Source: Bacteroidota bacterium (GTDB lineage: Bacteria; Bacteroidota; Bacteroidia; Bacteroidales; WCHB1-69). Taken from it: a DNA stretch of 43,964 nucleotides. Both the position numbers and the translations under genes were made by a program. This document shows, piece after piece, positions 1 through 43,964 of the stretch (positions are counted from its first letter, which is position 1; each line of letters starts with the position of its first letter). The stretch lies in the NCBI GenBank assembly GCA_029570835.1, contig JAKPTX010000242.1, forward strand, positions 1 to 43,964, in the 5' to 3' direction. Under the pieces are notes generated by a model. It was not told the origin of the DNA, searched no databases, and was given only the letters and a program-made list of their open reading frames with translations.

Positions 1-379
1 CACCAGAGTTGAGATAGTCTCACTAAAAGTGTGTATGGAATTTTTTCTATCATATTGCAAAGTTGAGAAGTTGGATAGAGAAAAAATGGCGTATGCCGCA
101 TAATAATGAAAAAGGGGCGCCTTGTTATGAGACAGCCCCCAGGGGGAGGTCTAAAAGTGCGGAAATCAGCCACTCAATTAAAATTTTACGATAAAATAAA
201 AAATCCACCTCTCATTTTTATTTTACAATAATACCACCCCTAAGGGGTTTGCTTGGCAAAATTCAATGTTACCGGAAATTATACCTTTGTCTTTCAAAAA
301 ACTTCCGACTTCCGACTTTTTTTCATTCCGCCTTCCGCCCTCCGCCTTCCGCCTTCTTGTAATTCGTAATTGATATCGG
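1..379. other. Gene-free window edge with repeats
   Basis: I find no convincing coding region here. The left part has short G/C runs (around 134-150 and 234-246). The right part, 302-373, is a run of 7-base repeats described separately. Around 230-295 there is a loose resemblance (CACCCC, then GGAA..TTATACC.TTT) to the repeat at 29029-29173, so this may be a decayed third copy. The beta-mannosidase gene ends at 380 with no clear hairpin terminator after it. Confidence 0.6.
302..373. repeat. Heptanucleotide tandem repeat tract
   Basis: Seven-base units run in tandem. Two CTTCCGA units are followed by a T-run and then several CTTCCGC or CCTCCGC units in near-perfect 7-base register. The tract ends in AATTCGT-like units at about 360-373. 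The same unit families recur at 29130-29267 and, reverse-complemented, at 32866-32911 and 38117-38188. The tract has no reading frame and lies in intergenic DNA. Confidence 0.75.
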
Positions 380-2917
380 TTATTGCCATAGCGTTTTTAC
401 CTCAAATCGCACCTCTTCTTGTTGTTTTTTGGAGGGAGTGAAAATTATGGTTTTGGGTTCATTAGGTAGGAGATCAAAGTAGTTGTCTGAGTAGCTTCCT
501 GGAACGGATGGAGAGGTTGAGAGCATAACACCCCGGGTTAGTTGATCTGTGGTGAAGGTGATCTCGTAATGTTTCTCCGTTTTCTTTACTTCATATTGAA
601 ACTGAAGGGATTTAGGTACCATCTCCGTCATGTCATAGATGATGATCTCCTGATCGATCAGTTTCCCTTTTTTGTCTATGAAAGTGAGCTTTAACCATTC
701 AGACTGAGCAACTTCCGCTCCTTGTTGATAATCCAGCGCCAGGGTCGATTTGTTGGCTTTGGCTGTTACGGGCGTTACCTGACGATAAAGCGTGTCCCCA
801 CCATAAGTAAACTCCTCAACAATCAATTCACCCTCAACATCTTTTAATTTATCGGTAACAATATAGATTTGATAATGGTCCATTTCAACCTGTTCGCTCG
901 CAACAATGGTCGGTTTAAAGCGATCTTCCACCCGATAGTGTAGCGCTTTCCGATTACCATAATAATCGATACTACTCCAGGATGCCACCGGCCAGCAATC
1001 GTTGAGTTGCCAGTAAAGCGTCCCCATGCAATGAGGTCGTTTCAACCGATGTTTCTCGATTGCTTCACCAATTCCGTACGCTTGAACCAACTGACTGACA
1101 TACACAAAATCCTCCAGAGTGGCGGGAATATAAGCGTACTGCTGCATCGCTTTTTTGATGATTTGCACTCCGCGACCATGTTTCTGGTGGTTTTTCATCA
1201 CTATGCTGTTCAAATCACGATCTTCGGGAGCTGTAAACTGAACAATCGACTCCATCGCAGGATAGGACTGGAATCCGTACTCCGACATAAATCGTCCTGT
1301 TTTTTCTCCCCAAACTTCAAAAGGCTCCTCGCCCCACCATACTCCCCAATAGTGCGCATCTCCTTCCGTAAAAGACTCCGGATGTCCCCAACCCCACTCC
1401 GGAGAAGAAGGGTGGTAGGGTCTTTTATCATGTTCGGCAACCAAATCGGAAAGCAACTTATTGAAGAGGTTTTTCATATTGTAATCGAGTTCTTTCTGCT
1501 GCTTGGTGGTATAATTATCTTTCCAACCCCAATCATCCCAACCATTTTTGACCTCATTATTGCCACACCACAACGCAATGGAAGGGTGATTTCTCAACCG
1601 ACGAATCTGATACACCGCTTCATCTGTTACATTGTGCAAAAACTCCTCATCTCCGGGATAGAGTGCACAGGCAAACATAAAATCCTGCCACACTAAAAGT
1701 CCCAGCTGATCACACAATTCATAGAAAATCTCATTTTCATAAATGCCACCGCCCCAAACGCGAATCATATTCATGTTCCCTTTTTTAGCAGCTTGCAACA
1801 GGTCGCGGTAACGTGCATCATGCTTTCCTTCAACAGGAAAACTATGTAGAGGAATCCAGTTGGCTCCCTTCATAAAAGTAGGAATTCCGTTGACAATAAA
1901 CTCAAACGACTCTCCCACCTCATCCTTTTTCTGGCGCAACTCGACAGTTCTGAAACCCCATTGGGCTGTTTTTTCGCTTACGTCACGCGCACCTTCCACA
2001 ACGACCCTAACCTGATACAATTTCTGACTACCCATTCCGGCGGGCCACCACATCTCGGGCTTCCGAACACTCAATTTTTTGCTAATCTTGTTTTGCCCGG
2101 GCTTTAAGCGATACTCTAGTCCCCCCATTTTTTTATTATCCAAATAAAAAGAGACCTTAACTGACTCATTTTGAGAAGCATAAACAGTCGTGTTCACCTG
2201 AAGAACCGCTTTCTGTTTGTTCAACGCCTGCTGTTGCAGATGCAGATCCTCAATCAAAAAATGGTTCCACTGCTCGATATAAACCTTTTTCCAGATTCCG
2301 GCAGTAATCAACCGCGGACCCCAATCCCAACCCGACTGATAAGGCGCTTTACGAGAAAAAACACGCTCATCCGGTAAGGTATAAGGCAACTTTTTCGCCG
2401 CTTTTTGTTCAAATGGAACAGAAGGTAAGAACTTGATTTTCAGCACATTATTAGAATCTCTCAGCACTGTATCGAGAGGAAAACGCCACGCTCTGAACAT
2501 ATTGTTAGTCATCGTTTTACCCTCTTCCGACTCCAACAAAACGCCATTCAAATAGACCTCCGCATAGGTATCAAGTCCCTCAAAAACCAACCTGCGATGC
2601 TCAAATTTTTTCAAATCGCCGACATGAAATTGGGTCGTATAAACCCACTCCTTATCAGAAACCCACTGTACTTTCTGCTCATTATTCCGATAAAAAGGAT
2701 CCTCAATCAAACGGTGCCGCATTAAATCCGTATGAATCACACCCGGCACCTCCGCCGAATAATTTTTGTCCTTATATTGAAAACTCCACGAAACAAACTC
2801 AGACGTAAGCGGTATCTGCTCGTATGTGAACGGCTGTTCCTCTTTTGTACTGCAAGAGCTGATTATTATTATTATTATTATTTGAAAAAAGAAAAAAAAG
2901 TGGGGAACTTTATTCAT
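380..2917 (-). CDS. Beta-mannosidase, GH2 family, lipoprotein
   Basis: This 845-residue glycoside hydrolase family 2 enzyme should remove terminal beta-mannose residues from mannans or N-glycan-type oligosaccharides. The order is GH2 sugar-binding domain (about 40-215), immunoglobulin-like domain (about 220-325) and TIM barrel. WCGNNEV places the acid/base at Glu455 and MSEYGFQ the nucleophile at Glu546. KGANWIPLHSF and IRVWGGGIYE are typical of beta-mannosidases. The N-terminus is a lipoprotein signal with lipobox ISSC (Cys22), so the protein is anchored in the envelope. Its hydrophobic core is almost only Phe and Ile, encoded by simple repeats. The gene starts 10 bases after the thioesterase stop and is probably co-transcribed with it. 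The family is secure; the exact substrate is inferred. Confidence 0.93.
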   Translation of the reverse strand: MNKVPHFFFFFQIIIIIIISSCSTKEEQPFTYEQIPLTSEFVSWSFQYKDKNYSAEVPGVIHTDLMRHRLIEDPFYRNNEQKVQWVSDKEWVYTTQFHVGDLKKFEHRRLVFEGLDTYAEVYLNGVLLESEEGKTMTNNMFRAWRFPLDTVLRDSNNVLKIKFLPSVPFEQKAAKKLPYTLPDERVFSRKAPYQSGWDWGPRLITAGIWKKVYIEQWNHFLIEDLHLQQQALNKQKAVLQVNTTVYASQNESVKVSFYLDNKKMGGLEYRLKPGQNKISKKLSVRKPEMWWPAGMGSQKLYQVRVVVEGARDVSEKTAQWGFRTVELRQKKDEVGESFEFIVNGIPTFMKGANWIPLHSFPVEGKHDARYRDLLQAAKKGNMNMIRVWGGGIYENEIFYELCDQLGLLVWQDFMFACALYPGDEEFLHNVTDEAVYQIRRLRNHPSIALWCGNNEVKNGWDDWGWKDNYTTKQQKELDYNMKNLFNKLLSDLVAEHDKRPYHPSSPEWGWGHPESFTEGDAHYWGVWWGEEPFEVWGEKTGRFMSEYGFQSYPAMESIVQFTAPEDRDLNSIVMKNHQKHGRGVQIIKKAMQQYAYIPATLEDFVYVSQLVQAYGIGEAIEKHRLKRPHCMGTLYWQLNDCWPVASWSSIDYYGNRKALHYRVEDRFKPTIVASEQVEMDHYQIYIVTDKLKDVEGELIVEEFTYGGDTLYRQVTPVTAKANKSTLALDYQQGAEVAQSEWLKLTFIDKKGKLIDQEIIIYDMTEMVPKSLQFQYEVKKTEKHYEITFTTDQLTRGVMLSTSPSVPGSYSDNYFDLLPNEPKTIIFTPSKKQQEEVRFEVKTLWQ
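2862..2899 (-). repeat. Microsatellite in a signal peptide: seven ATT units plus A6 and A8 runs
   Basis: The top strand carries seven ATT units (2862-2882), an A6 run (2885-2890) and an A8 run (2892-2899), all inside the first 20 codons of the beta-mannosidase gene. Read on the minus strand they encode five Phe and seven Ile residues of the signal peptide. Slippage in the homopolymers would shift the frame; slippage in the triplets would change the hydrophobic length. Confidence 0.85.
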
Positions 2918-2927
2918 CGTTGTGCAA

Positions 2928-3683
2928 TTAAAATTGTGACTCCGGAACCCAAACTGTAGCTACTTTGGCAACTTCCTTCTGCTCCTCGTTATAGATGGTT
3001 GTATTGAAGTTCAATGGTACCTCCTCGGTTTCGCCAAAGGTGTACAACTGATCTGCTTTCAACTGAAAAGAGTAGTTGATCGTCAGCTGTTTCAACTTGT
3101 TTTCCTGATAGAAAGAGTATGGGAAACGGTCAATAATCCAGCGGATATAGTTCACATTATTCACGTGATGATTCATATCCAGATCGGAAATATGCACCCG
3201 TTGAAACGTTGGATTTTCGGGAAACGGAACCCTTGGCAGTTTCGCCACGCGATATGGCAATGCATCCCGCTGTTCGGGAAAATCAACCAAGATTTGCACC
3301 TGATCCATGCGCATAATGCGGTTCACTTTATAGTTCACAATCATCCATTCCGAAAGAGCGGAAGCAAGGAGTTCACCCTCTTGAGAGTACACTTCATAAT
3401 CTCTCAAAAAGATCAGATTCTCCTTTTGTTTAGGCCAGGTATAAATCGTTATCTTCTCACCCCATTTCGGGTAGCGATGCATCACAATATGAAATTTGGA
3501 TAAAGCCCAGAAAAGCCCCTCTTCATGCAGATGCTTCCAGCCACAATTGAGTTTTGTTGCATGTACTCCGGCAGCATCATGAAGCAATTCTATCAATCGG
3601 TAAACATTCATTTGACATTGAAAATCAACATCATAGCCATAAACCTCCATCTCGGTTTTATATATCACCTTCAAACTTTCCAT
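2928..3683 (-). CDS. Acyl-ACP thioesterase
   Basis: This 251-residue cytosolic enzyme of the plant FatA/FatB-like acyl-ACP thioesterase family releases free fatty acids from acyl carrier protein. Two hotdog domains are expected. The second carries the conserved DMNHHVNNVNYIRW segment, with the Asn and His catalytic region. I start at the ATG at 3683 rather than the in-frame ATG at 3710, because the promoter box at 3715-3722 would put the transcript start at or inside the upstream ATG. The gene leads a probable two-gene transcript with the beta-mannosidase. That pairing has no obvious metabolic logic. Confidence 0.88.
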   Translation of the reverse strand: MESLKVIYKTEMEVYGYDVDFQCQMNVYRLIELLHDAAGVHATKLNCGWKHLHEEGLFWALSKFHIVMHRYPKWGEKITIYTWPKQKENLIFLRDYEVYSQEGELLASALSEWMIVNYKVNRIMRMDQVQILVDFPEQRDALPYRVAKLPRVPFPENPTFQRVHISDLDMNHHVNNVNYIRWIIDRFPYSFYQENKLKQLTINYSFQLKADQLYTFGETEEVPLNFNTTIYNEEQKEVAKVATVWVPESQF

Positions 3684-3714
3684 AAGTTCAGATATTATAG
3701 ATTGGTACAATTTA

Positions 3715-3722
3715 CAAAATTA
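3715..3722 (-). promoter_or_regulatory. TAnnTTTG -7 box for the thioesterase gene
   Basis: CAAAATTA on the top strand reads TAATTTTG on the minus strand, matching the Bacteroidetes -7 consensus TAnnTTTG. It lies about 32 bases before the chosen ATG. No good -33 TTTG is visible. Confidence 0.45.
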
Positions 3723-3798
3723 CAAATTATTTTCGGAACTCTAATGGACTAATTTTCTGTTATTCGTTTTTTACCATCTGATAGTATAGAAAAATATA

Positions 3799-3806
3799 TA
3801 TATTTG
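3799..3806 (+). promoter_or_regulatory. TAnnTTTG -7 box for the repeat lipoprotein
   Basis: TATATTTG followed by CAG is a good Bacteroidetes -7 box, about 60 bases before the ATG at 3866. The -33 region has only a weak CTG at 3778-3780. Confidence 0.55.
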
Positions 3807-3865
3807 CAGTATCTTTAGTGTTGGGGTTTCTATTTTTTATTTTAATAAATTAAAAGATCATCATT

Positions 3866-4885
3866 ATGAAAAAGCATCTCTTCTTCATTTTAGGAATCGC
3901 ATTGACGGTCATTTTCTTTGCTGTTTCTTGTACAGAACCGGATCCGGATCCAAATATCCCTGATAATCCAAATGCTGTTGTCCACGTTTATGCGGCGGGT
4001 GGCCCTATACAACATAGTGGTCCTGCCGTACTTTGGACAAATGGTGGTATCATACAAATCTTAGATAGAAATGCCTATGCGGCAAAAGCTGTATGTGTAG
4101 ATGGCTCTGATATTTATGTAGGTGGAACCAATGCAAATAACCGTCCTGTAGTATGGAAAAATGGTATACCACAAGTTTTATCTGACGAAATCGGCAATGT
4201 TTATGACTTAAAAGCAGTTGATGGTAAAATATATGCGGCAGGCAGTTCTGGCCAGAATGCTGCATATTGGGTTGACGGGGTTATGACCAAACTACCTAGT
4301 AACCCCAATATGGGAGGTTTTTATGAAGCCCGAGCTATTTGGGTGGAAGGTACTGACATTCACGTCTGTGGCACTACACGGAACGAAAACAGAGCTGCCT
4401 ATTGGAAAAATGGCACATTCAAAAAACTAGCAGATTTTGATGCTACTGCTGAAGATATCTGTTTTTATAACGGGAACTTATATATTGTGGGTGAATTTAC
4501 ATATAGAAAGGATGGTATATGGAAATCCGAATCTTTAATATGGATTAATGGGGCCGCTATTCATTTTATCAATGTTGGTACTGGACTTTCTTCAAGAGCT
4601 ACGGGCATAGCTATTGTGAACGATGAGCCTTATGTTACTATAGAAAGTTGGTTTGATGGTGCCGGAACAGGTAGAAATCATGGATTCCTTTGGAAAAATG
4701 GTGAATTATCCAGTATTGATGGTTGCAACCCCAAGGACATTTTTGTTCACAATGGTGATATTTATATTGCCGGGTCATTCAATAACGGTTCTGAAAATAA
4801 ACCTGTGGTTTTAAAGAATGGTAAAAAGTTTCTCATCGCTCCGGTTGATCAGAGTGAATGTTGCAACGCAATATTTGTGAAATAA
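3866..4885 (+). CDS. Lipoprotein with seven propeller-like repeats
   Basis: This 339-residue exported protein has a signal peptide ending in the lipobox VSC (about residue 22), followed by an acidic/proline linker (TEPDPDPNIPDNP). The rest consists of about seven repeats of 40-50 residues. Each has a segment like IYVGG or IYAAG, then a variable loop, then VWKNG or AYWKNG and a hydrophobic end. Seven such units suggest a seven-bladed beta-propeller displayed on the cell surface or in the periplasm. I see no catalytic motif. The gene stands alone on the plus strand between two minus-strand operons and has its own promoter box. Binding of a glycan or protein is a guess. Confidence 0.8.
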   Translation: MKKHLFFILGIALTVIFFAVSCTEPDPDPNIPDNPNAVVHVYAAGGPIQHSGPAVLWTNGGIIQILDRNAYAAKAVCVDGSDIYVGGTNANNRPVVWKNGIPQVLSDEIGNVYDLKAVDGKIYAAGSSGQNAAYWVDGVMTKLPSNPNMGGFYEARAIWVEGTDIHVCGTTRNENRAAYWKNGTFKKLADFDATAEDICFYNGNLYIVGEFTYRKDGIWKSESLIWINGAAIHFINVGTGLSSRATGIAIVNDEPYVTIESWFDGAGTGRNHGFLWKNGELSSIDGCNPKDIFVHNGDIYIAGSFNNGSENKPVVLKNGKKFLIAPVDQSECCNAIFVK

Positions 4886-4916
4886 AGTGGGTTTAAAGGA
4901 ATAAAAAAGTACTATA

Positions 4917-6098
4917 TTAATTTTTTCTACTCTTTTCCCGTATTGCCAATCCGAACAGGATAAAGTTAAAGGTGGTTACAGTACCCGGTCCAAACGGCAG
5001 ACTCGGTTCCGCCATTGATATTCCGTAAGGAATCAACAGCAAAAGAAATCCCATTTGGGTAATCTTGGATAACGGAGTGGTAAGACTGTTTTTTACCGCC
5101 AGCCAGAGCAGGTAGAGGTAAAGGAAAAGCACAAAGAAAGCCCCGACAAATCCGTAATTGTACCACTTGAGTAGCGGATAGTTGTGAATATAACCAAAAT
5201 CCACCGGATGATGTCGCTGATTCCCAAAAAAAGGATGATCTATAATAAATTGAATTGCCCCCTTATTTCTAACCATTCTGTCCGTCATGATATCCTGCTC
5301 CTTGTTTAACAAAAAACTATCATAGATAAATTGCTTAATCCCTGAAGGGAGAAACAGATAAGATAATACCACAACTACAAAAAAACCGATTAAAACCAAA
5401 AAAATATGCTTAGATTTGAACTTTTTGAAGAAAATATAGAGCGCAACCATCGCAAAAATTAGCGCTGCAGCGCGGGCGCGGATAGTGAGCAAGGAGACGA
5501 TCAACAAAAAAGAAAGGAAGAGAAAGAGGATAGAGATCCACCAAGGTCGTTCCGGTTCCAAACCCAAAACCAATGCAATCGCAGCAGCAGTTGCCATCAC
5601 AACACCAAGTGCATTTTTATTTTCCGTCACATACCTTTCTAAAATTACAAAACCCCCTATATTGGTTGCTATTTGAGTTAAAGCAACCCATAATACAACT
5701 CCTACAAAAAAATAGAGCAACATTCTGAATTGTTTCATTGAAAGCCGGAGTTGATAGCCTACCAGCATCGCCATCCAAGGAATCATCAACGTTCTTATCT
5801 CTCTCAAAACCGGCAAATCAAATCCAAAGAAAAACGATATGGAAAGGGTGATCCCATACAACACAATAGCTCCCAGCGGAATCACTAACTCTTTGACCTG
5901 AAATAATCTTTTATCATTGGCGGAGAGGAGAAAAAGAAGCAGAAACAAAATAATGATCACAGGAGACAATACAGAACCGTCCAGCACCCCCCATTTTTTT
6001 GAAATCGAAAAAACAAAAGGATGATAAGAGAAGGGGATTAGAAAAACCAAACCCCATAAAAGAATCATCGATATTTGCTGTTTCCGTGATTGATTCAT
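4917..6098 (-). CDS. O-antigen ligase / Wzy polymerase-like membrane protein
   Basis: This 393-residue protein has about 10-12 membrane segments. A large loop between later helices carries the short charged stretch (NKEQDIMTDRMVRNKGAIQF) and an H-P motif near DHPFFGNQRHHP. That layout fits the O-antigen ligase/Wzy superfamily, which polymerises or transfers undecaprenyl-linked glycans at the outer face of the inner membrane. It is the last gene of the six-gene polymer operon, 3 bases after the TupA-like gene. Polymerase cannot be told from ligase by sequence here. No terminator is evident between it and the converging lipoprotein gene. Confidence 0.8.
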   Translation of the reverse strand: MNQSRKQQISMILLWGLVFLIPFSYHPFVFSISKKWGVLDGSVLSPVIIILFLLLFLLSANDKRLFQVKELVIPLGAIVLYGITLSISFFFGFDLPVLREIRTLMIPWMAMLVGYQLRLSMKQFRMLLYFFVGVVLWVALTQIATNIGGFVILERYVTENKNALGVVMATAAAIALVLGLEPERPWWISILFLFLSFLLIVSLLTIRARAAALIFAMVALYIFFKKFKSKHIFLVLIGFFVVVVLSYLFLPSGIKQFIYDSFLLNKEQDIMTDRMVRNKGAIQFIIDHPFFGNQRHHPVDFGYIHNYPLLKWYNYGFVGAFFVLFLYLYLLWLAVKNSLTTPLSKITQMGFLLLLIPYGISMAEPSLPFGPGTVTTFNFILFGLAIREKSRKN

Positions 6099-6101
6099 AG
6101 C

Positions 6102-7025
6102 TTATATTTTTTCTACTTCTTCAAGTGTGCGACAGTTTTTACCATAATCCAGGTCAACCATCGATCCGAATAAAACGTTGGTTTTGTACAGCCTGTTGGG
6201 ATCAAATCCGCCCGCAGGAGTGAAAGTTAGTTCTCCAAAAATTACTTTTCCTTTTTCCAGATAGAGATCTACCCGCACAAAAGGGAATGGTTTTGCCAGC
6301 CGATTCGCATACTCAAACAGTTGTTTATATCCTTCCGGTTTCGGAACCTGAAACCCCTCGGGAGCCTCTTTCCCACTCCTGTTGAGGCGCTGTAACTCCC
6401 ATTTTTCATCCACAAAATAAAAAGAGGGTTTCCCTGAAGCACGATTACCGCATACCAAAACAAAACGTGCTTCCCCATTAAAACAGTACACTTTATAGTC
6501 AACAGGAAGGGTTCCATCTTCAGTTTCTATATACTTTTCACAGATCAATTTGGGTTGAATTCCTCGATAATGTAACTCCGCATAATGTTTATAGAAATGG
6601 TTGTGGGTTTTTCTCCAGTCTCTCAGGAGTTGCATGGTTTCAGGAATCTGTGATGCCGATTTATCAGAGCAAATCAAATTGTGTCCTTTCCCAAAATTCC
6701 ATTTGAGCACAAACTGTTGAGGTAACTTTTCCCAATCTATCTCTTCCGGCTGATCATAAGATCCGTACAACTCATTCAAAATCTCCTCCAATCCGAGATG
6801 AATAAGATACTCTCTGACACGATATTTATCGGCACATAATGTAACCAAACTGTTGTTATTGTAGGTGTTAAACTTTAACCATTGAATTTTTTCATCCAAT
6901 AAAATCGGGTTTTTGAAAGATAAACATTTGCGGTAATAGCGGTAAAGAGATAAAAACTTCACCTGCACACTCAATTTGGGTGAAATATCAAACAAAAAGG
7001 GTAATATTTTAGTTCTTATGGACAT
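6102..7025 (-). CDS. TupA-like ATP-grasp protein
   Basis: This 307-residue cytosolic protein resembles the ATPgrasp_TupA family, named after TupA of Bacillus teichuronopeptide synthesis. The nucleotide-binding part shows VLKWNFGKGHNLI and ICEKYIETEDG. The metal and catalytic end shows RVDLYLEKGKVIFGELTFTP followed by a Gly-rich turn. Such enzymes are thought to form amide bonds between an amino acid or peptide and a sugar carboxylate. I start at the ATG at 7025, two bases after the stop of the upstream gene, rather than at a TTG at 7034 that would overlap it. The substrate is unknown. Confidence 0.82.
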   Translation of the reverse strand: MSIRTKILPFLFDISPKLSVQVKFLSLYRYYRKCLSFKNPILLDEKIQWLKFNTYNNNSLVTLCADKYRVREYLIHLGLEEILNELYGSYDQPEEIDWEKLPQQFVLKWNFGKGHNLICSDKSASQIPETMQLLRDWRKTHNHFYKHYAELHYRGIQPKLICEKYIETEDGTLPVDYKVYCFNGEARFVLVCGNRASGKPSFYFVDEKWELQRLNRSGKEAPEGFQVPKPEGYKQLFEYANRLAKPFPFVRVDLYLEKGKVIFGELTFTPAGGFDPNRLYKTNVLFGSMVDLDYGKNCRTLEEVEKI

Positions 7026-7027
7026 TT

Positions 7028-8107
7028 TTACCAATATTTTTTGCGTGAATTAACTTTTTTATAGGTTTCATTGAAAACCCGTTCCGTATATTCTCCAAAA
7101 GCGGGTCCACCCGCAGTTTGACTTAAATCCGGATTGGCATTCCACTCAATACAGAGCGGTTCTCCTTGTCTGTCCACTGCAAAATCCCAGGCAACAATAT
7201 CAAAATAGGGCAATCTAAAGTGCATCTTTTTGGCAGTTTCCACTACTTTATTATAAGATGGAATCGGATACCCTTTCAAAGTTACACCCCCATCACTCAC
7301 CTCCACTTGATCATCACCGGGCGCGCCATACGCATACTGCGCTAAAGTTCCATCATCATTGATCTTGGCACTGATTCCACCCGCACTCTCATTGTCAATC
7401 ACGGCATCCTTCTTGCCAATACGAATCACTCCATACAGCAGAATAATCTCCATTCCACTACGGTAAGTCAATAGTCGAATGGTGTTGACTGAACTCGGAT
7501 TTAATTTGCTCATATCAGGGTGTTGATCCACAAATTCTTGCACTAAAAAGTTCATTCCGTAAGAATCCAAAACCTCTTCAACGCTTTTCCCATCGATATT
7601 GCTAACTCCTTGATTTGTAATCAGTTTTCGAACTCCAATCCCTCTTGTCGTATGTGCCGGTTTGATGATTGCATTACTCAAATTGGAACAAAGTTCAACC
7701 GCTTTCTCTTTTGTAATTGGCTGATTATCACTATAATAGTATCCCCGAATGTTTTGAATAATGATCCTGGGTTGATTTATATCCGGAAAAAGTATCGGAA
7801 AAAAATTCTTATCTGCGTAAGCGTCCATAAAAGGGAAATGATTCATTCTCCCAATCATCTCTGAACGATACACAAACAACGGAATATAGTTGACATGATA
7901 TTGTGCTGTTCTGGAGTACATAAACTTGTGCCAAATCAACGGAATTCGTCCTTTTACCCATGGTTTAAAATAGGCTCTAATCTCTTTTTTTTGCTTTCTG
8001 GTCAGCGGACGTCTAATCTTTAATTTCAGATATTTTCTATGAATTTCTGAAACCAAACTGTGCCTGAATTTGAGCTTTTTGAGTTTTTCAATCCAACGTA
8101 TTTCCAT
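7028..8107 (-). CDS. Sugar-transfer-associated ATP-grasp protein
   Basis: This 359-residue protein matches the ATPgrasp_ST type found in polysaccharide loci. Seen directly are IIKPAHTTRGIGV (phosphate-binding loop), FLVQEFVDQHPDM, the SSVNTIRLLTYR segment and a C-terminal metal-binding stretch DFAVDRQGEPLCIEWNANPD. The family is predicted to ligate carboxylates to amines, but its substrates are poorly known. The ATG at 8107 lies inside the 3' end of the flippase gene (20-base overlap), suggesting translational coupling; the longer TTG-initiated form would overlap more. It is followed directly by a second, different ATP-grasp gene. Confidence 0.82.
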   Translation of the reverse strand: MEIRWIEKLKKLKFRHSLVSEIHRKYLKLKIRRPLTRKQKKEIRAYFKPWVKGRIPLIWHKFMYSRTAQYHVNYIPLFVYRSEMIGRMNHFPFMDAYADKNFFPILFPDINQPRIIIQNIRGYYYSDNQPITKEKAVELCSNLSNAIIKPAHTTRGIGVRKLITNQGVSNIDGKSVEEVLDSYGMNFLVQEFVDQHPDMSKLNPSSVNTIRLLTYRSGMEIILLYGVIRIGKKDAVIDNESAGGISAKINDDGTLAQYAYGAPGDDQVEVSDGGVTLKGYPIPSYNKVVETAKKMHFRLPYFDIVAWDFAVDRQGEPLCIEWNANPDLSQTAGGPAFGEYTERVFNETYKKVNSRKKYW

Positions 8108-9572
8108 GTTTATTAAACTTTTTAAATTTCGATCGCACAACATTTATTATGATTTCTTTATAAGTCAGGAACCCTTCCATTTTGAGTAAAGCGCTGGCTC
8201 CAAAGTAAATCAGAGCAAATAAAATGATTTGCATGATCATAATGAGATATTCATTAAGGGGAGTACCATGCAACGCGAAATAGGAAACCACTCCCGCTAC
8301 AGCGGCCAAAAAGTAGCTTCCTATCACATCCTTTATCTGTGCCCATAAACCATAATTGATCAACTTTCCATTCACTACCGCATTGATAAAGAAGAAAATA
8401 TATTGCATTGCCATGATAGTCCACAACATCGCTTCTATTCCAAAACGAACGCTCAATAAGATACAAACCACCCCAATCAATCGTTTTGAAAACTGCAAAA
8501 TAAAGTAAATATTCCCTTTTCCTAATGATTTTATCACATTGGTATTCACTGTATTCAACGTATAAAGCATGGAGCCCAAACAGAGAATCTGGAAGTAGGG
8601 AACAGAAGTCTCCCACTTGGCGGTATAAAGCAAAATAAAGAGTGGATGAGCAATAACAATCAGCAATACCATTAGAGGAAAGTTGAGATATACTACCGAT
8701 TTGATACTTTTTTGAACTCCTCTTTTAAGGATTTGTCTGTCATCCTGCAATTTTGAAAAAACTGGAAATGAAACTTCATTCACAATTGCCGAAAGACTGG
8801 CCGAAGGAACCTCTTCCAACTTCTTGGCTTGTGTATAATACCCCAATTTAGTTGCTGAAAACGCTTTCCCTATGATCAATCCCTGAATATTCACATAGAT
8901 TGTTTCCACTAATGCGGAGAGTAGAATCAATCCCCCAAAACTAAAAAGGCTTTTCAAAGATTCAAAACTAAACTCCCAGGTTGGTCTCCAGGAGCTCATT
9001 CTCCACAATAAAATCACACTGGCAACTCCTGCCAATAAGTTAGAGTAAACCAAACTCCACACTCCAAAACCGGTGTACGCCATTGATACTGCGGCAATCA
9101 TCCCGATTAAAGCGGCAATAATATTCCGAACAGAGAGTTCTTTAAATCGTAGATTTTTTTGTAAATAAGTTGCAGGTACAAGAGAAAAAGAGTTGATTAT
9201 CAGAATAATACTTTGAACCCGCAAAATGTTTTTTAATTCCGCCATCCGATAAAACTGAGCAATCAGTGGTGACGTAAAATGGAGAATAATAACGAAAAAA
9301 ATCGCAAAGGTAAGATTCCAATAAAAGACGGTTGAATAATCTACATGAGTCGGTTCTTTGCGCTGCACTAAAGCTGTCCCTAACCCCCCATTAATAAAAG
9401 TTTGAGAAATCGCAAGAAAAATATACAACATACCGATCATCCCAAAATCTTCCGGCATCAAGATACGTGCCAAAATGATATTGGATAGAAAAGAGATGCC
9501 GAGTGTACCAAACTTCCCGATACTACTCCAGACCATCCCTGCAATGGTATGTTGTTTCAAGCTTTTACCCAT
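8088..9572 (-). CDS. Polysaccharide flippase (MOP superfamily, WzxC-like)
   Basis: This 494-residue integral membrane protein has 12-14 predicted helices and begins GKSLKQHTIAGMVWSSIGKF, typical of the PST branch of MOP exporters that includes WzxC and TuaB. The N-terminal segment ILARILMPEDFGMIGM is characteristic. It should flip lipid-linked repeat units across the inner membrane. The start codon overlaps the stop of the dehydrogenase-like gene by 8 bases (ATGGGTAA), and its end overlaps the ATP-grasp start, so the three genes are tightly coupled. Confidence 0.9.
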   Translation of the reverse strand: MGKSLKQHTIAGMVWSSIGKFGTLGISFLSNIILARILMPEDFGMIGMLYIFLAISQTFINGGLGTALVQRKEPTHVDYSTVFYWNLTFAIFFVIILHFTSPLIAQFYRMAELKNILRVQSIILIINSFSLVPATYLQKNLRFKELSVRNIIAALIGMIAAVSMAYTGFGVWSLVYSNLLAGVASVILLWRMSSWRPTWEFSFESLKSLFSFGGLILLSALVETIYVNIQGLIIGKAFSATKLGYYTQAKKLEEVPSASLSAIVNEVSFPVFSKLQDDRQILKRGVQKSIKSVVYLNFPLMVLLIVIAHPLFILLYTAKWETSVPYFQILCLGSMLYTLNTVNTNVIKSLGKGNIYFILQFSKRLIGVVCILLSVRFGIEAMLWTIMAMQYIFFFINAVVNGKLINYGLWAQIKDVIGSYFLAAVAGVVSYFALHGTPLNEYLIMIMQIILFALIYFGASALLKMEGFLTYKEIIINVVRSKFKKFNKHGNTLD

Positions 9573-10788
9573 CTGTTTCTGCGTACTCTTTTAGATAAGA
9601 AAAACGAGGAGTTAACTCCCCTTTACTGAGGATGGTTGCTCTTTCAATCATCGGTTCCTGCTCATAATGTTCTTTCACCAACAAAGGAAACAGATGCTCC
9701 GTCAGGGTCTCCCCAAAATAGGTAGATGTGTCCATCGCCAAAGCATCCGGAAGCGTATCCACGGCCATCATGGTAATATTACGTGGATTGGAAAATGCGG
9801 GCTCCTCAGCGGCGTTCATTGGATTGTAATCATAGTATGGTTCATCATGAGTAGAAGCTCTGAGAGTAGAATGGATACTGCCCATAATGTCGCAGGTAAC
9901 ATCCCCGATGAAGGTGATTTTTAAATCCTCACGTGCCAACTCCTCTTTTGAAAGATAGACCGGATCCCCCATGCCCCAAAAATGACAAGAAATAAAAATA
10001 TTTGCCACTTGCGCAAATTTGTAAAAATCACTCCTGAATTCATCCTTATGCTTAACATAATATCCTAAATCAAAAGGTTTTGCAGGGTTCTCTTTATGTT
10101 TTAATAAAACATCAATATCGGCAACAGTAAAAATGTTTTGATTCGTTTGAGGCATATTCAAGAATTGATCATTGCTTACCTCCTGATAACCGGCTCTTTT
10201 CAATACATACTGCGCTCCCTGAGATACTCTCCCTGCACCGGTAATGATAATTCTCGCTCCATAGTTTTGATCCTGCTTAACAATGCTCAATAAACGATTT
10301 AAAGTAAACTTTCTATCCGGTTTCGGATAAGTAAATGCTCCTGTTTTGATTCCAAATCCTCTTAGTGTGTTGTAAACCCCTACAACTCCTGCCCACCAGC
10401 CAAATGCAGAAACCCGCACTCCGGACTCATCTACCAAATATTCATAATCACTGAAAGTGATCTTTTGTTCTATCATTTTTTTAATCAAAGGACGATTGTA
10501 GGGTTGCATTTTGGCAATATGTCCAAAAAACAGATAATGCTTATTGGGCAGTAAGTGATCCAACGCTACCTCTTTGATCCCCATAAGAAAATCACAATCG
10601 CTCATATCCTCCTTAACCTCAATCCCCAACTGAGCATACTCTTCATCATGATAAGCACGCACATCACTCTTTTGTACTGCAAATTGAAGAGTAGGATATT
10701 TCTTTTGAAGTTCTACTATCTGTTTCGGATCCAAAGGAGCTCTATGATCTACCGGATTCTTTGTTTCTTTAACGATTCCTATTTTCAT
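9565..10788 (-). CDS. Saccharopine dehydrogenase (LYS1)-like NAD(P)-dependent enzyme
   Basis: This 407-residue soluble protein belongs to the alanine dehydrogenase / lysine-forming saccharopine dehydrogenase superfamily. The N-terminal domain has HRAPLDP, GIKE (Lys72) and FGH (His90), which line up with the catalytic Lys and His of fungal LYS1. The Rossmann loop is ITGAGRVSQG (about 182-191), and the C-terminal part keeps VDTLPDALAMDTS. Bacteroidetes are not expected to make lysine through saccharopine, so the natural substrate may be another amino acid or an opine. Its place inside a polymer operon, overlapping the flippase, hints at supplying an amino-acid constituent. The family is clear; the role is inferred. 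Confidence 0.75.
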   Translation of the reverse strand: MKIGIVKETKNPVDHRAPLDPKQIVELQKKYPTLQFAVQKSDVRAYHDEEYAQLGIEVKEDMSDCDFLMGIKEVALDHLLPNKHYLFFGHIAKMQPYNRPLIKKMIEQKITFSDYEYLVDESGVRVSAFGWWAGVVGVYNTLRGFGIKTGAFTYPKPDRKFTLNRLLSIVKQDQNYGARIIITGAGRVSQGAQYVLKRAGYQEVSNDQFLNMPQTNQNIFTVADIDVLLKHKENPAKPFDLGYYVKHKDEFRSDFYKFAQVANIFISCHFWGMGDPVYLSKEELAREDLKITFIGDVTCDIMGSIHSTLRASTHDEPYYDYNPMNAAEEPAFSNPRNITMMAVDTLPDALAMDTSTYFGETLTEHLFPLLVKEHYEQEPMIERATILSKGELTPRFSYLKEYAETDG

Positions 10789-10807
10789 AATATGATCAGC
10801 GAGAAAA

Positions 10808-13087
10808 TTATTTATTTGTTTTGTTTTTTAATTTTTTAGAGCCACATTCTTCAAGGATAACCATACCCTGTTCCAAAATACTTGAAGGAGATAGTGTATC
10901 TTCCATAGCACAAACTCTCTTTTGAGATGAAACGCCAATCTTGAACACATAAAGTGAGAAGTCAACCACCTCTTGTATCAACCGGGTATCACCATAAGTG
11001 AGTAATTCCGGTGCTTCAATCACAATATAGTCGTACTCTTTTCTTAAATTCTCAATCAGTTGCTTTAGTGATTGACTCCAAAGCAATTCTGAAGAATTGA
11101 TATCGGAAAATCCGGCACTGAGAAAATCTAATTTTGAATCAAAAATTGCTGATTGAACTAATGATGAAGAATCAGTCACTTCACCGGCAAGATAATTTGC
11201 TACTCCTTTACTTTCAGGAGCATAGCGCATAGTCAATTGTGGATTTCTCAAATGCATATCAACCAACAACACTTTTGCATTGCCAAAGGAAAGGCTTTGA
11301 GCTAAGTTCAAAGCAACCCACGATTTGCCTACCTTAGGTTCCATTGAAGTAACAAGAACAACCTGAGAAGATCCCAAAAGAGCTAATTGATCTAATAATG
11401 TGGCTCTTAAAACCCTAAATGACTCATTCACAGGATCATCTTGATAACGATTTACCACCACTTCCTGATAAAATTTTTCTCTTTTACGTCGAGCTACTTT
11501 TCTTTGTGGAATTTGAGCCAATAACGATACCCCGGCAACAGTAAGTTGATCTGCTGATAAAACCCTGTGATCTAATTGGTGAATAATAAGCAAAATCAAA
11601 GCAGGGATGAAAAACCCCAACAGTAACGCAACAAAAAAGATCATACTCTTTTTAGGATATACCGGCATTGAACTTCCGGTTGGAATACTAATAATCTTAA
11701 TATTCTGTGTTGTAAATGTTTGCATTAGCTCATTCTCTTCCCTCTTTTGTAGTAAAAACAGATACAAATCCTCCTTGAACTGCTTATGTTTTGCCACAGA
11801 AAAGGTGATATTTTGCTGATTTTCTACCGTCAGATTTTTAGAATCTGAATTTAATATATGAGTTAATTGAAAATTGATCGTTTTAACATACCCATTGATT
11901 GAAAAAAGAATCGACTGCTTTAAACTATTTAGAGTCTGATTCAATTCATGAATCTTTCTTCTATTTCCTTTAGGTTGTTCCAATAATTGAGCCCTTTGCG
12001 TTTCTATTTCACGGTAAAGTTTTAATTTATTTTGGATTTGCTCATGGTTAATCTTGGCACAAACTGAATCAGGTTGATTCTCTAAACTTCCTGATTTCAA
12101 GCCCTCTTGCAAATAATCCAATATTTGTAACTGATGATTTAGTTCTTCTACCTTTTCAGCCTCCTGCTGCGAAGATTTGAATTTTGAACTATTCATTTGC
12201 TCAATTAAAGCTAATTCCAATTCCACCTCCTTCATTCTTTCCTCAATAAAAAGTGAAGTCTGACCAAAATCTAAAACATTATCCTCCATCAATTTTTCAT
12301 CATAAAGATCCACCAATGTATTCAAAAAATCTATGGCGCGCTTAGGTGAGGAATCTTCTATCGTCAGATCAATAACTGACCCCTCTTTGGAATCCATATC
12401 CGCTTCTATACGAGAAAAATAATGGGATACTACTAGCTTCATTTTATCTTTTACAAAGTAAATCTGTTCTCTAATCGGAGAATCTGAAAATTGGTCTGTC
12501 TTTTTTATAGAAATAGAACCAAAGGGTGTCTCAAGTTGTGTTCCGTAGGTTCCCTCTACAGTTGTTTGAATCTCTTTCCCTTGCAGTTCAAATTGTGTTA
12601 ATCGAAACTTATCTTGATTAAGTGGTTGAAAAACAAAAGCACACTTTTCTTGCTCTAAAACAGCTCCATTTAAGTTTACTTGGATTGGACTATTTTCATA
12701 GAGTTCCACTTTTTTTAATCCCTTCTCTTTAACATAATAATGTTGATCTAAAGATAATCTCCTCACCACTTCTTCCAACATCATCGGAGATTTAAGCATC
12801 GTAATCTCATTTTTGTAATTGATTTTAGCCTTAGGAGCACTCATAGTTACAAAAAGATCAGAAATTGAGAAAAAAGTATTGGCTTTCCGTTCATCTTTAA
12901 TTAAAATCGAAGTTTTATAAGAATAGGTTGGTGTATATAAATAGATTCTGACCAAAGCCAATAAAATCATCACGCCTATTGAGAACAAAAACCACTTCCA
13001 ATTTCGAATCATCCGCAGTAAAAGAGCATTGGTTTTAATCAGTTTATACTCTTTTTCATTTTGTGTACAAGAATCTTTTACGCTCAT
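10808..13087 (-). CDS. Wzc-like chain-length determinant fused to a BY-kinase-type ATPase domain
   Basis: This 759-residue inner membrane protein heads the polymer operon. The order is: transmembrane segment at about 33-52, Wzz domain, coiled coil (about 280-400), second transmembrane segment (about 480-502), cytosolic ATPase domain (about 555-745). The Walker A is EPKVGKS, where BY-kinases usually have PGEGKS. The A' motif is VLLVDMHLRNP with Asp610. The Walker B end reads YDYIVIEAPEL, with Glu where Asp is usual. The C-terminus has no tyrosine cluster, so autophosphorylation as in E. coli Wzc is doubtful. It probably sets polymer length. No Wza-type export protein is in the window. Confidence 0.87.
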   Translation of the reverse strand: MSVKDSCTQNEKEYKLIKTNALLLRMIRNWKWFLFSIGVMILLALVRIYLYTPTYSYKTSILIKDERKANTFFSISDLFVTMSAPKAKINYKNEITMLKSPMMLEEVVRRLSLDQHYYVKEKGLKKVELYENSPIQVNLNGAVLEQEKCAFVFQPLNQDKFRLTQFELQGKEIQTTVEGTYGTQLETPFGSISIKKTDQFSDSPIREQIYFVKDKMKLVVSHYFSRIEADMDSKEGSVIDLTIEDSSPKRAIDFLNTLVDLYDEKLMEDNVLDFGQTSLFIEERMKEVELELALIEQMNSSKFKSSQQEAEKVEELNHQLQILDYLQEGLKSGSLENQPDSVCAKINHEQIQNKLKLYREIETQRAQLLEQPKGNRRKIHELNQTLNSLKQSILFSINGYVKTINFQLTHILNSDSKNLTVENQQNITFSVAKHKQFKEDLYLFLLQKREENELMQTFTTQNIKIISIPTGSSMPVYPKKSMIFFVALLLGFFIPALILLIIHQLDHRVLSADQLTVAGVSLLAQIPQRKVARRKREKFYQEVVVNRYQDDPVNESFRVLRATLLDQLALLGSSQVVLVTSMEPKVGKSWVALNLAQSLSFGNAKVLLVDMHLRNPQLTMRYAPESKGVANYLAGEVTDSSSLVQSAIFDSKLDFLSAGFSDINSSELLWSQSLKQLIENLRKEYDYIVIEAPELLTYGDTRLIQEVVDFSLYVFKIGVSSQKRVCAMEDTLSPSSILEQGMVILEECGSKKLKNKTNK

Positions 13088-13184
13088 AATCGTTAATTAT
13101 CAAGATTTATACTCGTTATCTTTTACATTATTATCATATTGAAATATGCACCATATAGCTTTTCAGGTAAGCTTAAGGTTCAAC

Positions 13185-13215
13185 CCGCAAAGTTACTCTT
13201 TTTTTCTGATTCCAA
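13185..13215 (-). promoter_or_regulatory. Promoter of the surface-polymer operon
   Basis: On the minus strand TTG (13215-13213) is followed after 17 bases by TAACTTTG (13195-13188), a good Bacteroidetes -33/-7 pair. It lies about 100 bases before the wzc-like ATG. The -7 box sits inside a perfect 20-bp inverted repeat shared with the divergent promoter. Confidence 0.65.
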
Positions 13216-13286
13216 GCTTTTTATAGAAATGCCTTATTTTTGAGTGAAAAAATTTTAAATAAACCTCATCAATATTGAAAAAAGAG

Positions 13287-13294
13287 TAACTTTG
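13287..13294 (+). promoter_or_regulatory. TAnnTTTG -7 box for the small secreted protein
   Basis: TAACTTTG followed by CGG, 30 bases before the ATG at 13324. It is the right arm of the inverted repeat. Unlike the left arm, it has no clear TTG about 19 bases upstream. Confidence 0.5.
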
Positions 13295-13323
13295 CGGTGT
13301 CAAAGATCTAATCTCTTTTTAAA

Positions 13324-13770
13324 ATGAAAGGTCAAAAAATTCTGTTTGTAGTTTTACTATTTTTATGTAACTCGCTATTTTCACAGAATAATAGCGATTC
13401 ACTGAATATTAAAAAAATTGAATTTCTTCATTCTTTTTATTCTGAATATTTTATTGCAGCAAGTCAGGATCTTCCTGATTTCTCCAAAATAGATTCTTTG
13501 CAAAGCCATTATTGTACAACCGAACTGTACAACGAGTTGTTATATTTGTATAATACTGAAGAAATTGAAGCAGACCCCTTCCTGGAATCGCAAGATCCTC
13601 AAAAAGAATCGCTTAAGTCATTACGTATTAATGTGGACGATCAAGATAACTCTCTTTTTATCATTACATATAAAGTCAATGAACAGGAAACGAATCTAAT
13701 TAAGTTAAGAGTTATTGAGGTTGCAAAAAACAACTTCAAAATAAGCTCAATTATTTCAATTGAAAACTAG
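13324..13770 (+). CDS. Small secreted protein, DUF3828-like
   Basis: This 148-residue protein has a cleavable signal peptide (about 1-20, ending LFSQ). The mature part has a helical start, then SLQSHYCTTELYNEL and ADPFLESQDPQ followed by beta-strands. That resembles the DUF3828 fold found in Bacteroidetes and other Gram-negatives, a periplasmic domain of unknown function with an NTF2-like look. It is divergently transcribed from the polymer operon through a shared inverted-repeat promoter region, which suggests co-regulation. The family match is from memory of its pattern and is tentative. Confidence 0.65.
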   Translation: MKGQKILFVVLLFLCNSLFSQNNSDSLNIKKIEFLHSFYSEYFIAASQDLPDFSKIDSLQSHYCTTELYNELLYLYNTEEIEADPFLESQDPQKESLKSLRINVDDQDNSLFIITYKVNEQETNLIKLRVIEVAKNNFKISSIISIEN

Positions 13771-13796
13771 CCTTATCAGGAAAAGTGATAATAAAA

Positions 13797-14852
13797 TTAC
13801 AGTAGATTTAAAATCTGAGAATTGATAAATCGTTGGATAGGAACCGGAAATGGTTTTTGTGTCAATTCTTCTACCGAAACCAGCAACTGATTAGAAGACA
13901 ATTGTTTAGGGACCGGTTCAACATCATAAAAGGAAATATGAAGATTTTGGTGCGTTAATTTATGTTCACACGTTTCAATTAATTTGATTCGTTTTTTATC
14001 CTCTACTCCATATTGTGCCAACCACTGAAGCATCCCTTTCGAACTCCGTCCTTTTGTTTCAAAAAGCGGAAATTGATATAAATGACTCCAAATATCATTA
14101 TTTTCTCTTTTTTCTATCACTATTTGGTCATTATGTGAAAAAATGAAGTAATGAAAGTAACGATTTTTTATTTTTATTTTATTAATCTTGAGGGGGAGCC
14201 TACTTACTTGCTCTTCTTGATAGGCATAACACTCTCTTTGAAAAGGACAGGTTTCACAGTCAGGGTTTTTAGGAACACAGTGAATCGCTCCAAACTCCAT
14301 CATCGCCTGAGTAAAAAGAGCCGGTTCCACATCTTTCATCAATCGGGTTCCAATTTGATGTACCCTAGTTTTAGTACTCCTCAATTGAATATCCTCCAAA
14401 ATTCCAAAAATCCGACAAATCACTCTAAACACATTACCATCAATAGCAAAATAAGGTTGGTTATATGCAATGGAACAAATTGCTGCAGCGGTATATTCTC
14501 CAATCCCCTTCAATTGAATCACCTCATCATAATTTGTCGGGAAAACTCCTCCATAACGGCTCATAATCTGTTGTGCAGCCGTATGTAAATTTCTCGCTCT
14601 GGAATAATAACCTAACCCTTGCCATAAATAGAGGACCTCCTCTAATTGCGCGGCTGCCAAATCTTTAACAGTCGGAAATTGCTGAACTATTTTCAGGTAA
14701 TAATCCCACCCCTGGTTTACTCTCGTTTGTTGTAAAATCACCTCTGAGATCCATATTTTATACGGATCGGTTTCTCCACGCCACGGGAGATCTCTTTTGT
14801 GTTCATCATACCACAAAAGCAATCGTTGAGAAAAATCAAAAGATATGTTCAA
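13797..14852 (-). CDS. mutY: A/G-specific adenine glycosylase MutY
   Basis: This 351-residue base-excision repair enzyme removes adenine mispaired with 8-oxoguanine. Catalytic Glu37 (WISEVILQQTRV), the HhH motif LKGIGEYTAAAI (114-125) and catalytic Asp138 (AIDGNVFRV) are visible. The iron-sulfur ligands are Cys192, 199, 202 and 208 in C-x6-C-x2-C-x5-C spacing. The NUDIX-like C-terminal domain follows. The only possible start is TTG at 14852, placed directly after the TAA of the OmpA gene, with no ATG before the conserved core. Translation probably depends on re-initiation from the upstream gene. Confidence 0.95.
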   Translation of the reverse strand: MNISFDFSQRLLLWYDEHKRDLPWRGETDPYKIWISEVILQQTRVNQGWDYYLKIVQQFPTVKDLAAAQLEEVLYLWQGLGYYSRARNLHTAAQQIMSRYGGVFPTNYDEVIQLKGIGEYTAAAICSIAYNQPYFAIDGNVFRVICRIFGILEDIQLRSTKTRVHQIGTRLMKDVEPALFTQAMMEFGAIHCVPKNPDCETCPFQRECYAYQEEQVSRLPLKINKIKIKNRYFHYFIFSHNDQIVIEKRENNDIWSHLYQFPLFETKGRSSKGMLQWLAQYGVEDKKRIKLIETCEHKLTHQNLHISFYDVEPVPKQLSSNQLLVSVEELTQKPFPVPIQRFINSQILNLL

Positions 14853-15797
14853 TTAATTGGTTTCAATCAATTTAAAGAGTTCATCCAACTTAGGTGTCAG
14901 GATAATCTCTGTACGTCTGTTTTTGGCTCTTGATTCGGGAGTATCATTTTCGACAATCGGATAATATTCTCCTCTTCCGGCAGCAGTAACCCGAATTGGA
15001 TCAATAGTCGATCCCTGAAGTAACACTTTGAGAACCGCTGTAGCCCGCATTACGCTCAAATCCCAATTATCTTTCACCTGAGCAGATCCTCTGTAAGGTA
15101 CATTGTCTGTATGCCCCTCAATGAGCACATTGATTGTAGAATCTGCTTCCAAAACAGCTGATAATTCTTTTAAAGCATTCACACCTGCTGTGCCTACTAC
15201 CCAACTTCCGGATGCAAAAAGTAATTTTTCATCCATAGATACATACACTTTCCCGTTTCTTTCAGTAACATCCAAACCTTGATCTACAAAGCCTTTTAAT
15301 GCATTCAATACCTTATCTTTCAAAACTTGAACCTCCTCATCTTTCTGTCTGAGAATCTCTTGTAAGTCATTGAGACGCTTTTCTTTATCTGATAACTGAG
15401 CCTCTCTTAAAGATAATTCTGCTTTAATACTGTCAATTCCCTGCATGAGACTCTTCACCTCTTCACTACTGGAGAAGTTAAGATTGGTAAAACTTTTCAA
15501 TAGATCATCATAATCATTCCTAAGTTTAGCTAAACCTCTTTCCGATTGGTTTAACTTTCTGGTTAATGACATGGTATCTGACCTAAGTTGTGTTATAGCT
15601 TTGGATAATGCATCTACTTCTCTTTCCAATTCACGACTCTTGTTATCAAAGTCAATTTTTTCTGCAGTTACACTTTCCAAATCCATTGCTGTTGACTTGT
15701 ATCGATTTTCTAACTCAACATACTTCGATTTGGTCACACAACCCGTGAAAAAAAGTGCTAATAAAAAGACAGATACTATAGGAATTATTCTTTTCAT
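14853..15797 (-). CDS. OmpA-family lipoprotein with coiled coil
   Basis: This 314-residue outer-membrane lipoprotein has a signal ending in FTGC (Cys20), a long heptad coiled coil (about 22-165) and a C-terminal OmpA/MotB peptidoglycan-binding domain (about 185-305). The binding core includes IEGHTDNVPYRG, the VMRATAV helix and AGRGEYYPIVEND...RAKNRRTEI, with the Asp and Arg that hold diaminopimelate. It should tether the outer membrane to peptidoglycan. A promoter box inside the end of the upstream gene probably drives it together with mutY. Confidence 0.9.
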   Translation of the reverse strand: MKRIIPIVSVFLLALFFTGCVTKSKYVELENRYKSTAMDLESVTAEKIDFDNKSRELEREVDALSKAITQLRSDTMSLTRKLNQSERGLAKLRNDYDDLLKSFTNLNFSSSEEVKSLMQGIDSIKAELSLREAQLSDKEKRLNDLQEILRQKDEEVQVLKDKVLNALKGFVDQGLDVTERNGKVYVSMDEKLLFASGSWVVGTAGVNALKELSAVLEADSTINVLIEGHTDNVPYRGSAQVKDNWDLSVMRATAVLKVLLQGSTIDPIRVTAAGRGEYYPIVENDTPESRAKNRRTEIILTPKLDELFKLIETN

Positions 15798-15835
15798 AAT
15801 AAAAAATGGTGATTAATGATTTGATTCTTGATTAA

Positions 15836-16657
15836 CTATCTATTCAACCTGCAAAGATACAATTTTCCTTGAACGTCGACAACAACAAAAAATTGTGTGT
15901 GTATTCTCAAAGAATTTATCTGTATTTCAGGATTAAATACACGATTCAACTCTGTTTCTTTAAACTCTAAACGGTCAAAATAGTACTCTTTAAGAATAGA
16001 TTTTTCCGGAAAAATAACTCTCTCTCCCCAAAATTGAAAATCATGAGGAACTTTTAATCCGATTTTTTTTTCAAAGTTTCCAAAAGAGTCATAAAAGAAG
16101 AATCCTTCCCGTTCATCGTATAATATCACACTGTTGTCGAGATTGGCAACAATTTTTTTGCAATTTTGCGCTTCATGAGGTAGTTGAATCTGCTGTTTTA
16201 TCTTCAAAAAGTGATCCAAAACAATTAACTTCTCATCCTGTTGATCTAAAAGATAGAATGAATTATTAACGTAAGTAGCCAAAGTAATATTAAAAAAATC
16301 CAGATCGAACAATAAAATCGGTTGAGATAAAACAACCAATTGATCATTTAAAAGTAACAGTACACCGGCATCTTTATAAAACAAAAAAATTTTTTCCGGA
16401 TTGTTAACAGAAAAAAAGGAGATTTTTCCGTAAGCAGGATATGAAAATTGAGCTATGATTTCACCTTGAGTATTCAATTTATACAAGTATTGATTTTGCA
16501 CAAGAGCATAGATTTTTCCGTGAATATCCACCTCAATTTGAGTTACCGTTTTATCTGTTAAAAGAGGAATACAGATGTAAGTCTCATCCGTTTGTGCACT
16601 CATCCATGGTAAAATCATAATAAAAGCAGCTAAAATAAAAAACGCTTTTCTGTACAT
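15836..16657 (-). CDS. Secreted propeller-like protein of unknown function
   Basis: This 273-residue protein has a signal peptide (about 1-22, ending SAQ) and no lipobox. The mature part is rich in beta-strands with repeating segments such as GKIYALVQNQYLYKLNTQG, NSFYLLDQQDEKLIVLD and GKLYLCRLNR, suggesting a small beta-propeller. I recognise no enzymatic motif. It precedes the OmpA lipoprotein and mutY on the same strand by 38 bases and may share a transcript with them. Confidence 0.65.
   Translation of the reverse strand: MYRKAFFILAAFIMILPWMSAQTDETYICIPLLTDKTVTQIEVDIHGKIYALVQNQYLYKLNTQGEIIAQFSYPAYGKISFFSVNNPEKIFLFYKDAGVLLLLNDQLVVLSQPILLFDLDFFNITLATYVNNSFYLLDQQDEKLIVLDHFLKIKQQIQLPHEAQNCKKIVANLDNSVILYDEREGFFFYDSFGNFEKKIGLKVPHDFQFWGERVIFPEKSILKEYYFDRLEFKETELNRVFNPEIQINSLRIHTQFFVVVDVQGKLYLCRLNR
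15852..15882 (-). promoter_or_regulatory. Internal promoter for ompA-like gene and mutY
   Basis: On the minus strand TTG (15882-15880), a 20-base spacer and TATCTTTG (15859-15852), then CAGG. This matches the Bacteroidetes -33/-7 pattern and lies inside the last codons of the propeller-like gene, about 55 bases before the OmpA ATG. Confidence 0.65.
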
Positions 16658-16722
16658 AGTTTTTAAAACAATTGTTAAATAGAGTTGTTATTACTCAATT
16701 TTCTTGATTCTATTTCAATTTC

Positions 16723-16730
16723 CAAAAATA
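16723..16730 (-). promoter_or_regulatory. TAnnTTTG -7 box for the propeller-like gene
   Basis: CAAAAATA on the top strand reads TATTTTTG on the minus strand, 66 bases before the ATG at 16657. No clear -33 element is seen. It is divergent from the box at 16767. Confidence 0.4.
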
Positions 16731-16766
16731 CAATATTTCTTTCATATAATTGTAGTGCGTTTTTTG

Positions 16767-16774
16767 TATCTTTG
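16767..16774 (+). promoter_or_regulatory. TAnnTTTG -7 box for the polyprenyl synthase-PBP2-RodA operon
   Basis: TATCTTTG followed by CAG lies 22 bases before the ATG at 16796. A TTG at 16750-16752 is a little closer than the usual spacing. Confidence 0.55.
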
Positions 16775-16795
16775 CAGTTAATTTAAAAATTTGTT

Positions 16796-17755
16796 ATGCA
16801 ACATATTGAACATTACTTTAAATCATTAACAGAATCTAAGACACCTCACAATTTATACGAGCCTATTGAATATATTTTAAATCAGGGAGGAAAAAGAATC
16901 AGACCTCAATTAGTTCAATTGGGTACTACTGTTTTTGGAGGAGATACAGCTGCTGCCATTCACCCTGCTGCTGCTTTTGAAATGCTTCACAATTTCACCC
17001 TCATTCATGATGATATCATGGATAATGCACCCATGAGACGCGGACAGGAGAGTGTTTTTAAGAAGTGGAATGCCAATATTGCAATATTATCCGGTGATGC
17101 TTTAGCTAATATGGCCATGTTGGAACTCCTTAAAACACCTGTAAATCATGATGTTTTAATAGAACTCATTGAGTTGCTTGGGAAAACTTCACTGGAAGTT
17201 TGCGAAGGACAACAATTGGATCTTGATTTTGAAACAAGCACTTATGTCACTATTGACCAATATATCGGAATGATTAGAAAAAAAACTGCCGTATTGTTAG
17301 CCGGTTGTTTAAAAGCAGGTGCGCTCATTTCTAATGCTTCTCCCATAGATCAAGAAAAAATTTACCAATACGGTATTAATTTAGGGATTACATTTCAACT
17401 TAAAGATGATCTTTTCGATGTGTATGCCAATGAGCAGTTATTTGGAAAACAACTTGGAGGTGACATTAGATCTAATAAAAAAACCTACCTTTATCTACTG
17501 GCTCTTGAAAAAGCTAATGAAAAACAAAAAGAGGAGTTAATAAGATGGTTTAGTTGTTCTGATGAAGATGATACAATAAAGTTTAATGCCGTAAAAGCAA
17601 TTTTTGACCAACTTAACATTTTACAACATACAGAAACTGTGATAGAGTATTATATAGCCAAAGCAATAGAGTATGTAAAGGATCTAACTGTTGAGGCAGA
17701 TAAAAAAGAGCTTTTAATTCATTATGCCAATGAGTTAGCCAAACGGAACAAATAG
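16796..17755 (+). CDS. Polyprenyl diphosphate synthase
   Basis: This 319-residue trans-prenyltransferase builds linear isoprenoid diphosphates. GGKRIRP binds the diphosphate. The first Asp-rich motif is DDIMD (72-76), followed by RRG, and the second is QLKDDLFD. Phe67, five residues before the first motif, is aromatic; in this family that usually limits the product to about C20, so a geranylgeranyl or slightly longer product is possible. The gene directly abuts PBP2 (stop TAG, then ATG) and begins the operon with rodA, so its product may feed lipid-carrier or quinone synthesis. Confidence 0.9.
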   Translation: MQHIEHYFKSLTESKTPHNLYEPIEYILNQGGKRIRPQLVQLGTTVFGGDTAAAIHPAAAFEMLHNFTLIHDDIMDNAPMRRGQESVFKKWNANIAILSGDALANMAMLELLKTPVNHDVLIELIELLGKTSLEVCEGQQLDLDFETSTYVTIDQYIGMIRKKTAVLLAGCLKAGALISNASPIDQEKIYQYGINLGITFQLKDDLFDVYANEQLFGKQLGGDIRSNKKTYLYLLALEKANEKQKEELIRWFSCSDEDDTIKFNAVKAIFDQLNILQHTETVIEYYIAKAIEYVKDLTVEADKKELLIHYANELAKRNK

Positions 17756-19558
17756 ATGAGTCAATTATATCAAAAAAGACAATACACCATCATTGGAATC
17801 GTTTTTGTCACTTTTATAGTGCTTGGATTTCGTCTTTTTTATTTACAAGTAATTGATAATTCTTTCCGACAATCTGCTGACCGTAACGCTTTACGTAAAA
17901 TTATCGAACACCCGGCCAGAGGTCTTATCTATGATCGAAATGATTCTCTACTAGTTTACAATGATGCGGCTTACGACCTAATGGTAGTTCCTAATGAATT
18001 ACGTACTTTTGATACAGTAGAACTTTGCAGAGTTTTGAATATCGAAAAAAAAGAACTAGTAAAGCGAATAGAAAAAGCGATGCAATGGTCTAAAATGTTA
18101 CCCTCCTTAGTTGCACAACAGATGTCAAAAGAGGATTATGGATATTTACAAGAAAAATTGCATCGTTTCCCGGGCTTTTTTGTTCAAAATCGTACTTTAA
18201 GACACTATCCCCACCCCATTGCTGCTCATATTTTAGGATATGTTGGTGAGGTGAGTCGGGAACAGATTGAAAAAGATCCCTACTACCAAATGGGTGATTA
18301 TATTGGATTGAGTGGAATTGAAAAGGCATACGAAAATGAGTTACGTGGCACTAAGGGAATCCGTGTCGTTTTAGTTGATGTTCATAATAGAGAACGAGGT
18401 AGTTATAAAGGTGGTATTGAAGATGTTACGCCCATACAAGGAGTTTCTTTATGGAGTACACTTGACTTAGAACTTCAAAAATATGGAGAAGAGTTAATGC
18501 ATAATAAAAGAGGGAGTATTGTGGCAATAGAACCTGAAAGTGGAGAAATCTTATGTATTGTCTCCATGCCCTCTTATGATCCTAATCTTTTGGTTGGAAA
18601 CGTAAGATCAAAAAATTATGGAATCTTATCTTCCGATGAAGTTAACTCCCCTCTTTTTAATCGTGCATTAATGGCTCGTTATCCCCCCGGTTCTACTTTT
18701 AAACTTGCTAATGGATTAATTGCTTTACAAGAAGGAATTGTTACACCAACATCAATTTATCCCTGTCCGGGAGGATATAGAATGGGATCACATACTATTA
18801 AATGTCACCATGCTGGAAGTACTAATATTTATAGTGCTATTCAAATATCTTGTAACACCTATTTTTGTAAGGCATTTTATAATATTTTATCAAATCGTAC
18901 AAAATATCCTACTATTCAAAAAGCTTATGCCTCTTGGGAACAGTACGTTAATCAATTAGGTTTTGGAGTTAAGTTTGATTCCGACCTCCCTTATGAATTA
19001 AAAGGATTTATCCCTGATACTTCCTATTTTGATAAAAAGTATAACAAGGCTTGGAATGGAAATACTGTTGTATCCATGGGTATTGGACAAGGTGAAGCTT
19101 CTGTAACGCCACTCCAAATGGCTAACTTTATGGCTATTATTGCCAATAAAGGGTTTTATTATAAACCTCACGTTATTAAAGCAATCGGATCTAAAGAGTC
19201 TCCAAATACAAGATTTCAAAAAAGATATGAAACAGGGATCAAACCTGAATACTTTGATGCTATTATTCAAGGAATGGAAATGGCTGTTATTGGAGGAACT
19301 GCCCGCTCAGCAAAAATTGATGGAATTCAAATTATCGGAAAAACAGGAACAGCTCAAAATCCTCACGGTAGAGACCACTCTGTATTTGTGAGTATAGCAC
19401 CCAAAGAATCTCCTAAAATAGCCGTATTCGTATTAGTTGAAAATGGTGGATTTGGATCTACCGTGGCTGCCCCTATCGCAAGTTTGATTACCGAATTTTA
19501 TCTTAATAGAGAAGTAAAACGAAAAGATTTAGAAAAAAGAATTATAGATTTTCAATAA
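17756..19558 (+). CDS. mrdA: Penicillin-binding protein 2 (elongasome transpeptidase)
   Basis: This 600-residue class B PBP cross-links peptidoglycan during cell elongation. It has a short cytosolic start, one transmembrane helix (about 10-32), a PBP dimerisation domain and a transpeptidase domain. The active-site motifs are STFK (Ser313), SCN (365-367) and KTG (529-531). The stop overlaps the rodA ATG by one base (TAATG), so the enzyme and its SEDS glycosyltransferase partner are translated together. The length is normal for the family. Confidence 0.95.
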   Translation: MSQLYQKRQYTIIGIVFVTFIVLGFRLFYLQVIDNSFRQSADRNALRKIIEHPARGLIYDRNDSLLVYNDAAYDLMVVPNELRTFDTVELCRVLNIEKKELVKRIEKAMQWSKMLPSLVAQQMSKEDYGYLQEKLHRFPGFFVQNRTLRHYPHPIAAHILGYVGEVSREQIEKDPYYQMGDYIGLSGIEKAYENELRGTKGIRVVLVDVHNRERGSYKGGIEDVTPIQGVSLWSTLDLELQKYGEELMHNKRGSIVAIEPESGEILCIVSMPSYDPNLLVGNVRSKNYGILSSDEVNSPLFNRALMARYPPGSTFKLANGLIALQEGIVTPTSIYPCPGGYRMGSHTIKCHHAGSTNIYSAIQISCNTYFCKAFYNILSNRTKYPTIQKAYASWEQYVNQLGFGVKFDSDLPYELKGFIPDTSYFDKKYNKAWNGNTVVSMGIGQGEASVTPLQMANFMAIIANKGFYYKPHVIKAIGSKESPNTRFQKRYETGIKPEYFDAIIQGMEMAVIGGTARSAKIDGIQIIGKTGTAQNPHGRDHSVFVSIAPKESPKIAVFVLVENGGFGSTVAAPIASLITEFYLNREVKRKDLEKRIIDFQ

Positions 19559-20805
19559 TGAACCAAAGAAGCAAAACCTCATTTAAGATTGATGTGCAAC
19601 TTGTTGTGTACTATATCATATTAGTAACTTTGGGGTGGTTTACTATTTACTCTTCTTCTAAAAATCAATTTGTAGATGAATCCTTTTTTTCATTCTCTAA
19701 TTTATATACCAAACAGTTAGTCTTTATTGGGACATCGATACTTCTGGCTATGGTTATTTTATTGATAGACTCCCGATTATGGATCCACTATTCTACCCAC
19801 ATCTATATTGCCTCCCTGTTATTAATGGTTTTAGTGTTTTTTGTCGGAACTGAAATTAACGGAGCTCTTGCTTGGATCAAAATTGGTGATTTCAGTATAC
19901 AACCAACGGAATTTGCTAAATTCACTACGGCACTAGCCTTAGCTAAGTTTTTTAATGAAGGAAAAACAAACAAAGAAAAGAAATTCCTATGGGTTAATGC
20001 ATTTTTCTTCATTCTTATTCCAATATTAATTATACTGGCCCAAAAAGATACCGGATCAGCCCTCGTTTTTCTCTCTTTTGTCATACTTTTTTATAGAGAA
20101 GGATTAACTGGATGGATCTTATTAATCGGTATCTTTGCTATTGCTATTACTGTCTTTACGCTATATAAAAATGAAATTTATTCAATCGTTATTCTTACTA
20201 ATCTATTAGCTTTATTCTTATTTCTTCACAGAAAGAATAGTACCTTGATTAAAAGAGATGTTGCATTGTACGCAGTAGGTATACTTTTCGTCCTGTTCAC
20301 TAATATTGGATACCAACATATATTACAGGACCACCAAAGAATGAGAATTGACACATTATTGGGGAAAGTTAAAGATCCTCTTGGTGCTGACTTTAATAGT
20401 AACCAATCAAAAATAGCTATTGGTTCCGGAGGTTTTTGGGGAAAAGGTTATCTCAATGGAACTCAAACGAAGCTGGATTATGTTCCTGAACAAAGTACAG
20501 ATTTTATTTTTTGTGCAATTGGTGAAGAGTGGGGCTTTGTCGGAAGTTTTATTGTGATTTCTCTGTATACTTTGATGATTATACGAATTATTATCCTGTC
20601 AGAAAAAAATAGAAATCAATTTGTCCGATGTTATGGATATGGAATTGCCGGGGTGATTTTCTTTCATTTTTTTATAAATATTGGAATGACTATAGGACTT
20701 CTTCCCATTATTGGAATTCCCTTACCTTTTATCAGTTACGGAGGTTCCTCACTTTGGGCATTTACAATCCTATTGTTTATTTTTATAAAACTTAACGAAA
20801 ATTAA
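19558..20805 (+). CDS. rodA: SEDS peptidoglycan glycosyltransferase RodA
   Basis: This 415-residue protein has about 10 membrane segments and polymerises lipid II with PBP2 in the elongation complex. SEDS signatures are seen: ALAWIKIGDFSIQPTEFAK, then KDTGSALVF, then GSGGFWGKG with QSTDFIF and GEEWGF in the large loop, and ISYGGSS near the end. It overlaps mrdA by one base. The C-terminus is followed after 57 bases by the guanylyltransferase gene, with no terminator between. Confidence 0.95.
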   Translation: MNQRSKTSFKIDVQLVVYYIILVTLGWFTIYSSSKNQFVDESFFSFSNLYTKQLVFIGTSILLAMVILLIDSRLWIHYSTHIYIASLLLMVLVFFVGTEINGALAWIKIGDFSIQPTEFAKFTTALALAKFFNEGKTNKEKKFLWVNAFFFILIPILIILAQKDTGSALVFLSFVILFYREGLTGWILLIGIFAIAITVFTLYKNEIYSIVILTNLLALFLFLHRKNSTLIKRDVALYAVGILFVLFTNIGYQHILQDHQRMRIDTLLGKVKDPLGADFNSNQSKIAIGSGGFWGKGYLNGTQTKLDYVPEQSTDFIFCAIGEEWGFVGSFIVISLYTLMIIRIIILSEKNRNQFVRCYGYGIAGVIFFHFFINIGMTIGLLPIIGIPLPFISYGGSSLWAFTILLFIFIKLNEN

Positions 20806-20862
20806 TCTTTTTTTTGAAATAATATGATAGTGAATGAAGTTATATAACAAAATGTATTGATT

Positions 20863-21957
20863 ATGATAAATAAAAACTACTACTGTGTTATCATGGCCGG
20901 AGGGATAGGTGTTCGTTTTTGGCCCATGAGTCGAATGGAAACCCCAAAACAATTTATAGATATTTTAGGAGATGGTAAAACATTAATTCAAAAGACATTT
21001 GATCGTTTTGCTCAGTTTTGTCTTCATGAAAATATCTATATCGTCACCAACTCACAATATAGAGATTTAGTTCTTGAACAGATTCCCAATATTAAAGAAG
21101 AGCAGCTGATCTTGGAACCTGCACGACGAAATACAGCACCCTGTATTGCGTACGCAAATTATAAGATTAGAGAAAAAAATAAAGATGCTGTTATCGTGGT
21201 TGCCCCATCCGACCATATTATTTTAGATGAAAAAGCTTTTCAACAATCTATTATATCCGGACTTAATGCAGTTTCCCAAAATGATTGGTTATTAACCATC
21301 GGTATTCACCCTACTTTCCCCAATACCGGTTTTGGATATATTCAATTCGACGAAGATATGGAATACTCCCCCAGTACTTCTATTTATCCTGTGAAAACAT
21401 TTACGGAAAAACCGTCTCTTGAATTTGCAATCCAATTTTTAGAAAGTGGTGATTTCTTATGGAATTCCGGGATCTTTATGTGGTCCCTCAATGCAATACA
21501 AGATGCTTTTGAAACTCATCTCCCAGAAGTAGATCACCTTTTTAAACAAGGAGAAGGATTATACAACAGAGAGGGTGAGACAGAATTTATATCCAGGATC
21601 TATCAAATTTGTAAAAATATCTCTATAGACTACGGAATTATGGAGAAAGCAAAAAATGTTTATGTACTTTCTGCTGAATTTGGATGGTCAGATTTAGGAA
21701 CTTGGGGTGCACTTCATCAAATAAGAACCAAGGATAAAGAAAATAATGCAATTGTTGGAAATAAGGTTAAAACTTATTCTACCTCTAATTGTGTTATTAA
21801 TTTACCCAATGAAAAAGTTGCTGTTATTCAAGGACTCGATGATTACATCGTTGTTGATACAGACCAAGTGTTGTTAATTTGTAAAAAGGAAAGTGAACAA
21901 CAAATAAAACAATATGTAACCGATGTAAAGTTTGATTTTGGAGACAAATTTGTTTAA
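20863..21957 (+). CDS. manC: Mannose-1-phosphate guanylyltransferase
   Basis: This 364-residue cytosolic nucleotidyltransferase makes GDP-mannose from mannose-1-phosphate and GTP. The N-terminal signature is MAGGIGVRFWPMSR, the pyrophosphorylase loop of this family, followed by PKQF. NTGFGYI and FTEKPS, then GWSDLGTWG, are the other family blocks. It lacks the C-terminal isomerase domain of the long bifunctional type. I start at the ATG at 20863, not the in-frame TTG six bases earlier. GDP-mannose or GDP-fucose for surface glycans is the likely use. A strong hairpin terminator follows. Confidence 0.93.
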   Translation: MINKNYYCVIMAGGIGVRFWPMSRMETPKQFIDILGDGKTLIQKTFDRFAQFCLHENIYIVTNSQYRDLVLEQIPNIKEEQLILEPARRNTAPCIAYANYKIREKNKDAVIVVAPSDHIILDEKAFQQSIISGLNAVSQNDWLLTIGIHPTFPNTGFGYIQFDEDMEYSPSTSIYPVKTFTEKPSLEFAIQFLESGDFLWNSGIFMWSLNAIQDAFETHLPEVDHLFKQGEGLYNREGETEFISRIYQICKNISIDYGIMEKAKNVYVLSAEFGWSDLGTWGALHQIRTKDKENNAIVGNKVKTYSTSNCVINLPNEKVAVIQGLDDYIVVDTDQVLLICKKESEQQIKQYVTDVKFDFGDKFV

Positions 21958-21963
21958 TATGTG

Positions 21964-21998
21964 AAAAAGGGCTGGTTATCATCTACCAGCCCTTTTTT
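21964..21998 (+). terminator. Rho-independent terminator after manC
   Basis: A 13-bp stem (21964-21976 with 21985-21997) has GGGCTGGT/ACCAGCCC at its core, an 8-base loop and a flanking T-run. Because the stem base is A5/T5, it can also act for the converging minus-strand gene that ends at 22002. Confidence 0.9.
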
Positions 21999-22001
21999 GT
22001 T

Positions 22002-23261
22002 TTAATTAGACTTATTTAAATCTATACAAAATATGTCGGGGTAATCACTTCCGTACAAATATCCTTTTTGCTTATCAATAAGTATCCGTCCCATAGGATT
22101 ACGCAATATTTCATCATCTATCCACAACACTTTTCCGGTACTTGTGGATAAACAGATCAAATGATTCCTTCCTTCATAGTATGCATTGAAAAGAAGTTTA
22201 TCTTGATAAATTTGAAAATTTGACCTTTCATTAGAATGAAATTTATACTTGTCTTGTTTCCATAATTCTGTCCCGGTTAATAGATCCCAACAATAGACAA
22301 TTCCATCATCTGTCTTACAATAAACACGACCATCTTCACACAAAACATCGGTCAAATTTAAAGAAATTCTAATTTTATCTTTAATCCAATGAGTAGCTCC
22401 TGTTTCTAAATCCAAACAAGCTACACCCCTCATTAAATGTACTACTATGCGGTCTTGAACCACAGTAGGTATCACCAAAGCCTGCTCAATATCTTCAGTA
22501 AAATCCTTTCTAATCCATTCCATTTTTCTTTGAGTAAGATTGTAACAATAGGTCCATACTATACCATGAAATGTGTCAAAATTAAGATGGTTAATCAGAC
22601 CTATCAACAAAACATCCTGGTTATTTGTTACATAGCTTGTAGGTGGAGAAATAAAAAATTTATAATTTTCATATTCTGCCTCAAGAGTAAAAAGATCCTC
22701 TTTTTGACCCGTAATTAAATCAAATCGGGATAATTTAAACCAAGTTAAACTATGTGGGGACACAGGAGTTATCGGAACATATGCATGATTTCCGACTATA
22801 CTGATCCTTCTTCCCGCATAAAATGGTGAATACAGCTTATCCCACAATTTATTTCCGGAACTGACAGAATAGCCACATAATCTAAATCCATCATTAGTAA
22901 CCATATAATCGTTCATAGGTCCACCAACCCATAAGTCATATAAATATAAACCCGGTGGTGAACTGATCAAATCCCAATGATCCGTCCACGAAGATTTCAT
23001 TTTTCCTGTTTTTCTGTCAAGAACCATGACCCCATTGGGAACTTCATGTGGGTCAACTGCAGGAACTCCAACAACAACATAATTATCTGAAAAAAAATAA
23101 CGAAGAGTTTCGTAGGTTGATGAATCGGGATGAACAACCGTTCTCCAAACAACCTCAATGTTTTTCTTCGTTGTTAAAGGGTCTTCGAAAATTTCCTCTT
23201 CGCAACTCCATAACCCATAAACAAGAGTAACACTCAATAAAATCAGTAAACTTTTTTTCAT
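22002..23261 (-). CDS. Lipoprotein with PQQ-like beta-propeller repeats
   Basis: This 419-residue exported protein has a signal with lipobox LWSC (about Cys20). At least four units of the PQQ-repeat type are seen: LDRKTGKMKSSW, LETGATHWIKD, LLTGTELWKQD and STSTGKVLWID. These form a beta-propeller related to BamB and quinoprotein dehydrogenases, but no PQQ or calcium ligands stand out. It is the last gene of a three-gene export operon and lies 28 bases after the hydrolase gene. A protein-binding or scaffold role on the envelope is likely; the partner is unknown. Confidence 0.8.
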   Translation of the reverse strand: MKKSLLILLSVTLVYGLWSCEEEIFEDPLTTKKNIEVVWRTVVHPDSSTYETLRYFFSDNYVVVGVPAVDPHEVPNGVMVLDRKTGKMKSSWTDHWDLISSPPGLYLYDLWVGGPMNDYMVTNDGFRLCGYSVSSGNKLWDKLYSPFYAGRRISIVGNHAYVPITPVSPHSLTWFKLSRFDLITGQKEDLFTLEAEYENYKFFISPPTSYVTNNQDVLLIGLINHLNFDTFHGIVWTYCYNLTQRKMEWIRKDFTEDIEQALVIPTVVQDRIVVHLMRGVACLDLETGATHWIKDKIRISLNLTDVLCEDGRVYCKTDDGIVYCWDLLTGTELWKQDKYKFHSNERSNFQIYQDKLLFNAYYEGRNHLICLSTSTGKVLWIDDEILRNPMGRILIDKQKGYLYGSDYPDIFCIDLNKSN

Positions 23262-23289
23262 ACAGCATCAATTTTGACAAATATTTTTA

Positions 23290-24849
23290 TTAATTTGAAC
23301 TTGGTTCAAGAGTTGTAGTTTCAAAAAACATGCCCATTTCTCCATTAAATAAACGATTTAAAAAATGTTTCAATCCTTCATCATTCCTGACTTGCATATG
23401 GGAAGAACCGGCATTATTATTCGATAATGTCCGATTTCCTATCACCGGCATATGTGTTGCACAGGGTAAGTTCTCAGCACTTTCCCTTAATACAATCCCA
23501 TCATTTTCCTTATATATAGTAACAAGATTATTCACCTCTATCGGATGGATTTCCCTGCATCTTAGATTATAACAATCTTGGATATTATAAGTAAGAAGCG
23601 GAGGAGTAATACATTTCCTACACCAAAAAATAGTGTCTATTTCTATTGTAGTTGCTCTTGCTCCAATGATGGCTTCCCACTTATTATTGACGTTTTTAAG
23701 CCAATTTAATCCTTCCAGCCATGCATGTTTCTTTTCTATCATTCTTTTTAATTTTGCAATAAAAGTCATTTGCCCCACCGGGTCTAGCATAGGAAATAAA
23801 AAAACATAAGCTGTTTGATATAATGAAACCATACTATTATAGTGCACTACTCTATTACAATAACAGTTATGAAGTGGTTTTCCCACAGTATAATAAAAAT
23901 TCCAATCATCATTTGCTCCAAAATAACCTGCATCGTTCGGATCATTAACCAGCCAATTAAAGGTTCTCCAAAACAAATTTTCTCGAGGCTCGACCCCTGT
24001 AAAAGCAAGTTTCGGCATATTATAATAGGATATGTCACTAGTGTCTTGATTGAAAGCTTCAATAGCAGGAGATCCTACTTTATAATCATTCGTAATATTT
24101 TCATAGTAATCTGAGAAAAATACAGGTAATACATTATCAGAAAGTAAGTTACAAATATAATTGGGTTCGATTTCAAGATTAAATAAATTTGACAAAATAT
24201 CTAAATCATTTTCTAAAAAAGGTCCTCTTGCTAATTTAACACATCCCTCTTCTGCAAGTTGTTCTATTTGATGTCGATTATTTAATATTTGAGCACCTTG
24301 CAGTGGTGATGAAATTGCCACAAAACCACCATATCCTTTACCTACATGATTATTATTGGGTGGTGTAGTCACGTCAAAATGGACTAGAGCGCGTGTTACT
24401 AAACCTCCTTGACTATGAGCAATTATAAAAGCTCTATCCGGAGAAAGTTGATACAAATAACTATCTATAAAAGCTTGATTTTGAATTTGTTGTCTTACAT
24501 CATAGGCAGCACTTGTCAATGTTGTTGAAGTAGACATGGTATATTCCGGTCTGCTAACCAGCACTCTTCTTGCCGGAAAGTCCGGAATATTTAATGTTGC
24601 ATCCCAACAAGCATCGCTAGCTGCTTGCCAGGAACTGGCACTTCCACCCAAACCATGAAGAAAATAAATCCTTCTATATTGATTTGGATCATGAATCTGA
24701 ATAGATTCTGCGTTGATACTTAAAATTTGAGGTTCATAATCTGAATGACGTTCTTCTACCGAAACAAAATCATGAGTTGTTAATGAATCAATTTGTGCAT
24801 AAGAAAACGAAAAAATCATGCAAATAAGTAAAAATGATATCTTTTTCAT
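23290..24849 (-). CDS. Secreted lipase-like alpha/beta hydrolase
   Basis: This 519-residue protein has a signal peptide (about 1-19, ending SYAQ). FLHGLGGSASSW forms the oxyanion region. The nucleophile elbow is AHSQGG (Ser146), with Ala at the first position as in Bacillus lipase A. ENDGIV supplies a likely catalytic Asp450 and SSHMQV a likely His484. An insertion of about 150 residues (290-440) between core strands contains paired cysteines (CYC, WCRKC, DCYNLRC) that could form disulfides. The order of the triad and the export signal support an esterase, lipase or acyltransferase. The substrate is unknown. Confidence 0.83.
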   Translation of the reverse strand: MKKISFLLICMIFSFSYAQIDSLTTHDFVSVEERHSDYEPQILSINAESIQIHDPNQYRRIYFLHGLGGSASSWQAASDACWDATLNIPDFPARRVLVSRPEYTMSTSTTLTSAAYDVRQQIQNQAFIDSYLYQLSPDRAFIIAHSQGGLVTRALVHFDVTTPPNNNHVGKGYGGFVAISSPLQGAQILNNRHQIEQLAEEGCVKLARGPFLENDLDILSNLFNLEIEPNYICNLLSDNVLPVFFSDYYENITNDYKVGSPAIEAFNQDTSDISYYNMPKLAFTGVEPRENLFWRTFNWLVNDPNDAGYFGANDDWNFYYTVGKPLHNCYCNRVVHYNSMVSLYQTAYVFLFPMLDPVGQMTFIAKLKRMIEKKHAWLEGLNWLKNVNNKWEAIIGARATTIEIDTIFWCRKCITPPLLTYNIQDCYNLRCREIHPIEVNNLVTIYKENDGIVLRESAENLPCATHMPVIGNRTLSNNNAGSSHMQVRNDEGLKHFLNRLFNGEMGMFFETTTLEPSSN

Positions 24850-24897
24850 AGTTATAAATTTATTAAATGAGTTAAATGAGTACGATTAGTTCAAAAA

Positions 24898-25995
24898 TTA
24901 AGGAATAATTAATTTGCCACTTACGGTTTCTCCTACATGGGTACATCTCACAATATAAGTACCACTTTTTAAATCAGAAACATCAAGTTTATACTGATTT
25001 GCAATAATATGATCATATGTTTTTATAGTTGATCCTATCAAATTAATGATTTCAATCTTAATCTCTTGATCCCAATAAAATGGAAAGCGTAAATTTGTGA
25101 TTTGTTCTGCCGGATTGGGAAAGATGCTTAATTCCAACGATCGTTTTTCAATCGGTTCAAAATATTGAACTTGAAGCCCCTTAGGACGATCATACTCCTC
25201 CTCACTTTGATAAAAAAGAATCGGTTCCCCTCCTTCTCCTACAATAGAATACTCTACGTAATTTTTTATTTCTGTTTTCCACATTGGAATTTGCTCTGTC
25301 AACTTATCTACAATAATTGAAATATCAGACAATGGAATAATAAATCCCCTGATTTCATGAAAATATCTTGTATTTGAATACACAAATTGATCATGATCAA
25401 AATAACGGGTTTCGTAAATATAGTTATCATAATCAACAAGAATCTCTACTTCTTCATTAAAAGCAACCAATTTTGTGGGAGATGTGAATAATCGAACATC
25501 CATCCCTTCACGGAAAAAATAATCAGCCAACAGATTAGGATCTGATCTAAATCCTAACTCGAATTGTCCATATTTGTCGACCATTTCATCTGAAAACTGA
25601 TACTCTAATTCCTGGTTTGGATCTATCCTATTACGACTAATCTCATTCAACTGATGATCATACAAGACTGTTTCACCACGATAAGTAACCGACTTATGAA
25701 CCTCATTTTCATAATCGTTAAAATAGCGCGGTGAATTATGATACAGAGTTGTAATTGTAGGTGTATTGTCGCGCGCAAAAGAAATCTCTGTTGAAATAAA
25801 CTGATCCTGAGAAGAGAATTTTGTCAAATCATATTCACTAACAGTCGATAGATCAGTTTGTTGTGGAACAGAAAAATAATATTGTACTAATGTCGAGTAA
25901 GAAACAACTCGTTTGGGAGTTTGAGCAAAAATAATGGGGGTTAATAACATCAATATGACGATTGTACTAACATCTTTGAGTATATTTGTTTTCAT
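24898..25995 (-). CDS. Type IX secretion cargo protein
   Basis: This 365-residue protein has an N-terminal signal peptide (ending IFAQ) and a C-terminal T9SS sorting domain in the last 79 residues. That domain starts SIFPNPAEQ and shows the DLKSGTYIV core and a short basic end, GKLIIP. The middle part (about 25-285) is rich in aromatic and acidic residues and matches nothing I know. It should cross the outer membrane by the Por/T9SS machinery. I use the ATG at 25995 rather than a TTG nine bases earlier. It is the first gene of the export operon, behind a long leader. Confidence 0.85.
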   Translation of the reverse strand: MKTNILKDVSTIVILMLLTPIIFAQTPKRVVSYSTLVQYYFSVPQQTDLSTVSEYDLTKFSSQDQFISTEISFARDNTPTITTLYHNSPRYFNDYENEVHKSVTYRGETVLYDHQLNEISRNRIDPNQELEYQFSDEMVDKYGQFELGFRSDPNLLADYFFREGMDVRLFTSPTKLVAFNEEVEILVDYDNYIYETRYFDHDQFVYSNTRYFHEIRGFIIPLSDISIIVDKLTEQIPMWKTEIKNYVEYSIVGEGGEPILFYQSEEEYDRPKGLQVQYFEPIEKRSLELSIFPNPAEQITNLRFPFYWDQEIKIEIINLIGSTIKTYDHIIANQYKLDVSDLKSGTYIVRCTHVGETVSGKLIIP

Positions 25996-26189
25996 TTTTA
26001 GCAATTTTAGTAAGTTTTAGTATTTTGTGTAGTTGATTTAGTTTATATCCCTCCCATATTATTGAATATGAGAGGCTCTTCAAACTAATTTCAAAGAACA
26101 ATACAAAACGAAACGTTTTGGAAAAACAAAAAAATAGCTGTAGGGAAGTAAATTGAGTTTTGTCATAGTAATCAGAGTTATTGTCGGTA

Positions 26190-26221
26190 CAAATATAATC
26201 GATTATTTTCTATTTACCAAA
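26190..26221 (-). promoter_or_regulatory. Promoter of the T9SS cargo operon
   Basis: On the minus strand TTTG (26221-26218), a 20-base spacer and TATATTTG (26197-26190) form a textbook Bacteroidetes promoter. The predicted leader to the ATG at 25995 is about 185 bases and contains the stem-loop at 26051-26074. Confidence 0.75.
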
Positions 26222-26290
26222 TTTTTTTATGAAAAAATAAATAAATTTTTATTCGCTCAATAAACTGTAGATTATATCATAAAAATTCAT

Positions 26291-26298
26291 TACTTTTG
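26291..26298 (+). promoter_or_regulatory. TAnnTTTG -7 box for pgk
   Basis: TACTTTTG lies 23 bases before the pgk ATG. The -33 region has no clear TTG. Confidence 0.5.
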
Positions 26299-26321
26299 TT
26301 CTTTTATAATTTGTGACCACT

Positions 26322-27515
26322 ATGAAATCAATTGATGCCATTTCCTTCCAAGGAAAAAAAGTTTTAGTAAGAGTTGATTATAATGTTCCTCTAAATGAAC
26401 AATTTGAAGTAACCAACAGCACACGCATAACCAGAACACTGAATACTGTTCATAAAATAATCAATGAGGGAGGTGTTGCTATTTTGATGTCTCATTTGGG
26501 TCGCCCTAAAGGAGAAGTTAATGAAAAGTACTCCTTGAAACATATCATTCCTACTCTATCGGAAGTGATGGAACGTGAAATTACTTTTGTGGATAATTAT
26601 TTAACTCAAGAAGGTGTTGACCTTATCCATCAACTCAAACCCGGATCTATTGCTCTTTTAGAAAATCTTCGTTTTGATAAAAGAGAAGAAAAGGGGGATG
26701 AAGAGTTTGCGCGCCAACTCTCTCTTTTAGGCGATATTTATGTGAATGATGCCTTCGGTACTGCCCACAGAGAACATGCCTCAACTGCTACCATTACCAA
26801 ATTTTTCCCTGGTAAAGCTTATGCCGGATATCTGTTGTATGATGAAGTAGTGAGCTTGAAAAAGGTACTGGATGATCAAAAACCTAACTTTACTGCCATT
26901 ATCGGAGGATCAAAAATATCTACTAAGATTAATATTGTCAAAAATTTAATCACAAAAGTTGAAAATTTAATTATCGCCGGTGGAATGAGTTATACCTTCT
27001 TAAAAGCTATGGGTATCAATATTGCTGATTCAATTGTGGAAGATGATATGATTCCCGTTGCAGAAGAGATTATTCAACTAGCTCATTTAAAAGGAGTTAA
27101 TCTTTATTTACCGGTAGATAATGTTTGTGCTGATCAGTTCGATCCCAATGCCAATAAACAAGTTACTACCGAAAATCATATCCCTGACGGATGGATGGGT
27201 ATGGATATCGGACCCAAAACTATCGAACGTCTTACCCGTGTTGTAAACCAATCACAAACTATTTTATGGAATGGTCCTGTAGGAGTGTTTGAATTTGATG
27301 CTTTTGGAAAGGGAACTCAAGCAATCGCAATTGCCGTAGCTTCTGCCACTCTGGGCGGTGCCTTCTCATTGATCGGTGGTGGAGATACCATCACAGCTGT
27401 AGAAAAATATGGAATGTCAGAGTTTTGCTCCTACATCAGTACCGGTGGCGGTGCCATGTTGGAATACCTCGAAGGAATCACCCTTCCGGGTATCAAAGCA
27501 CTCGAGGAAAACTAA
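26322..27515 (+). CDS. pgk: Phosphoglycerate kinase
   Basis: This 397-residue glycolytic enzyme transfers phosphate between 1,3-bisphosphoglycerate and ADP. It has the N-terminal signature VLVRVDYNVPLN, substrate-binding SHLGRPKG, the hinge segment and the C-terminal nucleotide region with GGGDT and STGGGAMLEYLEG. The start is the ATG at 26322; the GTG nine bases earlier would add residues not typical of the family. Its length is normal. Confidence 0.97.
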   Translation: MKSIDAISFQGKKVLVRVDYNVPLNEQFEVTNSTRITRTLNTVHKIINEGGVAILMSHLGRPKGEVNEKYSLKHIIPTLSEVMEREITFVDNYLTQEGVDLIHQLKPGSIALLENLRFDKREEKGDEEFARQLSLLGDIYVNDAFGTAHREHASTATITKFFPGKAYAGYLLYDEVVSLKKVLDDQKPNFTAIIGGSKISTKINIVKNLITKVENLIIAGGMSYTFLKAMGINIADSIVEDDMIPVAEEIIQLAHLKGVNLYLPVDNVCADQFDPNANKQVTTENHIPDGWMGMDIGPKTIERLTRVVNQSQTILWNGPVGVFEFDAFGKGTQAIAIAVASATLGGAFSLIGGGDTITAVEKYGMSEFCSYISTGGGAMLEYLEGITLPGIKALEEN

Positions 27516-27562
27516 GAAAAAAATAGTTTTTCAAAAGGTTTAGCTCTATTTACTTTTTTTTG

Positions 27563-27570
27563 TATATTTG
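27563..27570 (+). promoter_or_regulatory. TAnnTTTG -7 box for the DUF177-rpmF operon
   Basis: TATATTTG followed by CAC lies only 13 bases before the TTG start at 27584, giving a very short leader. A TTTA at 27539-27542 sits 20 bases upstream as a weak -33. Confidence 0.6.
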
Positions 27571-27583
27571 CACCCCCAAATAA

Positions 27584-28144
27584 TTGAAGGTAAAGGTGGA
27601 AGAATTTAGATCAGATTTTGTAATTAGATTATCAGGGATTGAAAACGGAAGTCATTCATACTCAATTATTTGTGATAAAAGGTTCTTTGAAGAAAACAGT
27701 ATGTCCGAGGTGATAGGTGGAAGCGTTAAGGTTGAGCTAATCTTACACAAAAATGATAAAATGCTTACTTTAGACTTCAATTTTGATGGAGAAATAGAGC
27801 AAGAATGTGTTCGATGTCTGGATCCTATCTCTACTCCTCTTCACTTTAATCAGGAATTGATTGTTAAATTAGTTCCCGATCATTCCGATTATTTAGGTCT
27901 TGAAGAGGATGATATTTGGGTTATTTCAGAAAATCAATATGATTTGGATCTGTTTCACTACATCTATGAATCTATTGCACTCGCTTTACCCAATCAGCCT
28001 AAACATGCTACAAAAGAGGATGGAACTTCAGGATGTAATCCGCTTTTTCTGGAAAAATTAGCTCAATACAGTTCTGAAGCTCATTCTGATAATGATAATG
28101 CTACGGATCCCCGATGGGATGCATTAAAAAACTTGAAATTTTAA
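27584..28144 (+). CDS. DUF177 (YceD-family) protein
   Basis: This protein of about 186 residues belongs to DUF177/YceD, which almost always precedes rpmF, as it does here. Family marks are ECVRCLDPI, with the C-x2-C pair, and a C-terminal GCNPLF segment followed by DPRWDALKNLKF. It is implicated in 23S rRNA or L32 handling in other bacteria and plants. No ATG is available before the conserved region; the TTG at 27584 or the GTG at 27596 must serve as start. It is followed by rpmF after 26 bases. Confidence 0.9.
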   Translation: MKVKVEEFRSDFVIRLSGIENGSHSYSIICDKRFFEENSMSEVIGGSVKVELILHKNDKMLTLDFNFDGEIEQECVRCLDPISTPLHFNQELIVKLVPDHSDYLGLEEDDIWVISENQYDLDLFHYIYESIALALPNQPKHATKEDGTSGCNPLFLEKLAQYSSEAHSDNDNATDPRWDALKNLKF

Positions 28145-28170
28145 TATTGACATCATAAAATATAAATATT

Positions 28171-28344
28171 ATGGCACATCCAAAACGTAGAACTTCGGTT
28201 CAAAGAAGAGATAAAAGAAGATCACATGACTTTATGGTTGCTCCTCATTTGACAACTTGCAGTCATTGCGGTTCCGCTATCCTTACTCACAGAGTTTGTC
28301 CAGAATGCGGCTATTACAGGGGAAAACAAGCAATAGAAATTTAA
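28171..28344 (+). CDS. rpmF: 50S ribosomal protein L32
   Basis: This 57-residue ribosomal protein begins MAHPKRRTSVQRRDKRRSH. It keeps the zinc ribbon of the C+ type, with C-x2-C (TCSHCG) and a second C-x2-C (VCPECG). It is the standard partner of DUF177. A hairpin terminator follows at 28375-28404. Confidence 0.95.
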   Translation: MAHPKRRTSVQRRDKRRSHDFMVAPHLTTCSHCGSAILTHRVCPECGYYRGKQAIEI

Positions 28345-28374
28345 TTCTATCTTTCTCCTTTTTAAAAAATAAAT

Positions 28375-28404
28375 AGATGGTATAAGTTATATCATCTGTT
28401 TTTT
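28375..28404 (+). terminator. Rho-independent terminator after rpmF
   Basis: AGATGGTAT (28375-28383) pairs with ATATCATCT (28389-28397), with one G-T wobble and a 5-base loop, followed by a T6 run. It lies just before the rdgB ATG at 28418. Confidence 0.8.
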
Positions 28405-28417
28405 ATATTCTGTCAAC

Positions 28418-28999
28418 ATGGAGATTGTTTTTGCCACTCAGAACAAACACAAACTGGAAGAGATTCAAAAAATCGTTGGAGATCAATACAAAATTATCTC
28501 CCTTACCGAGTTAAACTTTTTCGAAGATATTCCTGAAACTGAAAATACCTTGGTCGGCAATGCGCTGATGAAGGCGCGTTTTATCCACAAAAAATTTCAC
28601 TGCAACTGTTTTGCGGATGATACCGGACTGGAAATTGACGCTTTACACGGAGCACCCGGTGTTTATTCCGCTCGTTACGCCGGACCGGCTTGTTCTTTTG
28701 AAGACAATATGCGAAAAGTGTTATCTCAAATGGAGGGAATCTCTAACAGAAAAGCCCAATTTAAAACCGTCATTGCACTTATTTTAGACAACAAAGAGTA
28801 TCTTTTTGAAGGTTCCGTTTCCGGTACAATTCTGGAAAAGAAAAGCGGAACCCAAGGTTTTGGCTACGACCCTATTTTTCTTCCCGATGGGTACAACGAA
28901 TCCTTCGCCGAAATGAGCGCTGAGCTAAAAAACAGAATCAGCCACCGAGCTGTTGCCACCCAAAAATTAACCCAATTTTTACACTCTTTAGCTCTTTAA
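28418..28999 (+). CDS. rdgB: XTP/dITP pyrophosphatase (RdgB/HAM1)
   Basis: This 193-residue enzyme hydrolyses non-canonical purine triphosphates and cleans the nucleotide pool. The N-terminal signature FATQNKHKLEEI, the FADDTGLEIDAL block with the catalytic Asp, GVYSARYAG and GFGYDPIF are all present. The length is typical. The repeat-flanked restriction cassette begins 30 bases after its stop. Confidence 0.96.
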   Translation: MEIVFATQNKHKLEEIQKIVGDQYKIISLTELNFFEDIPETENTLVGNALMKARFIHKKFHCNCFADDTGLEIDALHGAPGVYSARYAGPACSFEDNMRKVLSQMEGISNRKAQFKTVIALILDNKEYLFEGSVSGTILEKKSGTQGFGYDPIFLPDGYNESFAEMSAELKNRISHRAVATQKLTQFLHSLAL

Positions 29000-29028
29000 G
29001 ATCCCCAAATTTTTAATTTTTTATATTA

Positions 29029-29173
29029 TTTTGAAATAAAAATAAAAGGGGGGCAGAATATATTTTGTCTTTGTGGTTAATTCATCACCCCACTCTGGAA
29101 TGTTATACCATTTTTGATATGCAGTGATCAATTACGAATTACGAATTACGATTCCTAAATTTAGAATTTAGAA
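29029..29173 (+). repeat. Left copy of the ~145-bp flanking repeat
   Basis: It starts TTTTGAAATAAAAATAAA, runs through GGGGGGCAG and CCCCACTCT, and ends in three AATTACG and two AATTTAG heptamers. It aligns by eye with the reverse complement of 32866-33007 over its whole length, at roughly four-fifths identity with only short gaps. Confidence 0.88.
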
Positions 29174-29267
29174 TTACTTGTTTAATTATCAGGGAATTAC
29201 ATTTCGACTTTCGACTTCCGACTTTTTTTGACTTTCGCCTTCCGACTTTCGATTTCCGACTTTTTTT
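29130..29267 (+). repeat. Heptanucleotide repeat tract: AATTACG, AATTTAG and TTYCGAC families
   Basis: AATTACG occurs three times (29130-29150). After a short break AATTTAG occurs twice (29158-29171), running on into AATTACT. From 29202 there are units TTTCGAC, TTTCGAC, TTCCGAC, a T-run, TTTCGCC, TTCCGAC, TTTCGAT and TTCCGAC in strict 7-base register, closed by T7. Confidence 0.88.
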
Positions 29268-29290
29268 AATCCTAATTAAGGTTTTTGTTG

Positions 29291-29298
29291 TACATTTG
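29291..29298 (+). promoter_or_regulatory. TAnnTTTG -7 box for the restriction cassette
   Basis: TACATTTG lies 25 bases before the ATG at 29323. A TTTA about 22 bases upstream is a weak -33. The box is outside the repeat and reads into the cassette. Confidence 0.5.
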
Positions 29299-29322
29299 TA
29301 GTTTGAATTGCAAAGTTAAATT

Positions 29323-32199
29323 ATGCCATTAAGTTGGAATGAGATAAAAGACAGGGCTCTGAAGTTTTCGCAGGAGTGGGCGGATGCAGCGAGAGAAGAA
29401 GCAGATGCAAAGCCGTTTTTGGTGGAGTTTTTTAATGTGTTTGGTATCAGCAGGAAAAGGGTTGGTACTTTTGAACATAGAGTTAAAAAACTGGATGACT
29501 CAGATGGCTATATCGACATGCTTTGGAAGGGTACGATTTTGATTGAGATGAAAAGTCGCGGAAAAAACCTGGATAGAGCATATCAACAGGCGATTGAGTA
29601 CACACATGGTCTTGAACAACATGAATTACCGAAATATATTCTGGTATCCGATTTTGAAAATTTTCATCTCTATGACCTTGAAGATAAATCTCTTATAGAG
29701 TTCAAACTGAACGACTTGATCAACAACGTTCAGCATTTCGGGTACTTATTGGGCTATCAAAAGAAGGTTTACAAAGAAGAGGATCCGGCGAATATAGAAG
29801 CTGCCGAGTTAATGGGAAAACTGCACGACAGACTGAAAGAGATTGGATATATCGGACACCCTTTGGAGGTCTATTTAGTGCGTTTGCTTTTCTGTCTGTT
29901 TGCTGAAGATACCACCATTTTTGAGAAACAACAGTTTCAGGAATATATAGAACATCGTACCCATGTTGACGGGAGCGATCTGGCAGCGAAACTGCAAGAA
30001 CTTTTTCAGGTGCTCAACACACCAAAAGAGCAAAGATTTAAAAATCTGGATGAGCAATTGGCTGAGTTTCCATATGTTAACGGAAAGTTGTTTGAAGAGA
30101 TTCTGCCCATGGCGAGTTTTGACAGCAAAATGCGTCAAGCTCTTTTGAATTGTACCCACATCGACTGGAGTAAGATTTCCCCTGCTATTTTTGGGTCCAT
30201 GTTCCAAAGTGTAATGAATCCGGAGGAACGCAGAAATCTTGGAGCGCACTATACAAGCGAAACCAACATCTTAAAACTGATCAAACCGCTTTTCCTGGAT
30301 AATCTTTGGAAAGAGTTTGAAAGTATCAAAGGGAATAAAAACAAACTTACAGAATTTCATAAAAAATTAAGCACGCTTAAATTTCTTGACCCTGCCTGCG
30401 GTTGCGGTAACTTCCTGGTAATCACCTATCGGGAATTGCGATTGCTGGAATTAGAGGTTTTGCGGGAATTGTACAAATCCGGACAACGAGTGCTCGATAT
30501 CAGTAGCATTATTCTTATTGATGTTGATCAATTTTACGGTATTGAGTATGAAGAGTTTCCTGCACGAATTGCCGAAGTAGCGATGTGGCTGATTGACCAC
30601 CAGATGAATATGCTGATCAGCCATGAGTTTGGACAATATTACGCTCGTTTGCCATTGAATAAATCGGCACATATAACAGTAGGAAATGCGCTTCAAATGG
30701 ATTGGTCGGCACTGACTAAAAATGCGGAAGTTGATATAAAAGCCAATACTACCAACATAATTATGGTTAGTGAGCCTGAAGTTCATTACGACACTGTAAA
30801 TATTTTCAGTAAAAAAGTACAGATTTTCGAGGGGACTTATCCTAAAACTTTTTCAGGAAAAATCCATTTCGATTATATTCTCGGCAATCCTCCTTTCGTG
30901 GGTAAGAAAGAGCAAAACCGTGAGCAAAGGTTAGATATGCAACGAGTGTTTTCTGGTGTAAATGGGTTCGGTGTACTGGATTACGTAGCTGCATGGTATA
31001 TGAAAGCTGCTCAACTCATAGCAAACACCCCAACCAAGGTTGCTTTTGTTTCCACCAATTCTATTACTCAGGGAGAACAAGTAGGTATTTTATGGAACTT
31101 GTTATTCAATTATTACAATATCAAAATTCATTTTGCTCATCGAACTTTTAAATGGAGTAACGAAGCTCGGGGAAATGCCGCTGTGCATGTTGTAATAATC
31201 GGTTTTGCCAATTACGATATACCGATCAAAAGGATTTTTGAATACGAAGATATTAAAAGCGAACCTCACGAAATTAAGGCCAAGAATATCAATCCTTATT
31301 TGGTTGAAGGTCGCGATTTAACTGTAACAAACAGAAGGCAACCGATTTGTAATGTTCCTAAAATGAATTATGGGAGCATGCCTATTGACAGTGGGCACTT
31401 GATTCTGACAAATAAAGAGAAAGAAACTGCTATAAAAAACGAACCATTTATTGACGAACTTATAAGACCCTATACTGGTGGAGATGAATTCATTAACAAT
31501 ATTAAGCGTTGGTGTCTATGGTTACAAGATGTAAATCCATCTACATTAAAAAAATCAAAATTTGTTCTTGAAAGAATCGATAAAACAAGAAAATTCCGTC
31601 AGCATAGCAATCGGGCTGCTACAAATAAGTTAGCCGAAAAACCGATGCTTTTTGGAGAAATCAGGCAGCCTGACTCCGATTATATTATAATTCCAAAAGT
31701 ATCTTCCGAAAACAGAAAATATATTCCGATAGGAATTTTACCACCATTTATTATTACTAGTGGAAGCGCTTTGATCATTCCAAATGCTAATAATTACATT
31801 TTTGGAATAATGAATTCTTCTATGCATATGACATGGATTAAAAATATTGGCGGAAGATTGGAAAGTCGTTTACAATATTCTGCAAATATTGTTTACAATA
31901 ACTTTCCTTGGCCTGAAAATCCAACAGAAAAGCAAATAAAAGCCATAGAAGAAGCAGCCCAAAAGGTTTTAGACACTCGTCTGGAATTTCCAAACAGCAC
32001 TCTGGCTGACCTTTACGATCCTTTGACAATGCCTTCTGCGTTGGTAAAAGCACACAACGAACTGGACAAAGCAGTAGATTTGGCGTATCGTCCGCAACCA
32101 TTCACCGGCGAAGCTAACAGAATGGTTTATCTTTTCGATCTTTACGAAAAATATACCGCGGATCTGTTTACGAAAGAGAAGACGAAAAGAAAAAAATAA
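29323..32199 (+). CDS. MmeI-like type IIG restriction-modification enzyme
   Basis: This 958-residue single-chain enzyme should both methylate adenine and cut DNA. The N-terminal nuclease has D65-x9-E75-x-K77 (IDMLWKG...EMK), the same spacing as the PD-(D/E)XK site of MmeI. A helical linker is followed by the gamma-class methyltransferase, with motif I LDPACGCGNF (355-364) and motif IV NPPF (522-525). About 50 residues lie between motif-X-like GNALQMDW and motif IV, a larger insert than I expect. The target-recognition domain (about 640-860) and a helical C-terminus follow. All catalytic motifs are intact, so it looks active. It lies between inverted repeats, between two housekeeping genes, which suggests acquisition by transfer. 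Confidence 0.9.
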   Translation: MPLSWNEIKDRALKFSQEWADAAREEADAKPFLVEFFNVFGISRKRVGTFEHRVKKLDDSDGYIDMLWKGTILIEMKSRGKNLDRAYQQAIEYTHGLEQHELPKYILVSDFENFHLYDLEDKSLIEFKLNDLINNVQHFGYLLGYQKKVYKEEDPANIEAAELMGKLHDRLKEIGYIGHPLEVYLVRLLFCLFAEDTTIFEKQQFQEYIEHRTHVDGSDLAAKLQELFQVLNTPKEQRFKNLDEQLAEFPYVNGKLFEEILPMASFDSKMRQALLNCTHIDWSKISPAIFGSMFQSVMNPEERRNLGAHYTSETNILKLIKPLFLDNLWKEFESIKGNKNKLTEFHKKLSTLKFLDPACGCGNFLVITYRELRLLELEVLRELYKSGQRVLDISSIILIDVDQFYGIEYEEFPARIAEVAMWLIDHQMNMLISHEFGQYYARLPLNKSAHITVGNALQMDWSALTKNAEVDIKANTTNIIMVSEPEVHYDTVNIFSKKVQIFEGTYPKTFSGKIHFDYILGNPPFVGKKEQNREQRLDMQRVFSGVNGFGVLDYVAAWYMKAAQLIANTPTKVAFVSTNSITQGEQVGILWNLLFNYYNIKIHFAHRTFKWSNEARGNAAVHVVIIGFANYDIPIKRIFEYEDIKSEPHEIKAKNINPYLVEGRDLTVTNRRQPICNVPKMNYGSMPIDSGHLILTNKEKETAIKNEPFIDELIRPYTGGDEFINNIKRWCLWLQDVNPSTLKKSKFVLERIDKTRKFRQHSNRAATNKLAEKPMLFGEIRQPDSDYIIIPKVSSENRKYIPIGILPPFIITSGSALIIPNANNYIFGIMNSSMHMTWIKNIGGRLESRLQYSANIVYNNFPWPENPTEKQIKAIEEAAQKVLDTRLEFPNSTLADLYDPLTMPSALVKAHNELDKAVDLAYRPQPFTGEANRMVYLFDLYEKYTADLFTKEKTKRKK

Positions 32200-32252
32200 C
32201 ACAAAAATAGGGCTCATTGGGGGTTAAATCAGTCTTTTAAAGAACAATAATT

Positions 32253-32837
32253 ATGAAAAAAGCATTAAGTTTATTATCATTATTGATTCTGTTTTGTGGT
32301 TTTTTATACAAAATAAATAATGTGCCGGTAGATAAAAGCAAATTTTTTATCCAGGATTTGAATTATCGGGATTTTTCTTTGGAAAAATTATCGGTTGTAG
32401 GTTATATAGGTTATAGTAAATTACAATTAGTTGATTTTTCTGATGAAATCTATATAGAAGAACGAAAGTATTGCTCATCATCAGAATTCTATTATTATTC
32501 AATCGTAGATACTACTAACTATTATTCGTATGTTTATTATTACTTCAAAGATTATGTAATATCTTTTGTATTAGTTAATTACGATAAAAAAGGAAACTAT
32601 ATTGACGATGTAGTATTATCATCTATATCTGGTGATGCCGGTTTCTTTGAATATTGTGAGGGAACGTTTGTTAATGACTCTACTTTTGTACGAATAGATA
32701 TGGAGGGAGAAAATGTAGGAGATGAAAGAAACTCTGTAGATTCAATTACCAATTTGTCTCAGTATAAAATAGTGCTTCAAAAAGAGGGTAAAATTTTAGT
32801 GGATACGCTAATTTATAATTTGATATTTAAGGAATAA
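32253..32837 (+). CDS. Small exported protein of unknown function, tyrosine-rich
   Basis: This 194-residue protein has an N-terminal hydrophobic segment (about 4-20, MKKALSLLSLLILFCGF) that acts as signal or anchor. The rest is beta-rich, with an unusual tyrosine cluster (EFYYYSIVDTTNYYSYVYYY, near residues 76-95) and acidic turns. I do not recognise a family. It starts 53 bases after the restriction gene on the same strand, without its own promoter box, and lies inside the inverted repeats. It is therefore part of the same cassette, though its link to restriction is unclear. Confidence 0.7.
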   Translation: MKKALSLLSLLILFCGFLYKINNVPVDKSKFFIQDLNYRDFSLEKLSVVGYIGYSKLQLVDFSDEIYIEERKYCSSSEFYYYSIVDTTNYYSYVYYYFKDYVISFVLVNYDKKGNYIDDVVLSSISGDAGFFEYCEGTFVNDSTFVRIDMEGENVGDERNSVDSITNLSQYKIVLQKEGKILVDTLIYNLIFKE

Positions 32838-32865
32838 GGTTGTTTACGCCTCTTAAATAAATTCT

Positions 32866-33007
32866 TTCTAAATTCTAAATTTAGGAATCGTAACTCGAAA
32901 TTCGTAATTAATACTACAGATCTAAAAAGGTATGATTTAAAGAGTGGGGAAATAAAATAACTAAAAAGGGAAATCTATGCTGCCCCCCATTTATTTTTAT
33001 TTCAAAA
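32866..33007 (-). repeat. Right copy of the ~145-bp flanking repeat, inverted
   Basis: Read on the minus strand it matches 29029-29173: TTTTGAAATAAAAATAAA, GGGGGGCAG, CCCCACTCT, AATTACGAATT, then an identical run TTACGATTCCTAAATTTAG and beyond. It begins 32 bases after the truB stop, just as the left copy begins 30 bases after the rdgB stop. It has no TTYCGAC tract. Confidence 0.88.
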
Positions 33008-33039
33008 AGAAAAAAGAAAGTAAAATTAAAAGGCAAAAT

Positions 33040-33759
33040 TTACGAAAGCGAATGTGCGTTTTCTACCCGGTAATTTCCGATTGCGGTTCTTCGCAGGGCA
33101 GTGAGGTGGGCGCCGCTATTTAAACGTTCTCCAAAATCACGGGCAATGGAACGGATGTAAGTGCCTTTAGAACAAACAATCCTGAAATCGACTTCCGGAA
33201 GTACAATGCGGGTGATTTCAAACCGGTCAATCTGAATTTTTCTCGGTTGGATCTCCGCTTCCTGACCACTGCGCGCCATATCGTAAGCGCGCTTTCCATC
33301 AATGCGAACTGCGGAATAGATGGGCGGAACTTGATCAGATTCTCCTAGGAAAGAGTCGGCAATAGTATAGATTTGCTGTTCCGTAATATGATCAGTCGGG
33401 AAGGTTGCGTTGACCTCCTTTTCCATATCAAAACTGCAAGTGGTAGCACCCAAAAAGAATGTTCCGGTGTACTCTTTTTCCAGATCCATCAACATGTTGA
33501 TTTGCTTGGTCATTTTGCCGGTGCAGAGAATCACCAATCCGGTAGCAAGAGGATCTAAAGTGCCTGCATGACCCACTTTTATCTTCTTGTTAAACTTTTT
33601 CCGTATTGCGGATTTTACCTTTGCTACCACATCGAAAGAGGTACAGCGGTAAGGTTTATCAAACAGCAAAATCTCTCCCTCAGGGTTAAAATCCAGCTCC
33701 GGGAGAATTAGCGTTGTTGCGTGTATATTTCTATTTTCAATTCTGTTGGGTTCCCTCAT
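33040..33759 (-). CDS. truB: tRNA pseudouridine-55 synthase
   Basis: This 239-residue enzyme makes pseudouridine 55 in the T-loop of tRNAs. The catalytic motif VGHAGTLDPLATG has Asp69, with LLFDKP earlier and GTYIRSIARDFG later. I start at the ATG at 33759, which overlaps the uppP stop (TAATG), giving a normal length. A longer reading frame upstream only runs through uppP in another frame. It is the last gene of the seven-gene operon and is shorter than E. coli TruB because the C-terminal PUA domain is absent. Confidence 0.95.
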   Translation of the reverse strand: MREPNRIENRNIHATTLILPELDFNPEGEILLFDKPYRCTSFDVVAKVKSAIRKKFNKKIKVGHAGTLDPLATGLVILCTGKMTKQINMLMDLEKEYTGTFFLGATTCSFDMEKEVNATFPTDHITEQQIYTIADSFLGESDQVPPIYSAVRIDGKRAYDMARSGQEAEIQPRKIQIDRFEITRIVLPEVDFRIVCSKGTYIRSIARDFGERLNSGAHLTALRRTAIGNYRVENAHSLS

Positions 33760-34553
33760 TATACTAATCCAAAAATTATAGCGATTAGACCGACCACAGC
33801 ACAATAGAGTGCAAACCAAGCCAGGTTGGCTCTTTTTACCAATTGAATCATCCATTTACAGGCAAAGCAACCCACTACATAAGCGGTCAGAAAGCCAATT
33901 ACCAGCGAAGAAACAGGTATGCCGCTCGCAGCTTCCGTGAATCCCCCTTGAATTCCATTTAAAAAAGTCTCTCCTAAAATAGGAATCAAGACCATTAAAA
34001 AGGAAAATTGTGCCACTTCTTCTTTCTTTACGCCCATTAAAAGACCGGTTGCAATGGTGGTACCGGATCTGGAAAGTCCCGGCAAAACGGCCACTGCTTG
34101 CGCAATTCCAATAACAAAGGAAGAACCCCACCCAATCGATTTTTGCTCTTTAAAACGCACAAAACGGGTTAAAAACAGCAATAATGCAGTCAAAAGCAAC
34201 ATCGATCCGACCAAAACCAGCCCTTCACCAAAGAGTGCTTCGACATAATCTTTAAAGAAGAATCCTACAATCATGACCGGAATCATGGATAAAAAGATCT
34301 TGAAAATATATTGGGTTTCCTCGTTCCATTCGAATTTAAAGAGTTTGAGGAAAAGGTTGAGAATCTCTTTTCGCAGAATAGTGATGGTACTCAGTACAGT
34401 TCCGGCGTGGACCACCGTTTCAAAAACCACATTTTCGCCGCTCTCAATTCCCAAAATTTCTTTACCGATAACCAGGTGTCCGCTGCTGCTGATGGGTAAA
34501 AATTCAGCCAATCCTTGTATTAAGCCTAAAATAAACGCTTCTAATCCACTCAT
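33759..34553 (-). CDS. uppP: Undecaprenyl-diphosphatase
   Basis: This 264-residue inner membrane enzyme (BacA/UppP) dephosphorylates undecaprenyl diphosphate to recycle the lipid carrier of peptidoglycan and polysaccharide synthesis. It has about eight helices, the first signature QGLAEFLPISSSGHL (from residue 13) and the second LPGLSRSGTTIATG, which together form the active site. It overlaps truB by one base and follows the deaminase by 3 bases. Confidence 0.95.
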   Translation of the reverse strand: MSGLEAFILGLIQGLAEFLPISSSGHLVIGKEILGIESGENVVFETVVHAGTVLSTITILRKEILNLFLKLFKFEWNEETQYIFKIFLSMIPVMIVGFFFKDYVEALFGEGLVLVGSMLLLTALLLFLTRFVRFKEQKSIGWGSSFVIGIAQAVAVLPGLSRSGTTIATGLLMGVKKEEVAQFSFLMVLIPILGETFLNGIQGGFTEAASGIPVSSLVIGFLTAYVVGCFACKWMIQLVKRANLAWFALYCAVVGLIAIIFGLV

Positions 34554-34556
34554 AAT

Positions 34557-35048
34557 CTATTGATTATCATATTTCATTAGTTCTTCAGAAAAATATTCCA
34601 GGGAGACACCGGCCATTTTAAACATCTCTTCCGACTCGGCTCCAGCATGGTATTTTTTTTCGCAAACCACTCTTGTAATTCCGCAATTAATAATCAGCAT
34701 GGCACAAACGCGACAGGGCGTCATTCTGCAGTAGAGCGTACTATCCTGAAGGGAGATGCCCAACTTAGCCGCTTGACAGATCGCATTTTGCTCTGCATGG
34801 ACCGTTCTGACACAGTGATTAGTCACGTGTCCGTCCTCATGTACCGTTTGTTTCATTTGGTGTCCTACTTCATCGCAGTGGGGTAGACCGATAGGGGAGC
34901 CTACATAACCGGTAACCAAAATTTGTCTGTTGCGGACAATCACGCAACCGCTTCTGCCGCGGTCACAAGTTGCTCTTTTGCTCACAGTATGGGCAATTTC
35001 CATAAAATATTGATCCCAAGAGGGTCTGATATATTTTTGTTCTTCCAT
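34557..35048 (-). CDS. dCMP deaminase (ComEB-type)
   Basis: This 163-residue zinc enzyme converts dCMP to dUMP for thymidylate synthesis. The zinc and catalytic residues are H84-A-E86 and C112-x2-C115 (PCRVC). An upstream C and H pair (around 58-63 and 69-78) resembles the second zinc site of ComEB-type deaminases. It sits in the middle of the envelope operon, 9 bases after the M23 gene. Confidence 0.92.
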   Translation of the reverse strand: MEEQKYIRPSWDQYFMEIAHTVSKRATCDRGRSGCVIVRNRQILVTGYVGSPIGLPHCDEVGHQMKQTVHEDGHVTNHCVRTVHAEQNAICQAAKLGISLQDSTLYCRMTPCRVCAMLIINCGITRVVCEKKYHAGAESEEMFKMAGVSLEYFSEELMKYDNQ

Positions 35049-35057
35049 ATTATTTAT

Positions 35058-35987
35058 TTATTCTACTCTTAATTTTTGACCTGATTGAATGTTACTGCCA
35101 TCTCCTTTCAAATTATTGAGTTGAATCAGTTTTTCGGGAGTGGTTTTGTATTGACGCGCAATTCTGTAAAGTGTATCTCCTTGTTTTACAGTATGATAGA
35201 TCGGTTTTTTTGTTCCAATTGTAGTGGTGCTTTGCTGAGTTTCTTCAGGATAGATGATTGGAACTTCCAAAAAATCCAAGGGAGTAACAACCATTTTGTT
35301 GCTTTGTAAACTTCGGGTATCGAGGTTAATCATGCGATGAGGATTCAAAAAGCGATTAAAAAAACGAACCTCAAAGTGAAGAATTGGATTCTGATCCGGA
35401 TGAGTTCTCCCTGCGGTACCAATTAGGCTTCCCCCCTTAATTATTTGTCCTGAAAAAACATCAATATGATCCAAACGAGCGTACACCGTTTCTAAACCGT
35501 TATAATGCCTGATTACCACCACTTTACCATATTCTCCGTACTCTCTTGCAATCCGCACAACACCGTCAAAACAGGAGACAATCGGTGCATTTTCATGAAG
35601 TTCAAAGTCGATACCGGGATGAAACAACTTTTTATGTGTTCCATAATCCAGAATAACTTTTCCGGCACAAGGAAAAGAGAACGGAGTATTATCACCTTCT
35701 ACCAAAATAAAACGAAGCGTATCGTGATAAAAAGGGATTTCCAACTCTTCTGAGCGAATATGCAAAGTATCCCACAGTTGTTTGTATAAATAGTAAGCAG
35801 GAATCTGATAAGGCTCTTCAATCAACTCTATTTCATCATTCCAAGGCAAAATAGAATGTGAGGGATTAGGTTCTGCCAAAGCCCTGTTTTGGCTTTGCTC
35901 ATCGATATCGACAGGTACAGTTTGCGCAATAGAAAAATGGAATATTGTTATTACAAAAAGAATAATAAAACAACCTATTTTTTTCAT
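35058..35987 (-). CDS. M23-family/LysM protein lacking catalytic histidines
   Basis: This 309-residue exported protein has a signal peptide (about 1-21, ending SIAQ), an M23/LytM domain (about 100-220) and a C-terminal LysM domain (263-309, YHTVKQGDTLYRIA). LytM zinc ligands are kept: H123 and D127 (HPGID) and H204 (LHFE). The two catalytic histidines are not: the usual Y-x-HL is YARL (Arg171) and the usual HLH is ILH (Ile202). The protein probably binds peptidoglycan and zinc without cutting, like the amidase-activating EnvC/NlpD class, although those lose different residues. It is encoded between rfaE2 and the deaminase gene. Confidence 0.85.
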   Translation of the reverse strand: MKKIGCFIILFVITIFHFSIAQTVPVDIDEQSQNRALAEPNPSHSILPWNDEIELIEEPYQIPAYYLYKQLWDTLHIRSEELEIPFYHDTLRFILVEGDNTPFSFPCAGKVILDYGTHKKLFHPGIDFELHENAPIVSCFDGVVRIAREYGEYGKVVVIRHYNGLETVYARLDHIDVFSGQIIKGGSLIGTAGRTHPDQNPILHFEVRFFNRFLNPHRMINLDTRSLQSNKMVVTPLDFLEVPIIYPEETQQSTTTIGTKKPIYHTVKQGDTLYRIARQYKTTPEKLIQLNNLKGDGSNIQSGQKLRVE

Positions 35988-35988
35988 T

Positions 35989-36477
35989 TTACGCTTGATC
36001 TTTAAGTTTATTGATAATCTTAGTTGAAGAAAAACCTTCCACTAAAGGTACGGTAACCACTTTGCCGCCGTTTGCAATCACCTCTTTTCCACCTACAATA
36101 TCTTTGGGATCATAATCACTGCCTTTGACCAAAATATCGGGTAGCAATTGTTGAATCAGAGTCAAGGGTGTTTCTTCATCAAAAATAACCACATAATCTA
36201 CAAAAGCGAGTGCAGCCAACATAATTGCTCTGCTATCTTGTTGATTGATAGGACGATCAGGTCCTTTAAGCTGACGTACCGAACGATCGCTGTTCAATCC
36301 GATTACTAGATAATCACCGAAACTTCTTGCTTCGTTGAGATAGCGCACGTGTCCAACATGCAAGATATCAAAACAGCCGTTACTGAACACCATTTGTTCA
36401 TTTTTGCGTTCTTTTTTGATTTGAAGCAAATCCTCAACAGTCACAATTTTTGCATCTATATCAAACCGCTTTTTCAT
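35989..36477 (-). CDS. rfaE2: D-glycero-beta-D-manno-heptose-1-phosphate adenylyltransferase
   Basis: This 162-residue nucleotidyltransferase makes ADP-heptose, a precursor of the LPS core. The signature is FSNGCFDILHVGHVRYLNEA, with the H-x-G-H loop, followed by SDRSVRQLKGPDRP and DILVKGSDY. It is the separate adenylyltransferase half of HldE; no kinase domain is fused. It overlaps the upstream membrane-protein gene by 17 bases and precedes the M23 gene by one base. Confidence 0.93.
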   Translation of the reverse strand: MKKRFDIDAKIVTVEDLLQIKKERKNEQMVFSNGCFDILHVGHVRYLNEARSFGDYLVIGLNSDRSVRQLKGPDRPINQQDSRAIMLAALAFVDYVVIFDEETPLTLIQQLLPDILVKGSDYDPKDIVGGKEVIANGGKVVTVPLVEGFSSTKIINKLKDQA

Positions 36478-37516
36478 CTTGATTTGTTTTAGTTTTTCTA
36501 TTTTGCAATGAAGCTAACAGCAATGAGACGAATCCAACCACAATAATCATGATTGTTTGTGCACTCCATCCCACCCAGGCAGCAGCCAGTCCTTCTTCAT
36601 ATTTTACACCATATAATACAAAAATTCCCGCAACAATAAGAGGATAGGCTCCCAAACCGCCTTGTGCAATCATAAAACCGATAGATCCGAAAGCCAAAAC
36701 AGAGAGTCCTGCCATTAAACCCAATCCGGAAAGAAAATCAAAAGCAAAGAAAAGAATATAAGCACCCAGGAAATAAGTAACCCAGATTAAAAGAGTATAA
36801 ACAACAAAAAGGAAAGGTCTATCCATATCTTTGATAGAGATCAATCCTTGAATGGCACCCTTAACAAACCTACCTATTTTGGCAAAAAAGGGTATTTTCT
36901 TCAGTTTTTCCCGATAAAAATAAGCTAATAAAATAATGGCAACAGTTCCCAATCCCAATGCAATCAAGGTTCCATTCAGGAGGGTTCCTTGCATTTTATT
37001 TATCATCCATTCTTTCAAAGTTTCACCGGTTGCTTGATTTACAATCAATTCTGAGAGCATGCTGCTATTCAATACTATGGCGAGAATCATAATAAGAACA
37101 AACATGATCATATCAATAACCCGTTCAGTAACAATAGTTCCCAAAGCTTTACTGAAAGGGACATTGTCATACCGTTGTATAAACGTAGGGCGGAGAACTT
37201 CTCCTAAACGAGGGAAAGCCAGATTTGCTAAATAGCTCACCATCACCGCATAAAAAGAGGTAGATTTTCGGAGTTGGTATCCCAGCGGATTGATTAACAT
37301 GATGCTTCTCAAAGCTCTGAAGTAGTGACCCAAAGCCATCACAGTAATCGATAGTATTACCAAAAGAAAAGGCTTGGGTGCCAATACAGATCGAGCACTT
37401 TGACGAATGATTTCAATATCGGAGGGAGTCAAATTTTTTACTGACAACCAAACAAAGAAGAATCCTAACCCTAAAAACAGTATAAACTGTAAAATTTTTT
37501 TAATCCACTTACTCAT
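36461..37516 (-). CDS. LPG synthase-like transmembrane (UPF0104) protein
   Basis: This 351-residue integral membrane protein has about eight helices and belongs to the lysylphosphatidylglycerol synthase transmembrane family. Family marks are GHYFRALRSIML, ANLAFPRLGEVLRPTFI and GGLGAYPLIVAGIF. It lacks the cytosolic aminoacyl-transferase domain of MprF, so it is a stand-alone flippase-like domain whose lipid substrate is unknown. It lies in an operon with rfaE2 and uppP, which supports a role in envelope lipid handling. Confidence 0.85.
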   Translation of the reverse strand: MSKWIKKILQFILFLGLGFFFVWLSVKNLTPSDIEIIRQSARSVLAPKPFLLVILSITVMALGHYFRALRSIMLINPLGYQLRKSTSFYAVMVSYLANLAFPRLGEVLRPTFIQRYDNVPFSKALGTIVTERVIDMIMFVLIMILAIVLNSSMLSELIVNQATGETLKEWMINKMQGTLLNGTLIALGLGTVAIILLAYFYREKLKKIPFFAKIGRFVKGAIQGLISIKDMDRPFLFVVYTLLIWVTYFLGAYILFFAFDFLSGLGLMAGLSVLAFGSIGFMIAQGGLGAYPLIVAGIFVLYGVKYEEGLAAAWVGWSAQTIMIIVVGFVSLLLASLQNRKTKTNQDEKAV

Positions 37517-37523
37517 ATACTCT

Positions 37524-38084
37524 CTATTTTGACACTATTTGAGCAATAACCTGATCCAATTGTTGATAAAGATCCTGAATGGTTTGATCATTTTTAAGCA
37601 CAAAATCAGCCATTTGAATACATTTTTTCAAATTTTGCTTATTGGGATCTTCCGAATTCATCTCTCTTGCTTCATTTTCTACGAATGTTTGAAAGGAGAT
37701 TTGGTCTGTTTCCGAGTTACGTTGCACAATTCGTCCATATCTTAATTCAGGCAATGCGTCCACAGCAAGCAGATAGAACTGTTTATTTTTTCTGAGGGAT
37801 TCAATTTCTCCGGGCGTTCTCAGACTCTCTATAACTGCAGAGTTTCCCTGCTCAAATGCTTGTTCATAAAGTTGATCGGTGATATAGGAGGGAGAATGTT
37901 GTGCTCTCAAGCTGTTTGCCAACTCCACATAGGTATCTCTATTGAGTGGTAATCCTCGTTTTTGAGCCTCCTCAATTAAAAAAGAACGGACAGAATAATG
38001 TGTGAATTTAAATTTTTTTACCAAATAATCCACGATAGTTCCTTTGCCGGCTCCAATCGTTCCTGTAATTCCAATAACAATCAT
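37524..38084 (-). CDS. P-loop nucleotide/CoA kinase-like protein
   Basis: This 186-residue cytosolic protein has a Walker A GITGTIGAGKGT (5-16) and the general fold of small-molecule kinases such as dephospho-CoA and nucleoside monophosphate kinases. ALPELRYGRIVQRNSE resembles an LID-type Arg region. No substrate-specific motif is certain, so I leave it unnamed. It is the first gene of the seven-gene minus-strand operon, with a promoter box about 25 bases upstream. Confidence 0.75.
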   Translation of the reverse strand: MIVIGITGTIGAGKGTIVDYLVKKFKFTHYSVRSFLIEEAQKRGLPLNRDTYVELANSLRAQHSPSYITDQLYEQAFEQGNSAVIESLRTPGEIESLRKNKQFYLLAVDALPELRYGRIVQRNSETDQISFQTFVENEAREMNSEDPNKQNLKKCIQMADFVLKNDQTIQDLYQQLDQVIAQIVSK

Positions 38085-38107
38085 ACAATATATTCAAATA
38101 GAACCTG

Positions 38108-38115
38108 CAAAGATA
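38108..38115 (-). promoter_or_regulatory. TAnnTTTG -7 box for the seven-gene operon
   Basis: CAAAGATA on the top strand reads TATCTTTG then CAGG on the minus strand, 24 bases before the kinase ATG. It adjoins the heptamer tract. No -33 TTG is visible. Confidence 0.55.
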
Positions 38116-38116
38116 T

Positions 38117-38188
38117 GATAAATTTAGAAATTAGAATTAAAAGGTCGGGTATTTTATATTTGAAAAAATTTCGGAAGGCGGATTTCGG
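38117..38188 (-). repeat. Heptanucleotide repeat tract (short)
   Basis: On the minus strand there are TTCCGAA, ATCCGCC and TTCCGAA units near 38170-38188, then an AT stretch, then TTCTAAT and TTCTAAA units near 38120-38135. These are the same families as at 302-373 and 29130-29267. The tract lies between the end of the LytTR gene and the start of the kinase gene. Confidence 0.65.
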
Positions 38189-38191
38189 AAT

Positions 38192-38983
38192 TTAAAACTT
38201 ATCTTTAATAAATGCTTTAAAAAGTTCAGAATAAACCCTGGTAACCTCAAAGGTGTATTCTTTATTAATCTCAACCTCTCTTGAAGAAAAGGAGGTAATG
38301 AATTTATAATTAATAACAGTTTCTTTATTTATTCGTATGAATAAAGAAGATCCTATTTTCTCGTGAATAGCTTTCAAGGAGGAAAAAGTGTGATATTTTT
38401 CTTTATTTATAGTATGAACGGTGATGAGGTTATTAGTGCAGGAAACATAAACAATCTCTTCCAAATTTATTTTAGATTTTACTCCTTTGTAGTTCAGCAA
38501 AATGCTATTTTCAACATCATAAAGAGGGTAGTATGGAGAAATGGAAAATTTTTTTCCAAAATAGGGGTGTGGATTAGTGGGTGATTGGACTAGAAGGGTT
38601 CCCAATATTTTACGAGATAAAACTTTGAATAAATTCAAAATTTTAATAAATTTCCTTGAAAAATCTTCAGTTGATGTCGGGTTAATAACCACATCAATAA
38701 ACCCCTTATCAATCAATTTTAATGCGAACGAACTCGTCTTACAAATACCTATGATCAAGGATGTAGATGAAATAGGCAAAAACGATTCAATATCTTCCTC
38801 GTTTTCATCAAGTAAATCAATCATCACAAAATCTGAAAGGGTAAGAATAGATTTTTCAATAAACTGATGTTTATTACTAAAAACACCATTGTTTTTGATC
38901 ATTGTAGAAATGCTGGTGGACTCAGCAATTATTCTTCGAAGTTCTTCATTCCTTACGAAGAAAGTAGCAGAAGTAGTGTACAT
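38192..38983 (-). CDS. LytTR-type transcription regulator with a receiver-like N-terminus
   Basis: This 263-residue protein has a C-terminal LytTR DNA-binding domain (about 165-260), seen in LEEIVYVSCTNNLITVHT and LFIRINKETVINYKFI. The N-terminal half resembles a response-regulator receiver: MIDLLDENE lies in the position of the phosphoacceptor strand, but the usual KP pair is replaced by NP (INPTSTEDF). It may be a pseudo-receiver that is not phosphorylated. I start at the ATG at 38983, because the upstream TTG at 39016 overlaps the promoter box. No sensor kinase is nearby. Confidence 0.82.
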   Translation of the reverse strand: MYTTSATFFVRNEELRRIIAESTSISTMIKNNGVFSNKHQFIEKSILTLSDFVMIDLLDENEEDIESFLPISSTSLIIGICKTSSFALKLIDKGFIDVVINPTSTEDFSRKFIKILNLFKVLSRKILGTLLVQSPTNPHPYFGKKFSISPYYPLYDVENSILLNYKGVKSKINLEEIVYVSCTNNLITVHTINKEKYHTFSSLKAIHEKIGSSLFIRINKETVINYKFITSFSSREVEINKEYTFEVTRVYSELFKAFIKDKF

Positions 38984-39013
38984 TAGTATAAAATTTAGTT
39001 TGTTAAATTTTTG

Positions 39014-39021
39014 CAAAAATA
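39014..39021 (-). promoter_or_regulatory. TAnnTTTG -7 box for the LytTR gene
   Basis: CAAAAATA on the top strand reads TATTTTTG on the minus strand, about 30 bases before the ATG at 38983. It shows that the upstream TTG start is not used. Confidence 0.5.
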
Positions 39022-39112
39022 CATTATTATTTGTAATAAAACAGCCTAGTATGAAATAATATTTATTTGATTTTTAATTGATTTCAAATCAGTTATTTAA
39101 AATACAAATTTA

Positions 39113-40651
39113 TTATTTTTGCTGTGATTTTCGGGTAAAAAATGACAAAATATGAATGATAATTTTATTAATTTCTTCTGAAAGTTGAATTTTAAAGACA
39201 ATTATCACACCAATTAAACCCAAAATAACACTTTTTAACACACCATTTATAATCAAAAGATGGATTGTTTTATAAGGGAGTAATAAAATGATAGATTTTA
39301 TAGATAACTCCCAACCCAAATCAAGCAGGAATAAACCAATCAGAATCAGTAATGCAAAAAATTGTTTAGAATTAAAAAAAGATGTTTTTAATTTATATTG
39401 ATTAAATAAAATTAGAGGAAAAACAAAAATACAGGTAGAAATTAAGGAAGCAAAAGCAGCACCATTAATCCCCATAACGGGAATTAACTTATTATTCAAA
39501 ACAATGGCAGAAAAAGTTAAAATAAATGTAAAGAGAAGTGAATAATAATAATATTTAGAGAATCCTAATACTGTTGTACTGATGTTATATGAAGCACTAA
39601 TTAATTTGGTTATTCCTAAAATGAGCACAACATATTTGCCGGATTCAAAGCTGCTTCCATTAGGCATGATTTCATAAATTAAATCAATATTGATCCATAT
39701 TAACCATAAGATCATTCCACCAACCAAAAGTTGATGTAAAGCCACCTCTTGACAGAGAAAGCTTGTTTTTTGGATATCATTTTCCTTCATTGTTTTTGCT
39801 ATTTCAGGTTGTGTAATAGCACCTAATGATCTGTATGGAATTTCAATAAAAGCTGTGATATAGTTAGCAATGGCAAAAATTCCTGTATACACCAAACCTA
39901 ATTGAGCACTGATAAAAAATGTATTCAATCCGGGAGTAATGGCAGTGATTAATGTTGTGGTTATGATAAATAGAGAATAAGGTCCAACATCTTTTTTTAC
40001 AAACGGATCAATTTTATCAAATTGAGGCTTAAAAGAAACATTTTTTCTTGAAACCAGATAAATAATGTTGATTAGTGCAGCAACGCCGTAAACAGCGCAA
40101 AAAGCGTAAATAAATTGTTGGAAGTTGATGAGATCATATCCATAAAAAATATAAGTTCCCAAAGTGAGTACCCTAATAATCACTTCTCTTACCAATTTTG
40201 GAAAAGCGATTCTCATCAACACATTAGCATTGGTCTCAAAAACAGCTAAGTAGAGTAAGAAAAAAGAGAGCGGAGCTAATAAATAATAATACTCAACAAA
40301 TAGGGGTGATTTATCCCCAAAAATGGAACAGATTTGAGGTTTAAACAAAAATGATAAAAGTGTAATGAGGCAAAAACCAACAATTGGAATGATCAAAGTC
40401 CAAAAGAAAAACCCGTGATGCTTTTTTTCTTCATCTTGAAAATAGGGGAAATAGCGAATGATTGAAGAACCTGTTCCCATTTGAGCGAGTCCGGCTAATA
40501 AAACGCCGGCATCTACTAAAACGCGGGTTAATCCAATCTCTTCGGTAGTCAGAAGATGAGTGATTACAAAAAACGTGGTGAAGAAACCAATAAGAACACC
40601 AACATAATTAACAATGGTTCCCTTAATGGTTTGTCTTATAATTACACCCAT
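39113..40651 (-). CDS. Polysaccharide flippase, MOP superfamily
   Basis: This 512-residue membrane protein has 12-14 predicted helices and the start MGVIIRQTIKGTIVNYVGVLIGFFTTFF, of the O-antigen/teichoic exporter branch of the MOP superfamily (Wzx-like). The C-terminus is basic (TRKSQQK). Lipid-linked glycan translocation is the likely role. It starts 26 bases after the ftsZ stop on the same strand, in a position where many Bacteroidetes have other genes, and may be co-transcribed with the division cluster. It is distinct from the WzxC-like flippase at 8088. Confidence 0.86.
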   Translation of the reverse strand: MGVIIRQTIKGTIVNYVGVLIGFFTTFFVITHLLTTEEIGLTRVLVDAGVLLAGLAQMGTGSSIIRYFPYFQDEEKKHHGFFFWTLIIPIVGFCLITLLSFLFKPQICSIFGDKSPLFVEYYYLLAPLSFFLLYLAVFETNANVLMRIAFPKLVREVIIRVLTLGTYIFYGYDLINFQQFIYAFCAVYGVAALINIIYLVSRKNVSFKPQFDKIDPFVKKDVGPYSLFIITTTLITAITPGLNTFFISAQLGLVYTGIFAIANYITAFIEIPYRSLGAITQPEIAKTMKENDIQKTSFLCQEVALHQLLVGGMILWLIWINIDLIYEIMPNGSSFESGKYVVLILGITKLISASYNISTTVLGFSKYYYYSLLFTFILTFSAIVLNNKLIPVMGINGAAFASLISTCIFVFPLILFNQYKLKTSFFNSKQFFALLILIGLFLLDLGWELSIKSIILLLPYKTIHLLIINGVLKSVILGLIGVIIVFKIQLSEEINKIIIHILSFFTRKSQQK

Positions 40652-40677
40652 ATTAAATAACTACCTAGTCCTTTTTA

Positions 40678-42261
40678 TTAATCTGGAGTTTGATTTAAAA
40701 AAGCAGCTAAATCATCATTATTTTCAAAGTAACTTTGATCAAGAGGTGATGAATGCTCTTCTGTTAGAGTATTTTGACTTTTTTCTAATTGATAAATAGC
40801 AGGAGTATTAACAAGCTTTTTAAATTTATCATCATCACTGTATGTTTCAACTAAAACATTGCTATGAGTCAAGGCATCCAAGGAAGATTGTTCAGGAAAA
40901 CCGTACTGAGTACGATGAGGTTCTCTAATAATATTGCCTCTTTCTGATCTGATATCTGATCCGGTATACTCTATATCTGAATTTTTTTTCGACTCAATTT
41001 CAGGATGAGTTGGTTGTTCTGCGGGTTTTGAAGGTGAATCCAAGAAACTTAACGGATTATTTTGAGGTTTAGATGTTGCGGCAGCGGGAGTAGTTGAATA
41101 GTCCGGTGTCGAAAAATCTTTTGCTAAATTATGTTGTTCGTAGGGATTTGTATTTTGATCATTATCAAATTGGGGGGAGGAAAGATGATTCCCCTCGGAA
41201 GAACCATCAATAGAAACCCATATTTTTTCCCCATCATCGTTACTCTGTGATACTGAACCGGTTTTAATATCCGTTACTACTTTGGATTCTTCTGTTATAA
41301 AGTTAGTAACAATCACGGCCAATTTGATCTTATTACCCAATTCTTTACTTCTTGTTCTTCCCCAAATAATTTTTGCATTATCAGATCTAAGTGAAGATAA
41401 TTGACGGGTCAATTCTTCAAATTCACTGATAGTAAAAGGAACATCAGGTCCATAGCTTAATGAAAATAGGAAATTCTTGGCATTGGTAATATTATCTTCT
41501 GAAAGGAGAGGTGAATTGAGTGCTCCTTCAACCACTTTGCTTACTCTGTCTTCTCCTTCAGCTTCAGCAATACCTAACATAGCCGGACCACTATTTTCCA
41601 TAATGCTTTTGATATCATTAAAGTCAATATTTTGATCTAAATTAACCGTAATTAACTCAGCAATACATTGAACGGCATTTTTGAGAACATCATCAGCATA
41701 TCCAAAAGCTTTATCAAATTCAGCATCGATATAATATTTCAGAATATTTTGATTCTTAATAACGACCAAAGAATCAACATGTTTTTTCAGTTCGGAAATT
41801 CCTATTTGAGCTTGTTGTGTTGCTATAGCACCCTCAAAATGGAAAGGTTCTGTTACTACAGCAATAGTAAGAATTCCCATATCCTTAGCAATTTGAGCTA
41901 TAATGGGACTAGCGCCTGTTCCTGTTCCTTTTCCCATTCCGGCAGTTAAAAAGAGCAGTTTTGTGTTTTCTCCAATGAACTCTCTAATCCTGTCAGCACT
42001 CTCATTTGCAAGTTGACGTGCTATCTCCGGATTTGCTCCTGCACCGAGTCCACTGTCACCCAAAACTAATTTATAGGGAACAGGGTTTTGATCCAACGCT
42101 AATTTATCTGTATTGGATATTAAAAAATCCACCCCTTGTATTCCTTCCTTATACATATGTTTTACGGCGTTTCCACCGCCACCACCAACACCCATAACTT
42201 TAATTATAGAAGTGGAAGATTGAGCTCCAAAATCAGGATTAAATTGTATTCTTTCAATCAT
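40678..42261 (-). CDS. ftsZ: Cell division protein FtsZ
   Basis: This 527-residue tubulin homologue forms the division ring. The nucleotide-binding start is GVGGGGGNAVKHM (24-36). The tubulin signature reads GMGKGTGTG, with Lys111 where Gly is usual. The synergy loop NIDFND (211-216) is intact. A Gln/Asp/Pro-rich linker (about 330-510) separates the GTPase from a short end, DLAAFLNQTPD, that stands in for the FtsA-binding peptide. The linker is long, as in many Bacteroidetes. It follows ftsA by 27 bases. Confidence 0.95.
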   Translation of the reverse strand: MIERIQFNPDFGAQSSTSIIKVMGVGGGGGNAVKHMYKEGIQGVDFLISNTDKLALDQNPVPYKLVLGDSGLGAGANPEIARQLANESADRIREFIGENTKLLFLTAGMGKGTGTGASPIIAQIAKDMGILTIAVVTEPFHFEGAIATQQAQIGISELKKHVDSLVVIKNQNILKYYIDAEFDKAFGYADDVLKNAVQCIAELITVNLDQNIDFNDIKSIMENSGPAMLGIAEAEGEDRVSKVVEGALNSPLLSEDNITNAKNFLFSLSYGPDVPFTISEFEELTRQLSSLRSDNAKIIWGRTRSKELGNKIKLAVIVTNFITEESKVVTDIKTGSVSQSNDDGEKIWVSIDGSSEGNHLSSPQFDNDQNTNPYEQHNLAKDFSTPDYSTTPAAATSKPQNNPLSFLDSPSKPAEQPTHPEIESKKNSDIEYTGSDIRSERGNIIREPHRTQYGFPEQSSLDALTHSNVLVETYSDDDKFKKLVNTPAIYQLEKSQNTLTEEHSSPLDQSYFENNDDLAAFLNQTPD

Positions 42262-42288
42262 TATGATATTATTTTTGTTAATGGTTTA

Positions 42289-43623
42289 TTATTCTGTTTT
42301 TTCCATAAAGTTATCTAACATACTTTTAAAAAATAGTTTAACTTTTTTTATAGAGTTGTTTTCTTTAGGAGAATCTTTTTCTTTAACAGCATTGCGGGAA
42401 TGTTTATGAACTTCTTCTGAATCGTCAGTATAGTCAATATTACTCATAGTTCCAAATTTGAGTAGACCCAGGCTGGTTGCGTACATAGGATGTTTTAATT
42501 CAGAGGGTACGGATAAAAATCCAAGGCCGGGCGAACCAATACGAGTAGGCTTACGAAAAGTAAACTGAGATAATTCTTTAAGATGCTTCAAATAAGCTCC
42601 TCCACCTGTAATAACAACATTTTTAATCTTATTAGCATATCCGGATTTATCAATAATAGCTTTAACCGGTGTTAAAATATCTCTTATAACCCGGGCATAA
42701 ATAATTTTAGCTAAAAATTCTTCACTTATTTGAATAGGTTCGGTTTGCCCATATTTTGGGATAGTGATAAAATTATTTTTATTACTTTTTTCTACTACAC
42801 AAGTACCATGATTGATTTTTAATTTTTCAGCTAATTCATCAGAAATTTCACAAACAGATGCAATATCTGAGGTGATTACATGGCCTCCAATGGGAATTAC
42901 TTGTGTATAGACAGGGTTTCCTTCAAGATAAATAGCGATATCGGTTGTTCCACCTCCGATATCTACTAAAACAACACCTGCTTGTTTTTCTTCTTGAGTA
43001 AGAGAAACTAATCCGGAAGCAAGTGGTTCTAAGATAAGATCTGCAGGATTGAGTTCAGCTTCTTCAACACAACGTAAAATTTTATTAATTTCATGTTCAT
43101 TTCCGGTTATAATTTGGAAAACACCTTCCAAATTAACTCCCAATTCACCGACAGGATCAATGATTTCACGGTCAAAATTATTGTCAACATAAAATTTTTG
43201 AGGAATCACATCAATAACTGTTTCACCTGCTTGATTTGGCGTTTCTTTAATCGTTTTGATCATCTCATTAATTTCATCCTGAACGATTAATGCTTCTGTT
43301 CCATTTTTTCGAAGAACACGATGTCGAAATTCAGTATTTTTTATATGTCTACCGGCAATACCAACAAAAACATCAGAAATTGGATAACCGGATTGATTGG
43401 AAGCAATCTCTACGGAAGTTTTAATTCCATCTATTGTTTTGGCTAAATTATACACTAAACCATGTTGAACGCCATTAGAGTCACTTTTCCCATGACCTAT
43501 GATTTCAATTTTTCCATCCATTGCCATGTAGCCAACGACAGTAGCTATTTTAGTGGTTCCTATATCAAGACCAACAAAAACTTTAGGTGTATCATTAGTT
43601 AAATTATTTCTTCTTTTTGCCAT
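42289..43623 (-). CDS. ftsA: Cell division protein FtsA
   Basis: This 444-residue actin-like protein anchors FtsZ to the membrane. The ATPase signatures are FVGLDIGTTKIATVVG (16-31) and VLVDIGGGTTDIAIY, with VVITGGGAYL later. The SHS2 region is present. The end (about 400-444) is basic and amphipathic (KKVKLFFKSMLDNFMEK), fitting the membrane-targeting helix. It sits between ftsQ and ftsZ. Confidence 0.96.
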   Translation of the reverse strand: MAKRRNNLTNDTPKVFVGLDIGTTKIATVVGYMAMDGKIEIIGHGKSDSNGVQHGLVYNLAKTIDGIKTSVEIASNQSGYPISDVFVGIAGRHIKNTEFRHRVLRKNGTEALIVQDEINEMIKTIKETPNQAGETVIDVIPQKFYVDNNFDREIIDPVGELGVNLEGVFQIITGNEHEINKILRCVEEAELNPADLILEPLASGLVSLTQEEKQAGVVLVDIGGGTTDIAIYLEGNPVYTQVIPIGGHVITSDIASVCEISDELAEKLKINHGTCVVEKSNKNNFITIPKYGQTEPIQISEEFLAKIIYARVIRDILTPVKAIIDKSGYANKIKNVVITGGGAYLKHLKELSQFTFRKPTRIGSPGLGFLSVPSELKHPMYATSLGLLKFGTMSNIDYTDDSEEVHKHSRNAVKEKDSPKENNSIKKVKLFFKSMLDNFMEKTE

Positions 43624-43634
43624 GGGATTTTTTT

Positions 43635-43964
43635 TTATTTTTTTGCAATAATTCTATTTTGAAAACGTACATCTATCATTTTATATCGGTCTTCACCGGT
43701 AGTGGGTAATACAGAAAGATTAAACTCTTTAATTTTAAAAACTTTCTCATCAATATTAGAACTGTTTCCTACCAAAACATTAATTTTACCCTCTTTATGA
43801 ATCATCTCAATCTCTTTATTTTCATTGACATAGAGTTGAGAATAAAGGGATTGACATAGAGTATCTTCAACCATTATCTTGGCAATAGTGTGTAGATCTT
43901 GTATTAATTGAGGTTGTTTATGAATTTGATTTGTGTCAGAGTTATATTCAGGGATATGTCCATT
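43635..43964 (-). CDS. ftsQ: Cell division protein FtsQ, C-terminal part
   Basis: Partial gene: the frame is open to the window edge, so the start lies outside. The 109 visible residues are the end of the FtsQ beta domain, with the segments VLVGNSSNIDEKVFKIKEF and DVRFQNRIIAKK. Position directly before ftsA is the standard dcw-cluster order. The protein is a bitopic inner membrane component of the FtsQLB complex. Confidence 0.85.
   Translation of the reverse strand, partial: NGHIPEYNSDTNQIHKQPQLIQDLHTIAKIMVEDTLCQSLYSQLYVNENKEIEMIHKEGKINVLVGNSSNIDEKVFKIKEFNLSVLPTTGEDRYKMIDVRFQNRIIAKK

Follow-up and report, generated by a model that had tools for sequence, protein, structure and literature searches.

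In an uncultured Bacteroidales genome, a gene for an MmeI-family restriction-modification enzyme lies between rdgB and truB, bracketed by two copies of a repeat of about 145 bp in opposite orientation. This arrangement raised the question of whether the repeats are the ends of a mobile or invertible defence cassette, as an initial annotation of the sequence had suggested, or whether they stand in some other relation to the gene. We examined the locus within the window, that is, the whole 43,964-nt stretch of DNA analysed (contig JAKPTX010000242.1, assembly GCA_029570835.1), and compared it with related genomes, chiefly that of the sister Bacteroidales bacterium UBA5429. The bracketing itself was confirmed, with coordinates, Pfam and PADLOC in agreement (Table 1). 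Only two ORFs of at least 100 aa without overlap by a larger ORF are found between the two repeat copies (arms), MmeI and a 194-aa ORF (ORF194). Pfam identifies neither of them as a transposase, in line with the initial annotation, nor as a recombinase.

Table 1. Features of the rdgB-truB locus, in window coordinates.
Feature	Position	Strand	Basis or remark
rdgB/Ham1 homologue, left neighbour	28418..28999	+	
Upstream arm, head towards rdgB, tail towards MmeI	29011..29175	+	exact core 29049-29095
Inner 25 bp, identical in both arms	29149..29173 and 32866..32890	+ and -	
Imperfect heptamer array (TTTCGAC / TTCCGAC type), between upstream arm and MmeI	29202..29267	+	
Conserved region upstream of MmeI (TTAATCCTAATTAAGG...TTGTACATTTGTAG)	29270..29322	+	alignment with sister MmeI locus, common to both
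MmeI-family type IIL restriction-modification gene, 958 aa	29323..32199	+	ORF list, Pfam, PADLOC, sister comparison
Recognition region of MmeI, aa 640-865	31240..31917	+	53.1% identity to sister
ORF194, small ORF of 194 aa, hydrophobic N-terminus, GC 26.8%	32253..32837	+	absent from sister's MmeI locus
Downstream arm, head towards truB	32866..33025	-	exact core 32942-32987
truB, right neighbour	33040..33855	-	

In the MmeI product, five Pfam domains of the MmeI family exceed their cut-offs (endonuclease, helical spacer, methylase, TRD and C-terminal), all in one polypeptide, and PADLOC assigned it to type IIG with 1217.5 bits. Like other members of the family it carries EMKSRG in the N-terminal domain and DPACGCGNF and NPPF in the methylase, which we take to be MmeI-type functional motifs. 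Type IIL (MmeI) enzymes cut about 20 nt from an asymmetric site and methylate one strand. By its sequence the protein appears to be an ordinary family member with nothing unusual about it; what differs between the sister species is its address and its recognition domain. The conserved region directly upstream is presumably promoter-like, a label predicted from the Bacteroidetes consensus, and heptamers like those that precede it are also found upstream of the sister's MmeI.

The second ORF between the arms had been described as a small exported protein. The hydrophobic N-terminus is there, but no family match supports the description, as searches of Pfam, PADLOC and NCBIfam at E 0.001 returned zero matches. 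A paralogue (63%) of ORF194 is found elsewhere in this genome (G000:C150), beside an RHS-like gene. Since ORF194 is missing from the sister's MmeI locus and has this paralogue elsewhere, it is best regarded as a separate passenger. The G000:C150 group (L097 4307-6710) consists of an ORF that we take to be RHS-like from its sequence, a 244-aa ORF and the 189-aa ORF194 paralogue, all between two repeat copies; the RHS-like ORF had no Pfam match, and the group is possibly a toxin/immunity remnant.

We next compared the two arms, which had been reported to match over their full length. Their global identity is 82.8% (120 of 145 columns), and the innermost 25 bp are identical. The upstream arm is closer to another copy in this genome (G000:C119, L011, 87.3%) and to the sister's rdgB copy (86.8%) than to its partner (81.0%), and the window arms do not resemble each other more than they resemble the rest of the family. 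Among the sampled loci, 24 bp of the inner 25 bp were present only in those overlapping the window, so that a local exchange between the two window arms may possibly account for this identity. Such an exchange would be compatible with an invertible switch, in which recombination between the inverted arms flips the segment and thereby controls MmeI. We find this scarcely credible, however, given arms of such limited identity, the lack of a recombinase between them by Pfam and an MmeI gene that keeps its own upstream region in both species. The proposal of an invertible cassette is also unsupported by the assembled contigs, which give no sign of flipping.

The repeat is not confined to this locus. 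A BLAST search of the window's own genome gave at least 53 matches (the best 40 of 241 candidates were scored). With an exact core pattern (GGGGGCAG, 24-40 nt, CCCCACTC), we counted 125 copies in this genome and 154 in UBA5429. No core was found in a third genome, G002, filed under the same genus and 65% complete, the reversed control pattern gave no matches in any of the three, and a single match turned up among 57 further relatives. A longer pattern was found in at least 62 stretches of GTDB contigs; among the matches listed, 60 came from UBA5429 and two from other assemblies. These two contigs are L170 (JAKPZU010000098.1, binned as Bacillota) and L144 (JAQVKX010000230.1, binned as Gastranaerophilales). 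L170 is about 95% identical to the window's genome over kilobases and therefore probably is a misbinned contig. So far, then, the family is known from the genomes of two uncultured, closely related members of the Bacteroidales and from two stray contigs. No description of it was found in the titles and abstract starts of the literature (subscription papers and preprints were outside the scope), and Rfam at gathering scores gave no match within the window.

To derive the anatomy of the repeat, we aligned 41 copies and profiled 101. A copy runs from a T-rich lead-in through ATTTTGAAATAAAAATAAA[AT]GGGGGGCAG, a spacer of about 30 nt, CCCCACTCTGGAAT and a variable stretch to GAATTAC heptamers. In terms of modules, it has a head (GAAATAAAAATAAA-GGGGGGCAG), the variable spacer, a CCCCACTCTGG block and a variable tail, usually with a GAATTAC heptamer array. 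Terminal inverted repeats were not detected within a single copy, as 265 of 300 shuffles scored as high as the head of the consensus against its reverse-complemented tail. RNAalifold on 101 distinct copies gave a consensus fold of -5.2 on the forward and -4.2 on the reverse strand, resting on one 4-bp GGGG/CCCC pairing. This fold beats 20 column shuffles (all 0); its columns hardly vary, with covariation about 0 (-0.03, 0.14), and the pairing may form a weak hairpin.

Copies are largely intergenic, with 69 of 77 outside ORFs of at least 100 aa, although such ORFs make up 85% of the sample. The caution that the repeat could simply be a common gene-end element was thus justified as to its high copy number and intergenic position, but not as to gene ends: heads face 3´ ends of genes 34 times and 5´ ends 30 times, and we rejected a terminator or gene-end element on these counts.

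Evidence on the history of the MmeI gene came from the sister species, where its counterpart (G001:C19:44925-47798), the only MmeI match in that genome as the window gene is in its own, lies at a different address. There it is found between murG and an alkA-like glycosylase gene, with head-out copies of the repeat on both sides (we read the names murG, alkA, mnmG and mutase, here and below, from the sequences). The two genes adjoin in this genome too, with two head-out copies and no MmeI between them, and with a truncated head directly behind murG. No alkA match was found in the flanks of about 1.5 kb around murG in four other genomes (G002, G003, G019 and G051). The earlier suggestion that the gene was passively moved is supported by these data, MmeI lying at rdgB-truB here and at murG-alkA in the sister, with head-out copies on each side both times.

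The two MmeI proteins are 97.0% identical over aa 1-600 and 97.7% over aa 870-957. In the recognition region identity falls to 53.1%, the drop spanning about aa 601 to 865, and the recognition domain has thus been replaced between the sister species. According to the summaries of two reports, recognition-domain change is a described route of specificity change in the MmeI family (PMC4833311, PMC3983042). Identity at fourfold sites is 84.9% for aa 1-600 and 82-85% overall outside the recognition region; among nine other genes, eight fall between 81.1% and 92.8% and one, for a T9SS protein, is at 60.7%. Given this core-like divergence at different loci, the simplest reading is a single ancestral MmeI whose address and recognition domain have changed, and the gene probably was present in the common ancestor, judging from these comparisons.

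The alternative is parallel gain, in which, once the two species had diverged, each received one of two closely related MmeI genes by horizontal transfer, at a different intergenic hotspot. The loci, recognition domains and neighbours all differ, as would be expected (ORF194 is found only here), and a third assembly has a gene beside a copy that is missing from the other two. We nevertheless regard independent gain as somewhat unlikely, because MmeI without its recognition region is as divergent at synonymous sites as other genes are, its GC content (38.3%) falls inside the range for genes in the window, and the next homologues found, in genomes G035 and G051, are 67% identical.

Behind rdgB, the sister shares the window sequence through the head (a 46-bp exact run), followed by a heptamer-array interruption and then by a full copy whose 60-nt tail is 97% identical to that of the window's upstream arm, with no MmeI. 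The next gene, with its own copy of the repeat, is that for methylmalonyl-CoA mutase. In G002, rdgB likewise lies beside the mutase gene, without the repeat and with 7-nt-type arrays. The rdgB-mutase adjacency is thus common to the sister and G002 and is broken in this genome, where the mutase gene adjoins mnmG. In the sister, truB is followed by an insertion sequence and then mnmG, with no repeat copy at truB or mnmG; in G002, truB is not adjacent to mnmG. The expectation that relatives might carry the repeats without the cassette was therefore borne out behind rdgB but not at truB, where the sister has the insertion sequence and no copy.

These adjacencies are consistent with one inversion on the branch leading to this genome, which would have had its breakpoints in two convergent intergenic regions. 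As the sister has no copies at truB or mnmG, the inversion is not demonstrable as running through two repeats. The insertion sequence between truB and mnmG is of the DDE_Tnp_1 type, with ends CCCAAACCCT...AGGGTTTGGG (L176 8003-9536, G001:C43), and sits at the other breakpoint of the proposed inversion.

Copies without MmeI both behind the sister's rdgB and at murG-alkA here speak against a cassette with its own travelling ends. Passive relocation of the gene is supported; a cassette with travelling ends or an invertible one is not. At murG-alkA, a possible flip was considered, as the alkA-side spacer here matches the sister's murG-side copy (0.94), but was rejected, this spacer type being common and the other arm reaching 0.65.

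We then asked what the head-out orientation of the arms signifies, using the positions and pair orientations listed for 100 of the 125 exact copies in this genome and 100 of the 154 in the sister. All 18 neighbouring listed copies less than 1 kb apart are head-out, and such close pairs therefore look like one composite element. At 1-2.5 kb the figure is 6 of 11 and at 2.5-5 kb 7 of 18 (p = 0.14 against a quarter), or 13 of 29 for 1-5 kb together (p = 0.016). The MmeI pair, at 3.9 kb, falls in the spacing range with little head-out excess, and its opposite orientation is therefore weak evidence that says little by itself. Many copies in the sampled loci have no close head-out partner. Between other head-out pairs 1-5 kb apart lie genes for secreted proteins, small exported ORFs and the RHS-like group, and in the sister one dikinase-like gene, which from its sequence we take to encode pyruvate phosphate dikinase.

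Could the two arms still be the mobile ends of a composite transposon-like unit, in the style of MITE- or TIME-bounded elements, with MmeI moved by a transposase acting in trans? MmeI lies between head-out copies at two loci in two species, and the close pairs are oriented as expected if a pair were one element with long inverted ends. Moreover, head-out exact pairs at 1-5 kb cover only about 0.75% of this genome and 1.3% of the sister's (scaled from 100 listed copies each), so that bracketing by plain chance is unlikely and some link between repeat and relocation is likely. We consider a composite unit unlikely all the same, because both sites also occur with copies but no cargo, because the shuffling test above gives no sign of terminal inverted repeats in single copies, and because head-out pairs also bracket the secreted proteins and the dikinase-like gene. 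Target-site duplications, which the initial annotation had proposed looking for, were not seen by eye at the five absences in the sister, each with filler or an insertion sequence; of these absences, those at truB, mnmG and L020 are convincing.

Similarities to known repeat systems were likewise partial. REP/REPIN and BIME elements with RAYT (TnpA-REP), as described, resemble this family in having more than 100 intergenic copies and composites in alternating orientation (PMC2817692, PMC3116915), but the repeat here is about 145 bp long and, in a test for palindromic units, not palindromic. RAYT (Y1_Tnp, PF01797) was rejected as a partner, with two matches in this genome, none in the sister with its 154 exact copies and three in G002, which has no exact copy. 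Like MITEs, the repeat is non-coding and high in copy number, and a close head-out pair can be read as one element with long inverted ends. Pairs of MITEs (TIME-COMPs) are reported to bracket genes in some cases and to support recombination (PMC10969869, PMC13367494, PMC4133298). Unlike MITEs and TIME-COMPs, the repeat has no single-copy terminal inverted repeats and no target duplication was seen, and the cargo-free copies at the sister's rdgB and at murG-alkA here indicate that the ends do not travel with the cargo. Single copies thus fail the structural tests for both REP/BIME and MITE elements; two close copies might be taken together for one element with long inverted ends.

Evidence for what the repeats do instead came from comparing copies at orthologous sites. 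In an automatic comparison, 21 of 62 arms were kept, in which the orthologous flank came to 110 bp or less from the head. The flanks of these copies are 94.7% identical (median), whereas spacers reach 0.8 in only 6 of 21 and tails in 3 of 21; some of the copies share a gap, so that the 21 are not independent events, and individual values may be off by up to about 0.1 where the parser failed to trim three letters of the GGGGGGCAG block. Eleven spacers fall below 0.7; five of these recur at 0.85 or more elsewhere in a partial sample of the sister genome, compared with at most 0.68 for shuffled spacers. A hand-picked set of 24 (2 unparsed, 2 deliberately crossed) overlaps the automatic one and alone includes the rdgB copy, owing to the extra interrupted head in the sister there. 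At this site the tail is conserved but the spacer is not (0.58), and the window spacer is 0.94 identical to another copy in the sister.

Heads behave differently. Among 39 arms scored at orthologous gene flanks (of 70 with a flank), the head was present in 31, absent in 5 and at the locus edge in 3, although the first figure is inflated, most sister loci having been chosen because they carry the repeat. Two of the absences are weak. One, L035|900, is a match of 17 bits, located at a gene boundary present in the sister too; the other, L033|2876, has only a partial flank match. Heads are mostly retained beside the same genes, and the spacer and tail modules appear to be exchanged independently of each other.

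All genomes are drafts, and for several copies the nearest contig end is no more than a few hundred bases away; individual junctions may therefore be misassembled. Taken further, the relocation, the inversion and the spacer swaps would all be chimeric contigs made by short-read joins inside repeats, as the fragmentation of the genomes (277 and about 40 contigs) might suggest. We judge so general an artefact improbable. The separate assembly L170 is identical to this genome across the whole of one mosaic gap (436 of 436 bases), of which the sister matches part (209 of 281 columns); at orthologous flanks, 31 of 39 arms have concordant heads; and the sister's MmeI is inside a 108-kb contig, between genes that are also neighbours in this genome. 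At the copy next to the mosaic gap, this genome agrees with the sister; L170 differs from both in its spacer and in having a 304-aa gene that separates the tail from the following gene.

We also compared synteny breakpoints at and away from repeats. The raw counts were 11 of 23 against 10 of 52 (p = 0.024, the window's own breaks included; 8 of 18 against 8 of 47 in a smaller, earlier version), but the enrichment vanished for gaps of at least 200 bp (11 of 21 against 6 of 12, p = 1.0), and a breakpoint hotspot at repeats was rejected. For pairs with both genes found, the counts were 5 of 21 against 2 of 44 (p = 0.031), and 5 of 19 against 1 of 7 with gaps controlled.

Subject to the draft state of the assemblies, the comparisons establish a dispersed repeat family with mostly fixed heads and exchanged spacers and tails, an MmeI gene at two addresses and the replacement of its recognition domain. 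As to mechanism, the account that we favour, and believe to be rather probable, is that this modular, high-copy intergenic repeat marks hotspots of ectopic exchange, within which an old MmeI gene has come to lie at a new address. Repeat-lined intergenic regions would act as hotspots for sequence exchange and for gene gain and loss, which they would tolerate. We infer that homologous recombination between dispersed copies moved MmeI, the same process swapping spacers and tails in short tracts that the conserved blocks would hide. The junction at which MmeI now lies would have mnmG-mutase as its reciprocal partner, in keeping with one inversion. Counting against this account, breakpoints show no excess at repeats with gap size controlled, and no recombinase or intermediate was identified. 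The same patterns could conceivably reflect a dedicated exchange process distinct from ordinary homologous recombination, with the head as a fixed docking point behind which the spacers of about 30 nt between the near-invariant GGGGGGCAG and CCCCACTC blocks, the tails and sometimes genes (MmeI, the 304-aa gene) would be swapped, shuffling more than 100 sites; we hold this to be quite unlikely.

Under the favoured account of ectopic exchange, the locus corrects a common inference, as inverted repeats around a defence gene need not be mobile ends. It also provides two sister species in which a restriction-modification gene differs in address and recognition domain, the rest of the gene having evolved in the manner of its neighbours, and brings to light a repeat family with a mostly fixed outer edge and inner modules that turn over. 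If confirmed in closed genomes, the family would be a natural system for measuring how ectopic exchange between short dispersed repeats places accessory genes.

We also noted that tandem heptamers abound in these genomes. Among perfect tandem arrays of at least three units, the loci from this genome (285 kb) contain 95 of period 7, compared with 6 of period 4, 0 of 5, 1 of 6 and 0 of 8-12, and those from the sister (439 kb) contain 56 of period 7, compared with 7 of 4, 2 of 5, 1 of 6, 2 of 10 and 1 of 12; the sample over-represents the repeat, with its GAATTAC tail. GAA occurs in some rotation in every one of the 95 and the 56 period-7 arrays, the types being GAATTAC, GAAATCC, GAAAGTC, GAAGGTA, GAATTTA, GAAGGCG, GAAAGGC and rarer ones. 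In the window, arrays are found at 29130-29151 and 29202-29267. Three units of GAAATCC gave 22 matches in this genome and 36 in the sister, overlaps counted, and one in the other 58 genomes. The rdgB-mutase gap of the repeat-free outgroup G002 (L085 6982-7425) has arrays of other 7-nt types (AAAGACR, TTTTAGG). The TAACTGA heptanucleotide arrays of Beggiatoaceae, Cyanobacteria and some Bacteroidetes, as described in one report, are also tandem 7-nt units in mostly intergenic positions (PMC4679880), but the arrays here comprise about ten heptamers, all with GAA in some rotation, and are mixed with the 145-bp repeat.
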